Assembly: GCF_000192475.1 (NCBI RefSeq)
Contig: NZ_AEYW01000023.1
Span: 62,001 to 126,000, forward strand
Reading direction: 5' to 3'
Length of the DNA: 64,000 bases
Source: Ruegeria conchae
GTDB lineage: Bacteria > Pseudomonadota > Alphaproteobacteria > Rhodobacterales > Rhodobacteraceae
Shown here: positions 1 to 64,000 of the stretch, in pieces
Position numbering within the stretch: the first letter of the stretch is position 1
How the letters are laid out: every line of letters begins with the position of its first letter
Program-made: the position numbers and the translations under genes
The notes under the pieces: model-generated
Told to the model about the DNA's origin: nothing
Database searches by the model: none
The model's input: the letters and a program-made list of their open reading frames with translations, nothing else

Positions 1-2112
1 GTATTTCTGGTCGTCGCCACCAGCCATCTGGCTGCCAGAAAAGCGGCCCGGCTGGGCAAGATCGACTATGCCGAGGAAGCACCGATTCTGACAGTCGAGG
101 AGGCCCTTGCCGCTGACAGCCGATTCGAGGACGGCCCGCGTATCTACGCCAAGGGCGATGCAGAGGCCGCCATCGCAGGTGCGGCTCATATCGTCGAAGA
201 TACGTTTGAGATCGGTGGGCAGGAACATTTCTATCTGGAAAGTCAGGCAGCCCTGGCAGTGCCGAATGAAGGCGCGGATATGCTAGTGCATAGTTCGACT
301 CAGCACCCGACCGAGATACAGCACAAGGTAGCCGATGCACTGGGTGTTCCCATGCACGCAGTCCGGGTTGAAACACGGCGGATGGGCGGAGGTTTTGGCG
401 GCAAGGAGAGCCAAGGCAACGCTTTGGCCGTCGCCTGCGCCATCGCCGCACGTGCGACTGGCAAGGCCTGCAAGATGCGCTATGATCGTGATGACGATAT
501 GACGATCACGGGCAAGCGCCATGGCTTCCGGATTTCGTATAAAGCCGGGTTCGATGAAAACGGACATATTCAGGGCGTTTCCTTTTTACACTATGCCTTG
601 TGCGGTTGGGCGCAGGATCTGTCTCTTCCGGTTGCAGATCGCGCCATGCTGCATGCGGACAATTCCTATTTGCTGCCAAATGCCCGGATCGAAAGCCATC
701 GGCTGAAGACCAACATCCAGTCTGCCACGGCCTATCGTGGGTTTGGCGGCCCGCAAGGGATCGTTGGGATTGAACGTGTGATGGACCACGCGTCGCATGT
801 TATGGGGCTGGACCCGATCGAGCTGCGCCGCCGGAACTACTATGAACCGGCGCATGAGGTGGCCGATCCCCCGGTTGCTCAGAAACCTCTGGGCCATCCT
901 GACCCGCATGACGACCTCACCAGCCGAGGCGCGGTCGAGATGGGCGATGCACCGGTTCGCCCGGTACCCGCAGGCGGCAACACCACGCCTTATGGGATGG
1001 AAGTCAGCGATTGCGAACTGCATGGCATGACAACAGCTTTGCTGAAGTCTAGCGACTATGCCGCCCGTAAGCAGGCGGTTGACGCGTGGAATGCCGAGAA
1101 TAGCGTGATCAAGAAGGGAATCGGTTTTTCCCCGGTGAAGTTTGGCATTTCCTTTACACTGACCCACCTGAACCAAGCCGGTGCGCTGGTGCATGTTTAT
1201 CAGGACGGCTCGGTCCACCTGAACCACGGTGGCACTGAGATGGGCCAGGGGTTGTTCCAGAAGGTCGCTCAGGTTGCAGCGTCGCGTTTTGGCATACCAC
1301 TTGAGCTGGTGAAAATTACCGCCACCGATACGGCCAAGGTACCGAATACATCTGCCACCGCGGCCTCGTCAGGAAGTGACCTGAACGGCATGGCGGTCAA
1401 AGCAGCCTGCGACACCATCCGTGACAGGATGGCGGATTATCTGGCGGAACGACATCAGGCCGACCCCACGATCGTGACATTTGCGGACGGGCAAGTTTCA
1501 GTAGGCGAAGAAAGCTATAGCTTCGCCGAAGCCGCAGCGTTGGCCTATCAGGGGCGCATCAGCCTGTCCGCAACCGGATTCTATAAAACTCCGAAGGTCG
1601 AATGGGACCGGATCAAAGGCCATGGGCGCCCCTTCTTTTACTTTGCCTATGGCGCAGCCATCACTGAGGTGGCTGTCGATACACTGACCGGTGAAAACCG
1701 TATCTTGCGCACCGATATCCTGCATGATGCGGGCGCGTCCCTGAACCCGGCGTTGGATATCGGGCAGGTCGAGGGTGCTTATGTTCAGGGCGCGGGCTGG
1801 CTGACGACAGAAGAACTGGTCTGGGACGGCAAAGGCAGTCTACGCACGCACGCACCATCCACCTACAAGATACCGGCCTGTTCTGACCGACCCGATATTT
1901 TCAATGTCGCGCTTTGGGATGGAGAGAATCGTGAGGACACGATCTATCGTTCGAAAGCGGTTGGCGAGCCACCCTTCAATCTTGGCATATCAGCTTGGTT
2001 GGCCCTATCGAACGCGGTGGCCGCATGTGGAACCAGCTATCCCGCGCTGAATGCGCCTGCCACCGCAGAAGAAGTCTGGCGTGGAATTCAAAGGGTAAAG
2101 GGAGATACCTGA
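1..2112 (+). CDS. xdhB: Xanthine dehydrogenase molybdenum-binding large subunit, 5'-truncated by the window
   Basis: The reading frame is open from base 1, so the N-terminus lies outside the window; about 703 codons are visible. This subunit carries the molybdenum cofactor and oxidises hypoxanthine/xanthine to urate in the cytoplasm. Family signatures are visible: the QEHFYLE segment near 220-240, GGGFGGKE at about 385-408, the RGFGGPQ loop near 740-760 with its substrate-orienting Arg, GTEMGQG near 1230-1250, and the C-terminal AVGEPPF with the catalytic Glu near 1957-1977. The stop codon overlaps the ATG of xdhC (TGATG), so the two are translationally coupled. The nucleobase-type ABC transporter directly downstream supports a purine-catabolism role. 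The small XdhA subunit is presumably just upstream, off the window. Confidence 0.95.
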   Translation, partial: VFLVVATSHLAARKAARLGKIDYAEEAPILTVEEALAADSRFEDGPRIYAKGDAEAAIAGAAHIVEDTFEIGGQEHFYLESQAALAVPNEGADMLVHSSTQHPTEIQHKVADALGVPMHAVRVETRRMGGGFGGKESQGNALAVACAIAARATGKACKMRYDRDDDMTITGKRHGFRISYKAGFDENGHIQGVSFLHYALCGWAQDLSLPVADRAMLHADNSYLLPNARIESHRLKTNIQSATAYRGFGGPQGIVGIERVMDHASHVMGLDPIELRRRNYYEPAHEVADPPVAQKPLGHPDPHDDLTSRGAVEMGDAPVRPVPAGGNTTPYGMEVSDCELHGMTTALLKSSDYAARKQAVDAWNAENSVIKKGIGFSPVKFGISFTLTHLNQAGALVHVYQDGSVHLNHGGTEMGQGLFQKVAQVAASRFGIPLELVKITATDTAKVPNTSATAASSGSDLNGMAVKAACDTIRDRMADYLAERHQADPTIVTFADGQVSVGEESYSFAEAAALAYQGRISLSATGFYKTPKVEWDRIKGHGRPFFYFAYGAAITEVAVDTLTGENRILRTDILHDAGASLNPALDIGQVEGAYVQGAGWLTTEELVWDGKGSLRTHAPSTYKIPACSDRPDIFNVALWDGENREDTIYRSKAVGEPPFNLGISAWLALSNAVAACGTSYPALNAPATAEEVWRGIQRVKGDT

Positions 2113-3077
2113 TGGGATTTGACAGGGAGGCTTTGAGGGAGGCGGTCAAAACCCACGGCAAGGTGGTTCGGGTCGTCATTGCCGGGATCAAGGGATCATC
2201 ACCGCGCGAAGTTGGCGCTTCGATGCTTGTATGGAAAGATGAGCAAAGCGGCACCATCGGCGGCGGCACGCTGGAATATCAGGCCGCTGAAGCTGCGCGT
2301 CGCCAATCCAAACCGTCACGGCTGAGCCAGCATGCACTTGGCCCTGATTTGGGCCAATGCTGCGGCGGAGCGGTTTCGCTGCTTTCGGAAATATATGACA
2401 GCGCTTCTTTAACGCATATTGAAGGTACGGTCGTCGCACGACCTGTGACCCAGGAATGCGAAAAAGATGACCCGCTGGATACTCAGGTTCAGCCTATGGC
2501 GGTTAAACGCGTATTAGCGCGGTCTCGCGCTCAAGGCGTCGCACCCGAACCTCAGCTGATCGAGGGATGGATGATCGAACCCATCCACGAACCCACCCGC
2601 AACATCTGGATTTGGGGGGCAGGCCATGTTGGCCGTTCTCTGGTGGATGTTCTTTCCCCTCTGCCCGATCTTGCAATCACATGGGTTGATACCGGTCCCG
2701 AGCGTTTTCCCAGCAGCATTCCGTCGGGGGTGACTGCCGTGCCGGCGGCCAAGCCAGCAGAACTGGTGCGACATGCACCGCCTGAGGCCGAGCATTTGGT
2801 GCTTACCTATTCACACAATCTGGACCTGGAACTGTGCAACAGGTTGCTTTTGCACGATTTCCGTTTTGCCGGGCTGATTGGTTCAGCTACTAAATGGGCG
2901 CGATTCCGATCGCGGCTGGCGGCGCTGGGACATCTGCCCGCACGTATAGGCCGGATTACCTGCCCGATTGGCGACCCCGATCTGGGCAAACACCCGCAGA
3001 TGATCGCCGTTGGGGTCGCAGCGCAACTTCTGCGCCCGGCCCGGCAGAATGAACTGAAGAAGGACCTGAGCGCGTGA
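2112..3077 (+). CDS. xdhC: XdhC, molybdenum-cofactor maturation chaperone for xanthine dehydrogenase
   Basis: About 321 aa. XdhC proteins bind molybdopterin cofactor, promote its sulfuration and hand it to the XdhB apo-subunit. The N-terminal XdhC/CoxI domain shows the GTIGGGTLEYQ and LGQCCGG motifs, and the C-terminal half is a Rossmann fold starting with IWGAGHVGRSL at about residue 172. The open frame extends upstream inside xdhB, but the ATG at 2112 was chosen because it overlaps the xdhB stop and gives the usual N-terminus (MGFDREALREAV). Its own stop overlaps the GTG of the next gene (GTGA). Position directly after xdhB makes the assignment secure. Confidence 0.95.
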   Translation: MGFDREALREAVKTHGKVVRVVIAGIKGSSPREVGASMLVWKDEQSGTIGGGTLEYQAAEAARRQSKPSRLSQHALGPDLGQCCGGAVSLLSEIYDSASLTHIEGTVVARPVTQECEKDDPLDTQVQPMAVKRVLARSRAQGVAPEPQLIEGWMIEPIHEPTRNIWIWGAGHVGRSLVDVLSPLPDLAITWVDTGPERFPSSIPSGVTAVPAAKPAELVRHAPPEAEHLVLTYSHNLDLELCNRLLLHDFRFAGLIGSATKWARFRSRLAALGHLPARIGRITCPIGDPDLGKHPQMIAVGVAAQLLRPARQNELKKDLSA

Positions 3078-4591
3078 CCACTCCACTTCTAAGTCTTCAA
3101 GGGCTGACCAAAGCCTATCCCGGCGTCGTGGCCAATGATCAGGTGTCTTTCGACATCGGTGAGGGCGAGGTTCACGCCTTGCTGGGCGAGAACGGCGCGG
3201 GCAAATCAACGCTGGTCAAGATGATCTATGGCCTGGTGAAGCCCGACAGTGGTTCGATGCTACTGCGTGGCCAGACTTTTGCACCGCCTGAACCACGAGC
3301 GGCGCGCTCTGACGGAATCGCGATGGTGTTCCAGCACTTTTCACTATTCGATGCCCTGAACGTCGCTGAAAACATCGCGCTTGGTATGGAAAACCCTCCT
3401 GCGATGGGTGATCTGGCGTCCCGCATCCGCGAAGTGTCGGAAACCTATGGCCTGCCGCTGGACCCCTATCGTACTGTGGGTGACCTGTCTGCAGGAGAGC
3501 GTCAGCGGGTCGAGATCATCCGTTGCCTGCTGCAAGACCCCAAGCTGTTGATTATGGATGAACCAACATCGGTTCTAACCCCTCAGGAAGTCGATATCCT
3601 TTTTGAAACGCTGAATAAATTGCGCTCCGAAGGCACCTCGATCCTGTATATCTCACACAAGCTTGAAGAAATCAGAACGCTGTGTGACCACGCCACGATA
3701 CTACGTCTGGGCAAGAATGTAGGCGAGTGTGTGCCCGCCGAAACCTCCGCCCGCGACATGGCCGAAATGATGGTCGGCTCGACGTTGCAAACACCAGAAC
3801 GATCCGGTCGGGAGTTTGGCGAAGTTGCGCTGGATGTAAGTGGCCTTTCGGTGCCATCGCCTTCAGAATTTGGCACAGCGTTGCGCAATGTTCACATGAC
3901 CGTCCGCAAGGGCGAAGTTCTGGGCATCGGTGGCGTTGCCGGAAACGGTCAGGACGAATTGCTGGGTGTTCTGTCAGGAGAGATTTCAACTGCTGCAGAT
4001 GCGATCAAGTTCAATGGTCAAGCGATTGGCAAGCTCGGTCCGACGGCCCGGCGGAAACTTGGTGTGCTGACAGCCCCCGAAGAACGGCTGGGCCACGCAG
4101 CTGCCCCTGATATGAGTCTGACTGAAAATGCCCTGCTGACCGGATCGATCCGCGAAGGGTTGGAAAGCAATGGCTTTCTAAAGTGGAACGAAACCAAAGA
4201 GTTCGCCGAGAAGATCATCAGCGCTTTCGACGTTCGGACACCTGGGCCTGAGAATGCAGCACGATCGCTCTCGGGTGGGAACCTGCAAAAGTTCGTTATC
4301 GGTCGCGAGGTGTTGCAGAACCCCGATGTGTTGGTAGTGAACCAGCCAACTTGGGGTGTGGACGCCGCTGCCGCTGCCTCGATAAGGCAAGCGATCCTGG
4401 ATCTTGCGGCCAAGGGAACGGCAGTGATCTGTATTTCCCAAGACCTTGATGAGCTTATGGAAATCTCGGACAGCTTTGCCGCGTTAAACGAAGGGCGTCT
4501 GAGTGCGCCGCGTGAAACCACCGGCCTGACGGTTGATGAGATTGGCCTGATGATGGGCGGAGCACATGGCATGGAGGTGGCGCATGTCTGA
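3074..4591 (+). CDS. ABC transporter ATPase with two nucleotide-binding domains, BMP/nucleoside-nucleobase family
   Basis: 505 aa with two tandem ABC domains, the size and layout of sugar/nucleoside importers of the YufO/NupO type. The first domain has Walker A GENGAGKST at residues 38-46, a signature loop written LSAGERQR rather than LSGGQ, and Walker B LLIMDEPT. The second has the degenerate Walker A (GVAGNGQDE) usual for this family, an intact LSGGNLQK signature, and NQPTWGVD in place of the usual Walker B acidic pair. The GTG start at 3074 overlaps the xdhC stop. It is followed by two permeases and a BMP-family binding protein, so it probably energises purine nucleoside or nucleobase import feeding xanthine dehydrogenase. 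The substrate is an inference. Confidence 0.93.
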   Translation: MTTPLLSLQGLTKAYPGVVANDQVSFDIGEGEVHALLGENGAGKSTLVKMIYGLVKPDSGSMLLRGQTFAPPEPRAARSDGIAMVFQHFSLFDALNVAENIALGMENPPAMGDLASRIREVSETYGLPLDPYRTVGDLSAGERQRVEIIRCLLQDPKLLIMDEPTSVLTPQEVDILFETLNKLRSEGTSILYISHKLEEIRTLCDHATILRLGKNVGECVPAETSARDMAEMMVGSTLQTPERSGREFGEVALDVSGLSVPSPSEFGTALRNVHMTVRKGEVLGIGGVAGNGQDELLGVLSGEISTAADAIKFNGQAIGKLGPTARRKLGVLTAPEERLGHAAAPDMSLTENALLTGSIREGLESNGFLKWNETKEFAEKIISAFDVRTPGPENAARSLSGGNLQKFVIGREVLQNPDVLVVNQPTWGVDAAAAASIRQAILDLAAKGTAVICISQDLDELMEISDSFAALNEGRLSAPRETTGLTVDEIGLMMGGAHGMEVAHV

Positions 4592-4658
4592 CGCGTTAAA
4601 CTGCCTTCTACGAGAATATTTTCAAAAAGATGAAGAAAGCGGGGGGATAATCGGGTGA
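4584..4658 (+). CDS. Possible 24-codon coupling ORF between ATPase and permease genes
   Basis: An ATG at 4584 follows a good Shine-Dalgarno (GGAGG at 4573-4577, about 6 nt away) and lies inside the last codons of the ATPase gene. The frame runs 24 codons (MSDALNCLLREYFQK...) and stops at 4656-4658, where its TGA overlaps the GTG start of the permease. It therefore bridges the only gap in an otherwise overlapping gene chain and could carry ribosomes across by translational coupling. No family is recognised, and a chance ORF is possible. Function, if any, may lie in the act of translation. Confidence 0.3.
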   Translation: MSDALNCLLREYFQKDEESGGIIG

Positions 4659-5737
4659 TTGTGCTGGAGAAACGGCCTCAGCCATCCAAGGCTTGGTCAT
4701 ATGCGACCCCCTTGGTGGCGGTGTTGGCCACGATGGTTTTTGGCGGATTGCTGTTCGCTATACTGGGCAAAAATCCGGTTGAGGCGATCGGAACGATTTT
4801 CTGGGAACCGCTGTTTGGCGAGTTTGCATTCTACTACCGCCCTCAACTGTTGGTCAAAGGTGCGCCTTTGGTGCTGATTGCGATTGGCCTGTCTTTGGGT
4901 TTTCGCGCAGGTATCTGGAATATCGGTGCCGAGGGTCAATATATCATGGGAGCCATCTTCGGGGCGGGTGCTGGACTGGCATTCTATCCGATGGATGCGT
5001 TCTTCATCTTTCCCATCATGGTGATCGCAGGCGCGTTTGGCGGCTGGCTATGGGCAATGATTCCGGCCTTTCTTAAGGTTCGGTTCGGAACCAACGAAAT
5101 CCTCGTCTCTCTGATGCTGGTCTATGTGGCCGAGCAGTTTTTGGCCTCGGTTTCGCTGGGTCTGCTCAAGAACCCCGAAGGGTTTGGCTTTCCCGGATCG
5201 CGCAACCTGCAAAGTTATGAAAGTGCACACAATGCGGAACTGATCGCAGGTTCAGGTATGCACTGGGGTGTAGTTGCGGCATTTATTGCAGTGATTTTCT
5301 CATATGTTCTGCTGAACCGGCACATGCTGGGCTTTCACATTCGTCTGACGGGTGAGGCGCCTCGTGCAGCCAAATTTGCAGGCGTGAACCCAGCACGTTT
5401 GATCCTGTTCTGTCTTGGCCTGTCAGGTGCACTTGCCGGTCTGGCAGGTATGTTCGAGGTCTCGGGCCCGTCGGGCGTGGTCAGCATCGACTTTAACGTC
5501 GGCTATGGCTTCACCGCGATCATCGTGGCCTTTCTGGGCCGTCTGCATCCGGTGGGGATTCTGCTGGCAGGCGGGCTGATGGCGCTGACCTATATCGGTG
5601 GTGAAATTGCGCAGTCTCAACTAGGCCTGCCTGCCGCCGCGATACAGGTGTTTCAGGGAATGCTGCTGTTCTTCTTGTTGGCATTCGATCTTTTGACAAA
5701 TTACCGCATCCGTGCGGCACGTAGCGAGGTGGCATAA
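4655..5737 (+). CDS. ABC transporter permease, BMP/nucleoside family (first of two)
   Basis: 360 aa, strongly hydrophobic, with many predicted membrane helices and the branched-chain/ribose-type permease fold. Segments such as GLSLGFRAGIWNIGAEGQYI and GFTAIIVAFLGRLHPVG are typical of the YufP/NupP-like permeases that pair with BMP-family binding proteins. The start is a GTG preceded by a G-rich Shine-Dalgarno (GGGGGGA at about 4641-4647). It ends in a TAATG-type overlap with the second permease. It acts in the inner membrane as half of the import channel. The substrate, probably purines, is inferred from linkage to xdhBC. Confidence 0.92.
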   Translation: MIVLEKRPQPSKAWSYATPLVAVLATMVFGGLLFAILGKNPVEAIGTIFWEPLFGEFAFYYRPQLLVKGAPLVLIAIGLSLGFRAGIWNIGAEGQYIMGAIFGAGAGLAFYPMDAFFIFPIMVIAGAFGGWLWAMIPAFLKVRFGTNEILVSLMLVYVAEQFLASVSLGLLKNPEGFGFPGSRNLQSYESAHNAELIAGSGMHWGVVAAFIAVIFSYVLLNRHMLGFHIRLTGEAPRAAKFAGVNPARLILFCLGLSGALAGLAGMFEVSGPSGVVSIDFNVGYGFTAIIVAFLGRLHPVGILLAGGLMALTYIGGEIAQSQLGLPAAAIQVFQGMLLFFLLAFDLLTNYRIRAARSEVA

Positions 5738-6657
5738 TGGACCTTGGTGAGATTAACCCCGTCCTTTTGGTCGCTTCGCTGATGGTGGCCGCAACGCCAC
5801 TGCTTCTGGCCGCGATTGGTGAACTGGTCGTCGAAAAGGCGGGCGTTCTGAACCTCGGCGTCGAGGGTATGATGATCGTAGGCGCGATCAGTGGTTTTGC
5901 GATCTCGGTTGAGACCGGTTCACCCTGGCTGGGCTTTATCGCGGCAGCGATCGGAGGCGCGGTGCTATCGCTGCTATTCGTGCTGTTGACGCAGTTTGCG
6001 CTGGCCAATCAGGTCGCCAGCGGTCTTGCCCTGACATTGTTCGGATTGGGCTTCAGCGCGCTCATGGGGCAGAGCTATGTGGGCATCAAACCCCCCAGCA
6101 TGGGCGATATACATATCCCACTGCTCAGCGACATTCCGGTCGCCGGTCCGATCCTGTTCCAACACGATCCGATCCTCTATGTCGGCATCGCGATAATCGC
6201 CGCCGTCTGGGCCACGCTCAAATACACCCGTGTTGGACTTATCCTGCGTGCTGTGGGTGAAAACCATGACGCCGCCCACGCGCTTGGCTACAAAGTCATC
6301 AAGATCCGCATCATGGCGATCCTGTTTGGCGGGGCCTGCGCAGGACTTGGCGGTGCCTATATCAGCCTGATCCGAGTCCCTCAGTGGACCGAGGGTATGA
6401 CCGCCGGTGTTGGTTGGATCGCTCTTGCACTGGTGGTGTTCGCCAGTTGGAAACCATGGCGTGTTCTGCTGGGTGCCTATTTGTTCGGCGGAATCACTGT
6501 GTTGCAACTGAATTTACAGGCGGCGGGCGTTGCCATCCCGGTCGAGTATCTGGCAATGTCGCCCTACATTATCACGATCCTTGTGCTTGTGATCCTTTCG
6601 GCCGACAAGAGCAGCGCACCTGCCTCACTGGGCCGTACATTCCATGCCTCGCTCTAG
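5737..6657 (+). CDS. ABC transporter permease, BMP/nucleoside family (second of two)
   Basis: 306 aa, very hydrophobic. The segment VEKAGVLNLGVEGMMIVGA is the hallmark of the YufQ/NupQ-type second permease, and GMTAGVGWIALALVVFASW is also characteristic. The ATG at 5737 overlaps the stop of the preceding permease, so the two channel subunits are translationally coupled and probably form a heterodimer. It is followed after about 30 nt by the binding-protein gene of the same system. Confidence 0.92.
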   Translation: MDLGEINPVLLVASLMVAATPLLLAAIGELVVEKAGVLNLGVEGMMIVGAISGFAISVETGSPWLGFIAAAIGGAVLSLLFVLLTQFALANQVASGLALTLFGLGFSALMGQSYVGIKPPSMGDIHIPLLSDIPVAGPILFQHDPILYVGIAIIAAVWATLKYTRVGLILRAVGENHDAAHALGYKVIKIRIMAILFGGACAGLGGAYISLIRVPQWTEGMTAGVGWIALALVVFASWKPWRVLLGAYLFGGITVLQLNLQAAGVAIPVEYLAMSPYIITILVLVILSADKSSAPASLGRTFHASL

Positions 6658-6688
6658 GGGCTAACTAAACCAACTTGGGGAGTAACAC

Positions 6689-7762
6689 ATGAAATTCACT
6701 ACACTTTTGGCAAGCGCCGCCATGGCGCTGGGTCTGGCCACCGGTGCCATGGCCCAAGACAAGACCAAAGTCGGGTTCGTCTATGTCGGCCCGGTGGGCG
6801 ACGGTGGCTGGACCTATGAACACAACAAGGGTCGCCTGGCAGTCGAGGAAGAGTTCGGCGACAAAGTTGAGACTGTGTTTGTTGAATCGGTCCCGGAAGG
6901 CCCAGACGCCGAACGCGTGATGACTCAGATGGCGCTGGAAGGTGCTGACCTGATCTTCACCACCTCATTCGGATACATGGACCCGACGATCAACGTGGCC
7001 AAGAAATTCCCGAATGTGAAGTTCGAGCACGCGACCGGTTACAAAACGGCAGACAACGTCTCGGTCTACTCGGCGCGTTTCTACGAAGGTCGCGCTGTTC
7101 AGGGGCACATCGCGGGCAACATGACAAAGTCCAACATCATTGGCTACATCGGGTCGTACCCGATCCCCGAAGTGATCCGTGGTATCAATTCGGCCTATTT
7201 GCACGCCAAAAAGGTGAACCCGGATGTCGAGTTCAAAATCGTCTGGGCCTACACATGGTTTGATCCCGCCAAAGAGGCTGACGCCGCCAAGGTTCTGATC
7301 GAACAGGGCGCGGACGTTATTCTGCAGCACACCGACTCGACCGCACCGCAAGCTGCTGCGCAGGAAGCTGGCAATGTGGTAACCTTCGGTCAGGCCTCTG
7401 ACATGAGCGAATACGCCCCCTTCCCGCGTGTGTCATCGATCATCGATGATTGGGCACCCTACTACATCGCGCGGACACAGGCGGTCATGGATGGCACCTG
7501 GGAGAGTGTAAATACCTGGGACGGCATCCGGGAAGGAATGGTCGCAATCGGTGAGATTTCCGACGCGGTACCGGCTGATGTCAAAGAAGAGGCGCTGGCC
7601 CTGAAAGCCGCGATGGCGGCAGGTGAATATCACCCCTTCACCGGCCCGATCAACAAACAGGACGGCAGCGCTTGGCTGGCTGAAGGCGAAGTTGCTGATG
7701 ACGGCACGCTGGCCGGGATGAACTTTTACATCAAGGGGCTGGAAGGCGACATTCCGCAGTAA
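6689..7762 (+). CDS. BMP family ABC transporter substrate-binding protein
   Basis: 357 aa with a cleavable signal peptide (MKFTTLLASAAMALGLATGAMA, cleavage about residue 22). The mature part begins with the BMP-family KVGFVYVGPVGDGGW motif, and later segments (VFVESVPEGPDAERVM, FTTSFGYMDP, QHTDS) agree with PF02608-type nucleoside or purine binding proteins. It is the periplasmic receptor for the two-permease importer upstream. The binding-protein gene is last in the operon and is followed by a strong terminator. Ligand identity (nucleoside, hypoxanthine/xanthine or similar) is inferred from the co-transcribed xanthine dehydrogenase. Confidence 0.93.
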   Translation: MKFTTLLASAAMALGLATGAMAQDKTKVGFVYVGPVGDGGWTYEHNKGRLAVEEEFGDKVETVFVESVPEGPDAERVMTQMALEGADLIFTTSFGYMDPTINVAKKFPNVKFEHATGYKTADNVSVYSARFYEGRAVQGHIAGNMTKSNIIGYIGSYPIPEVIRGINSAYLHAKKVNPDVEFKIVWAYTWFDPAKEADAAKVLIEQGADVILQHTDSTAPQAAAQEAGNVVTFGQASDMSEYAPFPRVSSIIDDWAPYYIARTQAVMDGTWESVNTWDGIREGMVAIGEISDAVPADVKEEALALKAAMAAGEYHPFTGPINKQDGSAWLAEGEVADDGTLAGMNFYIKGLEGDIPQ

Positions 7763-7788
7763 AGTCTAAACCAGCAAGATAAGATCAA

Positions 7789-7816
7789 GGCTCGCAGAAT
7801 CCTGCGGGCCTTTTTT
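7789..7816 (+). terminator. Rho-independent terminator of the xdh-BMP operon
   Basis: A 9-bp stem (GGCTCGCAG / CTGCGGGCC, one G-T wobble) with an AATC loop is followed directly by six Ts. It sits 26 bp after the BMP gene stop and just before the end of the convergent methyltransferase gene. Confidence 0.93.
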
Positions 7817-7826
7817 GGTCATCCGT

Positions 7827-8633
7827 TCAAGCAGACACCATCTGGAAGAAATGGGCTTTCAGCGGTATCGCCGACGGCTCTGAACCAAAACGTACACGCA
7901 TATTGTGTGCGAGATCACTGGCAATTTCATTATGGTCTCCATCGCGTTCGAGAACCTCAAAATAGGCTGGGCTGCCAAGCATCAGACCCAGCGCAAAATT
8001 ATCAAAACTCGCAACAGTTGAGGCATGTTCGACGTATTCGTGGCGTGGCTCGACAAACCCTGCTTGCGCAACCTCATCCAGAATCGCGGCAGCATCGTGT
8101 AGCGAGAACGGGACTTTCATGAAACCGGGAGGATGACCATCAAATGCAGCAGACAATGTTTCGATGACCAGTTCGGAATATGGGTTCTCAGCGTTCGTGC
8201 CCCAGGTCGAAAACAAATAAATGCCACCCGGTTTCAACACCCGGAGCGCTTCGGCATAGGCTTTGGCACGATCGGGGAAGAACATATGACCGAACTGGCA
8301 GATGACCGCGTCGAAACTTGCGTCATCGAATGGAAGCTCCTGCGCATCTGCAGTTTGAAAACTCACGTTATCCGTCTCGATGAACTTAGTGCGTGCAATA
8401 TCAAGCATCGGTTCGTTGAGGTCTGTGACCACAATATGCCCATCTTCCAACGCACTAGACACATGCCGGGTCACGATCCCTGTGCCTGCAGCGAGTTCTA
8501 ACACCTGTCTGGGCGAAACGGCCGCTGTTTTCTGCGCCATAATGCGGGCCATATGATCGAATATCACCGGCCCCATCTCTCGATCGTAATATCCCGGGAT
8601 ATCTCCTACAAATGCAGAATTTGTATCAACCAT
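7827..8633 (-). CDS. Class I SAM-dependent methyltransferase (UbiE/Methyltransf_11 type)
   Basis: About 268 aa. The SAM-binding motif I (VLELAAGTGIVTRHV) and the later AICQFGHMFFPDR and RVLKPGGIYLFSTW segments define a class I methyltransferase of the UbiE-like group. The substrate cannot be told. A longer open frame reaches to 8771, but the ATG at 8633 has an excellent Shine-Dalgarno (GGAGG about 7 nt upstream) and yields a normal N-terminus. It converges with the BMP operon and has no obvious operon partner: the HlyD gene upstream ends 160 bp away on the same strand. Confidence 0.85.
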   Translation of the reverse strand: MVDTNSAFVGDIPGYYDREMGPVIFDHMARIMAQKTAAVSPRQVLELAAGTGIVTRHVSSALEDGHIVVTDLNEPMLDIARTKFIETDNVSFQTADAQELPFDDASFDAVICQFGHMFFPDRAKAYAEALRVLKPGGIYLFSTWGTNAENPYSELVIETLSAAFDGHPPGFMKVPFSLHDAAAILDEVAQAGFVEPRHEYVEHASTVASFDNFALGLMLGSPAYFEVLERDGDHNEIASDLAHNMRVRFGSEPSAIPLKAHFFQMVSA

Positions 8634-8795
8634 CGTAACCTCCATGCACCGATAAAATCCCCAGCCTATCATGGTCAACTGAGGATATGCTGAGGCATCG
8701 TAGCACAGACTGCGCAAGTTCAGCGACATAACCACGTTGAACACATGGCTGTCAGGGACAGGGTCATACACGAAGGATTGGTTTAGGATCCGGTA

Positions 8796-10028
8796 TTAGT
8801 GTCCAGTCAAAACCAGAGTGTTCACCGGCATCAGGATCAACCGCAACCGCAAGCCCGCAGCGTGGACAACACCGATGGTGTCGACCACATGCAGGAACGA
8901 CTTTTCCCAGAACCCAAGATTTTCGTCTTCCAGCTTGGCGTGGTTATCCGTGTAGACATTGGCCAGACAGTTGCTTCCCGGCGGCACATCATCGGCCATG
9001 CTTTCATAAAGCGGCTCGAGATAGACGAGGATCGAGCCTGGCTTGGTATTGGTCTGGACGTCACGCAATTCATCGGTTGGCCTGATCTGACCTGAAGGGA
9101 TCACATCCTGTACCTCGACGACGACGACGGGGATCACTGTGAAGGGTTTTGTCATGCACCCGATTTCACCGATCATGCCTGGTTTGATCACTTGCGCTGA
9201 AAGCTGGTTGAACGCAGCCTGAAACCGGTCGTGCCCCGAAGAAGACGGCACAAGGATGCCTGCCGGCCGCAATAACGGGCTCACGTAATCGCCGACCTGC
9301 AGCCCAAATTGTTCGATGCGACCGGTGACACCTGCGCTGATTATGGTCTTGTCCAGCTCAGTCAATGCCGCGTCAAGCTGAGCATTCGCACTGGCAAGCT
9401 GGGCAGGGATCAGTTCCTCGATCTGCTGCACCACTGCAGCGCGCTTGGAAGTGGCAGCCGTGACTTGCGCCTCACGCTCGGCAACCAAATTTTCAAGCCG
9501 GTCGATCTCGGCCAGGCGCACGGCACTGGACCCTTCGTCGCGCAGTGTAGTATTCCGCTCGAGATCTTCAAGCGCCTGATCCAATGCCGCGCGTGCACCC
9601 GCAATGCCTGCCTCGGCCTCGGCCAGATCGGTTTGCGCCACTTTCAAAGAAGCTTGAACCTGAGCGATTTGCGCATGAGCAGCTTCAACCTGTGCTGTTT
9701 GCGTGAAATCCTCAATCCGGAAAATCGGCTGCCCTGCTGTCACCTGCTCATTGTTGCGCACATAAACTTCGGAAACGCGGCCGCCGAGCTGTGGAAGGAT
9801 CGTGACCGTCCGGAAGTACGAGGCTGCCGTTTTGCTGGCCGGATGGAAATAAAACAAAGTGGTGATCACCGTCAGTGCCAGAATAGCGCAGGTCGTTAAC
9901 CCCCAACGCAGTTCATACCACATAGTGAACAGAGTAATCTCATGTCCGATCCGTTTGCCTTGAACAAAGCGGCGGAACAGATAGTCGGGAAGCACGGTGA
10001 TCAGTGCGCACAGCATCGTCTCAATCAT
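8796..10028 (-). CDS. HlyD/EmrA-family membrane fusion protein
   Basis: 410 aa. A single N-terminal membrane helix (about residues 45-62) precedes the biotinyl-lipoyl half-motif (VTILPQLGGRVSEVYVRNNEQVTAGQPIFRIE), a long alpha-helical hairpin rich in Ala/Gln/Glu (about 110-220), and the second lipoyl/beta-barrel part (TIISAGVTGRIEQF). This is the layout of periplasmic adaptors of RND, MFS or ABC efflux systems. No transporter gene is next to it. Instead it follows, three bases downstream, a small membrane protein resembling DUF3302 (E. coli YiaW/YibI), and E. coli yibI is likewise paired with the HlyD-like yibH. The cargo is unknown. Confidence 0.88.
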   Translation of the reverse strand: MIETMLCALITVLPDYLFRRFVQGKRIGHEITLFTMWYELRWGLTTCAILALTVITTLFYFHPASKTAASYFRTVTILPQLGGRVSEVYVRNNEQVTAGQPIFRIEDFTQTAQVEAAHAQIAQVQASLKVAQTDLAEAEAGIAGARAALDQALEDLERNTTLRDEGSSAVRLAEIDRLENLVAEREAQVTAATSKRAAVVQQIEELIPAQLASANAQLDAALTELDKTIISAGVTGRIEQFGLQVGDYVSPLLRPAGILVPSSSGHDRFQAAFNQLSAQVIKPGMIGEIGCMTKPFTVIPVVVVEVQDVIPSGQIRPTDELRDVQTNTKPGSILVYLEPLYESMADDVPPGSNCLANVYTDNHAKLEDENLGFWEKSFLHVVDTIGVVHAAGLRLRLILMPVNTLVLTGH

Positions 10029-10031
10029 GGT

Positions 10032-10457
10032 TCAGTGCCCCTGCGCTGCCGGTTCTGAGGGTTCGGGCTCAATATCCGGTTCGGGCGGATCAGGAACCAC
10101 GGCTTTATCCTGCCCCGGTGCCAGGGATCGGATGGCATCTGCAATCGACCGTAACGGAGCAGCAAAATCGGGGAACTGAAAACCCGCGACAAGAATTGCC
10201 GCAATCCAGAATATTCCGTTGTGGGTAAACAAAGCCAACAGCGCGAGTATTCCAACCAGCTGAAACTGTGGATGGTTATTCTCATGCGCCATTTTTTCCG
10301 GGATCGAATGCAGCGTAAAATACGCAACCCCGATCAGGACCACCAAACCGACGGTGAAAATGACCATAAAGGTAAAGAGGTAGTCGCTACCGTCCGCCTG
10401 CGTTACATAAGAGGGTATATGCCCCGTTGCCATCGGGTGAATGTCTGCCGAGTTCAC
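10032..10457 (-). CDS. DUF3302-like inner-membrane protein (YiaW/YibI type)
   Basis: About 141 aa with two hydrophobic segments separated by a short polar loop containing IPEKMAHENNHPQ, which resembles the IPYLIAKKRNHPHADAI region of E. coli YiaW as I remember it. The C-terminus is Pro/Glu-rich. The GTG at 10457 was chosen over an in-frame GTG at 10487 because GGAGG stands 5 nt before it and nothing suitable precedes the other. The stop is 3 nt from the HlyD gene, so they form an operon equivalent to yibI-yibH. Function of the family is not established. Confidence 0.7.
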   Translation of the reverse strand: MNSADIHPMATGHIPSYVTQADGSDYLFTFMVIFTVGLVVLIGVAYFTLHSIPEKMAHENNHPQFQLVGILALLALFTHNGIFWIAAILVAGFQFPDFAAPLRSIADAIRSLAPGQDKAVVPDPPEPDIEPEPSEPAAQGH

Positions 10458-10636
10458 GTCCGCCTCCGAATCTTGCTTTGATTGCACTAAGAGCAGGCTG
10501 ATCGCTTGCGATCAAGTTTCCTGTGCATGGTGCTTGCTTCTTTTCGTTTGAAGGCACGCGTGCCATGGTCAGCACAGGTCACGGGTATATTATGCGTCAC
10601 ACTGATCATCCCCCGGCCGGAAGCGAAAGAACACGT

Positions 10637-11704
10637 ATGATTGATTTCCTGATAATCGGCGGCGGTATCGCCGGGTTAAGCGTGGGTGCCCGCCTGTCCA
10701 AGCACGGCACCGTCACGGTGTTAGAAGCAGAGGATGCGTTGGGCTATCACACCTCAGGTCGGTCCGCCGCCCTGTTTGAAAAGGGATATGGTCCGCCGTC
10801 CGTCAAAGCTCTGAACGAAAAGAGCGCTGCTTTCTTTGAAGTCAATGAATACCTGACACCGCGAGGATTGATGCTGGTGGGTGCCAAGGATCAACAAGAG
10901 TTGTTCCTGAAGGAAGCTCAAGACCTTGGAGTTCAGCAAATTTCTCTGGACGAGGCCACAAAGCAAATCCCGATCCTGAATGCCGACACCGTAGGACATG
11001 TTGCCATCAGCAATACTGCCTTTGACATAGATACGGACCGGATGTTGCAGGATTATGCACGGATCATCCGACGCAACGGTGGATCAGTCCTGACCCGAGA
11101 GAAGGTCGGCAGCATTCGCAAGTCCGGTCACTGGGTCGTTGAAGCCTCTGACACCTTTGAAGCCCGCAACTTGGTAAATGCCGCTGGCGCATGGGTGGAC
11201 GAAGTGGCGCAAATGGCAGAAATCCAGCCAATCGGTATTACTCCATTTCGTCGATCCATGGCCCGCCTACCATCGCCTGGAGGGCATGATGTGAAAAACT
11301 GGCCCATGATGCTGGGGGTCGCTGAAACCTGGTATGCCAAACCCGATGCCGGAAAGTTACTCGTTTCACCTTGCGAGACCGACCCGACCTCACCCCATGA
11401 TGCCTATGCCGACGACATGGTTCTAGCAGAAGGTTTGGCACGGTACGAGGCCATGGTGACAGAACCGGTGACACGTGTTGAAACAAACTGGGCCGGGCTG
11501 CGCAGTTTTGTATCGGACGGCACTTTGGTTCTGGGGCCAGATCCCACAGACCGAACCTTTATCTGGACTGCCGCGCAGGGCGGATACGGGTTTCAGACTG
11601 CCCCGGCTGCCTCGCAACTTGTGGCAGATCTTGTAACAGGTACTGAACCATCACTTGATGCCACAACTGTGCAAGTGCTGAAGCCCGAAAGGTTGCGCAG
11701 ATGA
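10637..11704 (+). CDS. FAD-dependent amino-acid oxidase/dehydrogenase (DAO family)
   Basis: About 355 aa. The N-terminus is a dinucleotide-binding fold (FLIIGGGIAGLSVGARLS) followed by an acidic strand end (VTVLEAE) and the HTSGRSAAL segment typical of the glycine/D-amino-acid oxidase family. The C-terminus has GQGGYGFQT-like residues (AAQGGYGFQTAPA) that close over FAD. The ATG at 10637 is chosen because it directly starts the Rossmann strand; upstream in-frame codons have no support. Its last codons overlap the start of the DUF938 gene by 4 nt (ATGA). The substrate cannot be told; D-amino acids, glycine or sarcosine are usual for the family. Confidence 0.85.
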   Translation: MIDFLIIGGGIAGLSVGARLSKHGTVTVLEAEDALGYHTSGRSAALFEKGYGPPSVKALNEKSAAFFEVNEYLTPRGLMLVGAKDQQELFLKEAQDLGVQQISLDEATKQIPILNADTVGHVAISNTAFDIDTDRMLQDYARIIRRNGGSVLTREKVGSIRKSGHWVVEASDTFEARNLVNAAGAWVDEVAQMAEIQPIGITPFRRSMARLPSPGGHDVKNWPMMLGVAETWYAKPDAGKLLVSPCETDPTSPHDAYADDMVLAEGLARYEAMVTEPVTRVETNWAGLRSFVSDGTLVLGPDPTDRTFIWTAAQGGYGFQTAPAASQLVADLVTGTEPSLDATTVQVLKPERLRR

Positions 11705-12354
11705 CACCGCGCCAACTGCCCCCCAATGCAAGCGTCGCCACAGAAGGTGAAGACGGCATGCTTGTCGCCCCAACAGCAAGCCGAAACGCGGCGGTGCTTT
11801 GTGATCTGATAGCGCGTGTTGCCCCATCATCGGGCCGCACGTTGGAACTGGCCAGTGGCACAGGTCAGCATGTATCGGCCTTTGCCCGGCGGATGCCCGG
11901 ACTTCATTGGCAACCCAGCGAAGTCAACTTGGAACGGCGCGCCAGTATTGATGCCTATTCGAAAGGGCTGGGAAACACTTCCCCTGCACTTCATCTGGAT
12001 GCAACCGCGGCAGGTTGGCACAAAACCATAGCAAGGCAAGATTTGGTTGTGCTGGTCAACCTCTTACATCTGATCAGCTTACCCGAGGCTGAAACCTTGA
12101 TTGCCGAAGCCGCGCGCGTTTTGAACTTGGGCGGGCGTTTGGTGCTATATGGCCCTTTCAAACGTGATGGGCGCTTGACCAGCGAAGGCGACCAGAGATT
12201 TCACGACGCATTGGTTCAACAGGACCCCGAGATTGGGTATAAGGATGACACCCAGATAATGGCGCTGTTCTCTGAAAATGACCTCGATCTGGTCGAGGTC
12301 GTTCAGATGCCCGCGAACAACTTGGCATTCATAGGCCAAAAGGCAGCAATCTGA
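11701..12354 (+). CDS. DUF938 family SAM-dependent methyltransferase
   Basis: 217 aa, the normal length for DUF938 (PF06080). Recognisable are the SAM motif TLELASGTGQHVSAFARRMP, the following WQPSE, and NLLHLISLPEAETLIAEAARVLNLGG. Members are predicted class I methyltransferases without an assigned substrate. It overlaps the upstream FAD oxidase by 4 nt and is therefore co-translated with it, which suggests a shared pathway that cannot be named from sequence. Confidence 0.85.
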   Translation: MTPRQLPPNASVATEGEDGMLVAPTASRNAAVLCDLIARVAPSSGRTLELASGTGQHVSAFARRMPGLHWQPSEVNLERRASIDAYSKGLGNTSPALHLDATAAGWHKTIARQDLVVLVNLLHLISLPEAETLIAEAARVLNLGGRLVLYGPFKRDGRLTSEGDQRFHDALVQQDPEIGYKDDTQIMALFSENDLDLVEVVQMPANNLAFIGQKAAI

Positions 12355-12384
12355 TCAGGATCAAAGCCGGTCCCCTTCTTATGC

Positions 12385-12406
12385 ATCATATGCAATTTAT
12401 CATATG
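12385..12406. repeat. Paired ATCATATG direct repeats upstream of the CMD-like gene
   Basis: ATCATATG occurs twice, at 12385-12392 and 12399-12406, with a 14-nt period; each copy contains the palindrome CATATG. The pair lies 20 bp before the start of the carboxymuconolactone-decarboxylase-like gene, where a regulator could bind. Confidence 0.5.
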
Positions 12407-12425
12407 TTTTAAGAAGGATGTTGTA

Positions 12426-12761
12426 ATGAGCTGGCACGAAGCACTGGACGGGACCCGCAAAAGCCTGCGCAATCTCAACGGCGCCATTCCCAATACCGCC
12501 CGAGCCTTTGGTGCCTTGGGGAATTCGGTCAAAGAAACTGGGATCCTGGACTACAAAACCAAGGAATTCATCGCGTTAGGCATGTCGATCGCCGTTCGGT
12601 GCGAGCCTTGCATCACCCTGCATACCGAGGCGTTGATCAAAACAGGCGCCACTCGCGATGAGGTTTCGGATGTGTTGGCGATGGCGGTGCAGATGGGCGG
12701 CGGGCCATCTATGATGTATGCGGCGAAAGCCCTAGACTGCTTTGATGAATTGAACTCATAA
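12426..12761 (+). CDS. Carboxymuconolactone decarboxylase / AhpD-like family protein
   Basis: About 111 aa. The conserved CxxC plus His of AhpD-like alkylhydroperoxidase proteins is present (C59-E-P-C62 and H66), within SIAVRCEPCITLHTEALIKTGA. The remainder (ATRDEVSDVLAMAVQMGGGPSMMYA) is typical of the family. Such proteins usually act as peroxide-reducing or redox-active cytoplasmic enzymes rather than true decarboxylases. The ATG at 12426 has AAGAAGGA upstream at good spacing; an upstream in-frame ATG at 12381 has none. It is monocistronic, ending at a bidirectional terminator. Confidence 0.88.
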   Translation: MSWHEALDGTRKSLRNLNGAIPNTARAFGALGNSVKETGILDYKTKEFIALGMSIAVRCEPCITLHTEALIKTGATRDEVSDVLAMAVQMGGGPSMMYAAKALDCFDELNS

Positions 12762-12763
12762 AA

Positions 12764-12790
12764 AAAAAGCCCACCAGAGGCGGGCTTTTT
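12764..12790. terminator. Bidirectional terminator between converging genes
   Basis: AAAAAGCCC at 12764-12772 and GGGCTTTTT at 12782-12790 form a stem with a 9-nt loop. A-tracts and T-tracts flank it so that it can work on both strands, serving the CMD-like gene and the DMGDH-like gene that ends at 12830. Confidence 0.85.
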
Positions 12791-12829
12791 GGGGAAGGCG
12801 GTACAGGTTTGTGCCGCCTTTCTAAGTTA

Positions 12830-15337
12830 CTAGCCGTCCTTACGGATGGTTTCATTCTTCGGATCGTAGGGGCTGTCGCATGTGACGACCGCATCCCACA
12901 GTTTGTCCTGAATTTTGACCTGAAGCTTAGTACCTTCGACCGCCAGTTCGGGCTTCACATAGCCCATGCCGATGGACTTCTCGAAGGCCACCGAATAGCC
13001 ACCCGAGGTCAGACGACCGACGCGCTCGCCTTCCGGCGTGTACAGCGCCTCGCGGCCCCATGGATCGGCATCGTCCGGCCCGTCGATCAGCAGAGTGCAG
13101 CATTTCACGCGTACGCCGGTCTCTTCCAGCTTGGCCTTGCCGTAGAAGTCTTTCGACAGATCAACAAAGCGTGGCAGGTCAGCTTCCAGAGGGGTTGCGT
13201 CACGGCCCAGTTCTGTACCAAACGCGCGATAGGATTTCTCCTGACGCAGCCAGTTCTGGGCGCGCGCGCCGACCAGCTTCATACCGTGCTTCTCACCGGC
13301 TTTTTCCAGCAGGTCGAACAGGTAATTCTGCATCTCGATCGGGTGGTGCAGTTCCCAACCCAGTTCACCGGTATAGGCCACACGGATCGCGTTCACGGGG
13401 CACATGCCGAGTTCGATCTGACGGGCCGACAACCACGGGAAGCGCTTGTTGGACAGTGCAGTTTCCGGATCGGCGTCCTTGATGACCTCCTTCAGCACGT
13501 CACGCGACTTGGGTCCGGCGATGGCGAATACGCCCCACTGGGTGGTCACGTCCTGGATCTCGATATAACCAAACTCCTCCATCTTGTCCTCGGCCGCCTT
13601 GCGCAGATAGTCGGCGTCGTACTCGGTCCAGGCACCGGCAGAGACGATGTAGTAGTTGTTCTCGCCGTTGCGGACGATGGTGTATTCGGTGCGGGTGGTG
13701 CCGTGCGAAGTCAGCGCGTAGGTCAGGTTGATGCGACCAACTTTGGGCAGCTTGTTGCAGGTGAACCAGTCCAGGAACTGGGTCGCACCGGGGCCTTTGA
13801 CGACATGCTTGGTAAAGGCCGACGCGTCGATCAGGCCAACGCCTTCTCGGATCGCCTCGGCTTCTTCGACGGCATACTGCCACCAGCCACCACGACGGAA
13901 CGAGCGGCTTTCCTTGTCGAAGTTGTCTGGCGCCTCGAGCGGGCCGAAATAGTTCGGACGTTCCCAGCCGTTGACCCAGCCAAACTGAGCGCCACGGGCT
14001 TTCTGCCGGTCATAAGCCGGAACAGTACGCAGTGGACGGCAGGCTTCACGCTCTTCATCCGGGTGGTGCAGGATGTAGACGTGCTCATAGCACTCTTCGT
14101 TCTTGCGCGCCGCAAATTCGGTGGTCATCCAGTTGGACGAGTAACGCTTGGGGTCCAGCGAAGCCATGTCGATCTCGGCTTCGCCATCGACCATCATCTG
14201 TGCCAGATAATAGCCGGTGCCGCCCGCGGCGGTGATGCCGAAGCTGAAGCCTTCAGCCAGCCACATGTTGCGCAGGCCCGGAGCCGGACCAACCAGCGGG
14301 TTGCCGTCAGGGGTGTAGCAGATTGGACCATTGAAATCGTCTTTCAAACCGGATTCGGCGCAGGAGGGAACACGCTCTGCCATCGCCATGTACTGATCGG
14401 CAATCCGGTCCAGATCCAGCGGGAACAGGTCAGCGCGAAAGCTGTCCGGCACGCCATGTTCGAACTGCGCAGGAGCGCCATGTTCGTAGATACCCAGAAT
14501 CCAGCCGCCGCGTTCTTCGCGGGCATATGACTCGTTGTCGGCATCGCGCACAACCGGATGCTCGGGGTTGCCCGCTTCGCGCCATTTGACCAGTTCAGGG
14601 TCTTTGTCCATGACGATGAAGGTATGCTCGACCGGGATGGCAGGCATCTTGATGCCCAACATCTTGGCAGTGCGCTGCGCGTGGTTGCCTGATGCGGTCA
14701 CCACATGCTCGGCAGTGATCACAACCTGCTCATCTGAAGGAACGAGGTTGCCGCCCTTCTCGACCATCTTGGTGCAGGTGACTTCCCAGTGGGTGCCGTT
14801 CCAATGGAACGCATCGGCCTGCATCTTGCGAACAATGTCGACACCGCGTTGACGAGCACCCTTGGCCATCGCCTGCGTCACGTCGGCAGGGTTAATATAG
14901 CCGTCCTCGGTGTGATAAATTGCACCCTTCAGGTCCGAGGTTTCGATCAGCGGCCAGCGCTCTTTGATTTGGTCAGGGGTAAGCCATTCGTAGGCAACAT
15001 CACAGGTCTCGGCTGTGGACGCATAGAGCATGTATTCGTCCATACGCTCTTGCGTCTGTGCCATGCGCAGGTTGCCCACCACAGCGAAACCGGCATTTAG
15101 CCCGGTTTCTTCCTCAAGCGTCTTGTAGAAATCGACCGAGTATTTGTGGATATGGGTCGTGGCATAAGACATGTTGAACAACGGCAACAGGCCCGCCGCG
15201 TGCCAGGTGGAACCGGATGTCAGTTCGTCCCGCTCGATCAGCATCACATCATCCCAGCCTGCCTTGGCCAGGTGATAGGCAATCGAGGTTCCGACGGCGC
15301 CGCCGCCAACAACCAGTGCTTTGACTTGGGTTTTCAT
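12830..15337 (-). CDS. Dimethylglycine/sarcosine dehydrogenase-like flavoprotein (DAO + GcvT domains)
   Basis: About 835 aa with two parts: an N-terminal FAD-binding oxidoreductase (ALVVGGGAVGTSIAYHLAKAG at about residues 7-27, then ELTSGSTWHAAGL, where the His is the covalent FAD attachment site known from DMGDH) and a C-terminal aminomethyltransferase (GcvT) half beginning near residue 430, which binds tetrahydrofolate. The family demethylates dimethylglycine or sarcosine, passing the C1 unit to THF, and is common in marine Rhodobacterales that degrade glycine betaine. The ATG at 15337 has GGGGAGA upstream. It is transcribed alone. The exact methylated substrate is not decidable from sequence. 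Confidence 0.88.
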   Translation of the reverse strand: MKTQVKALVVGGGAVGTSIAYHLAKAGWDDVMLIERDELTSGSTWHAAGLLPLFNMSYATTHIHKYSVDFYKTLEEETGLNAGFAVVGNLRMAQTQERMDEYMLYASTAETCDVAYEWLTPDQIKERWPLIETSDLKGAIYHTEDGYINPADVTQAMAKGARQRGVDIVRKMQADAFHWNGTHWEVTCTKMVEKGGNLVPSDEQVVITAEHVVTASGNHAQRTAKMLGIKMPAIPVEHTFIVMDKDPELVKWREAGNPEHPVVRDADNESYAREERGGWILGIYEHGAPAQFEHGVPDSFRADLFPLDLDRIADQYMAMAERVPSCAESGLKDDFNGPICYTPDGNPLVGPAPGLRNMWLAEGFSFGITAAGGTGYYLAQMMVDGEAEIDMASLDPKRYSSNWMTTEFAARKNEECYEHVYILHHPDEEREACRPLRTVPAYDRQKARGAQFGWVNGWERPNYFGPLEAPDNFDKESRSFRRGGWWQYAVEEAEAIREGVGLIDASAFTKHVVKGPGATQFLDWFTCNKLPKVGRINLTYALTSHGTTRTEYTIVRNGENNYYIVSAGAWTEYDADYLRKAAEDKMEEFGYIEIQDVTTQWGVFAIAGPKSRDVLKEVIKDADPETALSNKRFPWLSARQIELGMCPVNAIRVAYTGELGWELHHPIEMQNYLFDLLEKAGEKHGMKLVGARAQNWLRQEKSYRAFGTELGRDATPLEADLPRFVDLSKDFYGKAKLEETGVRVKCCTLLIDGPDDADPWGREALYTPEGERVGRLTSGGYSVAFEKSIGMGYVKPELAVEGTKLQVKIQDKLWDAVVTCDSPYDPKNETIRKDG

Positions 15338-15475
15338 AGCCGGGTGTCTCCCCTTGGAATCTGTTGACACCATATGGCGCATTTGTGGCGCCCGGCGCGA
15401 CATTCATCCGACCAGTGATAATAGAAAAACGACCCGCAATTGATGCAGGTTCGTTATTCGGGCGTGACAATCCGA

Positions 15476-16720
15476 TCAGTTTTTACCGAAGGTGCAGCGT
15501 TTAGAGCTTCCACTCATTGCGCAGGAAGATCCTTCGTTTCCCTTTCTAACACGGACGTCTGAGCGTCCTGCGTTTGCTGCAGTAGCGACGGCGCCGCCGC
15601 CAAATGCCCCAAAACCGGGGATTTTCTGTAGCAATCCATTGATAAAACCGCCACCCGAGTCAGTCGGGCTGGCGTCGGCTTGACGTTGATCCGAATGCAA
15701 TATCAACTCAAGCGCCTTTCCATAGGCCATCTGTAAATTGTCCTGATTTTCAAAGACTTTGCCGCCAGTGATATCGGCCAGACCTTCTGCGTTGAAATCC
15801 GTCGCTGTAAGCGTGTTCAACATCACAGTTCCGATATCCATGTTCTCGAGTTTCTGCTGTGTCACCTTGTCCTGCATAGCCACCATTTTCCCATAGAGGT
15901 CCAGCATTTTTCCTGCCATTTCAGGCTGTTCCTCCAGTGGAACATAAATACCCTGCCCCGTCGCAACCGAGGGAAATTCCAATAGTGCATTCAGCCCGGC
16001 CAAATCGACTGAATTCAAAAACTGCCGGATCGTGGCATCGCTTGCATTGGTATGCAGACGCAGCACAACTTCTTCATCAAATCCGATGCGACCTTTGATC
16101 TTACGGATGTCGCTTTCTTGAACATCGCCAGAAAGACCCTCGGTCACTTCCGCAAACGCCACGCCATCAATGACGGCATATCCGTTAGAAAACTGCATCG
16201 CGTTCATAAAGTCGGCCTGTCGCCCCAGTGCCAGACCAACCAGAGTATTGCGTGCTTTCTTAGGCTTCAAAGTGATGTCGAACCAGACGATTTCACCATC
16301 TTTTTCATAAACATAACCGGACTCTGCCAGCTTACGTATCAGACCCTCGCGCCCCTCATTCGTGAGGCGCTGTAATTCAGCCTGACCGGAAATAGAGCTG
16401 ATCATGGGCGAGATTTCATACCCCGACAGAACCGCCTGAACCGGCTTGCTATCGGCATCTATCAGATCATAGCGGCTCCAACCTTTGGGGGGAGATGGCA
16501 AAAAGGATTTTGCGCCCGCATCCCAGCTTTTCTTGCGCGCACGTTCGGCCTGCTTGGCGACCTGCTCGGCCTTATACAAGCCGAAACGATCATTGATCGT
16601 TTCGATATAACCTGCAAAGGACAATGTATCGTCGTGCTTTTTATCCTGCTGGTAATAGTCAAGACCCGCGATAACAATCGCCGCGATCAGCAAAAATCCA
16701 ATGAACCGCAAGGCGCCCAT
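15476..16720 (-). CDS. Exported protein of unknown function
   Basis: 414 aa. A single hydrophobic helix at residues 5-21 anchors or exports it; a coiled, charged segment (about 55-70, with alternating AEQVAKQAERARKK) follows. The remainder is a mixed alpha/beta body without a motif I recognise. The C-terminus is Gly/Ala-rich (about 360-385) and ends in a short Cys-containing tail (SSCAMSGSSKRC). GAGG stands 7 nt before the ATG at 16720. It lies alone between the DMGDH-like gene and the D-lactate dehydrogenase pair with no clear operon partner. Probably periplasmic; no function is proposed. Confidence 0.75.
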   Translation of the reverse strand: MGALRFIGFLLIAAIVIAGLDYYQQDKKHDDTLSFAGYIETINDRFGLYKAEQVAKQAERARKKSWDAGAKSFLPSPPKGWSRYDLIDADSKPVQAVLSGYEISPMISSISGQAELQRLTNEGREGLIRKLAESGYVYEKDGEIVWFDITLKPKKARNTLVGLALGRQADFMNAMQFSNGYAVIDGVAFAEVTEGLSGDVQESDIRKIKGRIGFDEEVVLRLHTNASDATIRQFLNSVDLAGLNALLEFPSVATGQGIYVPLEEQPEMAGKMLDLYGKMVAMQDKVTQQKLENMDIGTVMLNTLTATDFNAEGLADITGGKVFENQDNLQMAYGKALELILHSDQRQADASPTDSGGGFINGLLQKIPGFGAFGGGAVATAANAGRSDVRVRKGNEGSSCAMSGSSKRCTFGKN

Positions 16721-16831
16721 AAGTCAACCTCAGAATCAATTAGTGCTCTGAAGAGATTCAATCCTATGAAATTTGGGCGTGGATATGACCGATCCTTGGA
16801 ATTATCTGTCCGTCGACATACAGCTTATATA

Positions 16832-18229
16832 CTAAAGAATCTTCCCCGGATTCATGATGTTATCAGGATCCAGCGCCGATTTTATCGCCGCCATATAGGC
16901 CGTGGCTGCACCCAGTTCCTTCACCAGATAAGGGCGTTTTCCTTGCCCTATTCCGTGCTCCCCAGTGCAGGTGCCTTCCATCGAAATAGCCATATCGTTC
17001 AGCCATCCAACGAAATCCTCAGCGCCCGCGACTTCAGCCGGGTTGTCCATATCGATCAACAACAGAGTATGGAAGTTTCCGTCTCCGACGTGACCCACAA
17101 TCGGGGCCAGCAATCCCAACTCGGCGGCTTTGTCCTGTGCGGCTGTCACACATTCGGCCAGACGCGAGATCGGAACGCAAACATCCGTTGAAATCCCCTG
17201 CGCGCCCGGTCGCAATTGCAGGCTGGCCCAGTACATGTCGTGCCGGGCTTGCCACAGCTTGTTGCGCTCCTCGGTTGTCGAGGTGGTGGTGAAATCGCTG
17301 CCACCGAATTCTTCCGCGATTTGCCCAAAGGTCTCGGCCTGCTCAGCCGCTCCGCTGTCGGAACCGTGAAACTCCAACAGCAACAGCGGCGTTTCAGGCA
17401 GATCAAGTCCTGAATAGGCGTTTGCCGCTTTGACAGACATCTGATCCAGCAGTTCGATCCGGGCAACAGGAATTCCATATTGAATGGTCATCATAACTGC
17501 TTGGCATGCCGCATCCACTGTTGGAAATGAACAACGCGCTGAACTGATGGCCTCGGGTATACCATGCAGACGCAAAGTGATCTCAGTGATGATGCCCAGC
17601 GTCCCCTCGGCACCAATCAACAGACGCGTCAGATCATACCCGGCCGAGGACTTGCGGGCCCGATGTCCAGTGCGGATCACTTGCCCGTCAGGCATCACGG
17701 CCTCAAGGCTAAGCACGTTGTCTTTCATTGTCCCATAACGCACTGCGTTGGTGCCAGACGCGCGCGTCGCGGCCATGCCACCCAGAGACGCATTCGCGCC
17801 AGGATCAATGGGGAAGAACAGCCCCTGATCCCGCAGATGGGTATTCAGATCGGCGCGGGTGACACCCGGCTGTACCACGCAATCCAGATCACCGACATTG
17901 ACGGCCAGTATCTTGTCCATCTGGCTCAGATCGACGGAAATCCCACCGGCAGGCGCATTCACATGCCCCTCAAGCGAAGTGCCTGTACCGAAAGGGATTA
18001 CCGGCACTTTATGCGCGGCACAGACCTTAACGATATTCGCAACTTCTTCGGTAGAGTGCGGAAAGACCACCGCATCAGGGCTCTGGTTCTCGATCCAGGT
18101 CGTAGTGTGCCCGTGCTGCTCACGGATCGCGGCACCGGTCTGCAGCCGGTCCCCAAATCTTTGTTTCAGAACTCCGACAGCGGTTTCTATTCCGGATTCA
18201 TTTCGCTGCAAAGCGGCTGCCTGCACCAT
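16832..18229 (-). CDS. FAD-linked D-lactate/2-hydroxyacid dehydrogenase (GlcD/DLD family)
   Basis: 465 aa. The FAD-binding type-4 (PCMH) domain (IPFGTGTSLEGHVNAPAGGISVDLSQM and IDPGANASLGGMAATRASGTNAVRYGTMKDNV) is followed by the FAD-oxidase C-terminal domain with GHVGDGNFH and GTCTGEHGIGQGK, which hold the active-site His residues. This matches cytochrome-linked D-lactate dehydrogenases or GlcD-type glycolate oxidase subunits; the absence of GlcE/GlcF neighbours favours the single-subunit D-lactate type. It lies 27 bp downstream of a D-2-hydroxyacid dehydrogenase on the same strand, so both probably act on 2-hydroxy/2-oxo acids. Confidence 0.88.
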   Translation of the reverse strand: MVQAAALQRNESGIETAVGVLKQRFGDRLQTGAAIREQHGHTTTWIENQSPDAVVFPHSTEEVANIVKVCAAHKVPVIPFGTGTSLEGHVNAPAGGISVDLSQMDKILAVNVGDLDCVVQPGVTRADLNTHLRDQGLFFPIDPGANASLGGMAATRASGTNAVRYGTMKDNVLSLEAVMPDGQVIRTGHRARKSSAGYDLTRLLIGAEGTLGIITEITLRLHGIPEAISSARCSFPTVDAACQAVMMTIQYGIPVARIELLDQMSVKAANAYSGLDLPETPLLLLEFHGSDSGAAEQAETFGQIAEEFGGSDFTTTSTTEERNKLWQARHDMYWASLQLRPGAQGISTDVCVPISRLAECVTAAQDKAAELGLLAPIVGHVGDGNFHTLLLIDMDNPAEVAGAEDFVGWLNDMAISMEGTCTGEHGIGQGKRPYLVKELGAATAYMAAIKSALDPDNIMNPGKIL

Positions 18230-18256
18230 TGCGTTCCCTTTCCTTCAGGCCGCGGC

Positions 18257-19243
18257 CTATAGCATTGCAGGCACAACCTGATCAGGCGGTCGATGGCCGT
18301 CCTCGAATGTCTTGATGTTGATGATGACCTTCTCACCCATCTCGATCCGACCTTCGAGCGTGGCCGAACCCATATGAGGCAACAAAACTACATTTGGCAG
18401 TTGCCGAAGGCGAGGATTTACGTCTGTGCCCTGCTCATAAACATCCAAGCCCGCGCCAGCAATTTCTCCCGCACGGATCATCCGGGTCAACGCGTTTTCG
18501 TCTACGACTTCACCACGTGAAGTATTCACGATCACAGCCGAGGGTTTCATCAGCTTCAATCGCCGCGCATTCATCAAGTGAAATGTCGACGGCGTCGACG
18601 GGCAATTGATCGAAATGACATCCATTCGTGCAACCATCTGGTCAAGGCTTTCCCAGTAGGTCGCTTCCAACTCTTGTTCAATCTCTGGGCGCAGGCGGCG
18701 GCGATTGTGATAGTGCACCTGCATTCCAAAGGCACTTGCACGGCGGGCAACTGCCTGCCCGATCCGGCCCATACCAAGAATACCCAACCGGCGTCCACCA
18801 ACCCTGCCACCCAGCAAGGCAGTCGGAGCCCACCCGGCCCAATCGCCTTTTTGCATTACGCCCAGCCCCTCAGGGATTCGCCGAGTGACAGCCAGGATCA
18901 GTGCCATCGTCATATCTGCGGTATCGTCGGTCAGTACGCCTGGAGTATTCGAAACAAGAATGCCCCGCTGCCGCGCTGTCGCTACATCTATATTGTCGAC
19001 ACCCGCACCGTAGTTCGCAATCAAGCGCAAATTCTCGCCTGCATGCCCCAAAATACCGCCATCAATGGTATCGGTGATGGTTGGGACCAGCACATCTGCT
19101 TCTTTCACTGCGGCAGTCAGTTCTTCGCGTGTCATGGGATCATCGTTGTCCCGCAGCTTTACATCGAAAAGCTCGCTCAACCGGGTTTCCACCGCTTCGG
19201 GTAACCGTCGCGTAACGACAACACTCAGACGTTCTCTTGGCAC
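18257..19243 (-). CDS. NAD(P)-dependent D-2-hydroxyacid dehydrogenase (glyoxylate reductase type)
   Basis: About 328 aa. The Rossmann motif LGILGMGRIGQAVARRASAFG and the catalytic Arg (NTSRGEVVDE), Glu and His (LLPHMGSAT) of the D-isomer-specific 2-hydroxyacid dehydrogenases are all present, and NYGAGVDNIDV is the GyaR/GRHPR-like N-terminal segment. The start is the GTG at 19243, because GGAGGG stands 5 nt before it and the protein then begins with the usual RERLSVVVTRRLP; the ATG upstream at 19312 lacks a ribosome site. It probably reduces glyoxylate or hydroxypyruvate in the cytoplasm and is operonic with the FAD-linked enzyme downstream. Confidence 0.88.
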   Translation of the reverse strand: MPRERLSVVVTRRLPEAVETRLSELFDVKLRDNDDPMTREELTAAVKEADVLVPTITDTIDGGILGHAGENLRLIANYGAGVDNIDVATARQRGILVSNTPGVLTDDTADMTMALILAVTRRIPEGLGVMQKGDWAGWAPTALLGGRVGGRRLGILGMGRIGQAVARRASAFGMQVHYHNRRRLRPEIEQELEATYWESLDQMVARMDVISINCPSTPSTFHLMNARRLKLMKPSAVIVNTSRGEVVDENALTRMIRAGEIAGAGLDVYEQGTDVNPRLRQLPNVVLLPHMGSATLEGRIEMGEKVIINIKTFEDGHRPPDQVVPAML

Positions 19244-19379
19244 CTTAGCCCTCCTACCGCTTTGCAAACAGCCGCGCGCCATGGCATCGTGGCGCAGGAT
19301 TACACGGGGCACAAGAACCCCTTGGGCATCGTCTCAACCTTTTTTACGCACGATCGACAGGCATAAGAGCAGACAGGCA

Positions 19380-19901
19380 GTGAGTGCTAGTTTTTCAGTG
19401 AATCGCCATTTTGTGGCGTTGATCTCGGTGTTTCTTCTCGCGTTTGGCGTTGTGGCCGCGTCTGCGCAGGAAAAACGTGGCCAAGTCACGAATCTGCCTC
19501 TACCCCGATATGTCTCAATGAAAGCGGCCGAGGGTAATGTGCGCCGCGGCCCATCTCTGACCCACCGAATCGACTGGGTGTTCAAGCGACGCGGCATGCC
19601 GCTGCAGATCACGGCTGAATACGGAAACTGGCGCAAAGTGCAGGACCACGACGGCGCGGGGGGTTGGGTTCACTACGCTCTGCTTTCAGGCGTGCGGACT
19701 GTTCTCATAGAATCCGACTTGCTGCCGGTTTACACCCTGCCCGACTCAAATTCGCAGGTGAACGCGCATTTCGAAACCGGGGTTGTCGCCCGACTAGAGC
19801 AATGTACACCGGATTGGTGCCGCATTTCGGCCGGCGGCTATCGTGGCTGGACCCTCAAGAACAATCTTTGGGGGGTCGATCCCTCTGAAATTCGGGAATA
19901 A
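19380..19901 (+). CDS. Exported SH3-domain protein
   Basis: About 173 aa if the GTG at 19380 is used; a GTG at 19398 is an alternative, and neither has a good Shine-Dalgarno. A signal peptide (FVALISVFLLAFGVVAASAQ) precedes two SH3-like repeats: one around GNVRRGPSLTHRIDWVFKRRG...WRKVQDHDGAGGWVHYALL and one around ...VVARLEQCTPDWCRISAGGYRGW. This is the bacterial SH3_4-type (PF06347) periplasmic protein, presumed to bind peptidoglycan or other envelope ligands. It is divergent from the hydroxyacid dehydrogenase and convergent with ferritin. Confidence 0.8.
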   Translation: MSASFSVNRHFVALISVFLLAFGVVAASAQEKRGQVTNLPLPRYVSMKAAEGNVRRGPSLTHRIDWVFKRRGMPLQITAEYGNWRKVQDHDGAGGWVHYALLSGVRTVLIESDLLPVYTLPDSNSQVNAHFETGVVARLEQCTPDWCRISAGGYRGWTLKNNLWGVDPSEIRE

Positions 19902-19929
19902 CCACCCCTTATCCTGAATTCTGTGTTGG

Positions 19930-20439
19930 TTAACCCTCGGCTTGCCCGCTGCCGCGCTTGGCCAGTTCCTGATCCAGCAGCAATAGATTCCAGCGATCTC
20001 CGTTGGCCGCCTTGGCCTTATCCAAGATCGAAGTGAACAAATCCTCTTCCTCGATCTGCTCTGCCAAGAACCAGTTCAACATATTCTGCGTACTGTATTC
20101 CTTGACCTCGTGCGCCAGTTCGAACAACGCATTGATCTGCCCGGTTACTGTCTGTTCTTGCGCCAGAGCCTGTTCGAGCACATCAACAGGCGATTCATAT
20201 TCCGTTTGCGGCTTGGCGATCCCCTCCAGGTTGATCCGGCCACCCCGCTTGGCGATAAAGTCGAAAATACGCATTGCATGAGTATCTTCTTCTACGGAAT
20301 GCCCCCGGAACCAACTGGCGAAACCTGGCAGGTCCTGCGCCTCGAAATAGGCCGACATCGCCAGATAGGTATACGAAGCATGAAGCTCATTATTTATTTG
20401 CTTGTTCAATGCCTCTGCAACTTGCAAGTTCAGCTTCAT
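19930..20439 (-). CDS. Non-heme ferritin
   Basis: 169 aa, the standard length of FtnA-like ferritin. The four-helix ferroxidase residues are in place: NNELHASYTYLAM (Glu), SVEEDTHAMRIFDFI (Glu and His), and LAEQIEEEDLF in the fourth helix. It stores iron as a ferrihydrite core in the cytoplasm. The ATG at 20439 is supported by AAGGAG 7 nt upstream; the longer open frame to 20475 would read through the promoter palindrome. It is transcribed alone from a promoter that overlaps a perfect 12-bp palindrome. A separate bacterioferritin is encoded at 49675. Confidence 0.93.
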   Translation of the reverse strand: MKLNLQVAEALNKQINNELHASYTYLAMSAYFEAQDLPGFASWFRGHSVEEDTHAMRIFDFIAKRGGRINLEGIAKPQTEYESPVDVLEQALAQEQTVTGQINALFELAHEVKEYSTQNMLNWFLAEQIEEEDLFTSILDKAKAANGDRWNLLLLDQELAKRGSGQAEG

Positions 20440-20471
20440 AATAGGCTCCTTTTTTGGATAGCGGACAATAA

Positions 20472-20483
20472 TCACCTAGGTGA
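20472..20483. promoter_or_regulatory. Perfect palindrome TCACCTAGGTGA in the ferritin promoter
   Basis: A 12-bp perfect palindrome lies 33 bp upstream of the ferritin start. On the minus strand a TTGAAA (-35-like) is followed 17 nt later by TAGGTG (-10-like), so the palindrome would overlap the -10 region and could be a repressor site. It does not match the TGA-N9-TCA or Irr-type boxes I know, so the regulator is open. Confidence 0.5.
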
Positions 20484-20763
20484 GTGATCGGGAATTTTCA
20501 ATCGTCATATTTTTATTTTAACACAATATTTCAACAGGTTAATATGCGCATCATGCAATTGAAACGCAGTCGCAGGTTGAAGTTCATATGCATAAACCAA
20601 AAGCTGCGCCTTTGCCAAGAAATCCAAGAAACACTCACCTGAACCAATCCTTGGAATTCACCATCTTTTCAGTATTTCGAACACTTACCAAAGAGCGGTA
20701 GACATCACCAAACCGCTGTCAGAAAAATTTGCAGATCGATATGATATTTGTCCAAAAAAGCCC
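20484..20763. other. AT-rich intergenic region between ferritin and tRNA-Gln
   Basis: No gene is seen. The stretch is clearly more A+T-rich than its neighbours. It contains the ferritin -35 region at its left end, and the tRNA promoter begins at its right end. Confidence 0.5.
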
Positions 20764-20792
20764 TTGAACCCCGAAAGCAACAGTCGTAGATA
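20764..20792 (+). promoter_or_regulatory. Promoter of tRNA-Gln
   Basis: TTGAAC at 20764-20769 and TAGATA at 20787-20792 are separated by 17 nt, close to the sigma-70 consensus. Transcription would begin a few bases before the mature tRNA 5' end at 20805. Confidence 0.6.
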
Positions 20793-20804
20793 GCCGCTCA
20801 CCGT

Positions 20805-20879
20805 TGGGGTGTAGCCAAGTGGTAAGGCAGCGGTTTTTGGTACCGTGTATCGTAGGTTCGAATCCTACCACCCCAGCCA
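20805..20879 (+). tRNA. tRNA-Gln (UUG anticodon)
   Basis: A full cloverleaf can be drawn: acceptor TGGGGTG pairs with CACCCCA, the anticodon stem GCGGT/ACCGT encloses loop TTTTGGT with anticodon TTG at 20837-20839, and the T-arm GTAGG-TTCGAAT-CCTAC is perfect. The genome encodes the 3' CCA (20877-20879) after discriminator G. A terminator follows directly. Confidence 0.97.
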
Positions 20880-20883
20880 TAAG

Positions 20884-20916
20884 AACAAGGGCACCACGCG
20901 GTGCCCTTTCTTGTTT
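20884..20916 (+). terminator. Terminator of tRNA-Gln
   Basis: AAGGGCACC (20887-20895) and GGTGCCCTT (20900-20908) form a 9-bp stem with loop ACGC, extended by AAC/GTT pairing after a small bulge and followed by a T-rich run. Confidence 0.85.
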
Positions 20917-20937
20917 GGTGTCCAACTTGGTGTCCAA
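20915..20937. repeat. Tandem 11-bp direct repeat TTGGTGTCCAA after tRNA-Gln
   Basis: TTGGTGTCCAA occurs at 20915-20925 and again at 20927-20937, separated by one C. It lies immediately 3' of the tRNA terminator at the left edge of a stretch with a phage-gene remnant, so it may be part of an old attachment site. Confidence 0.55.
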
Positions 20938-21101
20938 ACGCTCTTTTCAGCGCTTGGTGCGCCTTTAACCAAGCAAAGCTGTCACAACCTCAAAGGATGC
21001 CAGACCGCACAGCAGAGCCGATAGCTGCAAACGTGAGTTTGCCCGAGTGTTGAGGCGGATCACCAGTTGGCGGCTGGTGGGCGATGCCCAATACCGGCAA
21101 C

Positions 21102-21476
21102 TTAAGTAAGTATTCGTCGCATCTCTCTTTGCAACGCCGCTCTGTTTCCTCGCGAACGTTTGTCTGTTGCCGCGGTGTGATTGATGCCGATCAGACGAGA
21201 CCTGGCTATAATCTGAGAATTCAGCGAAGCAAGCACGTCAATGCGCGGATTCTTCTTTGGAACGTCCGATTGGATCACGTAGCCTTCTTCGCGAAGCGTG
21301 TCCGCTTCAGCACCAAAGTCAGCGATCAACATCGAAATTTGCACCAAATGGATCAGGTCGGAAGGTTTCCAATCGTTGTAGGCGCGCTGTTCCTGCAGCT
21401 TTTCAAAAGTGTAATCGCAGTTCTTGCCGCCGAAATAGGCAACCCTTTGGTTATTGTTGGGTCGGGGTCGACCGGC
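21102..21476 (-). pseudogene. Remnant resembling a phage terminase small subunit (P27-like)
   Basis: The frame is open from 21476 down to the stop at 21102 but has no ATG or GTG start with a ribosome site; a neighbouring frame opens with an ATG at 21505, suggesting a frameshifted 5' end. The readable protein (FGGKNCDYTFEKLQEQR, then NDWKPSDLIHLVQISMLIAD, LREEGYVIQ, KKNPRIDVLASLNSQ) follows the pattern of P27-type terminase small subunits: Trp/Asp-Leu-Ile helix, EG-x-V, NPR, VL. Terminase small subunits bind phage DNA ends for packaging. No large subunit, portal or integrase remains nearby. It sits 3' of tRNA-Gln, a typical prophage integration site. The family call is from memory of the pattern and is moderately sure. 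Confidence 0.5.
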
Positions 21477-21544
21477 TCACGGCGAGTGTTGGGCAGCCTT
21501 ATCATGGTTGTTTAGCGGCAATGACGTTGGGACAGGTCTGGCGA

Positions 21545-22801
21545 TCAACCCACTGCTTCAATGTCTGCACCAGTTTCGCCGGCCAGCAATCGACCAAGGT
21601 GAAACAAGATCAAGGGGTCGTCTTCGCACTCGGCCAAAAGCGCCGCAAAGGATTGGCGCGCTTTGGGGTCACTCGCCTCTAGCAGCTCATACGCCGCCTT
21701 GTAATCTCTCACTTGATCGGTGTCGACAAGCGCCTCTGACAAGGGTTCATAGCAGGTCACCGCTTGCGTTTTGCCTTTCAGCAAGAGTCTTCCAATTGGT
21801 CGGCCAGAGAAGTTGTCGATCCCCTTGGCAACACTTTCCGAAGTGCAGATGCGCGTCCCTATCGTCTTGTTGGCCTGTTCCAGCCTTGCCGCAGTGTTCA
21901 CAGCATCGCCATACGCTGTATAGTCGAAATAGCTCTTGCCGCCGAAATTGCCAATGATCGCATCGCCGCTGTTCACACCTATGCGCGTGTCTCCCAACGC
22001 GATGCCGCGATCCAGTAGTTTCTTCTGAAAACCTTGGGCAAATTCGTCGAGCGCCAAGGCGCAGGCCACCGCGTGCGCGGCATGTTCCGGGTCGTCAACT
22101 GGCGCACCGAATATTACTTGGATGGCGTCGCCTATGATTTTCATGACTGTTCCGCCGTGCGAAAAGATTGTTCGGGTCATGCCATCTAGGTATTCGTTGA
22201 GAATTTCGACGATCAGGTCGGAATCCGAGCTTTCTACCAGCTGAGTGAAATCGGCCAGATCAGTAAATAGAAAGGTTGCTACGCGGCGCTCGCCCTTGGC
22301 CTCTATTGCCTCTGGATCACGCGACAACGTCTCAACCACCGTAGGAGAGAAATACCGTGACAGCGTCAATCTCGCTTGCTCAGCTTTATCACGGGCCGTG
22401 CGCAATTGGCGGAGCAACTCAAGGTGTTCCAGCGTCTTGGCAATGGTCCGGTCGAGATCTTCGAACTCGATCGGTTTGGTCACGAAATCAAAAGCCCCGC
22501 GGTTCATAGCCGCGCGGATATTGTTCATGTCGCCGTAGGCGGAAACCATAACAGTTTGCAGATCAGTTTCCATCTCGCTCAACCGGTCAAGCAAAGTGAG
22601 ACCATCCATCCTGGGCATGTTTATGTCGGAAAGGACGATATCTATTTTAGGGTTCTCTTCGAGAACTTCGAGGGCGTGTTTGCCGTCATGAGCAAACAAT
22701 AGATCGAGTTCCCCTTCGCGTACGCGACGCCGAAACTTTTGCGAAATCAACGCTTCAAGGTCGGGCTCGTCATCGACAACAAGAATGCGAGGCGGCGTCA
22801 C
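21545..22801 (-). CDS. Response regulator with class III adenylate cyclase output
   Basis: 418 aa. An N-terminal receiver domain (residues about 5-120; acidic D10/D11, phosphoacceptor D59, VSA near 86, K109) is joined by a helical linker (120-150) to a class III nucleotide cyclase domain (about 172-350). Both metal-binding Asps are present (FTDLADFT, D181; KIIGDAIQVIFG, D225), as are the adenine-selecting Lys (K221) and the Asn/Arg of VNTAARLE (N302, R306), so it should be an active adenylate cyclase making cAMP. Its ATG overlaps the stop of the REC protein upstream by 4 nt. Phosphorylation by the upstream PAS kinase, directly or through the small REC, is the likely trigger. Confidence 0.93.
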   Translation of the reverse strand: MTPPRILVVDDEPDLEALISQKFRRRVREGELDLLFAHDGKHALEVLEENPKIDIVLSDINMPRMDGLTLLDRLSEMETDLQTVMVSAYGDMNNIRAAMNRGAFDFVTKPIEFEDLDRTIAKTLEHLELLRQLRTARDKAEQARLTLSRYFSPTVVETLSRDPEAIEAKGERRVATFLFTDLADFTQLVESSDSDLIVEILNEYLDGMTRTIFSHGGTVMKIIGDAIQVIFGAPVDDPEHAAHAVACALALDEFAQGFQKKLLDRGIALGDTRIGVNSGDAIIGNFGGKSYFDYTAYGDAVNTAARLEQANKTIGTRICTSESVAKGIDNFSGRPIGRLLLKGKTQAVTCYEPLSEALVDTDQVRDYKAAYELLEASDPKARQSFAALLAECEDDPLILFHLGRLLAGETGADIEAVG

Positions 22802-23184
22802 GTCGTATCTCCGACAAATTGTGAGAGCCGCTCTTTCAGTTCAACAAAATCGACGGGCTTGGTCAGGAACTGTTCCGCTCCCAGTTCCCGGACTTTCGCC
22901 TCGGTCGCTGCATCAACATAGGCGGTGATCATCATAACCGGTAATTCAGGCCAGCGAGCGCGTAGCTCCTGCAAAAGCTCGATTCCTGACATCCCGGGCA
23001 TGTTGATGTCCGAAAGCACCAACATCACTTCTTCTTTCGAATGACTTATTGCGTCCAAGGCCGACTCGCCAGACCCGGCAAACCCAAAACTGTAGACTCC
23101 TTTTCGTATCTCCCGCCGAAAATTTTGTTGAATCAGGTCTTGTGCGTCGGGTTCGTCATCTACCATCAGAATTTGTCCAGTCAT
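22798..23184 (-). CDS. Single-domain response regulator (CheY-like REC)
   Basis: 128 aa consisting only of a receiver domain: acidic D9/D10, phosphoacceptor D59 in LVLSDINMPGMSG, Thr in MMITAY (about 87) and Lys in FLTKPVDF (about 109). There is no output domain, so it acts as a phosphoryl shuttle, sink or protein-protein switch. It overlaps the histidine kinase stop and the cyclase start by 4 nt each, placing it in the middle of a three-gene relay. Its receiver resembles that of the cyclase (shared SDINMP, FRR/KFRR), suggesting duplication. Confidence 0.95.
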   Translation of the reverse strand: MTGQILMVDDEPDAQDLIQQNFRREIRKGVYSFGFAGSGESALDAISHSKEEVMLVLSDINMPGMSGIELLQELRARWPELPVMMITAYVDAATEAKVRELGAEQFLTKPVDFVELKERLSQFVGDTT

Positions 23185-26100
23185 GCTAGGTCCCCCTGAG
23201 AATGAACCGGGACCGAAACGTCAAAAATCGTGTGATCCCCTGGCTTACTGTCCACAGTCAATGTTCCACCATGCTGCTTGACGATGGTATCATAGCTCAA
23301 CGAAAGGCCGAGCCCTGTGCCTTCACCCGCGGGTTTTGTGGTGTAAAACGGTAGAAAAATTTTCTCCCTCATTTCTTCTGGAATGCCCGTACCATTATCG
23401 CGAATAGTGACGTTGACGCGGTCACCATTGGCTCGCGTCGATAGCCAGATCGTCGGTGAAAAGTCACCTTCTTCCGCGTCTTTACGTTTGTTGGCCGCAT
23501 ACATGCCGTTGCTGATGAGATTAAGAAAAACACGCATCAAATCCTGCGGATAGCAATCGATTTGGCCAACGTCAGGATCAATGTCGGCTCGTATTTCGAC
23601 ATTGAAACTGGAATCCTCCGCCCGAGCACCGTGATAGGCAAGGTTCAGCGCTTCTTCTGCTATCGGGTTTAGTGCAACACGTTGCAACTCGCTTGGCCCC
23701 TCGCGGGAATGCAGAAGCATGTTTTTAACGATGCTGTCAGCACGTTGACCGTGTTGGTTTATCTTGCCCATGTTGCCGCGTACTGTCTGCCATAGGTCCT
23801 TAGCTTCCTCGCGATCCTCTTCCTCCAGAGCAGCGATCGGGTCTTCTAATATCTCGTGTAATTCTTCCATCAACTCGCCAGACAATTTGGCAAAGTTGTT
23901 GACGAAATTCAGCGGGTTCTTGATCTCGTGGGCAATGCCGGCAGTAAGTTGGCCTAGGCTGGCCATCTTCTCGGACTGGATGAGTCGTTCTTGGGCTTGC
24001 CGCAGATCGTTGAGGGCTTGTTCAGCCGCATCACGCGCGTTGGAAATCTCCGCTTCACGCCGTTTTAATTCGGTGATATCGAAATACGTCAGCATGCGAC
24101 CGCCATCCGGCAGGTCCACGCATTGGAAACTCAACGTCATGCCATCAGCCCGACACAACTCGCCCGGTGGCATGTTTCCTGCCCGTATTGCCTCGACCCG
24201 CATGGACAGCCAGTCATCCCAGTCTTTCGGCGCGACATCATAGACTCCTGTGCCCTTGTTGTACTCTATCAGCTCCTGCATAGTTGGGCGCTGGTCGATG
24301 AATTTCTGATCGATGTTCCAAATTCGCGCAAATGCCCGATTTATTATACGCGCACGTAAATCCGGTCCCATGAACAGAATTCCATAGTCGACGTGATCGA
24401 TGACCGCGTTAAATTCTGCCAGTGCCGCTTTCAGAGCTTCGTCAGCGAGTTTGCGGTCCGTAATGTCAGTGTAAGTTGCAACTAGGCCGCCACCTTGGAT
24501 AGGGTTGCCGATAATCTCAATCACCGTACCATCAGGACGAATACGTTCAAATTTGTGCGGTAAGAATTTTGCGGCCAGTTCCACCCGCTCGCGCACTTGG
24601 GTGTCAATGTCGCCCGGCCCATATTCCCCTCGTTCAGCATTGAACCGAAATGCCTCTTCCATTGTGAATCCGGGGCGAAAGCGTTCGCGAGAAAACTCCA
24701 TGAGGTCGAGAAATTTCGAATTCAACGCAATTGTGCGCAGCTCTTTATCCACCAGCGTAATCCCCTGGCCCATGTTCTCCATTGTTAACTCGAGGATTGC
24801 TGATTGTTGTTCGATCTCCAGCTGTTTGGTCTTCAGTTCGGTAATGTCGGTATAGATCGAGACGATGCCACCATCCGAAGTGCGGTGATCCGTAATCTGC
24901 AGCCAGTACCCGGCGACTAGCTGTTCGCGTGGTTCGCCCGAGGCTTTCATGCGCTTTTCGGCAATTCTCTCAAGATACCCTTCTACTTCTCCTTCGGAAA
25001 GTGGAAATAGGCCGCGCTTGATGCCGGCACCGATGATCTCTTCGAATTTCACGCCGGGTACGACCTTGTCGGCGAGTTCGCTCATGTAGGTGCGGTAGCG
25101 CTCATTACATACAGCTAGCCGATCCTCGGCATCCCACAATGCAAAACCAGACGAAATCGCTTCAATTGCGTCTTCAAACCGCTGCCGTGCGGCCTGCGCA
25201 TCTGCCTCCCTGCGTTTGAATTCGGTTATGTCGTTGTAAACCATGATGCGGCCACCATCAGGCAGGCGACGTTCGTTGAGCATGATCCACACACCGTTGC
25301 CCAACTCTAGTTCCCAGTTCGCCTTTGGCTTCTCCCAAGCGACGCGGCGGGCAGCGATCCAACCGTCAACGCCGTCTGGATGTTCGGTAAACATCCCAAG
25401 CTCATAGCCGTTGCGGATCATGTCGAAGAATTCGCGGCCCTCATAGATTAGGTTGCTCAAATCGGCGCCGCCAGCGGCGTCGCTGAAGATCTGGACGTAG
25501 CGGTCGTTGAATAACTCGACGCGATTTTCAGGTCCCACCAAAAGCAAACCATCGGCGATCGTTTCAATTGCTCCGAGTAGCCGACCTTCAATTCGGGCAA
25601 TTCGTTCCCGTGCATCCCGGATTTCAGTTATGTCGCGCACGGCACCGACAAGCCGGACGACCCGGCCTTCGGCGTTTCGCACACCAACGCCTCGGTCGTG
25701 AACCCAACGGTAACCGCCATCACGCGCCCTCTGCCGGTAGTCACATTCAACAGCATCAGTCTCGCCCTTGAAATGGTTAACGATTGCCTTGACATAAGCG
25801 TCGTAATCATCCGGGTGGATCTGCTCGGCCCATCGTTCCGAAGACGAATTGGCCTCGTCCAAACTGAGTAGATCGTTCAGGTCAGCAGAGACAAACAGAA
25901 CATCATTGGTCACGTCCCAATCATAAATTCCATCGCTGGTAGCTTGAGTGACCAACTGGTATCGTTCCTCACTTGCGGCAAGGGCTGCATCCCGTTCAAT
26001 CTTGGGTGTAATGTCCCGAATTGCGGCCACCATACGCGTCGCGTAGCCGTTAGTGTCGCGAATCGAGGTGCCGTGATCCGATACCCAGCGCCACTTGCCG

Positions 26101-26765
26101 TTAGCTACTTTGAGTCGGTACTCACATTCCCATCGTTTCTTCTCGCCGGATATATGCGCCTCCAACTCTGACAAGTAAGAGGGCAAATCGTCGGGATGAA
26201 TAATGTCTTGCCATACCCACGTTCTCTCTCCCTTAGGACCGGTCTCAAGCCCTAGGAAAGTCTCAAGTCGTGGGGACGCATAAAACTGGTCGTCGGTAAT
26301 ATGCCAATCGTAGATTGCCTCTTCCGCAGCGTCTGAAACAAGCGCGTAGCGCTCCTCACTTTCTCGCAATGCTCTCTCTGCTTTTCGTTCGGCGGTGCGG
26401 TCCTGATAGGTGACCATCGTTCCTCCAGAGGCCGTTCTGCGATAGCTGATCGCTAGAACCTGCCCGTCTGCCATCTCATGCTCGAGCGCGCGCTCACCAG
26501 AGGCACCAATCTCGTTCATTCGATCGGCCACTAGCCGATCAGTGTTGCCCGCGCCAAAATCTCCGCGTTCGGCATTGAAATGCAGCAAATCTTCTAGACT
26601 AACACCACGGCGGCAGAGCTCTTGTGGGTAGCGTCGCATCTCGCGAAATGCGGGGTTGCAGTAAACCAATCGGAGTGCGTCATTGAATATGCCGACACCA
26701 ACATCCAGAAGCGCAATACCTTCTTCGTACCTGTCTGCTTGGCTTTTTTGGTCAGCGCCATTCAT
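23181..26765 (-). CDS. Cytoplasmic sensor histidine kinase with about seven PAS domains
   Basis: About 1194 aa. Reading PAS starts from repeated patterns such as LLDVGVGIFN, RYALVSDAAEEAIYDW, RYQLVTQATSDGIYDW, AIETIADGLLLVG, AIEAISSGFALWD, MENMGQGITLVD and VIDHVDYGILFMG gives seven PAS modules over roughly residues 15-930. A coiled coil leads to the HisKA box (SLGQLTAGIAHEIKNPLNF) and a HATPase with DNGTGIPE and TKPAGEGTGLGLSL. No signal peptide or membrane helix is seen, so signals are sensed inside the cell. The ATG at 26765 is preferred (G-rich ribosome site) over an in-frame codon at 26876. It heads an operon with a REC protein and a REC-adenylate cyclase. Confidence 0.92.
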   Translation of the reverse strand: MNGADQKSQADRYEEGIALLDVGVGIFNDALRLVYCNPAFREMRRYPQELCRRGVSLEDLLHFNAERGDFGAGNTDRLVADRMNEIGASGERALEHEMADGQVLAISYRRTASGGTMVTYQDRTAERKAERALRESEERYALVSDAAEEAIYDWHITDDQFYASPRLETFLGLETGPKGERTWVWQDIIHPDDLPSYLSELEAHISGEKKRWECEYRLKVANGKWRWVSDHGTSIRDTNGYATRMVAAIRDITPKIERDAALAASEERYQLVTQATSDGIYDWDVTNDVLFVSADLNDLLSLDEANSSSERWAEQIHPDDYDAYVKAIVNHFKGETDAVECDYRQRARDGGYRWVHDRGVGVRNAEGRVVRLVGAVRDITEIRDARERIARIEGRLLGAIETIADGLLLVGPENRVELFNDRYVQIFSDAAGGADLSNLIYEGREFFDMIRNGYELGMFTEHPDGVDGWIAARRVAWEKPKANWELELGNGVWIMLNERRLPDGGRIMVYNDITEFKRREADAQAARQRFEDAIEAISSGFALWDAEDRLAVCNERYRTYMSELADKVVPGVKFEEIIGAGIKRGLFPLSEGEVEGYLERIAEKRMKASGEPREQLVAGYWLQITDHRTSDGGIVSIYTDITELKTKQLEIEQQSAILELTMENMGQGITLVDKELRTIALNSKFLDLMEFSRERFRPGFTMEEAFRFNAERGEYGPGDIDTQVRERVELAAKFLPHKFERIRPDGTVIEIIGNPIQGGGLVATYTDITDRKLADEALKAALAEFNAVIDHVDYGILFMGPDLRARIINRAFARIWNIDQKFIDQRPTMQELIEYNKGTGVYDVAPKDWDDWLSMRVEAIRAGNMPPGELCRADGMTLSFQCVDLPDGGRMLTYFDITELKRREAEISNARDAAEQALNDLRQAQERLIQSEKMASLGQLTAGIAHEIKNPLNFVNNFAKLSGELMEELHEILEDPIAALEEEDREEAKDLWQTVRGNMGKINQHGQRADSIVKNMLLHSREGPSELQRVALNPIAEEALNLAYHGARAEDSSFNVEIRADIDPDVGQIDCYPQDLMRVFLNLISNGMYAANKRKDAEEGDFSPTIWLSTRANGDRVNVTIRDNGTGIPEEMREKIFLPFYTTKPAGEGTGLGLSLSYDTIVKQHGGTLTVDSKPGDHTIFDVSVPVHSQGDLA

Positions 26766-27097
26766 ATCCAGTTCCCCCCCGTGGAGAAGAATGACTGAGT
26801 CAAAGAGTTTAGTCAAAAAACCAACCGTAAAAGCTTGGTTATAGTGAACACGAGCTCTTGTAGAAAGTTCTTGCAATTCAAAGGGTGACGTAGCTTACCG
26901 CTCCAGAGCTTACCAAGCCGACAAACCCGTTCCACCAGCCTTTAGGTCACGTGCGTTAGTTACGGCATCCCCGTAAGGTCCGCTTTGTCCCGCACAGCGG
27001 TCATTGAGGCAATACGCAGCGAAGGTTTGCTCTGAGCCCAAATCGACGGATGCTGCGCTGGGGTTAAATGTCCGCTTTCAGCGAGCTAAATCGGCGG
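26766..27097. other. Intergenic region between PAS kinase and repeat-protein gene
   Basis: About 330 bp without a convincing gene on either strand. Both flanking genes are read leftward, so it holds the kinase promoter region and the 3' end of the repeat-protein gene. The part near 26960-27060 resembles degraded coding sequence, but I cannot assign it. Confidence 0.4.
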
Positions 27098-28258
27098 TTA
27101 GTCTTCCATCGCTTCATAAATGCCTGTTTCGAGTTTGTTTTTAATTACGCTTAGCAGGCGCCTGGCAGCTTGTTCATCGTATGATTTCAGATCTAAAAAT
27201 TTCACAGCTGCTTCCAGTTCTGCGGCCGCTGCGGCTTTTCCTTTGGGGCCGAGACCTCTGATCTCTGGCGCCAATTTCTTAAACACCAACGACCGCAGCC
27301 TTAAGCGCATTTGATCCGCACCTTGTCCACCAGACGAGGTATTATAGTCGACACCGTCCGACCCACCCCCAACAGAGCCAGACGAGGTATTGTAGTCTAC
27401 GCCGTCCGAACCATCCTCAACAGAGCCAGACGAGGTATTATAGTCGACACCGTCCGACCCACCCCCGACAGAGCCAGACGAGGTATTGTAGTCGACACCG
27501 TCCGACCCACCCCCAACAGAGCCAGACGAAGTATTATAGTCAACTCCATCTGCACCCGCCGCCGCACTCGCCGATGGTAGTGGTTGGGTTGGCTTTTTTC
27601 GGGCCGGTGGGTCCAGTTTTGAAAACGTCCCGTTTGCAAGCTTGGCCGTAAGCGACTTGATTAAACGCTTCGCGATATCGGCATCGAAGTTTTCTTTATC
27701 TATTGCTTTGGCGACTTCGTCCAACTCTGGCTCGGCTTGCGCACGCCCTTTTGGTCCGAGGTCGCGAACCAGCGGTGCAAGTTTACCCATGACCAATCGC
27801 ACAAGTTTTTGTCGGTCGTCATCGTTGTCTTCGTCGTCTGCTAATATGGCGTTACCATAGTCAGCGGTGGATGTACCTAAAGCACCGGCGCTAGGTAATT
27901 TTTGGGTCGGTTGGCGAACCGGGGGTACAACAGAGGCTGCATCTTGGTCGTCAGACAACGAAGCTGCCATGTCAATATTAGCCACCTTTAGAGTGCAAAT
28001 TCCGCTAAGTTGTTTGTTTAACTTGTCGAGAACCTTCCCTTTAATTTTGTTTGGGTCCTCTGCGCAAAGGGTCACCGTTTTACCTTTTGTCACGATCTTT
28101 CCGCGAGTTATTTTTTTTCCTGGTACCGAAACTTTCTCATCGTCGCCAAATGCTACGAGATGAAAGCTGTCTTTCAAAACCTTGTGGTTGGTCAGAATGA
28201 AATTAGTCGCACCACCCTTGGTTTTCGCGCCAAACGCTGTCTTTTCTTTGTCTTTCAA
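27098..28258 (-). CDS. Unknown protein with duplicated helical domain and a GVDYNTSSGS repeat linker
   Basis: 386 aa from a TTG at 28258 (AAAGGA lies upstream; an in-frame TGA closes the frame just before, so no longer start is possible). Parts seen: an N-terminal beta-rich region (about 10-95); a first module starting with PTQKLPSA (117-124), a DYG motif, an acidic run DDEDNDDD, and a helical domain (149-212) with MGKLAPLVRDLGPKGRAQA; a second module starting PTQPLPSA (223-230), a five-copy 16-residue repeat GVDYNTSSGSVGGGSD (about 238-310), and a second helical domain (317-383) with FKKLAPEIRGLGPKGKAAA. The helical domains are clearly homologous to each other. No signal peptide or membrane helix. 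I do not recognise the family. Its upstream neighbour region is gene-poor, and the next genes downstream on the strand are the PAS-kinase operon. Confidence 0.8.
   Translation of the reverse strand: MKDKEKTAFGAKTKGGATNFILTNHKVLKDSFHLVAFGDDEKVSVPGKKITRGKIVTKGKTVTLCAEDPNKIKGKVLDKLNKQLSGICTLKVANIDMAASLSDDQDAASVVPPVRQPTQKLPSAGALGTSTADYGNAILADDEDNDDDRQKLVRLVMGKLAPLVRDLGPKGRAQAEPELDEVAKAIDKENFDADIAKRLIKSLTAKLANGTFSKLDPPARKKPTQPLPSASAAAGADGVDYNTSSGSVGGGSDGVDYNTSSGSVGGGSDGVDYNTSSGSVEDGSDGVDYNTSSGSVGGGSDGVDYNTSSGGQGADQMRLRLRSLVFKKLAPEIRGLGPKGKAAAAAELEAAVKFLDLKSYDEQAARRLLSVIKNKLETGIYEAMED
27330..27555. repeat. 48-bp in-frame tandem repeat, five copies
   Basis: Units start at 27330, 27378, 27426, 27474 and 27522, an exact 48-bp period; the last is partial (to about 27555). 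Copies differ at a few, mostly silent, positions (for example TATTATAG versus TATTGTAG). Each encodes 16 residues of the linker of the unknown protein. There are no unique spacers, so this is not a CRISPR array. Confidence 0.95.
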
Positions 28259-29063
28259 CCTTTGATCCTTTCATGTCTGCCGCCCATTTCATTCAGTCAC
28301 GCGTGTCATTTAATCTCAACAGCTTTCTCATAATGATGAAAGGTGAATGTGACTTTGCGAGTGGCTCCCTAGTTCTTCATAAATAATCTCTACTGAGGGC
28401 TCAAAAGTCCGTTGATCATTGACGAAGGGGTGAAAAATCGCAGCGGCCACAATAAGAGGCTACTTTCCATATTTCTTAAGCAGCAGATGCATCGGTTAAA
28501 TGCGCTGCTGCATCCGCTAAGTCCCGACAAGCAAGAACGAAGTAGATCAAGCTTGATCTGAACGCGGAATTTGCGCCCATTGTGCTCAAGTTCGGTTTTG
28601 TCCGCTTCGCGGTTGTTCAGATGCACTGCCGCGAACGTCTGCTTCGAGTTTAGAGCTGACTTCGGCGAAGTCCGCGGCATCGGTCGTCAATTGCGGATCA
28701 AAGGCATTCTCTTCAGCTGCAAAGCCAACTGATCAATTGAGTGAAAGCTGACACTTGATTTGCCGGAGATCCATGTTCAGCTCTGTCCCGGAATGACAGA
28801 AACCATGCTTTCAATCCTCCACGGAGGGTGTCCAAATACTCCGTATTAGAAATTGGCCCTCAATAAGAATAAACTGAGCGCTAGTGCCGATCTCCACCCT
28901 GGGCAAGGGCTCAAGTTAGGGCGATGAACGGCCTCGATGCCATGCTGGTTCAACAGTCCGGTTCGTCCGAATGTGAGAAATTGGTGCGCGCGGCAGCGAA
29001 GGTGAAGTTTGCGTCCGGCGACAATTTTCCATCGGTAGAACCAGACAGAATGGATATACCTAA
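28259..29063. other. Gene-poor, probably decayed region upstream of the transposase remnant
   Basis: About 800 bp where short open frames on both strands show no recognisable protein pattern, ribosome site or operon logic. The left end should contain the promoter of the repeat-protein gene. The right end leads into a broken transposase, so part of this may be insertion-sequence debris. I cannot define terminal inverted repeats. Confidence 0.4.
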
Positions 29064-29415
29064 GTGTACCCCGCCTCAAAGAAGCTTGAGATCATCCGCA
29101 CGGTCGAGGCACCGCACCTGCCAACCCGGCAAACCCTGAAGATGCTCGGCATCCCCAGCAGCACATACTACGACTGGTATGCCCGCTGGAGCGATGGTGG
29201 TGTCGATGCCCTGGCTGATCGTTCGCCACGGCCCAAGTCAGTGTGGAACCGCATCCCGGACAAGGTACGCGAGGATGTTGTCGATTTTGCCCTTGAGCAT
29301 GAAGACCTGACGCCGCGCGAACTGGCGGTCAAATACACCGACGAGAAGCGGTACTTCGTCTCGGAAGCATCCGTTTATCGCATTCTCAGCGCCGAGGATT
29401 TGATCACGGCACCGG
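29064..29415 (+). pseudogene. 5' fragment of an integrase-type (rve) transposase
   Basis: The reading frame encodes the N-terminal helix-turn-helix portion of an IS3/IS481-like transposase: YPASKKLEIIRTVE, LPTRQTLKMLGIPSSTYYDWY, then WNRIPDKVREDVVDFALE, LTPRELAVKYTDEKRYFVS and SVYRILSAEDLITAPA. It ends abruptly near 29415, where the catalytic DDE core should begin, and the sequence continues as an antisense piece of a xylulokinase gene. A TAA stands immediately before the GTG at 29064, so the natural start is also gone. It is thus truncated at both ends and cannot be active. Confidence 0.85.
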
Positions 29416-29417
29416 CC

Positions 29418-30041
29418 CAACGAAACTGTGGCCGTCAAACACTTGCGGCGGCCAGTCGAGCGCCACACCAGTGGCTTCCGCGATCCCGATATGCCAGTTG
29501 CGCGAAGCCTGATCGAGCCACATTGTTCCCGCAGCATCGGACGCATCGGTTGCCAGTTCACCATGCAGGCGTGGACCGATGTAGTCTTTGGGCAGCAGGA
29601 TATGGGCAAGCTGGGCATAGTGACCGGGTTCATTCTGTTTCAGCCAAGAAATTTTGGGGGCAGTAAAACCGGGCAACGGAAGGACACCCGCAATATGACC
29701 AATCTGCGGCAGGGCTACGCGTAGTTCATCGCATTCGATTGCGGCCCTGCTGTCATTCCAGAGGATTGCCGGGCGGATTGGGCACAGCGTACGATCCAGC
29801 AAAACGGCCCCGTGATCTGTCCGGACAAACCGACGGCCTTCGCCTCTGACAGTGGGATTTGCTCTGCAAGCTGCTTCAATGCGTCGCGCGTCGCCTGCCA
29901 CCAAAGGTCTGGGTGCTGCTCTGACCAACCGGGTTGCGGCGAGGACGTCTCGATCCCTGCAGAAGATATCGCAAGAATACGATCAGTATCCGCGCAGACA
30001 ATCTTGACCGCCGACGTTCCGATATCAATCCCGAGATACAT
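29418..30041 (-). pseudogene. xylB: Truncated and frameshifted xylulokinase
   Basis: The ATG at 30041 starts a FGGY-kinase N-terminus (MYLGIDIGTSAVKIV, then EAKAVGLSGQ). At 29814/29815 one base is missing relative to the expected GLSGQMHGAVLLD codons: restoring a G between 'CAGAT' and 'CACGG' on the minus strand rejoins the frame, which continues as HGAVLLDRTLCPIRPAILWND through LPKDYIGPRLHGELATDASDAAG to about 29418. There it meets the transposase fragment; roughly the C-terminal half is absent. Xylulokinase would phosphorylate D-xylulose made from arabitol/xylitol. It is divergent from the LacI regulator, as expected for a member of the polyol regulon, but is now inactive. Confidence 0.88.
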
Positions 30042-30092
30042 TTTTACCCCTCGACCTGCACAAACGTCCGGAACTTGTCTTACTCTTGATTT

Positions 30093-30107
30093 TTTATCGC
30101 GCGTAAA
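30093..30107. promoter_or_regulatory. Putative LacI-family operator 1, TTTATCGCGCGTAAA
   Basis: A near-palindrome in the intergenic space between xylB and the LacI gene. It agrees at 14 of 15 positions with the sequence at 31197-31211 before smoE. Repeated occurrence at both promoters flanking the regulator gene supports an operator of that regulator. Confidence 0.7.
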
Positions 30108-30162
30108 GAATATGTAAAAATAGGATAAGATCAAGACGGCTATGATCCGCAGGCAGACTGGC

Positions 30163-31188
30163 ATGACTAAGATTAAGAATATGGAAGAGTTTGCGGCCCT
30201 CAGCGGCATCTCGCGGCCTACGGTATCCAAATACTTCCACGATCCCGACAGCGTTCGCCCAACGACAAGGGCGCGTATCGAAGAGGCGCTCGAACGGTTT
30301 GACTATCGCCCGAATATCTATGCTGTAAACCAGAACCGGAAGTTGACCAAGAATATCGGCATCGTCGTGCCCTATCTGGCCGATCCGTTCTTTGCCGAAA
30401 TCGCGCGCTATCTGGAGCAAAGCTGTATTGCGGCAGGCTATCGCCCTTCCCTTTTTAGCGCCCACGGAGAACAAAAGCTGGAAAACGAAATTCTGGATGG
30501 GCTGCAATCCATGAAGCCCGCCGGGGTTTTGTTGGCACCCCTGGGTCGGATTTCAGACCGATCGGCGATTGAGAAGTTCTGCGTCAATGTACCGACTGTT
30601 CTGTTTGACAGTAACCTTGATGGGCTGGGTGCCGCGTTTATCGGATCGGACAATTTCAGCTTTGTGTCTCAGACAGTTGAATACATGACCCGGACGGGCG
30701 AGCCTCCATCATTCTTTGAAATGCGCACACCTGCGAACCCAAACGCCAACAAACGAAGGAAGGCCTATGTCGCCATGATGGAGCGCCTCGGGTTCGAGCC
30801 GCATATCATCAAAGTCGACGGGAAAGGATGGGCTTTCGAAGAGATTGGGCACAGAGGCGCGCTGAAAGTTCTTGAAGAGCGTGAATTGAAAACGAACTCC
30901 GTTCTGTGCAGCAATGACCGGCTGGCTATTGGCTTTCTTGCGGCCTGCTATGAACAGGGGATTCGGGTCGGCCGGAAGGAGGGCTGCACGCTGCGCGTGG
31001 CCTCAAATGACGATCATCCGTTCGCAAAGTTTACGTGCCCTTCTCTGACGACAGCCGCACATGACTACGACAACGTAGCCAGCCGAAGCGTCGAAACTTT
31101 ATTCGAACTTATTGAAAACGGTGGAAAATTTGAATCACGAACTGAGACACTTTTCCCCGCTCGACTTGTTTTAAGGGACTCTGCGTAA
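30163..31188 (+). CDS. LacI-family regulator of the polyol (smo/mtlK/xylB) genes
   Basis: 341 aa from the ATG at 30163; another in-frame ATG at 30142 is possible, and neither has a strong ribosome site. The N-terminal HTH (MEEFAALSGISRPTVSKYFHDPDSVRP) is LacI-like with an unusual KYF in place of the common RALN/RVLN. The periplasmic-binding-like sensor half (NIGIVVPYLADPFFAEIARYLE... VLCSNDRLAIGFLAACYEQG) follows. It lies between the xylB remnant (divergent) and the smo operon (same strand), and matching operators occur in both intergenic spaces. It probably represses both and responds to a polyol, which is an inference. Confidence 0.9.
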   Translation: MTKIKNMEEFAALSGISRPTVSKYFHDPDSVRPTTRARIEEALERFDYRPNIYAVNQNRKLTKNIGIVVPYLADPFFAEIARYLEQSCIAAGYRPSLFSAHGEQKLENEILDGLQSMKPAGVLLAPLGRISDRSAIEKFCVNVPTVLFDSNLDGLGAAFIGSDNFSFVSQTVEYMTRTGEPPSFFEMRTPANPNANKRRKAYVAMMERLGFEPHIIKVDGKGWAFEEIGHRGALKVLEERELKTNSVLCSNDRLAIGFLAACYEQGIRVGRKEGCTLRVASNDDHPFAKFTCPSLTTAAHDYDNVASRSVETLFELIENGGKFESRTETLFPARLVLRDSA

Positions 31189-31196
31189 ATCAAAAT

Positions 31197-31211
31197 TTTA
31201 ACGCGCGTAAA
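31197..31211. promoter_or_regulatory. Putative LacI-family operator 2, TTTAACGCGCGTAAA
   Basis: This site lies 8 bp upstream of the probable -35 (TTGACT) of the smo promoter and matches operator 1 at 14 of 15 positions. The central CGCGCG with TTTA/TAAA arms is typical of LacI-family sites with a central CG. Confidence 0.75.
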
Positions 31212-31218
31212 GTTTTTA

Positions 31219-31248
31219 TTGACTGCGCGACAACTTTCACTCTACGCT
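31219..31248 (+). promoter_or_regulatory. Putative smo operon promoter
   Basis: TTGACT at 31219-31224 and TACGCT at 31243-31248 are spaced by 18 nt, directly after operator 2 and 35 bp before the smoE start. The -10 is a weak match. Confidence 0.45.
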
Positions 31249-31282
31249 CCCTGCACGACATCCAAGCTCAGGGAGGACAGGG

Positions 31283-32584
31283 ATGTATCTGAAACACGCA
31301 CTTCGTGCGGCGACTGCATTGACATTCGTCGCCACGGCAGCAGCCCACGCGCAATCCATCACCATAGCGACCGTGAACAACGGCGATATGATCCGGATGC
31401 AGGGCTATACCGACAAATTCACCGAGGCGACCGGCATTGACGTCGAATGGGTGACGTTAGAAGAAAACGTGCTGCGTCAGCGCGTAACGACCGACATCAC
31501 GACCAAGGGCGGTACGTTCGACATCATGACAATCGGCATGTATGAAACGCCGATCTGGGGCGCAAATGGCTGGCTGGTGCCGCTGGATGGCCTGTCCGAA
31601 GAATACGACGTTGGTGACATTCTGCCAGCGATGGCAGGTGGGTTGAGCCATGACGGAACGCTTTTCGCGGCGCCGTTTTATGGTGAAAGCTCGATGATCA
31701 TGTACCGCACTGACCTTATGGAAATGGCGGGCATGGAAATGCCTGATGCGCCGACCTGGCAGTTCATCAAAGAGGCCGCCGCCGCGATGACCGACCGCGA
31801 CGCCGAGATCAACGGCATCTGCCTTCGCGGCAAGGCTGGTTGGGGTGAAGGCGGAGCCTTTATCACTGCGATGTCCAATTCATTCGGTGCCCGCTGGTTC
31901 GACGAAGAATGGAAGCCTCAGTTCGATCAGCCCGAGTGGGCAGATACACTGAATTTCTACGTTGAAATGATGAACGAGTCCGGTCCTGCCGGCTATGCCA
32001 CCAATGGGTTTAACGAAAACCTGTCGCTGTTCCAGCAGGGCAAATGCGGCATGTGGATCGACGCGACAGTTGCGGCGTCTTTCGTGACCAACCCTGACGA
32101 CTCTACGGTCGCGGATCACGTAGGATTTGCGCTGGCACCTGACACAGGATTGGGCAAGCGGTCCAACTGGCTTTGGGCGTGGGCACTGGCTATTCCTGCT
32201 GGCACACAGCAAGAAGATGCTGCCAAGCAATTCATCGAATGGGCGACCTCAAAGGACTACATTGAGCTAGTGGCCGAAAGCGAAGGATGGGCAAACGTTC
32301 CCCCGGGTGCGCGTACGTCTCTGTACGAGAATCCGGAATACCAAAAGGTTCCGTTCGCCAAGATGACACTGGACTCAATCCTGTCAGCTGATCCGAACAG
32401 CCCGACGGTGAAACCCGTCCCGTACGTTGGCATCCAGTTCGCCGCAATCCCGGAATTCGCAGGCATCGCCACACAGGTGAGCCAGGAGTTCTCGGCAGTC
32501 TATGCCGGACAGCAATCCGTGGATGAAGCGCTGGCCAAAGCGCAGGCCTTCACCGCAGAAGAAATGGAAGCCGCAGGTTACTGA
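31283..32584 (+). CDS. smoE: Polyol (sorbitol/mannitol) ABC transporter substrate-binding protein
   Basis: 433 aa, extracellular solute-binding family 1. A signal peptide (MYLKHALRAATALTFVATAAAHA) precedes QSITIATVNNGDMIRMQGYTDKF, and the pattern TGIDVEWVTLEENVLRQRVTTDI is typical of SmoE-type polyol receptors. GGAGG lies 6 nt before the ATG. It heads an operon whose order (binding protein, two permeases, ATPase, sorbitol dehydrogenase, mannitol dehydrogenase) equals the Rhodobacter sphaeroides smo/mtlK polyol operon. It captures sorbitol, mannitol or related hexitols in the periplasm. Confidence 0.9.
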   Translation: MYLKHALRAATALTFVATAAAHAQSITIATVNNGDMIRMQGYTDKFTEATGIDVEWVTLEENVLRQRVTTDITTKGGTFDIMTIGMYETPIWGANGWLVPLDGLSEEYDVGDILPAMAGGLSHDGTLFAAPFYGESSMIMYRTDLMEMAGMEMPDAPTWQFIKEAAAAMTDRDAEINGICLRGKAGWGEGGAFITAMSNSFGARWFDEEWKPQFDQPEWADTLNFYVEMMNESGPAGYATNGFNENLSLFQQGKCGMWIDATVAASFVTNPDDSTVADHVGFALAPDTGLGKRSNWLWAWALAIPAGTQQEDAAKQFIEWATSKDYIELVAESEGWANVPPGARTSLYENPEYQKVPFAKMTLDSILSADPNSPTVKPVPYVGIQFAAIPEFAGIATQVSQEFSAVYAGQQSVDEALAKAQAFTAEEMEAAGY

Positions 32585-32603
32585 GGCATCCCTCCCCGCG
32601 GGC

Positions 32604-32619
32604 GGGCAGAGTTCTGCCC
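32604..32619 (+). promoter_or_regulatory. Intercistronic hairpin after smoE
   Basis: GGGCAGA-GT-TCTGCCC forms a perfect 7-bp stem 20 bp after smoE, without a T-run. Such hairpins after binding-protein genes stabilise the upstream mRNA so that the receptor is made in excess over the membrane components. Confidence 0.6.
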
Positions 32620-32691
32620 CCCGCTCCGCCCTTCCACAACTCGCGTTTTTCTCGCAGGCTGGGTTACGCCTGAACAGAGAGGGTTTGCGTT

Positions 32692-33558
32692 ATGGCTACT
32701 CAACATTCCCGATCCGTTGCTCGCCTGATGATGGCACCTGCAGTGGTCCTGCTACTTGGCTGGATGCTCGTGCCGCTGACGATGACGCTGTATTTTTCCT
32801 TCAAGAAATACCTACCGCTGCGCGGTGGGGATCTGGGCTGGGTCGGGTTCGACAACTATGTCCGGTTCGTCTCGTCCAGCTCCTTCTGGCCCGCTGTGCA
32901 GGCGACGCTGGTGATCGTAGGCGGTGTGCTGGTGATCACAGTGGTGCTGGGCATCCTTCTGGCGATGCTGCTGGACCAGCCCATGTGGGGTCAGGGTGTT
33001 GTCCGCATCCTCGTGATCGCACCCTTCTTCGTCATGCCGACGGTTTCTGCGCTGGTCTGGAAGAATATGTTCATGGATCCAGTCAATGGCTTGCTGGCCC
33101 ATCTGTGGCGCTTTTTCGGGGCCGAGCCAATCTCATGGCTCTCCGAGGCGTCGATGACGTCGATCATCATGATCGTCTCATGGCAGTGGCTGCCCTTCGC
33201 GACGCTGATCCTGCTGACCGCAATTCAGTCGCTGGACAGTGAGCAGCTGGAAGCAGCCGAAATGGATGGTGCCCCGGTGCTGAAGCGGTTCTATCACATA
33301 GTCCTGCCGCACCTCAGCCGCGCGATAACCATCGTGATCCTGATCCAGACGATCTTTCTTCTGTCGATCTTCGCCGAGATCTTCGTGACCACCGGCGGCG
33401 CGTTCGGCACCCGCACCCTCACCTACCTGATCTTCCAGCGCGTGCTGGAAAGCCAGAATGTCGGCCTTGGATCTGCCGGAGGTGTCTACGCCATCATCCT
33501 TGCCAATATCGTTGCGATCTTCCTGATGCGCATCGTCGGCAAAAACCTGGACGCGTGA
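32692..33558 (+). CDS. smoF: Polyol ABC transporter permease 1
   Basis: 288 aa, MalF-like permease with six hydrophobic segments. The EAA loop (EQLEAAEMDGAPVLKRFYHIVLPHL) that contacts the ATPase is at about residues 185-207. The ATG has GAGAGGG upstream. It is followed after 12 bp by the second permease. Together with SmoG it forms the inner-membrane channel for the polyols bound by SmoE. Confidence 0.9.
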   Translation: MATQHSRSVARLMMAPAVVLLLGWMLVPLTMTLYFSFKKYLPLRGGDLGWVGFDNYVRFVSSSSFWPAVQATLVIVGGVLVITVVLGILLAMLLDQPMWGQGVVRILVIAPFFVMPTVSALVWKNMFMDPVNGLLAHLWRFFGAEPISWLSEASMTSIIMIVSWQWLPFATLILLTAIQSLDSEQLEAAEMDGAPVLKRFYHIVLPHLSRAITIVILIQTIFLLSIFAEIFVTTGGAFGTRTLTYLIFQRVLESQNVGLGSAGGVYAIILANIVAIFLMRIVGKNLDA

Positions 33559-33570
33559 GGAGGAACGACC

Positions 33571-34401
33571 ATGGCCCGCGCCGTCACATCCCGTCGTAAA
33601 TCGCTGAACACCGCCCTTGCCTGGGCCGTTGGTCTGCTGATCTTTTTCCCGATCCTTTGGACGATCCTGACCAGCTTCAAGACCGAAGCGCAGGCCATCG
33701 CAAGCCCGCCCCTATTCTTGAATTTCGACTGGACGCTTGAGAACTACGCCATTGTGCAGGAACGGTCGGACTACATGCGGTTCCTTTGGAACTCGGTCAT
33801 CATCGCAGGCGGCTCGACCATACTGGGTGTGATCATAGCGGTGCCTGCTGCGTGGGCGATGGCGTTTGTGCCATCCAAACGCACCAAGGACATCCTGCTT
33901 TGGATGCTGTCCACTAAGATGCTGCCCGCGGTCGGCGTTTTGTATCCGATCTACCTGCTGTTCATACGTCTGGGCCTGCTGGACACGCGTGGCGGGCTGG
34001 TCGTCGTACTGATGCTGATCAACCTGCCGATCATCGTCTGGATGCTTTACACCTATTTCCGCGAAATCCCCGGTGAGATTCTGGAAGCCGCGCGGATGGA
34101 CGGGGCAACACTGAAAGAGGAAATCCTCTATGTTCTGACGCCCATGGCCGTGCCCGGTATCGCCTCGACGGTCTTGCTGAACTTCATCCTAGCGTGGAAT
34201 GAAGCGTTTTGGACGCTCAACCTCACCGCTGTCGATGCTGCCCCGCTGACGGCCTTTATCGCCAGCTACTCCAGCCCCGAAGGCTTGTTCTTTGCCAAGC
34301 TCAGCGCGGCCTCGACCATGGCGATTGCACCAATTTTGATCCTTGGCTGGTTCAGCCAGAAACAACTTGTCCGCGGCCTGACTTTCGGCGCTGTGAAATA
34401 A
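33571..34401 (+). CDS. smoG: Polyol ABC transporter permease 2
   Basis: 276 aa, MalG-like permease. The EAA loop reads EILEAARMDGATLKEEILYVLTPM at about residues 170-193. GAGGAGG stands before the ATG, overlapping the end of smoF. Its place between smoF and the ATPase gene and its size fit SmoG. Confidence 0.9.
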   Translation: MARAVTSRRKSLNTALAWAVGLLIFFPILWTILTSFKTEAQAIASPPLFLNFDWTLENYAIVQERSDYMRFLWNSVIIAGGSTILGVIIAVPAAWAMAFVPSKRTKDILLWMLSTKMLPAVGVLYPIYLLFIRLGLLDTRGGLVVVLMLINLPIIVWMLYTYFREIPGEILEAARMDGATLKEEILYVLTPMAVPGIASTVLLNFILAWNEAFWTLNLTAVDAAPLTAFIASYSSPEGLFFAKLSAASTMAIAPILILGWFSQKQLVRGLTFGAVK

Positions 34402-34413
34402 GGAAGACGACTT

Positions 34414-35414
<1,001 letters not shown>

Positions 35415-35418
<4 letters not shown>

Positions 35419-36188
35419 CACGCTTGGCTGGCAAAACCGCCCTGATCACCGGGGCTGCGCGAGGCATCGGATTGGCCTTTGCCAAAGCTTACGTCACCGA
35501 GGGCGCACGTGTTGCCATCGCAGACATCGACATCCAGCGCGCGAGAGACGCAGCTTCTGAAATCGGTGAGGCTGCTTTGGCTATCGAGATGGATGTGACC
35601 AACCTGCAGAGCATAGATGAGGCGGTGGCAAACACAGCTGCCCATTTCGGTCTCATTGATATCTTGATAAACAACGCAGCCATCTTCACCGCCGCACCAA
35701 TCGTTGAGATCGAGCGCATGGATTATGACCGCGTTTTTGACATCAACGTTGCTGGCACCTTGTTCACCATGCAAGCCGTCGCGCGCCACATGATTGAAAA
35801 AGGGACCAGAGGCCGGATCATCAATATGGCGTCACAGGCCGGGCGAAGGGGTGAACCTTTGGTCGCTATCTACTGCGCCAGTAAGGCGGCAATCATTTCT
35901 CTGACTCAATCGGCGGGGCTGGACCTGATATCTTACGGTATCAACGTGAACGCGATTGCCCCCGGTGTCGTCGATGGCGAACACTGGGACGGCGTAGATG
36001 CGTTCTTCGCAAAACACGAAGGCAAACCCCCCGGCCAAAAGAAACGCGAAGTCGCCGCAACCGTCCCTTATGGTCGCATGGGCCGGGCTGATGACCTGAC
36101 CGGGATGGCTGTATTTCTGGCTTCTGACGATGCCAATTACATCGTCGCACAAACCTACAATGTAGACGGCGGAAACTGGATGAGCTGA
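35415..36188 (+). CDS. smoS: Sorbitol (polyol) dehydrogenase, short-chain type
   Basis: 257 aa SDR with NAD-binding TGAARGIG (about 12-19), NNAA, catalytic Ser and the YxxxK motif (YCASK). The segments [47 protein letters not shown] and [10 protein letters not shown] closely resemble SmoS of Rhodobacter sphaeroides as remembered. It oxidises D-glucitol to D-fructose (and galactitol to tagatose in characterised homologues) in the cytoplasm. It overlaps smoK (4 nt) and mtlK (1 nt), so it is translated as part of the same chain. Confidence 0.92.
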
Positions 36189-37699
36189 TGGATCCTGCAG
36201 CGAATGCAAAAACTCCGGTGCGACTGCGACTCGACAGCCTTGCAGACCTGCCCGCTAATGTCAGGCACCCTGCCTATCAGCGTTCGGACCTGACGCCGGG
36301 AATTGTCCATATCGGGCTTGGCAATTTTCACCGTGCGCATCAAGCGTGGTACATTCACCAGTTAATGCAGCAAGGCCAAGCCCATGATTGGGCGATCATC
36401 GGGGCCGGCATACGAAACTACGACGCGGAGATGAGAGAGCGTCTGCTGGCTCAGGACTGTCTGACCACGTTGATTGAGCTAGACCCTACAAGGACATCCG
36501 CCGAGGTCATTGGTCCGATGGTTGACTATTTACCGATTGAGGCAGGTAATGTTGCCTTAATCCGGAAGATGGCCGACCCTGCCGTTCGTATTGTTTCTCT
36601 CACAGTTACCGAAGGCGGGTACTATCTGATCTCCAACACCGGTGCGCTTAACACCGATCACCAAGATATCCGCTACGATGCCGCAAACCCCAACCTGCCT
36701 CGAACGGCGTTTGGCTCCATAGTCGCGGCACTCAAACAGCGCCGAGCAAATGGCCTCAAACCCTTCACCGCGCTAAGCTGCGACAACCTACAGGGCAACG
36801 GCACAATCCTGCGGAACTGCGTAGTTGGCTTGGCGCGCATGTCTGATCCTGATCTGGCCACCTGGATTGATCAAAACGGCGCGTTTCCCAACTCGATGGT
36901 AGATTGCATCGTGCCAGCAACGACTGACGAGTTGGTATCGCAATGCCACATCCTTGGTGTGGATGACCGCGCTCCTGTCTCGCACGAGAACTTTCGTCAA
37001 TGGGTGATCGAGGATGAATTCTGCGCCGGGCGACCACCCCTTGAGCAGGTTGGGGTAACGCTGACCCAGAATGTTCACAGCTATGAGTCAATGAAACTCC
37101 GCATTTTGAACGGAGGCCACCAACTTCTCGCAAACGTTGGGGAAATTTTGAATGTCCCGACGATTTCATCCTGCATGCAGGATCCGGACATCCTGGCATT
37201 CTTCAGAACGGTTCAGATCGAAGAGATTCTGCCTCATGTCGAGGCTGTCCCCGAAACGACAGCGAAAGAGTACCTTGAGTTGGTTGAGAGGCGATTTGCA
37301 AACACAGCGATTCATGACACAACGCGCAGGGTCGCGTTCGACGGATCGGCGCGGCATCCGGGATTTCTACTGCCATCGCTACGCGATGCACTTGCATCGG
37401 GCTCTTCAGTAATTGGGCTTGCGCTGGCCGAAGCATTCTGGTGCCGGATGTGTGCGGGGGTTCGTGAAGACGGTTCCGAAATCGCCCCGAATGATCCCCT
37501 TTGGGAAAATCTATGTGAAACCGCGTTGGCTGCCAGAACCGATCCAGGACTGTGGCTCGAACAAAGTCTGTACAGCGGTGACTTTGACCGCGGCACACAA
37601 TTTTCCAACGCCTTTGCCTCGTGGCTAACCAAGATCTGGCAACGTGGTAGCCGAGCAGTATTAGCTGAGTATGTCGCGACCAATTCATTGTCGCACTAA
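36188..37699 (+). CDS. mtlK: Mannitol 2-dehydrogenase family polyol dehydrogenase
   Basis: 503 aa long-chain polyol-specific dehydrogenase (PSLDR). The N-terminal Rossmann part begins GIVHIGLGNFHRAHQAWYIHQLM, and the catalytic Lys/Asn/His region is recognisable in KLRILNGGHQLLANVG (Lys of the KxxxxNxxH motif). It oxidises D-mannitol to fructose, and often arabitol to xylulose, with NAD. The ATG overlaps the smoS stop. It is the last gene of the operon; no clear terminator hairpin was found after it. Confidence 0.9.
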   Translation: MDPAANAKTPVRLRLDSLADLPANVRHPAYQRSDLTPGIVHIGLGNFHRAHQAWYIHQLMQQGQAHDWAIIGAGIRNYDAEMRERLLAQDCLTTLIELDPTRTSAEVIGPMVDYLPIEAGNVALIRKMADPAVRIVSLTVTEGGYYLISNTGALNTDHQDIRYDAANPNLPRTAFGSIVAALKQRRANGLKPFTALSCDNLQGNGTILRNCVVGLARMSDPDLATWIDQNGAFPNSMVDCIVPATTDELVSQCHILGVDDRAPVSHENFRQWVIEDEFCAGRPPLEQVGVTLTQNVHSYESMKLRILNGGHQLLANVGEILNVPTISSCMQDPDILAFFRTVQIEEILPHVEAVPETTAKEYLELVERRFANTAIHDTTRRVAFDGSARHPGFLLPSLRDALASGSSVIGLALAEAFWCRMCAGVREDGSEIAPNDPLWENLCETALAARTDPGLWLEQSLYSGDFDRGTQFSNAFASWLTKIWQRGSRAVLAEYVATNSLSH

Positions 37700-38365
37700 C
37701 TTCGCGTTACTTCGATCAATGGGTCGCGGACACACATTGTTGTTTTAGGATGGATCGGCAATGTCCGCCTCAGACACTCGGCCTTCGAAAAATACTGTTA
37801 CAGCCACAGCCTGCTTCCCTCCGATCCCGCAAAACATCGAATGACCGACAAGGCACCAAATACCAAAGTGATCAAAAGCAGAAATGTGCGACACGAAACT
37901 CGACTCAAACCGACTTACGAGCACTGCCAATTGAGCAAAATTCCTTTATATTGTTAAATTTCAATATGTTGACAATAGACCCTGCCACTCCAGCCACGAA
38001 TGCACGAAAACCAATGAAACCTAGGGGCAAAATCTGTGCCTGACACGCAGTGTGTACCAGTCCTCAGCCACTGTAGATTAGAGTGCAACGCACCCCAATG
38101 CGCGAAAGCGCGCTGACACGTCCGGTCAATATCTAATCACAGCTCTGATCTTTGAATCCGTCGAGCGGCCGGTCGAAATGGCACCGGAGAGAGAAATCGT
38201 GCTCGTTCAGTCCAGCATGTGAGGACGCGGAGTTGAATTAGCAACTTGATGCGCCGCTGAGAACCGAGGTTTCAAGCACCAGACAAACTCAAATCTTAAG
38301 TCGCGATCACGCCAGGCGAATTGAATCTTACCTGACTGGGCCTAGCCCCATCCGACCGCGTGCAG
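37700..38365. other. Gene-free interval between the mtlK and aglK ends
   Basis: About 665 bp between two converging operons. Short open frames have no family pattern or ribosome site. The left half (near 37950-37990) is locally A+T-rich and the right half resembles decayed coding sequence. No terminator of classic form, inverted repeats or RNA gene was recognised. Confidence 0.4.
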
Positions 38366-39448
38366 TTAGCGACGCATCGATTGTCCGTTGTGGAACAGGT
38401 GCACCTTTTTCGGAGGGGCAGTGACGGATACGCTTTGCCCTCGCAGATTGCGCTGAACGCCCGGCAGTTTAGCGATCACTGCCTCTCGTCCCTCGGGCGC
38501 TGCAAAGTAAAGCAATGTAACCTCACCCAGAGCTTCGGTAAAATCCACAACACCTGAGTAGATCGCGTCGGCCTCAGTCATCTCCAGATCTTCGGGCCGA
38601 ACGCCGATATTGACCTGTTTGCCTTCATCCGCTGCCTCTGTCGGGATGGATGAGACCGCAACACCGCCGTCGTCCAGTGTTACGGTCGTCGTCTCTCCGG
38701 TCGAGGTGATAGTACCCGGCAACAGGTTCATTGCGGGCGAGCCAATGAACTGCGCAACGAATTCATTGTCAGGCGTCTCATACAATTCCAGCGGAGTACC
38801 AACCTGAGCGATTCCTTTGTTGGCCAGAACGACGATGCGGCTGGCGAGCGTCATCGCCTCAACCTGATCGTGGGTGACGTAGATCATCGTGCTGTCAGGC
38901 ATCGCTTCTTTCAGACGAGCGATCTCGATTCGCGTAGCTACGCGTAGGGCGGCATCCAAGTTCGAAAGCGGCTCGTCAAACAGATAGACTTTCGGATCGC
39001 GAACAATGGCACGACCGATGGCTACGCGCTGACGCTGACCGCCGGACAACGCTTTGGGCAGGCGATCTAGCAAGGGCTCAAGCTGCAAGATCTGCGCCGC
39101 ACGCTCCACGGCGGCATCAACCTCGGCACTGGGCAACTTGGCGATCTTGAGCGCGAAGGCCATGTTTTCGCGCACCGTCATATGCGGATAAAGCGCATAG
39201 GACTGGAACACCATCGCGATGCCTCGCTGTGCGGGCGGTACGTCATTGACCACCTGCCCTTCGATCTCAAGCGTTCCGCCCGTGATCTTTTCAAGGCCCG
39301 CGATCATCCGCAGCAGAGTAGACTTGCCGCAACCTGATGGTCCGACGAAGACAATCAATTCGCCTTGCTCAATCTCGAGATCGATATGTTTCAGAACATC
39401 GACCGGGCCATAGGATTTGGCCACATCTGTAAGCTTGAGTTCCGACAT
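38366..39448 (-). CDS. aglK: Alpha-glucoside ABC transporter ATPase
   Basis: 360 aa, MalK/UgpC type: Walker [10 protein letters not shown], signature [16 protein letters not shown], Walker [16 protein letters not shown] and switch His in [11 protein letters not shown], then a C-terminal regulatory domain with GVRPEDLE. It is the last gene of the aglEFGAK operon and starts 3 bp after aglA. It powers uptake of alpha-glucosides such as sucrose, trehalose or maltose through AglFG. Confidence 0.9.
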   Translation of the reverse strand: MSELKLTDVAKSYGPVDVLKHIDLEIEQGELIVFVGPSGCGKSTLLRMIAGLEKITGGTLEIEGQVVNDVPPAQRGIAMVFQSYALYPHMTVRENMAFALKIAKLPSAEVDAAVERAAQILQLEPLLDRLPKALSGGQRQRVAIGRAIVRDPKVYLFDEPLSNLDAALRVATRIEIARLKEAMPDSTMIYVTHDQVEAMTLASRIVVLANKGIAQVGTPLELYETPDNEFVAQFIGSPAMNLLPGTITSTGETTTVTLDDGGVAVSSIPTEAADEGKQVNIGVRPEDLEMTEADAIYSGVVDFTEALGEVTLLYFAAPEGREAVIAKLPGVQRNLRGQSVSVTAPPKKVHLFHNGQSMRR

Positions 39449-39451
39449 GGT

Positions 39452-41107
39452 TTACCTCTTTTCCCGAGCCAATAGACAGAATTGTGCGGCGTTCAACATC
39501 AACGTGCCTTCCCCGCGAACGCCGCCCAACATCTCCCCGATTACTTTCCAGTCGCCTTCTGGCAGTGTCACGTCCACCGGATCGTCACCCAGATTGAAGG
39601 CGCAGAAAACCTGCTCTGATTCATCCTCGCGGGTGAAGGTCAAGACCGAACCTATTTGTGACATCCCTGTCTGCTTGCCGGACATCAGTGCCGAGTGCGC
39701 ATGGCGCAAAGCAATCGCATGGCGGTAGTGGTGTAGCATCGACGCCGGGTCTTGTTCCAACCGGTCAACCGCCCGCTCAGCTTGAGTGGCACTGACCGGC
39801 AACCAGGGGCGACCCGCGCTGAACCCGGATTGTTCGTCCTGCGCGACCCAGACCATTGGTGTGCGACATCCGTCACGGCCTTTGAATTCAGGCCAGAATT
39901 CGATGCCATAGGGGTCTTGCAAATCCTCAAACGCAACATCCGCCTCGGGAAGACCCAGTTCCTCTCCCTGATACAGGCAGGCCGAGCCACGCAGGCACAT
40001 CATGAGAACAGCGTGCTGCCGGACAGCTGCATCGTCCAAACCCCAACGCGAAGCATGGCGTTGCACGTCGTGGTTCGAGAAGGCCCAACAGGGCCATGCA
40101 TCACCTGCCTTGTCCTCAAGCTGGTCAAAAACCTGCTTTGCGTAAGCTGCCGTCAAAGCCCGCTTTTCAAGGAATTCGAAGGCATAGCACATGTGCATCC
40201 GCTTATCACCACTGGTGTATTCCCCCATGATCTCCAACCCGCGCTGTGCGTCACCGACCTCACCCAGACAGGCGCGGCCTTCATATTCGTCAGTCAGGGC
40301 GCGCAGCCGTTCTAGGAAGGCGATATTCTCGGGCTGGCTTTTGGAATAGAGGTGGTCCTGATGGTTATACGGGTTCACCATCGGGGCAATTGACGCGTTG
40401 CGTTGATCCATCGGCAGGCCGGGATTGTCGCGCAGCTGGGCATCGTGGAAATAGAAGTTGATCGTGTCCAGACGAAACCCATCGACTCCCAAATCCAACC
40501 AGAACCGAGCGACATCCAGCAGGGCATCCTGAACATCCTTGCAATGGAAGTTCAGATCGGGCTGTGACGTGAGGAAGTTGTGCAGATAATACTGCAACCG
40601 CCGGGCATCCCACTGCCACGCCGAGCCACCAAAGATCGAAAGCCAGTTATTCGGAGGTGTCCCGTCCGGCTTGGGATCAGCCCAGACATACCAATCGGAT
40701 TTCGGATTCTCTCGGCTTGCGCGGCTTTCTTTGAACCATGGGTGTTGATCCGACGTATGCGAAAGCACGAGGTCGATCATCACCTTCAGCCCATGCGCAT
40801 GAGCCTGATCCAAAAGTTCTTTGAAATCCGCCATGGTGCCGAACATCGGATCGACATCGCGGTAGTCGCTGACGTCATAACCGAAATCCTTCATCGGAGA
40901 TTTGAAGAACGGCGATATCCAGATCGCATCAACCCCCAGCGAGGCGATATAGCCAAGCCGCTGTGTGATGCCCTTGAGGTCTCCGATCCCGTCGCCATTG
41001 CTGTCCTGAAAGCTGCGCGGATAGATCTGATAGATTACCCCGCCCCGCCACCAGTCTGACGCCGCTTTGGTTGCTTCAAATGCTGTCGCGTTAGTCTGCA
41101 CGTTCAT
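39452..41107 (-). CDS. aglA: GH13 alpha-glucosidase
   Basis: 551 aa cytoplasmic glycoside hydrolase family 13 enzyme. Region I DLVLSHTSDQHPWF, region II DGFRLDTINFYF with the nucleophile Asp, the acid/base Glu in CLGEVGD, and region IV FSNHDVQR are all present. The ATG at 41107 is preferred over an adjoining GTG at 41110 because AAGGG is 6 nt before it. It hydrolyses imported alpha-glucosides (sucrose, maltose and similar) to glucose units. Location between the agl permeases and the ATPase is exactly as in rhizobial agl operons. Confidence 0.92.
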   Translation of the reverse strand: MNVQTNATAFEATKAASDWWRGGVIYQIYPRSFQDSNGDGIGDLKGITQRLGYIASLGVDAIWISPFFKSPMKDFGYDVSDYRDVDPMFGTMADFKELLDQAHAHGLKVMIDLVLSHTSDQHPWFKESRASRENPKSDWYVWADPKPDGTPPNNWLSIFGGSAWQWDARRLQYYLHNFLTSQPDLNFHCKDVQDALLDVARFWLDLGVDGFRLDTINFYFHDAQLRDNPGLPMDQRNASIAPMVNPYNHQDHLYSKSQPENIAFLERLRALTDEYEGRACLGEVGDAQRGLEIMGEYTSGDKRMHMCYAFEFLEKRALTAAYAKQVFDQLEDKAGDAWPCWAFSNHDVQRHASRWGLDDAAVRQHAVLMMCLRGSACLYQGEELGLPEADVAFEDLQDPYGIEFWPEFKGRDGCRTPMVWVAQDEQSGFSAGRPWLPVSATQAERAVDRLEQDPASMLHHYRHAIALRHAHSALMSGKQTGMSQIGSVLTFTREDESEQVFCAFNLGDDPVDVTLPEGDWKVIGEMLGGVRGEGTLMLNAAQFCLLAREKR

Positions 41108-41116
41108 CACACGCCC

Positions 41117-42265
41117 TTATTTTACGGAACCGGCCAGCAAGCCGCGAACCAGATATTTCTGCATTGCAAAGAAGACTGCCAACGGCACCGCGATTGAGAC
41201 AAACGCCGCCGTGGCCAGGATTTCCCAGTTACCACCCCGCGTGCCCAAGAGCTCGACGATGCGGTTGGTCATCACCGTTGTCTGGCCGCTGGCATCGATC
41301 AGGAACACTTTAGCGACCAGCAGATCGTTCCATGTCCACAGGAACTGGAAGATCGCAAAGGATGCCAGTGCCGGGAAGCTGAGCGGCAGGATAAGCTTGG
41401 TGAATATCTGAAACTCAGTCGCACCATCGACCCGCGCGTTCTCGATCAGATCACGCGGCAGCCCGGCCATGTAGTTCCGCAACAGATAGATCGCCAGCGG
41501 CATCCCGAACCCGGTATGGGCCATCCAGACACCCAGATATCCTTTGCCTATGCCGATATTGAGATGCAGCTTCAGCAAAGGGATCAGTGCCAATTGCAAT
41601 GGCACCACCAACAGGCCAACCACCGCAGCAATCAGAAGCGCCCGCCCAGGGAAATCCATCCAGGCCAGCGCATAGGCCGCAAAAGCCGCAACAAGGATCG
41701 GGATGATCGTCGCCGGGATCGTCACCGTCAGAGTATTAAAGAAGGCCTTGCCCATACTGTCTGAACTATTTGCGTTGAACAGAACATGGGCATAGTTCTC
41801 GAAGGTGAATTCTGGTGGCAGAGTTGTGGTCACAAAGACCCGGGGGCCGCGCTTACCCGAAAATTCTTCGGTGTTTTCCATGCGATAGTCGCCATTGGCC
41901 TGAACCGTGATCGTCCCGCCGCGACGCAGCTCGGCTTTTTCACCCGGAGCAAAGGCATCAATCGCGCGCGAATTCACACCCCATCGCGAAATGTCCGAGG
42001 CCCGTTCACCATCGAAGATATTGCCTTCGATCACATAGAGACCATCCTGCAAAACTTGCGTTTCAGGTGCAGCAGCACGCAGAGTCAGGTTTTGTTCAGA
42101 CGGGAACAGTGCCCGCCACCAACCGCTACTGGCAATTTGATCCCCTGTTCTGAAGGACGAAATCAACAAACCCAGCGTAGGGAATACCCAAAGTACGACC
42201 AGCAATACAACCGAGGCGTGTACAACCCATCTAAGGGCTGGGCGGGTTCCTGCAATATCGCTCAT
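41117..42265 (-). CDS. aglG: Alpha-glucoside ABC transporter permease
   Basis: 382 aa MalG-type permease. After the first membrane helix there is a long extra periplasmic insertion of more than 100 residues (DGLYVIEGNIFDG... TITVQANGDYRME), which is typical of AglG. The EAA loop is LIENARVDGATEFQIFTKLILPLSFP near residue 290. It starts 12 bp after aglF. Confidence 0.9.
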   Translation of the reverse strand: MSDIAGTRPALRWVVHASVVLLVVLWVFPTLGLLISSFRTGDQIASSGWWRALFPSEQNLTLRAAAPETQVLQDGLYVIEGNIFDGERASDISRWGVNSRAIDAFAPGEKAELRRGGTITVQANGDYRMENTEEFSGKRGPRVFVTTTLPPEFTFENYAHVLFNANSSDSMGKAFFNTLTVTIPATIIPILVAAFAAYALAWMDFPGRALLIAAVVGLLVVPLQLALIPLLKLHLNIGIGKGYLGVWMAHTGFGMPLAIYLLRNYMAGLPRDLIENARVDGATEFQIFTKLILPLSFPALASFAIFQFLWTWNDLLVAKVFLIDASGQTTVMTNRIVELLGTRGGNWEILATAAFVSIAVPLAVFFAMQKYLVRGLLAGSVK

Positions 42266-42277
42266 ATCCCCAACCTC

Positions 42278-43285
42278 CTACTGCATTTCTTTGCGCGCAT
42301 TGCGCACGTTCCAGATCAGGATCGGTGTCACCAGCAACATGATCACCATGGCGGATGCCGACCCCACGCCCCAGTCATTGGCGCGGAACATCTTGTCGTA
42401 CATGTAATTGGCCAGAACCTGCGTCTCCCACTGGCCATTGGTCATGGCAAAGACGATGTCAAAGACCTTGAGCACAACGATTGTAATGGTGGTCCAAACC
42501 ACCATGATCGTGGTCTTGATCTGTGGCACTTTGATCTTAAAGAAAATCTGAAACGGGTTGGCCCCGTCCAAAATGGCGGCCTCAATGGTCTCTTCCGGGA
42601 TACCGCGCAAGGCAGCAGACAAGATGACCATGGCAAAGCCGGTTTGAATCCAGACCAGCACAATCATCAGGAAAAAATTGTTCCAGAATGGAAGCGTCAG
42701 CCAAGTATGCGTCTCGGTTCCACCAAAGAAGATATAGATCGCGTTCAGAACGCCGATCTGATCCTGATCGGGTGGGCGCGCGTCATAGACCAATTTCCAG
42801 ATCACCGAGGCACCCACGAAGGAAATCGCCATCGGCATAAAGATCAGCGACTTAGCGACATTGCCCCAACGAATGCGATCCGTGAGCTGCGCGACTAACA
42901 GGCCAAAGCCAGTGGACATCGCAGGCACAACAATCAGCCAAAGCATGTTGTTGCGCATTGCCTCCCAGAATTTGGGCTCGGCGAGCATTTGGGAGTAGTT
43001 ATCGAAACCCGCCCATTCGTATCCGCCACCGGCTACGCGATCGGTCAGCGAAAGGCGCAGTGTTTCGAACACCGGATAGGCAAGATAGACCCCAAGCGCG
43101 AGGATCGCGGGAAGCAGGAACAACCAGGGCCGGATCATGTTCGCGCAGTTGATATTACGCCCCGCATTAGGACCACGCGCAGGAAACAGGACCTTATCCA
43201 AGAACTGGTTGGACAGATAGAAATAGCCCACGCATCCCGACACACCGATTACGATTGTTAGCAGGCCCTGAATTGCCGGATTCAT
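42278..43285 (-). CDS. aglF: Alpha-glucoside ABC transporter permease
   Basis: 335 aa MalF-type permease. Two closely spaced N-terminal helices come before the core, and the EAA loop is EETIEAAILDGANPFQIFFKIKVPQI near residue 230. It lies 65 bp after aglE, separated by a strong hairpin. It forms the channel with AglG. Confidence 0.9.
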   Translation of the reverse strand: MNPAIQGLLTIVIGVSGCVGYFYLSNQFLDKVLFPARGPNAGRNINCANMIRPWLFLLPAILALGVYLAYPVFETLRLSLTDRVAGGGYEWAGFDNYSQMLAEPKFWEAMRNNMLWLIVVPAMSTGFGLLVAQLTDRIRWGNVAKSLIFMPMAISFVGASVIWKLVYDARPPDQDQIGVLNAIYIFFGGTETHTWLTLPFWNNFFLMIVLVWIQTGFAMVILSAALRGIPEETIEAAILDGANPFQIFFKIKVPQIKTTIMVVWTTITIVVLKVFDIVFAMTNGQWETQVLANYMYDKMFRANDWGVGSASAMVIMLLVTPILIWNVRNARKEMQ

Positions 43286-43311
43286 GGCGTCCTCTCCCTT
43301 GCTAGGGTTCC

Positions 43312-43336
43312 GGGCAACCTGAATGATAGGTTGCCC
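43312..43336 (-). promoter_or_regulatory. Intercistronic hairpin between aglE and aglF
   Basis: GGGCAACCT (43312-43320) and AGGTTGCCC (43328-43336) form a perfect 9-bp stem with a 7-nt loop, just after the aglE stop, without a T-run. It probably protects the aglE message or attenuates the rest of the operon. Confidence 0.7.
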
Positions 43337-43350
43337 AAAGGTTCAGTGGT

Positions 43351-44706
43351 TTACTTGAGTGCGTCCCAGGACGACTGGATTTCGCTGGTGACATCTTCGG
43401 CAGATTTACCTCCGGTGTAGTCGACCATCCCGGTCCAGAATGTACCCGCACCCACGGCGCCCGGCATCAGGTCAGATCCATCAAAGCGGAAGGTCGTCGC
43501 ACCCAACAGAATGTCACCCAGACCACGCAGAGTATCGTCCTTGTAGGCTTCGGTGTTCACGCCTTTATGCGGGGTCAGGAAACCGGTTTGCGCCATCATC
43601 ACCTCATGCGCGATTGGCTGCTTCAGGAACTCCATGAACGCGCTAGTCGCATCCGAGGGATCACTGACGGCCATCAGCGTACCACCGCCTAGAACCGGGT
43701 TACCCAAGTCTTTGTCGGCGAAAGACGGCATGTAGAAGAAGTCTGCATCGAGACCGAACTCAACATCTTCGGGGAAAAAGGCCGGAACGAACGAGGCCTG
43801 ACGGTGCATGTAGCATTGCGGCGGCGATGAGAACATGCCTTTGGGGCTGTCGCGGAAGTCAGTCGAGGCCACGGCCCCTGCCCCACCAGAAACCTTCGCG
43901 TCATCGCGTGCAAACCAGCCAAATTCTTCGATTGCGGCGATCACGCGTGGATCATCAAACGGTATCTCATTTGTCACCCACTGGTCATAAACTTCAGGTG
44001 GCTGCGTGCGCAGCATCATGTCTTCCACCCAGTCAGTCGCTGGCCAGCCCGTGGCGGCACCCGATCCTAGACCAATGCACCAAGGTGTCTCACCGTCAGC
44101 GACGATCTGTTCGGTCAGTGCTTTCAGTTCCTCCATGGTCGTTGGTACTTCGTACCCGGCATCCTCGAAATTCTCCGGGTTGTACCAAACCAGAGACTTG
44201 ACGTTCACGTTGTAGAAGAAGCCGTACATCTGGTCATTGCCATCGGCATCTTTATAGGTGCCCAGGTCAACCCATGAATTTCCGGCCGCATAGTTGTCGC
44301 CAACCCAACTGGCCATGTCTTTACCCAAAGGCGTTAGTTGTCCTTTGGAGGCCATGATCGCCGCCAGTCCGGGCTGAGGGAATACGGCGATGTTCGGGGC
44401 GGAACCCGCTTCGGCATCGATAACGATCTGCTGCTCGAAACTGTCAGAGCCAGTGTAGATCACATCCGCGCCGGTCGCCGCCTCGAAATAGGCAGTCATG
44501 TTGTTGAAATAACCATCTTCCGGTGTCAACCAAGGACCAGCGATAGTGACGGTCTGACCGCTCAGATCAGGCGCACTTTCAGCCCAGGCTTTATAGCTAT
44601 CCCAGTTGAACGGCCCTTCACCAGGTGTGAAGGCCAAGTCTTCGGCACACGCGGTCCCTGCCAGCAGAGCGGTCACTGCCGCACCTGCATAAAGCGAGCG
44701 TTTCAT
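43351..44706 (-). CDS. aglE: Alpha-glucoside ABC transporter substrate-binding protein
   Basis: 451 aa. A signal peptide (MKRSLYAGAAVTALLAGTACA) precedes a family-1 solute-binding protein (EGPFNWDSYKAWAE, LSGQTVTIAGPWLTPEDGYF) typical of AglE. GGAGG stands before the ATG. It is the first gene of the operon and lies 45 bp downstream of a LacI-type operator. It binds alpha-glucosides in the periplasm. Confidence 0.92.
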   Translation of the reverse strand: MKRSLYAGAAVTALLAGTACAEDLAFTPGEGPFNWDSYKAWAESAPDLSGQTVTIAGPWLTPEDGYFNNMTAYFEAATGADVIYTGSDSFEQQIVIDAEAGSAPNIAVFPQPGLAAIMASKGQLTPLGKDMASWVGDNYAAGNSWVDLGTYKDADGNDQMYGFFYNVNVKSLVWYNPENFEDAGYEVPTTMEELKALTEQIVADGETPWCIGLGSGAATGWPATDWVEDMMLRTQPPEVYDQWVTNEIPFDDPRVIAAIEEFGWFARDDAKVSGGAGAVASTDFRDSPKGMFSSPPQCYMHRQASFVPAFFPEDVEFGLDADFFYMPSFADKDLGNPVLGGGTLMAVSDPSDATSAFMEFLKQPIAHEVMMAQTGFLTPHKGVNTEAYKDDTLRGLGDILLGATTFRFDGSDLMPGAVGAGTFWTGMVDYTGGKSAEDVTSEIQSSWDALK

Positions 44707-44749
44707 GAATTTTCCTCCCAGACTTTACGGCGCAAACAAGATTCGTTTT

Positions 44750-44761
44750 CAAAGCGCTTTG
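44750..44761. promoter_or_regulatory. Putative AglR operator upstream of aglE, CAAAGCGCTTTG
   Basis: A perfect 12-bp palindrome 44 bp upstream of the aglE start. Its core AAAGCGCTTT reappears at 44903-44912 before the regulator gene. The central GCGC and A/T arms fit LacI-family recognition. Confidence 0.8.
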
Positions 44762-44902
44762 GATAGATCACTTTATCCGCTAACATTCCGAGTCTGTCAA
44801 CATCTCGCAAATAGTTGCCGTAATATTGAGTTATTAGGCTCAAATATCAAAACGGGTTGACGGAACCTGAAATTCCAAACAAAACAATAGGACCGCAACT
44901 TG

Positions 44903-44912
44903 AAAGCGCTTT
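44903..44912. promoter_or_regulatory. Putative AglR autoregulatory operator, AAAGCGCTTT
   Basis: The same 10-bp palindrome as before aglE, here within TTGAAAGCGCTTTGAA and only 7 bp before the start of the LacI gene. This suggests the regulator represses its own operon with the GH1 gene. Confidence 0.75.
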
Positions 44913-44919
44913 GAATGCT

Positions 44920-45951
44920 ATGAACCTAAAGAAACTCTCAGAGATTCTTGGTCTTTCACAGACAACCGTCAGCCGAGCGCTGAACGGTTATCCCGAAGTG
45001 AATGAGGAAACGCGTATCCGGGTTCAGGCTGCCGCTACTAAACACGGATACCGCCCAAATAGCCGCGCCAAAGGACTGGCGACAGGGCGATCCATGGTAA
45101 TTGGGCACGTGATCCCGTTCTCTTCTCAGCACGAGATGGTCAATCCGATATTTGGTGATTTTGTTGCAGGTGCTGCGCGCACTTACGCACAGAATAACTA
45201 TGATATGATGTTCACGCACGCGCCTGACACCTCAGTCGAAGACTCCTATCGAAGCCTGTTCAACCGAGGGGTCGTGGACGGCGTCGTGCTTCAAGGCCCC
45301 AAAGTCAACGAGCCGCGGATATCCGCCCTGTCGCAAATGGGGGTGCCGTTCATTGTACATGGTCGTTCTACGGGTGCCGACGTTCCTTACGACTGGATCG
45401 ACGTGAACAATCAGCGCTCATTCGAGAGGGCGACACAATTTTTGATCGATCTCGGCCACCGGCGCATTGCACTGATCAACGGGCTGGAAGAGATGGACTT
45501 TGCTCAGCGCCGTCGGAATGGATACGTCTCAGCGTTGAAACACTCGGGAATTGAGATTGCACCGGAGCTGTTGCGCAGCGCCGAGATGACAGAAATTTAC
45601 GGGCATCAAACCGCCTGCGACATGCTGGATCTGGGCGATCCGCCGACGGCCATTCTGGCCTCGTCAATCATCTCAGCCGTTGGTGTCCGGAGGGCCCTGG
45701 AAAATCGCGGCCTGAAGATGGGGCGGGATATTTCAGTCATCGCGCACGATGACGAACTGTCCTACATGCGCAACGGCATAGATGTACCGATATTCACCGC
45801 CACGCGGTCCTCGGTCAGACATGCCGGAGAGTTGGCTGCTGAAATGCTGATTGGACGGATCAACGCCCCCAACGACCCACCCAAAACACGCCTGTTAGAG
45901 GCCGAGCTTGTTGTTGGCAGCTCAACCGGTCCAGCTCCACAAAGGATGTGA
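44920..45951 (+). CDS. aglR: LacI-family regulator of alpha-glucoside genes
   Basis: 343 aa. The HTH lies at the very N-terminus (MNLKKLSEILGLSQTTVSRALNGYPEVNEETR), as in LacI proteins, followed by the hinge YRPNSRAKGLATGRS and a sensor domain (VIGHVIPFSSQHEMVNPIFGDFVAGAARTYA). The ATG at 44920 is chosen because the HTH begins there and an operator occupies the bases just before; an upstream TTG at 44857 would run through the operator. It is divergent from aglEFGAK and overlaps no gene, but its stop is 1 bp before the GH1 gene, with which it forms an operon. Confidence 0.92.
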   Translation: MNLKKLSEILGLSQTTVSRALNGYPEVNEETRIRVQAAATKHGYRPNSRAKGLATGRSMVIGHVIPFSSQHEMVNPIFGDFVAGAARTYAQNNYDMMFTHAPDTSVEDSYRSLFNRGVVDGVVLQGPKVNEPRISALSQMGVPFIVHGRSTGADVPYDWIDVNNQRSFERATQFLIDLGHRRIALINGLEEMDFAQRRRNGYVSALKHSGIEIAPELLRSAEMTEIYGHQTACDMLDLGDPPTAILASSIISAVGVRRALENRGLKMGRDISVIAHDDELSYMRNGIDVPIFTATRSSVRHAGELAAEMLIGRINAPNDPPKTRLLEAELVVGSSTGPAPQRM

Positions 45952-45952
45952 A

Positions 45953-47263
45953 ATGAAACACAAACGCTCGGATTTTCCGGTAGATTTTCAGTTTGGCGTT
46001 GCAACGTCGGCCTACCAGATTGAGGGTCATGCTCAGGGTGGCGCAGGAAAGACCCATTGGGACAGTTTTGCGGCCACTCCGGGAAACGTCGTAAACGCTG
46101 AAAACGGCGATTTGGCCTGCGACCACTACAATCGATATGAACAGGATTTGGATCTGATCCAGGACGCTGGGTTCGACTGCTATCGTTTCTCGACCAGCTG
46201 GGCTCGAATCTTGCCCGAGGGACGCGGGCCAGCCAATCAACAAGGCCTTGATTTCTATGATCGTTTAGTTGACGCCCTACTTGAACGCGGCATCAAACCC
46301 TGCGCAACGCTGTATCACTGGGAACTCCCCTCGCCGCTTGCTGACTTAGGCGGCTGGCGAAACCGAGATATCGCGAATTGGTTCGCTGATTTTACAGAAA
46401 TCATCATGGGCCGTATCGGCGATCGCATGTTCAGCGTGGCATCCATCAACGAGCCCTGGTGCGTAAGCTGGCTCAGTCATTTCGAGGGCCAACATGCCCC
46501 TGGCTTGCGTGATATCCGCGCCACTGCCCGTGCCATGCATCATGTCTTGCTTGCCCATGGTCGCGCAATCGAGGTTATGCGTGGATTGGGTATGTCCAAT
46601 CTGGGTGCGGTGTTCAATCTGGAATGGTCGGAACCCGCCGATGATAGCACCGAAGCACAATCTGCGGCGGCGCTATATGACGGGATCTACAACCGGTTCT
46701 TCTTGAGCGGGGTCTTTAACAAATCTTACCCCGAGAATGTTCTGGAGGGTTTATCACCGCACTTACCCAAGGGTTGGCAGGACGATTTTGAGACCATCGG
46801 CAGTCCGGTCGATTGGTGCGGGCTGAATTTCTATACGCGCAAGCTGATTACACACTCTGACTCGGCCTGGCCCGCTTTAAAAGAGGTTCCAGGCCCGCTG
46901 CCCAAAACGCAGATGGGGTGGGAAATTGATCCTTCGGCGCTTTCGCGATTTTTGATCCGAACTGCACGCGATTACACGGGCGATCTATCGATATATGTCA
47001 CTGAAAACGGTATGGCGAGCGTTGAGCGCCAACAGGATGAGGATCGAATTGATTATCTGGATCAACATCTGGCTGAAGTGCGTCGGGCTTTGGATCACGG
47101 TGTGCCGATCAAAGGATATTTTGTCTGGTCGTTACTGGACAATTACGAATGGGCGCTGGGGTATGAAAAACGCTTTGGACTGGTCGATGTAGATTTCAAA
47201 ACGTTGGAGCGAACACCCAAAGCATCATATTTTGCCTTGAAAAACGCGTTGACGCAAAACTAA
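45953..47263 (+). CDS. GH1 beta-glucosidase
   Basis: About 436 aa, glycoside hydrolase family 1. N-terminal FPVDFQFGVATSAYQIEG and HWDSFAATPG, the acid/base Glu in SINEPWC, and the nucleophile Glu in YVTENGMA are intact, with FVWSLLDNYEWALGYEKRFGLVDVDF at the C-terminus. The ATG at 45953 is supported by AAAGGA 7 nt upstream. It hydrolyses beta-glucosides in the cytoplasm. Co-transcription with the agl regulator suggests that alpha- and beta-glucoside use are controlled together. Confidence 0.94.
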   Translation: MKHKRSDFPVDFQFGVATSAYQIEGHAQGGAGKTHWDSFAATPGNVVNAENGDLACDHYNRYEQDLDLIQDAGFDCYRFSTSWARILPEGRGPANQQGLDFYDRLVDALLERGIKPCATLYHWELPSPLADLGGWRNRDIANWFADFTEIIMGRIGDRMFSVASINEPWCVSWLSHFEGQHAPGLRDIRATARAMHHVLLAHGRAIEVMRGLGMSNLGAVFNLEWSEPADDSTEAQSAAALYDGIYNRFFLSGVFNKSYPENVLEGLSPHLPKGWQDDFETIGSPVDWCGLNFYTRKLITHSDSAWPALKEVPGPLPKTQMGWEIDPSALSRFLIRTARDYTGDLSIYVTENGMASVERQQDEDRIDYLDQHLAEVRRALDHGVPIKGYFVWSLLDNYEWALGYEKRFGLVDVDFKTLERTPKASYFALKNALTQN

Positions 47264-47269
47264 CGCACA

Positions 47270-47821
47270 CTAGTCCTGCAGGGTCAGCACCGGCTGATCG
47301 CGATACACCGTATAGCTGAAGGCGCCTTCGACCGAAATCAAACTGATGTCCAGTTTCTGAGCGTCGGGAAATAATTCAAAATAGGTGAACCGGATCGACG
47401 TCACCAAATCTATTTCCTCGCATTCCAACACATAGTCCGCTTGAAATTCGGCGTGTTCTCTGGTGTGATTTTCGGTTTTGTCATCCACTTGCCCAAAACC
47501 AACCCCAACAAGAGCCACATTCGCAGACGCGGTTTCGCATCCAGCTTCTGATGGCAAATTGAACAACCTCAACGGTTCTGAGAAATCCGATATCGCGGCC
47601 GCAACTTCTGCCCGTTCTTCGTCGTTTTCTGCTGAGTGCTCAAAGCCCACAACATCCATGCCCGGGGCCGCAAGAATCACGGCGAACTCATTACTATCCA
47701 TTGATATTGCCACTCGCCCAACACCGTGGGTATGCGCTTCGACCGCAGCCAACTTTTGAGCCATTGGTATGGTTGGCAAGAGCATTAACAGTACTGCCGC
47801 GCATTTCATCTCAAACACCAT
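47270..47821 (-). CDS. DUF2796 / ZrgA-like exported metal-related protein
   Basis: 183 aa with a signal peptide (MKCAAVLLMLLPTIPMAQ; initiation at 47821 or at the in-frame ATG at 47809). The mature part starts VEAHTHGVGRVAISMDSNEFAVILAAPGMDVVGFEH and later EHAEFQADYVLECEEI, FELFPDAQKLDI, matching the DUF2796/ZrgA pattern (periplasmic zinc-uptake-associated proteins in Vibrio). Here the His-rich central loop of ZrgA is short. It is divergent from the imelysin gene, so it may be metal-regulated, but no zinc box was identified. Confidence 0.75.
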   Translation of the reverse strand: MVFEMKCAAVLLMLLPTIPMAQKLAAVEAHTHGVGRVAISMDSNEFAVILAAPGMDVVGFEHSAENDEERAEVAAAISDFSEPLRLFNLPSEAGCETASANVALVGVGFGQVDDKTENHTREHAEFQADYVLECEEIDLVTSIRFTYFELFPDAQKLDISLISVEGAFSYTVYRDQPVLTLQD

Positions 47822-47928
47822 TAAACAAACAAATCTCGTATTATTTTAGTCTAATTACCCTCCTGCGCAATTGGCTTACATGCATTTCAACCCCACCAGA
47901 TATGGGGAGGCAAATTCAGACTTTATAT

Positions 47929-47945
47929 CTGACAATAAAAGTCAG
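47929..47945. promoter_or_regulatory. Iron-box-like palindrome CTGAC-N7-GTCAG
   Basis: CTGAC AATAAAA GTCAG, which contains TGA-N9-TCA, lies about 90 bp before the imelysin gene. Palindromes of this form are known as iron-responsive boxes in alphaproteobacteria: the RirA IRO box, and the similar Rhodobacterales box attributed to IscR. Confidence 0.6.
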
Positions 47946-47956
47946 GTTGACTTTGT

Positions 47957-47971
47957 TGACTGATTAACTCA
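47957..47971. promoter_or_regulatory. Second TGA-N9-TCA iron-box-like site
   Basis: TGACTGATTAACTCA lies 12 bp after the first site with the same TGA-N9-TCA spacing. Its central TGATTAA resembles the A/T-rich core of the iron box. Two sites in tandem upstream of an iron-associated operon support a regulatory role. Confidence 0.55.
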
Positions 47972-48036
47972 GATATTTCCACGTCCACCCCGTACCTGTG
48001 CGGGAACCGAACCCGTTGAGAAGGAATGAATTCCAA

Positions 48037-49305
48037 ATGACCAAATTATTCACTGCGATCAGCGCCCTTACGTTGAGCATCGCAGGTGCAGCTGTCGCCG
48101 ACGCCCCGTCTAAAGCAGATATTCTGAGCACCTATGCCAACATCGCGGAAGCCAAGTTTGACGACAGCCTGATTGCCGCGAAGAAGCTGCAAGCTGCCGT
48201 CAACGCTCTGATCGCTGACCCGTCTGATGCCACGCTGAACGCCGCCCGCGCCGCATGGGTCGCCGCGCGCGTGCCTTATCAGCAGACCGAGGTTTATCGC
48301 TTTGGCAACGCTATCGTCGACGACTGGGAAGGCAAACTGAATGCCTGGCCATTGGACGAAGGCCTGATCGACTATGTGGACGCGTCGTACGGAGGCCCGA
48401 GCGATGAGAACGAGTTCGCCGTGCTGAACGTCATCGCCAACCCCAGCTTTGAACTATCTGGCCAAACCATCGACGCCAGTGATATCACTCCGACCCTGTT
48501 GTCGGACACGCTGCACGAAGCTGACGGGATCGAAGCAAACGTCGCGACCGGTTATCACGCCATCGAATTCCTGCTTTGGGGCCAGGACCTTAACGGTCAT
48601 GAGGCGGGTGCAGGCAACCGTCCTTACACCGACTATGTAGACGGTGACGGCTGCACTGGCGGTAATTGCGATCGTCGGGCCCAGTATCTGAGCGCCGCAA
48701 CCGATCTGCTGATCAGCGATCTTGAATGGATGACGGCCCAGTGGGCAGAAGGCGGTGATGCGCGTGCCGCACTGGCAGCAGACGAGACTGCCGGTGTAAG
48801 TGCAATCCTGACCGGCATGGGCTCGCTGTCCTATGGTGAACAGGCGGGTGAACGCATGCGCTTGGGCCTGATGCTGAACGATCCCGAAGAAGAGCATGAT
48901 TGCTTTGCCGACAACACCCATAACAGCCACTATTACGATGGTCTGGGCATCCAGAACGTGTATCTGGGAAGCTACACCCGCATTGATGGCACTCCCGTAT
49001 CTGGTGCATCGTTGTCCGATCTGGTTGTCGCAACCGATCCGTCGTTGGATGCAGAGATGAAAGCCAAGCTCGCGAGCACCATGAAAGCTTTGGGCAACAT
49101 CAAGTCGACTGCCGAGGCTGGTTTTGCTTATGATCAGATGCTGGAGCGCGGCAACGAAGGCGGTGAAGCTCTGATCATGGGTGGCGTGAATGGACTGATC
49201 GACCAAACCAAAACCATTGAACGTATCGTGACTCTGCTGGAACTTGACCAGATCGAGTTCGAAGGCTCGGACAGCCTAGATAATCCTGACGCGGTATTCC
49301 ATTAA
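48037..49305 (+). CDS. Imelysin-family iron-regulated protein (IrpA-like)
   Basis: 422 aa. A signal peptide (MTKLFTAISALTLSIAGAAVADA) precedes an imelysin domain with the GxHAIEFLLWGQ motif (172-183; H174, E177). Segments such as WVAARVPYQQTEVYRFGNAIVDDWEGKLNAWPLDEGLIDYV and DCFADNTHNSHYYDGLGIQNVYLG are typical of IrpA-like iron-transport proteins. AAGGA lies upstream of the ATG at 48037. It is preceded by two iron-box-like sites and followed by bfd, bfr and a DUF1111-imelysin-DUF1513 group, so a periplasmic role in iron acquisition is likely. Confidence 0.92.
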   Translation: MTKLFTAISALTLSIAGAAVADAPSKADILSTYANIAEAKFDDSLIAAKKLQAAVNALIADPSDATLNAARAAWVAARVPYQQTEVYRFGNAIVDDWEGKLNAWPLDEGLIDYVDASYGGPSDENEFAVLNVIANPSFELSGQTIDASDITPTLLSDTLHEADGIEANVATGYHAIEFLLWGQDLNGHEAGAGNRPYTDYVDGDGCTGGNCDRRAQYLSAATDLLISDLEWMTAQWAEGGDARAALAADETAGVSAILTGMGSLSYGEQAGERMRLGLMLNDPEEEHDCFADNTHNSHYYDGLGIQNVYLGSYTRIDGTPVSGASLSDLVVATDPSLDAEMKAKLASTMKALGNIKSTAEAGFAYDQMLERGNEGGEALIMGGVNGLIDQTKTIERIVTLLELDQIEFEGSDSLDNPDAVFH

Positions 49306-49433
49306 ACGCTATGGCCGGGCGCGATGGAATTGCGCTCTGCCCCTTCTACGAAATGGGTGTGGCGTCTTGACACTGGACGCAAAACTAAAAACCAACTATT
49401 TCACTAAGAATAACGAAATCAGGCTGAGTCGCC

Positions 49434-49727
49434 ATGATTATATGCCACTGTACCAATATCTCAGACCACGACATCCGCGCCGCGATCAGTTGGATGCGCA
49501 CCGCAGACCCGCAGACCATAATCACCCCTGGCAAGATCTATCATGCCCTTGGTAAATCAGCGGATTGCGGCGGATGTATGCCTCTTTTCCTAGACACAAT
49601 GCGTTCTGACGATAATCTGGAAGTCCCCATGCAGCTTCGAACATTGCGGTCCGGAGCATCACAGGAGAAGTCACATGAAAGGCGATCCCAAGGTTATCGA
49701 ATATCTAAACAAATCACTGCGGCATGA
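49434..49727 (+). CDS. bfd: Bacterioferritin-associated ferredoxin
   Basis: 97 aa. The four [2Fe-2S] ligands are C4, C6, C45 and C48 (MIICHCTN... SADCGGCMP), the BFD-domain pattern. Bfd reduces the ferric core of bacterioferritin to release iron. The C-terminal extension (about residues 65-97) is charged and runs 53 nt into the bacterioferritin gene in another frame, an unusually long overlap. Linkage to bfr fixes its role. Confidence 0.92.
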
Positions 49728-50160
49728 ACTGACGGCTGTTAGCCAGTACTGGTTGCACTATCGCCTGCAGGAAGATTGGGGGCTTGGCCATATGGCTAAG
49801 AAAAGTCGCGAAGAATCCATCGAAGAGATGGAGCACGCGGACAAGCTGATTGAACGTATTATTTTTCTCGAAGGTCACCCCAACCTGCAAAAACTTGATC
49901 CATTGCGGATCGGCCAGACACCCAAGGAAACTCTTGAATGCGATCTGGCAGCCGAAATTGATGCAAGAGCTCTTTATAAGGAAGCGCGCGAGTATTGCCG
50001 GGATGCCGGCGACTACGTGTCGATGTCTCTGTTTGAGAAATTGATGTCCGATGAAGAGGACCATATCGACTTTCTCGAAACGCAGCTCGACCTCTATGAA
50101 AGGATTGGCGAAGCCAACTATGCGCAACTCAACGCATCAACCATGGACGAGGGCGAGTAG
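49675..50160 (+). CDS. bfr: Bacterioferritin
   Basis: 161 aa. It begins [29 protein letters not shown] like E. coli Bfr, has the haem-ligand Met ([17 protein letters not shown]52 position), and the ferroxidase Glu/His residues (E18, E51, H54, E127, H130 region: [12 protein letters not shown]). It stores iron in a 24-mer with haem at dimer interfaces. Its start lies inside bfd and its end overlaps the next gene by 41 nt. Confidence 0.95.
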
Positions 50161-51667
50161 GCTCGCCCTGGCATCGGTGGCCGCACTGTCGGCCACCCCC
50201 TCCCTCGCGACCGAGCTAAGGGACCCACATCTAAACTTCATTCCCAGAACAGACGAAGAGCGTGCGCGGATTGCTGCGGTGACAGCCTCACCCGAAAAGT
50301 TCAGTGCACCCCAGCGGTTCGAAGAATTATCCGCTGGCGCGGCGACTGTACGCGTTCGTACCGATGCCGATGCGTTTTCTCAGCCCTCCGCCAACATTAG
50401 TTTCGAACAGGAACTGGATTTCAAAGTAGGCAATGGATTGTTCAAGAAAATCTGGGTCTCATCGCCCTCCTCAACACTCGCCTCAGACGGGCTAGGGCCG
50501 CTCTATAACGCCCGCTCCTGCCAGCGATGCCACATCAAGGATGGACGGGGCCATACACCTAATGGACCGGATGACAACGCCGTCTCGATGTTTCTGAGGG
50601 TCTCGATCCCCGGCAACCCAGAGGATGCTCCTGCCAAGATTGAGGACTATATCGCCACCTTGCCCGACCCAATTTATGGCGGGCAGATGCAGGATTTCGC
50701 ACTGGCCGGCCGTCCGGCAGAATATCGGTTGAGCATCACATACGAAGAAGACCCAATCGAGCTGTCCGACGGTGAAATTGCTTCGCTTCGCCGCCCGACC
50801 TACCATGCGGCCGACTTGGGGTATGGCCGATTGCATCCCGACGCCATGCTCAGCCCCCGAATCGCGCCACAGATGATCGGCTTGGGATTGCTCGAATCCA
50901 TCCCGGTTGAGGACCTGTTGGCACGGGCCGATCCTGATGATGAAGATGGCGACGGGATATCGGGGCGACCAAACATCGTGTGGTCGTTAGAATTTGGCGA
51001 ACCGATGATGGGCCGCTTTGGCCACAAGGCCGGAATGCCTACGGTGATGGAGCAATCATCGGCAGCATTTTCGGGTGATATTGGCATTTCTAGCCCGCTT
51101 TACCCTGCCCCCTTCGGCGATTGTACCGAACTGCAGACCAACTGCATAGATGCCCCGCACGGTGACTCTGATGTGCGCGGGTTTGAGATTGACCAAATCG
51201 GCATGGATCTCGTCGCTTTTTACAGCCGCAATTTGGGTGTCCCCGCCCGGCGTGAGACTGATGATCCACAGGTTCTGCGCGGCAAAGAAGTATTCCACAC
51301 ATCTGGCTGTGCCTCTTGTCACGCACCTGTCTATGTTACCCATCGAATGCCCGACCGAACCGAACACAGTTTTCAATTGATCTGGCCCTACACTGACCTG
51401 CTGCTGCACGACATGGGTGAAGGACTGGCCGATAACCGCCCCGAGGCCCGCGCCACGGGCCGAGAATGGCGTACTCCACCGCTGTGGGGGATTGGATTGA
51501 CAGAACGTGTCTCGGGCCACACCCAATTCCTGCACGACGGTCGGGCACGCTCTCTGCTCGAGGCTGTCTTATGGCATGGCGGAGAAGCCCAAGCCGCCCG
51601 CGACACGGTGGTATCAATGCCTAAAGCTGACCGTGATGCGCTGATCCAATTTCTAGAGAGCCTGTAA
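50120..51667 (+). CDS. DUF1111 di-haem thiol oxidoreductase-like protein
   Basis: About 515 aa from the ATG at 50120, chosen because a signal peptide ([20 protein letters not shown]) follows; the gene overlaps bfr by 41 nt. Two c-type haem sites are seen: CQRCH (C134, C137, H138) and CASCH in the C-terminal domain, and the protein has the DUF1111 arrangement of large cytochrome-c-like enzymes of the MauG/peroxidase fold. In many proteobacteria DUF1111 proteins sit between imelysins and DUF1513 proteins, as here. It is periplasmic, and an iron redox role is inferred, not shown. Confidence 0.88.
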
Positions 51668-51670
51668 TTG

Positions 51671-52681
51671 ATGCGAAGCCTTACCCTATTCACCGCTTTG
51701 TTGATCCCATTCGGCGCCTATGCGCAGGATCGCGCGCCGATTCTGATGGATGTGACTGAAACACATATTCTGCCGCGCTTTGCGCAATTGGCGGATGCGA
51801 CCGACACCTTGGCCACCACCGTGCAGGCCGATTGTGAGCCACAATCGGATACCCTGCGCGCAGCCTATTCTGCAGCATTCGATAGCTGGATCTCAGCCAG
51901 TCATTTGCGATTCGGTCCAACCGAGACAGATGATCGGGCCTTTGCCATGGCCTTCTGGCCCGACACCAAAGGTTTCACACCAAAAACCCTGTCCCGGCAC
52001 ATCAAAGACGAAGACACAGCTGTCGAGTCGCCTGCCGCATATGCCGAAACGTCGATTGCCGGGCGCGGATTTCTGGCGCTTGAACGAATGCTGTACGATC
52101 CAGCCATGGCCGAACAAGGTAACGTCGCCTATCGCTGCGCGCTGATCCGCGCCATCGCTACCGACATTGATCGGAATGCAGATGCAATGAACGCCGATTG
52201 GCAGAGTTTCGCACCAAATCTGACCCAGCCGGGCGACGACAGCCCCTATCGCTCGGGCGATGAGGCGATGCAGGAACTGTACCGGGCGCTGACAACGGGC
52301 CTAGAATTCACCGCTGATACGCGGCTCGGTCGCCCCTTGGGTACATTCGAACGTCCTCGTCCAAACCGCGCCGAAGCGCGCCGGTCAAAGCGATCATTGC
52401 GCCATGTGGAGCTATCATTGATCGCGCTAAGCGATATGGCCGCCCGCCTGTCCTTCGACCACCCCGAAATCGCAGCTGATCTTGATACAGCCTTTGCACA
52501 GGCAATAGATCGGGCTCAGTCGCTGGATGACCCCGCCTTTGCCAAGGTCGACACACCACTGGGCCGCATCCGGGTCGAAGCGTTGCAACAATCGATCCAC
52601 AAGATTCGCGAGATCGCCTCAATCGAGCTTGGTCCAACGCTCGGCATCAGTGCTGGCTTCAACTCGCTGGACGGAGACTGA
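51671..52681 (+). CDS. Second imelysin-family protein with altered motif
   Basis: 336 aa with a signal peptide (MMRSLTLFTALLIPFGAYAQ region). The imelysin-like pattern (LRAAYSAAFDSWISASHLRFGPTETDDRAFAMAFWPDTKG) is clear, but the GxHxxE motif is replaced by GFLALE (the His position is Leu), unlike the first imelysin at 48037. The start is the ATG at 51671, three bases after the stop of the DUF1111 gene. It is probably an outer-envelope or periplasmic partner of the DUF1111 and DUF1513 proteins. Confidence 0.88.
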   Translation: MRSLTLFTALLIPFGAYAQDRAPILMDVTETHILPRFAQLADATDTLATTVQADCEPQSDTLRAAYSAAFDSWISASHLRFGPTETDDRAFAMAFWPDTKGFTPKTLSRHIKDEDTAVESPAAYAETSIAGRGFLALERMLYDPAMAEQGNVAYRCALIRAIATDIDRNADAMNADWQSFAPNLTQPGDDSPYRSGDEAMQELYRALTTGLEFTADTRLGRPLGTFERPRPNRAEARRSKRSLRHVELSLIALSDMAARLSFDHPEIAADLDTAFAQAIDRAQSLDDPAFAKVDTPLGRIRVEALQQSIHKIREIASIELGPTLGISAGFNSLDGD

Positions 52682-52684
52682 ACT

Positions 52685-53770
52685 TTGACCAACCGGCGCA
52701 ATTTCCTTGCAGGTCTCGCCGCTGCCAGCCTGACGCCCGCATCCGGCTGGTCATCAGTGGGCGCGCCTGTTTATCTTGCCGCCGGGCTATTCCCCGATGG
52801 CAGCTATCGGCTTTCCGGGCTGGATAACGCAGGCGCCATCTTGTTCTCGATCCCTCTGCCCGCACGAGGCCATGCTGCGGCTGCCCATCCGTCCAAAGCA
52901 CAAGCTGTCGCCTTTGCACGCCGTCCGGGCACATTCGCCATTGTGATCGATTGCAAAAGCGGCCACGTCATCAAACGACTGACAGCCCCAAAGGGCCGCC
53001 ACTTCTACGGGCACGGCACATTCTCGGCCGATGGCACACGGTTCTTCACGACCGAGAACAAATATGAAGCCGCAGAAGGTGTTATAGGCGTTTGGGACGC
53101 CAACAGCTTTGTTCGGCTCGGAGAGTTCGCCTCGGGCGGCGTTGGTCCACACGACATAAGGCTGATGCCCGGCAGTGACATGCTAGTTATCGCCAATGGC
53201 GGTATCGAAACCCACCCCGATACCGGCCGAACGAAGCTTAACTTGCCTACAATGTTGCCCAATCTCGCCTATGTCGACCTATCGGGTTCGGTATTGGCAA
53301 AAGTGGAGCTAACCGGCGCGCAGCACAAAAACTCAATCCGTCATCTTGCTGTGCGTAGCGATGGTCTTGTGGGTTTCGCGATGCAATGGCAGGGCAATCA
53401 GATCAAGCACCCACCCTTGTTGGGCTTGCACAAACTTGGCGAAATCCCTCGCCTGCTTTCCGCCCCTGAAAGACAGCAAAGCGACTTGCAGGGGTATGCT
53501 GGCAGCATCGCGTTCTCCACCGATGGACATTCAGTTGCAATAACCTGCCCCAGAGGCAACACGCTACATCGCTTCGATGTGACGAGCGGTGCTTTAATGA
53601 ATGCCTACACGCTTGAGGACGTCTGCGGATTAGGCGCTGGCGCAGAAGGTTTGGTATTCACCACCGGTACCGGTGCCTTTGGGTCTCTGAATGCCGCGCA
53701 CGCCAAAATCTCGTCTCGGCAGGATTGCCAATGGGACAACCATTTGATCCCAATCCAAACAACCGATTAA
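52685..53770 (+). CDS. DUF1513 family Tat-exported protein
   Basis: 361 aa. The N-terminus carries a twin-arginine signal (TNRRNFLAGLAAASLTPASG), and the body is a beta-propeller-like DUF1513 domain (AAHPSKAQAVAFARRPGTFAIVID, HFYGHGTFSADGTRFFTTEN, GVGPHDIRLMPG). It starts at a TTG three bases after the imelysin stop; no other start is plausible. DUF1513 proteins recur at the end of imelysin/DUF1111 clusters. No biochemical function is established. Confidence 0.88.
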   Translation: MTNRRNFLAGLAAASLTPASGWSSVGAPVYLAAGLFPDGSYRLSGLDNAGAILFSIPLPARGHAAAAHPSKAQAVAFARRPGTFAIVIDCKSGHVIKRLTAPKGRHFYGHGTFSADGTRFFTTENKYEAAEGVIGVWDANSFVRLGEFASGGVGPHDIRLMPGSDMLVIANGGIETHPDTGRTKLNLPTMLPNLAYVDLSGSVLAKVELTGAQHKNSIRHLAVRSDGLVGFAMQWQGNQIKHPPLLGLHKLGEIPRLLSAPERQQSDLQGYAGSIAFSTDGHSVAITCPRGNTLHRFDVTSGALMNAYTLEDVCGLGAGAEGLVFTTGTGAFGSLNAAHAKISSRQDCQWDNHLIPIQTTD

Positions 53771-53872
53771 TACGCAGCGAGAATCCGATTCGCAGTTTAT
53801 GCTTGGACGAATCGAACCGCTACCGTATTGGCAGGCGCGAAACCTGCACCCTGATTCCAAGGATAAACCTGA

Positions 53873-55762
<1,890 letters not shown>

Positions 55763-55776
55763 AAAGGAGACAGACC

Positions 55777-56988
55777 ATGGGCAAAACACTGGTTGTCGGC
55801 GCGGGCGGCGTATCTCACGCTGCAGTGCACAAGATGGCGATGAATTCGGACATTTTTACCGAAATCACCTTGGCCAGCCGCACAAAATCCAAATGCGACG
55901 CCATCGCCAAGGCGGTGAAAGAGCGTGTGGGCGTCGATATCAAGACCGCCGAACTGGACGCTTACAAGGTCGAAGACACGGTCAAGCTGATCAAGGAAAC
56001 CGGCGCAGAAATCCTCGTGAACCTCGCTCTGCCCTATCAGGATCTGGTGCTGATGGACGCCTGCCTTGAGGCCGGAATCCACTATCTGGATACCGCAAAT
56101 TATGAGCCCGAGGATGAGGCCAAGTTCGAATACCATTGGCAGTGGGCCTATCAGGATAAGTTCAAAGAGGCCGGTCTGACAGCCATCCTCGGCTCTGGCT
56201 TCGATCCGGGCGTGACCAGCGTATTCGCCACTTGGCTGAAGAAACATAAGCTGGACACCATTCGTCAGATCGATGTGCTGGACGCTAATGGCGGCTCGAA
56301 CGATCAGGAATTCGCCACTAACTTCAACCCCGAGATCAACCTGCGCGAAGTGCTGGCCGAAGTACGTCACTGGGAGAACGGCGAATGGAAACATTCCCCC
56401 GCCATGACCCATAAGGTCGAGTTCGACTTCCCTGCAATCGGTCAGAAAAACATGTACCTGATGTATCACGAGGAACTGGAATCACTCTCGACCCACTTCC
56501 CCGAAATCGAACGCGCCCGCTTCTGGATGACCTTCGGCGATGCCTACATTACCCACGCCAAAGTGCTGGAGAATGTCGGCATGACCCGCATTGATCCGGT
56601 GATGCATGACGGCATGGAAATCATCCCGATCCAATTCCTGAAAACTCTGCTGCCTGATCCCGGTGACCTGGGTGCAGAAACCAAAGGCAAAGCCTGCATC
56701 GGCGACATCGCCACGGGCCAGGCCAAAGACGGTTCGGGTGAGAAAACCTATTACATCTACAACATCTGCGACCACGAGGAATGCTATGCCGAGGTCGGCA
56801 GCCAAGCCGTCAGCTACACCACCGGCGTACCCGCGATGATCGGTGCCGCACAGGTGCTGAAAGGCAACTGGGTGCAGCCCGGCGTCTGGAACATGGAACA
56901 GCTGGATCCAGACAACTTCATGGACATGCTGAACGAACACGGCCTGCCGTGGCAGGTCCACGAGCTCGACGGCCCGGTCGAGTTCTGA
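55777..56988 (+). CDS. Carboxynorspermidine (carboxyspermidine) dehydrogenase
   Basis: 403 aa saccharopine-dehydrogenase-like enzyme: Rossmann motif KTLVVGAGGVSHAAVHKM, then TLASRTKSKCDAIA, and GSGFDPGVTSVFA. It condenses putrescine (or diaminopropane) with aspartate semialdehyde and reduces the product to carboxyspermidine or carboxynorspermidine. It lies 14 bp after speA and before the decarboxylase gene, completing the SAM-independent route to spermidine. Confidence 0.92.
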   Translation: MGKTLVVGAGGVSHAAVHKMAMNSDIFTEITLASRTKSKCDAIAKAVKERVGVDIKTAELDAYKVEDTVKLIKETGAEILVNLALPYQDLVLMDACLEAGIHYLDTANYEPEDEAKFEYHWQWAYQDKFKEAGLTAILGSGFDPGVTSVFATWLKKHKLDTIRQIDVLDANGGSNDQEFATNFNPEINLREVLAEVRHWENGEWKHSPAMTHKVEFDFPAIGQKNMYLMYHEELESLSTHFPEIERARFWMTFGDAYITHAKVLENVGMTRIDPVMHDGMEIIPIQFLKTLLPDPGDLGAETKGKACIGDIATGQAKDGSGEKTYYIYNICDHEECYAEVGSQAVSYTTGVPAMIGAAQVLKGNWVQPGVWNMEQLDPDNFMDMLNEHGLPWQVHELDGPVEF

Positions 56989-57045
56989 TCCCTCAGGGCC
57001 GGTCTGAGCGACCACACTGTTTCATCTGGCCCAAAATATCCGGGG

Positions 57046-57070
57046 GGTCCGGGGGTTGGTCCCCCGGGCC
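57046..57070. repeat. GC-rich palindromic hairpin between the dehydrogenase and nspC
   Basis: GGTCCGGGGG and CCCCCGGGCC pair over 10 bp (one G-T wobble) around loop TTGGT. It lies 26 bp before the nspC start without a T-run. The surrounding CCAAAATATCCGGGG resembles a GC-rich palindromic repeat I associate with Rhodobacterales intergenic spaces. Confidence 0.6.
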
Positions 57071-57095
57071 TCTCCACCCAACGGAGACGCCTGTT

Positions 57096-58265
57096 ATGTC
57101 CGACATGATGACCACGCAGGCCGGCGACGCCGGAGCCTTTCGCAACTTCGATCTCAGCCGGGTTCCCACGCCGTGCTTTGTGGTCGACGAAATAGCCGTC
57201 GACCGGAACCTGAGCATCCTCGCCGAGATCAGCAACCGCTCAGGCGCGCATATCCTGAGCGCGCTCAAAGCCTTCTCAATGTTCTCGCTCGCCCCATTGG
57301 TCCGCCAATACCTCGGCGGCACCTGCGCGAGCGGTATCTATGAGGCACGTTTGGGTCGTGAAGAATATGGCGGCGAAGTCGCGACCTTCTGCGCCGGGTA
57401 TAAAGACGCAGATATAGATGAAATTCTCACTTTGTCCGACCACATCATCTTTAACTCTCCGGCTCAGAAGGATCGCTTCCTCTTCAAAGCCCAGGCAGCA
57501 GGCGTACAGGTTGGCCTGCGTATCAACCCCGAGCACTCCGAGGGTGAGATCCCCAAATACGACCCCTGCGCACCTTGCTCACGTCTCGGCACGCCTGCCA
57601 GCCAACTGACCGCAGGCGCCCTGACTGGCGTCGATGGGTTGCACATGCACACACTCTGCGAGCAGGGGTTCGAGCCGCTGCAACGAACTTGGGACGCTGT
57701 GGAACCCAAACTCGCCCCCTTCATAGACCAGCTCAAGTGGCTGAACTTCGGCGGCGGCCATCATATCACCCGCGATGACTATGACCGCGACAGGCTGGTG
57801 GCCTTCATTAAAGCCGTCCGCGCAAAACACAACGTCGACGTCTATCTTGAACCCGGGGAGGCGGTGGCGTTGGACGCGGGCATTCTGGTCGGAGAAATCC
57901 TAGACCTACCAACAAATGGCATGAACCTCGCAATCACCGATATTTCGGCCACCTGCCACATGCCCGACGTGATCGAAGCCCCGTATCGCCCCGCCCTGAT
58001 GGACGAGGCCGCGTCAGGCCATACCTACCGCCTGGGTGGCCCCTCTTGCCTCGCGGGTGACGTGATTGGCGATTACACTTGGGATCAGCCTCTGGAGATC
58101 GGCCAGCGCTTTGCTTTCCTCGATCAGGCGCACTACTCGATGGTCAAGACCAACACCTTCAACGGTGTTCCCCTGCCCACCATCGCCTTATGGAACAGCG
58201 AAACAGACGAACTGAAAATCATCAAAAAGTTCGGCTATGACGACTTTAAGGACCGCCTTTCATGA
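57096..58265 (+). CDS. nspC: Carboxynorspermidine decarboxylase
   Basis: 389 aa PLP-dependent fold-III decarboxylase. The PLP lysine is in ILSALKAFSM (K58), with the C-terminal GGPSCLAGD region bearing the active-site Cys and EPGEAVALDAG. The ATG at 57096 has GGAG 9 nt upstream; the frame is open farther left inside the previous gene but without support. It removes CO2 from carboxyspermidine/carboxynorspermidine to give spermidine/norspermidine. It overlaps speB by 4 nt. Confidence 0.93.
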   Translation: MSDMMTTQAGDAGAFRNFDLSRVPTPCFVVDEIAVDRNLSILAEISNRSGAHILSALKAFSMFSLAPLVRQYLGGTCASGIYEARLGREEYGGEVATFCAGYKDADIDEILTLSDHIIFNSPAQKDRFLFKAQAAGVQVGLRINPEHSEGEIPKYDPCAPCSRLGTPASQLTAGALTGVDGLHMHTLCEQGFEPLQRTWDAVEPKLAPFIDQLKWLNFGGGHHITRDDYDRDRLVAFIKAVRAKHNVDVYLEPGEAVALDAGILVGEILDLPTNGMNLAITDISATCHMPDVIEAPYRPALMDEAASGHTYRLGGPSCLAGDVIGDYTWDQPLEIGQRFAFLDQAHYSMVKTNTFNGVPLPTIALWNSETDELKIIKKFGYDDFKDRLS

Positions 58266-59104
58266 GCATTTTTCTTGATAGTGAACTGACCACATCCGAG
58301 CGCACCGAGGACGCCCGCTTCCGCGTAATCCCGGTGCCTCTGGAGCGCACGGTCTCTTACGGATCCGGCACCGCAAATGGGCCTGAGGCGATCATTGAGG
58401 CCAGCAACGAGTTGGAGCGCATCACCGGCCACGCAGAACCTTGCGTAGAAGGCATATTTACCGAAAAACCCATCGATTGCGATGCCGCCCTGCCTGAAAT
58501 CATGGAACGCCTCGCCCAACGCACCGAAGCTGCCATCCGTGCGGGCAAAGTGCCCGTGACCTTGGGCGGAGAACATTCTCTCAGTTTTGGAGCAGTGATG
58601 GGTGTCGCTCGTGCGCTAAACCAGCCCATCGGCATCGTCCAGATCGACGCCCATGCCGATCTGCGCAACGCCTATCAGGGAGAGAAACACTCTCACGCCT
58701 CAGTCATGCACCTTTTGGCCGAAGAAGGCATCCAGCTGGCGCAATTCGGCGTTCGTGCCTTCTCAACCGAAGAAGCGCAGAGCCGTCTGAAGAACCGCAT
58801 TTTCCATGTGGACGCCGAAGAATTGGTGACTGGTAATATCCATTCGGTCGACCTGCCCGAGGATTTTCCCGAACTGATTTATGTCAGCTTTGACGTGGAC
58901 GGGCTGGATCCATCACAAATGCCTGCGACCGGCACGCCCGTACCTGGGGGGCTGGGATACTATCAGGCGCTGCACCTGGTCGAACACGCCCTGAAGGGCC
59001 GGAAATGTGTGGGCTTCGATGTGGTCGAGTTGGCCCCAGACGGCAATGCCGCCTGGGACTTTACCGCCGCTCAGATCGTCTATCGACTGATGGCCGCTTG
59101 TTAA
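58262..59104 (+). CDS. speB: Agmatinase (arginase/ureohydrolase family)
   Basis: 280 aa. The Mn-binding residues are visible: GGEHS (H105), QIDAHADLR (D129, H131, D133) and SFDVDGLDPS (two Asp). It hydrolyses agmatine to putrescine and urea, linking SpeA to the spermidine enzymes. Its ATG overlaps the nspC stop, and its own stop overlaps by 4 nt the end of the convergent HD-domain gene. A related ureohydrolase specificity cannot be excluded, but the operon makes agmatinase the best choice. Confidence 0.9.
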   Translation: MSIFLDSELTTSERTEDARFRVIPVPLERTVSYGSGTANGPEAIIEASNELERITGHAEPCVEGIFTEKPIDCDAALPEIMERLAQRTEAAIRAGKVPVTLGGEHSLSFGAVMGVARALNQPIGIVQIDAHADLRNAYQGEKHSHASVMHLLAEEGIQLAQFGVRAFSTEEAQSRLKNRIFHVDAEELVTGNIHSVDLPEDFPELIYVSFDVDGLDPSQMPATGTPVPGGLGYYQALHLVEHALKGRKCVGFDVVELAPDGNAAWDFTAAQIVYRLMAAC

Positions 59105-59691
59105 CCTTCTGACGTCTCGTTCAACTCCATATGCCCCTCGCCCTTGCTTAAGACGCGGCGTAGCATGGGTTCGAAGAACTCCAGCGGCTTTGTTGGATAA
59201 TCAGGGTCAAACGCTTTCTGATCGTATTCGTGGCAGAAATATCGGCAGTCCTCCCAATACGGGCTGTCGCGATACTTGTCGCGCGCATTCCGGTCACCGC
59301 CGAGATGGTGATTATAATAATATCCCTGAAACACACAGTGGTGCTTGAGGATCCAATGGGTTCTCTCGCTTACATATGGCTTCATCATCGCAGCTGATAA
59401 TTCACCGTGATTATAAGGCGACAGGATATCGCCAGTGTCATGGATCAAAGCTGCTACAACCAGCTCTTCATCGGCACCATCCTCATAAGCGCGTGTCGCG
59501 GCTTGCAGGCTGTGTTGGTAACGATTCACTGGATAAGGCGTCCAGTCTTCGTCTAGCGATCGGATGGCATCCAAAATACGATCTGGCAGAGCCGCGTTAT
59601 AGGCCTCTTCATACTCCATGACCGCATCCCAATCGGCCTTCGTTGCCTCTTCAAAACTGGTCCAGGTGGGTTTGTGGGTTTTGTCCAGCAT
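59101..59691 (-). CDS. HD-domain protein, possible mixed-valent diiron oxygenase
   Basis: 196 aa. Metal ligands of the HD fold are visible: H60 (RYQHSLQAA), H84/D85 (ALIHDTGD), H95 (PYNHGELSA), H117/H118 (ILKHHCVF) and a late Asp (HEYDQKAFDP). Spacing and the YQHSLQ and HGE segments resemble PhnZ/MIOX-type HD oxygenases at least as much as phosphohydrolases. ACAGGAG stands 6 nt before the ATG. It converges with speB (4-nt overlap) and lies 85 bp from lptF on the same strand, so context does not show a substrate. Confidence 0.8.
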   Translation of the reverse strand: MLDKTHKPTWTSFEEATKADWDAVMEYEEAYNAALPDRILDAIRSLDEDWTPYPVNRYQHSLQAATRAYEDGADEELVVAALIHDTGDILSPYNHGELSAAMMKPYVSERTHWILKHHCVFQGYYYNHHLGGDRNARDKYRDSPYWEDCRYFCHEYDQKAFDPDYPTKPLEFFEPMLRRVLSKGEGHMELNETSEG

Positions 59692-59776
59692 GGCGCGCTC
59701 CTGTGGCTGCTTTCGCGCCTAGATTAGACAGACCGATCAACAACGCAAAAGAATTCGACGCGACAAACGCCAAGTA

Positions 59777-60910
59777 TCATGCAGAGGTAATGGCGCCGTT
59801 GCCGGATGATTTACGAAACAAGGGGCGTCCGGCAATAGTCAGGAACAAGCCTGACAATGCGACGCCCAGTATCGCCGGAAGGTAAAGCAAAATCCACAAA
59901 CGTGGATCTCCAATCACAACAGGTGAAACAAACCCCCTAACGCCTTCCAACAATACGAGAATCGTGAAGGCTCCGAGTATCTGGGGCCACAAGCCAAAAC
60001 GCGAAAAACTGCCGAGCATGAGCGCCGAATAGCCGACCAAGGCAACCGCAATACAAATAGCGATCCATGAGAATCGCTGATGCAGTTCATCAACCAGATG
60101 CCCGACGCTGTGGTCATCTTTCACGGCAACAGCTTCCCGATCCCAGATCAGCTCGATCGTAGGTATCGCCTCAAGGCTCCGGTGGCCCATTTCCGAGTTC
60201 AGTGTCAGCTCTGAAATGTCGTAGGATGCATCTTCGAACAACGTTGATGACAACGTGTTGCCAGCCTCATCAAATCGCAGCGCAACCCCGTCTAGCATAA
60301 CCAGATGAATGCCTGAGGTCTGGTTGACCAGATAAGCTGTGGTGCTGGAATAGCTGACGGGATTTATCGCTTCTCGCCGGTCCGAAACAAAGACCTCGCG
60401 CAGCGTACCGTCCAGATCGATACTGCCAATATAGACGGTTACACTGTCTGCCGGGTGCAGGAATTCACCTTCATTCAGCAGCTGAGCAGTAACATCACCA
60501 GCGACTTCATCCTGTCTTTTTTCCAGCTGATCAACCGATGCAGGCCGAAGAAACACACTGATGACCGCCATTATCAACCCAGCGCTCAGCCCGAACATCA
60601 AAACCGCGCGCGCCAGACGCCAAGGGCTCGATCCGGTCGCCAGCATCACCGTCATCTCACTTTCCCGGCTCAAGCGGTTGGTCGCGTAAACAGCGGCAGC
60701 AAACACCGCCATTGGCATAACTGTCCGTATCAGAGTCGGTAGGGTTAGCGCGGTGAATTCCAGAAACACCATTGCAGACTGGCCGCCGCTAATCACGCGG
60801 TCAAACAGGCTGACCGAACGTGTGATCCAGAAGACACCGACAAGGACCAGTGTGAAAAAGCCAAACAGCACCAGCAATTGCCGCAGGAAATACCCATCAA
60901 AACGCGACAT
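59777..60910 (-). CDS. lptF: LptF-type lipopolysaccharide export permease
   Basis: 377 aa YjgP/YjgQ-family protein with three N-terminal membrane helices, a large periplasmic domain (about 105-270) and three C-terminal helices. Segments such as FDGYFLRQLLVLFGFFTLVLV, MVFLEFTALTLPTLIRTVMPMAVFAAAVYATNRL and SEMTVMLATGSSPWRLARAV are typical of Rhodobacterales LptF. It would work with LptG and the LptB ATPase to extract LPS from the inner membrane. No lptG or lptD is next to it in the window, which is unusual. Confidence 0.87.
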   Translation of the reverse strand: MSRFDGYFLRQLLVLFGFFTLVLVGVFWITRSVSLFDRVISGGQSAMVFLEFTALTLPTLIRTVMPMAVFAAAVYATNRLSRESEMTVMLATGSSPWRLARAVLMFGLSAGLIMAVISVFLRPASVDQLEKRQDEVAGDVTAQLLNEGEFLHPADSVTVYIGSIDLDGTLREVFVSDRREAINPVSYSSTTAYLVNQTSGIHLVMLDGVALRFDEAGNTLSSTLFEDASYDISELTLNSEMGHRSLEAIPTIELIWDREAVAVKDDHSVGHLVDELHQRFSWIAICIAVALVGYSALMLGSFSRFGLWPQILGAFTILVLLEGVRGFVSPVVIGDPRLWILLYLPAILGVALSGLFLTIAGRPLFRKSSGNGAITSA

Positions 60911-60982
60911 ACGACCCCTTGTTACTTGGCGATTGGCGTTGCGGCAAAGCTTATGCCATTCAGATGGCAGAGGGAACCGTGA

Positions 60983-62398
60983 TTAAGCCCGATCAGTTGC
61001 CGGGATCAGTATGCGATGGTGCCAAAGCCAGTCCAGAATGCGAGACGCTCGTTCGGCATCGAGTGTATCTGACCAACATGCAACGATCTTGCTCGCGTTT
61101 TGTGGCCAATGTAAGCGCTGCAACAGAAGGCCAAGCGAAGCACCCTCGAGATTTGCGACAGGGCGCTGCAGATTTGGGTGCTTCAAAACAAGTCCCGGCT
61201 CAATATGCGCGGCGACCTGAACCCCAGACGTAATCAGCCGTGTTTTTGAAGACAGGGTCAGGGCTAAATCGTTGCGCAATATCTCTGGGCTATGAACGGT
61301 TCGAGGCGATTTGAGCCAGTCCAACGGATGCGCCCGCTCGGCCCAGAACGGCGAAGGACTGACTGCATGCTGCCTCGCATAGAAATCCGCCGACAGTGCG
61401 GCGTGGGTCTGTACACGCTCAAACTGGCGGTCTGCGTAGAAGGTCAAAGCCAGTTCGCTGTGTTCGGGCGTATCCAGCAGCGTGTTTATCACTGCTGCGG
61501 CCTGCACTGCCTGACCCATGGCCAATTGCACCCCTTGCGATGACAAAGCGTCGACCGAGAAACTGGCTTCCCCGACCCGCAGAAGATCTCGCGCCGGAGG
61601 TGTTACATCGGTTCGGCTGGTTGCGTCCACCCTCCGGACTGGCCCGATCCGGCGCTGTTCCAGACATGGGGATAACAAGGTCGATTGCGCCAGCAGGTTC
61701 AGGTAAAGATCGCGCCGGTCCGCAGGTGAAAGCCCTGTGCAGCTCTCGGGTTCAACAAATACCATTGCATTGACCACCCCACCCGGCAACAGCGCACCCC
61801 AGTACCAGTGCGACTTGCCTGCTTCGACCCGCGCTTGTGGGCCGAAGCCTGGGGGAACCTGCCAATTAGCATAGAGCGCCAATAGAGGCTGAGAGGCCGG
61901 GCGAAACCTGCGGCCCAGCCCGGCTTGTCGGCCTGCGGCATCCAGAAGGATCCGCGCCTGAACCTGCAATGCTTCCGTATCGGTGCGGACTGGTATTTCC
62001 CAGACTGATCTATCGCGCATCGGGCGGTATGCCCGTGCGGGCTGGATGATCTCAACTCCTGCCGCCCGCGCGGCCCGCAGCAGTACCGCATCAAACTGGC
62101 CTCGATCCACTATTAGACCGGGGTAATCGCCGTCAGCACCGCGACGCTCAAACGTTCCGGCCCAATGCAGGATCGATCCGCTTGCGCGCAGAAACCCGGC
62201 TTGCGCCACGGTTTCTTCGACGCCCAGAAGGTTCAGGATCGGCCAGATTGATGGTGGCAGAGATTCTCCGACATGCTGGCGCGGAAAGGATTGTCTTTCG
62301 ATCAGGCAGACGCGGCGACCCAGTTGAGCTAACCTCAGCGCCGCCGCGCTGCCTGCTGGGCCGCCACCGACTACGCAGATTTCAGTCTCAATGATCAT
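60983..62398 (-). CDS. Flavin-dependent monooxygenase, tryptophan-halogenase/LodB/QhpG-like
   Basis: About 471 aa. It has the FAD-binding GxGxxG fold (EICVVGGGPAGSAAALRLAQLG) and FPRQHVGESLPPSIWPILNLLG, the HVGES motif shared by halogenases, LodB-type and QhpG-type flavoproteins, plus a second FAD motif (LLRVGEASFSVDALSSQGVQLA). The ATG at 62398 begins the Rossmann strand and lies 4 bp after the radical-SAM gene; a GTG at 62434 is possible. In characterised systems LodB and QhpG oxidise a protein-bound residue to make a quinone cofactor. Together with the radical-SAM neighbour this points to protein maturation; small-molecule hydroxylation is the alternative. Confidence 0.8.
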   Translation of the reverse strand: MIIETEICVVGGGPAGSAAALRLAQLGRRVCLIERQSFPRQHVGESLPPSIWPILNLLGVEETVAQAGFLRASGSILHWAGTFERRGADGDYPGLIVDRGQFDAVLLRAARAAGVEIIQPARAYRPMRDRSVWEIPVRTDTEALQVQARILLDAAGRQAGLGRRFRPASQPLLALYANWQVPPGFGPQARVEAGKSHWYWGALLPGGVVNAMVFVEPESCTGLSPADRRDLYLNLLAQSTLLSPCLEQRRIGPVRRVDATSRTDVTPPARDLLRVGEASFSVDALSSQGVQLAMGQAVQAAAVINTLLDTPEHSELALTFYADRQFERVQTHAALSADFYARQHAVSPSPFWAERAHPLDWLKSPRTVHSPEILRNDLALTLSSKTRLITSGVQVAAHIEPGLVLKHPNLQRPVANLEGASLGLLLQRLHWPQNASKIVACWSDTLDAERASRILDWLWHHRILIPATDRA

Positions 62399-62402
62399 CC
62401 GA

Positions 62403-63713
62403 TCAGGCAGAGGCGGCCTGCGTAGGCACACCAAAATAATCGGGCCTCACTTCGGACAAGCGGACATAGGCCTGAAGGCAATAGTGCAGCCAGCCGCGAA
62501 TGTAGTCGCAGGCGGGGCGTCCGCGGTGGATGACCTCGTGATGACACCCACCGCCACATAGATACCGCGCCCAGCACGTATTGCAGGGTGACTGGATGTG
62601 CACGTGACGGTCCGCCAACCAGTTTTCGCGTCGCAAGTCGGGGCCATCATAGACATCGCCCATGGCTCCGGCTTCGTCCTCGACAAAGCGATGGCAGGCA
62701 AACAGGCCGCCATCGGCGGAGACGCCGAAATATCCGCCCCCTGCCCCGCAGGCATAGGGCCGATGGGTGCCGCGATGGATTTCCTGCATCGCCGCCGCCA
62801 TGTTTGAAAACGGATACCGCCGTCCCTGAACCACCGCCGCCTCGAACACCTCACCGCAGCGGATCATCTGAGTCAGCATTTCGTTTAGATCGTTCCTGTT
62901 TAGCTCATGCTGACCGTTGGGCGAAGCCAACATCGGCGAGAAGCCGATCGAGTGGAAACCCATGCCAACGAACTGCTCCAGCGTCTCTGGAAGGTTCATA
63001 TTCTGCGGCGTGACCGTCACCCGAGCCCCGACCTGCATCCGGTGCTGTGCGGCCAGAAGGGGTTCGACCCGTTTCAGGATCGTGTCGAAACTGCCCCGCC
63101 CAGCACGATTTGGGCGCAGTTTGTCGTGAACCTTGCCCACGCCATCCAGACTAATGGTGACTGCAAATCCATGTGCCTCAAAAAACACCGCGTCTTCGGG
63201 GCGGAGCAAGGTCCCATTGGTGGTGATCGAGAATCCAACGCTCAATCCGTTTGCCTGCGCCTGTTCCACAGCATATTCCGTAGTGCGCTGCACCAGATCG
63301 CGGTTGATTAGAGGTTCTCCACCCAGATAGGCGAGGTTGATCCGCACACCGGGTTCGGCTTCGGCCACCAGCCGATCAACCGAGGCCTTGGCGACTTCCC
63401 ACTCCATATTCCGCGCAGGGCCGCCAAATTCGCCACCCGCCGCATAGCAATAGGTGCAAGCCAGATTGCATTTCTGCGCCACGGCCAGTGACAGCGAGCG
63501 CACGGGCAGGTCCTGAGGCGGTGTATCGTCGATGAACGGCCTGCCATCCAACCCCATGGACCTGAGGAAAGCGCTCTGGCCCGCGGTGTTCATCGCCGCA
63601 AACCGGCCCGCCGTGCCCTCGGGGACGTCGAACACGCGCGAGCCATCGATGGCGAGCATGTGATCTCCATGCCCTGTTTCGAAGAAATGCACCTGTGCGG
63701 CGGGTGCGATCAC
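62403..63713 (-). CDS. Radical SAM/SPASM peptide- or protein-modifying enzyme
   Basis: 436 aa from a GTG at 63713 that overlaps the previous stop by 4 nt. Residues 1-65 form an N-terminal region; the radical-SAM core has C82, C86 and C89 (CNLACTYC), GGEPL, and SITTNGT. The C-terminal SPASM domain shows the full pattern: C322, G335-x4-C340, C377-x2-C380-x5-C386-x3-C390, C402 and C412, enough for two auxiliary [4Fe-4S] clusters. Such enzymes modify protein or peptide substrates (for example QhpD, AnSME, AlbA). The flavin monooxygenase gene follows after 4 bp, as in QhpD/QhpG maturation sets. No precursor peptide gene is seen within the window. Confidence 0.85.
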   Translation of the reverse strand: MIAPAAQVHFFETGHGDHMLAIDGSRVFDVPEGTAGRFAAMNTAGQSAFLRSMGLDGRPFIDDTPPQDLPVRSLSLAVAQKCNLACTYCYAAGGEFGGPARNMEWEVAKASVDRLVAEAEPGVRINLAYLGGEPLINRDLVQRTTEYAVEQAQANGLSVGFSITTNGTLLRPEDAVFFEAHGFAVTISLDGVGKVHDKLRPNRAGRGSFDTILKRVEPLLAAQHRMQVGARVTVTPQNMNLPETLEQFVGMGFHSIGFSPMLASPNGQHELNRNDLNEMLTQMIRCGEVFEAAVVQGRRYPFSNMAAAMQEIHRGTHRPYACGAGGGYFGVSADGGLFACHRFVEDEAGAMGDVYDGPDLRRENWLADRHVHIQSPCNTCWARYLCGGGCHHEVIHRGRPACDYIRGWLHYCLQAYVRLSEVRPDYFGVPTQAASA

Positions 63714-64000
63714 GCCTTGCCCTCCGTCCAGAAGGGAATGCCGATGCCTTTGGCGGCCAGCGCTTCGCCCTCGACCCGGAACAGTTTCATGTCATCGCGC
63801 ACCTGCTGGATAAAGGTCTGCGACTCTTCGAATTTGCCATCCGCTTCAAGCGTATAGGCATTGGCCAACCCATCCTTGACCTTAGCGTAGAGTTCCAACG
63901 CTGTTTTGGCCTGCTCTTCGGTCCCGACCTCAATCGGGCGCAAGTAAGCAGGAGTACCTTCGCCGGTATCGTACTTGGCCAGAACATCCTTCATCTGGCT
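63710..64000 (-). CDS. Unidentified protein, C-terminal fragment cut by the window end
   Basis: The frame is open from the right edge and ends at 63710, giving 96 codons. The visible part is helical and charged (TEEQAKTALELYAKVKDGLA, YTLEADGKFEESQTFIQQ), has no Cys and only one Trp near the C-terminus (GIPFWTEGKA). Its stop overlaps the GTG of the radical-SAM gene, so it is cotranslated with it and may be its substrate or partner. I do not recognise the family from this fragment. Confidence 0.7.
   Translation of the reverse strand, partial: SQMKDVLAKYDTGEGTPAYLRPIEVGTEEQAKTALELYAKVKDGLANAYTLEADGKFEESQTFIQQVRDDMKLFRVEGEALAAKGIGIPFWTEGKA

Follow-up and report, generated by a model that had tools for sequence, protein, structure and literature searches.

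A nearly unique orphan protein with a duplicated helical module and a tandem array of DGVDYNT units

Some proteins display short linear motifs as an array, with tandem copies of a motif in a flexible linker and a variable number of copies. Such arrays, together with two described domains, the dimerisation domain of glutamyl-tRNA reductase (GlutR_dimer, PF00745) and the N-terminus of IS110/IS1111 transposases (PF01548), are the known systems with which we compare the protein described here (P0001). Its gene lies in a stretch of 64,000 nucleotides of Ruegeria conchae, the whole of which was analysed and is called the window below (Table 1). The protein represents a nearly unique orphan family that stands well above noise.

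Architecture and selection on the repeats

Table 1. Features of the orphan gene and its product, in window coordinates
Feature	Position	Strand	Description
Orphan gene	27098..28258	-	386 codons, TTG start after AAAGGATCAAAGG, in-frame TGA 18 nt upstream; homologue P0003
Residues 1-96	27971..28258	-	Basic N-terminal region, net +10, pI 9.8; predicted beta/alpha, low confidence; residues 3-65 IS110 transposase N-terminus-like
Residues 97-148	27815..27970	-	Acidic linker: PTQKLPSA, DYGNAI, acidic run; pLDDT <50 for 97-143
PTQKLPSA	27887..27910	-	Residues 117-124
Helical module 1	27611..27814	-	Residues 149-216; predicted three-helix bundle, LGPKG turn
PTQPLPSA	27569..27592	-	Residues 223-230
Five 16-residue units DGVDYNTSSGSVGGGS (48 bp)	27323..27550	-	Residues 237-312; net -12, pLDDT <50
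Helical module 2	27101..27322	-	Residues 313-386; predicted three-helix bundle, C-terminus

The preliminary description read the protein as two copies of one module, each consisting of a PTQxLPSA motif, a DYx motif, and a helical domain, with five 16-residue units at an exact 48-bp period, and both parts of this reading are borne out. The two helical modules are homologous (40% identical in a gapless alignment), with a Smith-Waterman score of 131 against a maximum of 48 in 1000 shuffles, and both have PTQxLPSA and a DYx motif in front of them. In the array, DYN recurs at residues 240, 256, 272, 288, and 304, a spacing of exactly 16 residues or 48 bp; in the fifth unit, the period holds for the first 10 codons, after which the helical module begins. 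Tandem Repeats Finder, run with a minimum score of 50, returns a single row across the 64 kb, namely 27330-27541 with a period of 48 and 4.4 copies. Both the module duplication and the unit array are beyond chance.

Three helices are predicted in each module (residues 144-165, 169-186, and 193-208 in the first; 313-334, 338-355, and 362-378 in the second). The block means of the structure model are 74-84 across residues 151-210 and 321-380 and fall below 50 across 97-143 and 218-312. The net charges of the successive segments are +10, -9, +4, +3, -12, and +3, a basic/acidic alternation that would allow the linkers to fold back onto the basic domains. The protein is taken to be cytoplasmic, with no signal peptide recognizable by eye.

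The units differ from one another at 10 DNA sites, of which 8 are silent. When the unit consensus was mutated at random (20,000 trials), the mean was 7.1 replacement sites, and two or fewer occurred in 0.055% of the trials (P about 0.0006); this test covers the four full units plus the fifth up to its tenth codon, assumes independent sites, and ignores conversion between units. The low replacement count indicates that the repeats are most likely translated in the frame of the orphan gene and that the peptide is under selection.

A single homologue and a family nearly without relatives

The one homologue found, P0003, is an unnamed protein of 398 amino acids (sources lgn, ena) that is 73% identical to P0001 from end to end, with the C-terminus conserved. 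Like P0001, it has the whole architecture, with DGVDYNT units and a PTQ motif ahead of both modules. Unlike P0001, it has four units (DGVDYNTSTGSAGGTP, DGVDYNTFSGSVEHGS, DGVDYNTSTGSVAVGS, and DGVDYNTSSSDQGSDQ) rather than five, a doubled DYG motif in its first linker (PDYGKAIPADPETPDYGNAIFADD) where P0001 has a single one, and a frame that extends 17 residues further at its upstream end, so that the start annotated for it may lie too early. LPSA is partly kept in P0003, in the forms VPSA and LPPV. The DGVDYNT core is kept in all nine units of the two proteins, whereas the spacers differ between units. With four units in one protein and five in the other, the unit number is variable, as had been suspected, and DGVDYNT is the fixed core. 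The companion claim, that only the second copy of the module had expanded its motif, holds for P0001 and fails for P0003, where the motif of the first module is doubled.

A spurious or non-functional open frame would be consistent with the near absence of relatives, with the TTG start codon, and with promoter-like and terminator-like sites that show no excess over shuffles (3 against 1.8±1.4 and 2 against 2.8±1.7, respectively). It would not, however, lead one to expect 386 uninterrupted codons on a strand whose other two frames hold 20 and 23 stops, a silent-site bias within the repeats, or a homologue whose frame is open too. We therefore regard it as highly improbable. As for the TTG, the in-frame TGA upstream makes it the first possible start. 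Given that 8 of the 10 variable sites between units are silent and that a 73%-identical homologue exists, the orphan gene is a genuine, constrained, and very rare bacterial protein gene, and its frame, open in the one homologue found, is not one that is broken in all close relatives.

Among 5.8 billion clustered proteins, two clusters match, P0003 and the window's own (P0002, with 3 member sequences on 2 contigs). Separate queries with the whole protein (for which the best 7994 candidates by shared words were scored), with the N-terminal region, and with the first linker plus module 1 each returned these two only; such searches require shared 5-residue words and similar length, so that distant carriers of the module, or much shorter or longer ones, could escape them. 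A search for the protein in 60 other genomes, of which 36 belong to the same genus, did not find it. At the DNA level, a search of 53 other genomes of the genus (best five or fewer candidates each) found no match within the gene, and its four matches outside the own genome all lie beside it, which bears out the accessory location first assigned to the gene. A search with the module across the class found none in 384 other genomes, and neither the 72,556 plasmid records nor the 50,697 phage records gave a match. Pattern scans based on a few exact peptide stretches, of IMG/VR with P0003 and of genome collections with P0001 and A1, yielded no confirmed relative; one of the genome-collection patterns began with Met, whereas the gene starts with TTG. 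Family-wide searches of 393 other genomes gave weak hits only (3 in one search, 4 in another), which are taken as chance, and 6 of these 7 frames were inspected (L015, L017, L019, L020, L021, and L022). L021 reads as antisense to a histidine-kinase frame, and the composition of L019 and L022 suggests that they may be antisense as well. By these searches, the family is nearly orphan, with practically no relatives.

Resemblances to described domains

The native protein has no match above the cut-off in Pfam, PHROGs, NCBIfam, or PADLOC, and a PDB sequence search gave none better than E 1, in agreement with the initial impression that no described family has this layout. A match of the helical domain to a known family was the other outcome to be considered, and the single match that recurs is a borderline one, to GlutR_dimer. 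The whole native protein scores 22.7 bits (E 1.3e-4), below the gathering cut-off of 22.9, and P0003 is likewise below it (17.3 bits, E 0.0061); the single modules of P0001 give E 0.029 and 0.034, with about positions 22-78 of the profile weakly matching module 1 and 21-70 module 2. When the two modules are joined artificially, into a sequence that differs from the native protein, the score reaches 26.9 bits (E 6.3e-6), and none of nine shuffled versions matched this family. The remaining domains of glutamyl-tRNA reductase have no Pfam match in the orphan protein, and structure comparison placed no such reductase among the best 50 rows of each list, where generic three-helix bundles are found. 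The likeness of the helical module to this dimerisation domain is thus best described as borderline.

The basic N-terminus shows a local resemblance of another kind. One weak hit of the family-wide search (L015; E 0.004 per genome, 394 genomes) is the N-terminus of an IS110-type transposase. Residues 3-65 align with it at a Smith-Waterman score of 74, against 27.0±4.9 for shuffles, with 0 of 2000 reaching 74; for the four other members of its subgroup, 0 to 16 of 2000 shuffles reach the score. With a profile built from all five members, the orphan proteins take the top two places of 4002 sequences, above all 4000 shuffles, and residues 17-52 exceed all 2000 shuffles in each of eight comparisons. 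The match to PF01548 takes the form KD-FH-V-F...KKI-R over about 35-60 residues. Together with the transposon debris nearby, this would accord with a remnant or domesticated part of a mobile element, in which a RuvC-like (DEDD) IS110/IS1111 N-terminus, minus its first catalytic aspartate, is fused to the helical modules. However, L015 is the best of several weak hits in 394 genomes, at an E value of about chance level, and since it was picked by the search, the later tests on that stretch lack independence. When L015 is left out of the subgroup profile, P0003 comes first and P0001 third of 4002; a wider IS110/IS1111 profile places the orphan proteins 11th and 73rd of 4002; and a 31-locus profile, of which at least three rows (L033, L040, and L043) are not transposase N-termini, places them 55th and 103rd among the 884 sequences listed. 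The match also ends after residue 52, the global scores of residues 53-100 being reached by 68% to 99.7% of shuffles in eight comparisons, and Pfam gives no family for residues 1-100 up to E 10. Unlike the orphan protein, the transposase N-terminus has the first catalytic Asp of DEDD, on the strand (S/G)(I/V)DIGK, which is absent here (LTNHKVLKDSFH, against SVSIDIGKDVFH in L015 and VIGVDIGKETFH in L029). The second transposase domain, the C-terminal Transposase_20, has no Pfam match in P0001 (to E 1) or P0003 (to E 10). An IS110-type origin of the N-terminus is therefore unproven, and we consider the remnant reading unlikely. A more elaborate combination is a long shot: a new family that would have arisen by fusion of an N-terminus of transposase origin to a duplicated helical module of the dimerisation type with an evolving DGVDYNT docking array, and that would be a young multivalent scaffold whose unit number differs between the only two lineages known to carry it.

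Genomic surroundings and proposed role

Downstream of the orphan gene, on the same strand, lie genes for a PAS sensor kinase, a response regulator, and a response-regulator/cyclase. The tie to these genes that was at first considered did not hold up. The kinase has matches at E <= 1e-100 in 4 of 54 genomes of the genus, including the own genome, one of them partial (58%). Two relatives (G033 and G072) carry the operon at 98% DNA identity, but the similarity stops at window position 26998 or 27041, the orphan gene is absent, and other genes occupy its place. Because the operon occurs in these relatives without it, the orphan gene is, as judged from this comparison, a neighbour of the kinase operon and not a member.

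Several further features of the surroundings may be recorded. On contig 10 of G033, a gene at 17536-19320 (L008), which reads as cyclase-like, occupies the position of the orphan gene. The kinase/response regulator/cyclase block (window 21412-27041), shared at 98% DNA identity with G033 and G072 and set there in flanks that differ from those of the window, looks like a transferred block; a tRNA-Gln (ttg) gene (20805-20879) lies 0.5 kb from its edge and 6.2 kb from the orphan gene. On the other side of the orphan gene are an IS481-type transposase fragment (29064-29666; HTH_32, LZ_Tnp_IS481) and an apparently broken gene (29404-30230, minus strand) with an FGGY sugar kinase N-terminal domain over two overlapping frames, which adjoins a LacI-type regulator and a solute-binding protein gene. 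The two segments that flank the orphan gene are probably dispersed intergenic repeats: 26975-27072 has weak copies in G033 and, at 71-83% over 41-98 bases, in the own genome, and 28593-28687 has weak copies in G020 and G029. Eight plasmid records match part of 40000-64000, with an identity of 74-79% and a query coverage that does not exceed 19%; four of the eight are from Ruegeria, and the rest are from other genera of the Rhodobacteraceae.

A horizontally acquired accessory factor of a mobile island, serving in defence, in counter-defence, or as a secreted effector, would sit well with a gene that has no DNA match in the other genomes of the genus, adjoins transposase and sugar-kinase fragments, and lies within a few kilobases of a tRNA gene. 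We nonetheless regard this as unlikely, as the plasmid and phage records hold no match, IMG/VR gave no confirmed one, the PHROGs matches reach only E 0.056 and 1.4, PADLOC gives none up to E 1, and a search of the whole window that allowed up to 3 mismatches found no second copy of the tRNA-Gln 3' end.

The motifs themselves admit another interpretation. PTQ-type sites suit Hanks-type Ser/Thr kinases, and in both homologues a PTQ with a basic residue 1-3 places before it stands ahead of both modules. The protein could be a substrate hub: such a kinase would phosphorylate the threonine of the twice-occurring PTQxLPSA, an FHA-like domain would recognize it, and the DYNT array would supply further sites. 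The genome does have two Pkinase (PF00069) matches, but they are on other contigs, with neither gene near the orphan gene, and the incomplete conservation of LPSA in P0003 also speaks against this role, which we consider quite unlikely.

We tentatively propose, as a possibility somewhat short of an even chance, that the orphan protein is a functional, rarely distributed, cytoplasmic multivalent adaptor, which self-associates via its helical modules and displays putative DGVDYNT docking sites. The modular layout, the fixity of DGVDYNT while the spacer drifts, the few replacements between units, and the variable unit number are consistent with such a role. Through the two helical modules, copies of the protein would associate with one another, or a single partner would be bound at two places; the flexible linkers would present several short D-Y-(N/G) motifs, which a partner could bind with avidity; and the basic N-terminus might tie the assembly to something acidic, with nucleic acid as one candidate. 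The role of DYNTSSGS as a docking or modification site, suggested at the outset, is likewise putative. A change in unit number would then tune the binding strength.

Until a partner comes to light, the protein counts as one among many uncharacterized lineage-restricted proteins. It is nevertheless a clean case of an orphan gene, in which silent-site bias points to protein-level selection despite practically no relatives, and in which a single homologue pair displays both the duplication within the protein and the shift in the number of repeats. Should the motif array turn out to be a docking platform, it would offer a way to study the origin of new scaffold proteins. In its tandem motifs, flexible linker, and variable copy number, the orphan protein resembles other proteins that carry short linear motifs in linker arrays; it differs from them in that no described relatives were found for its DGVDYNT motif or its helical module.
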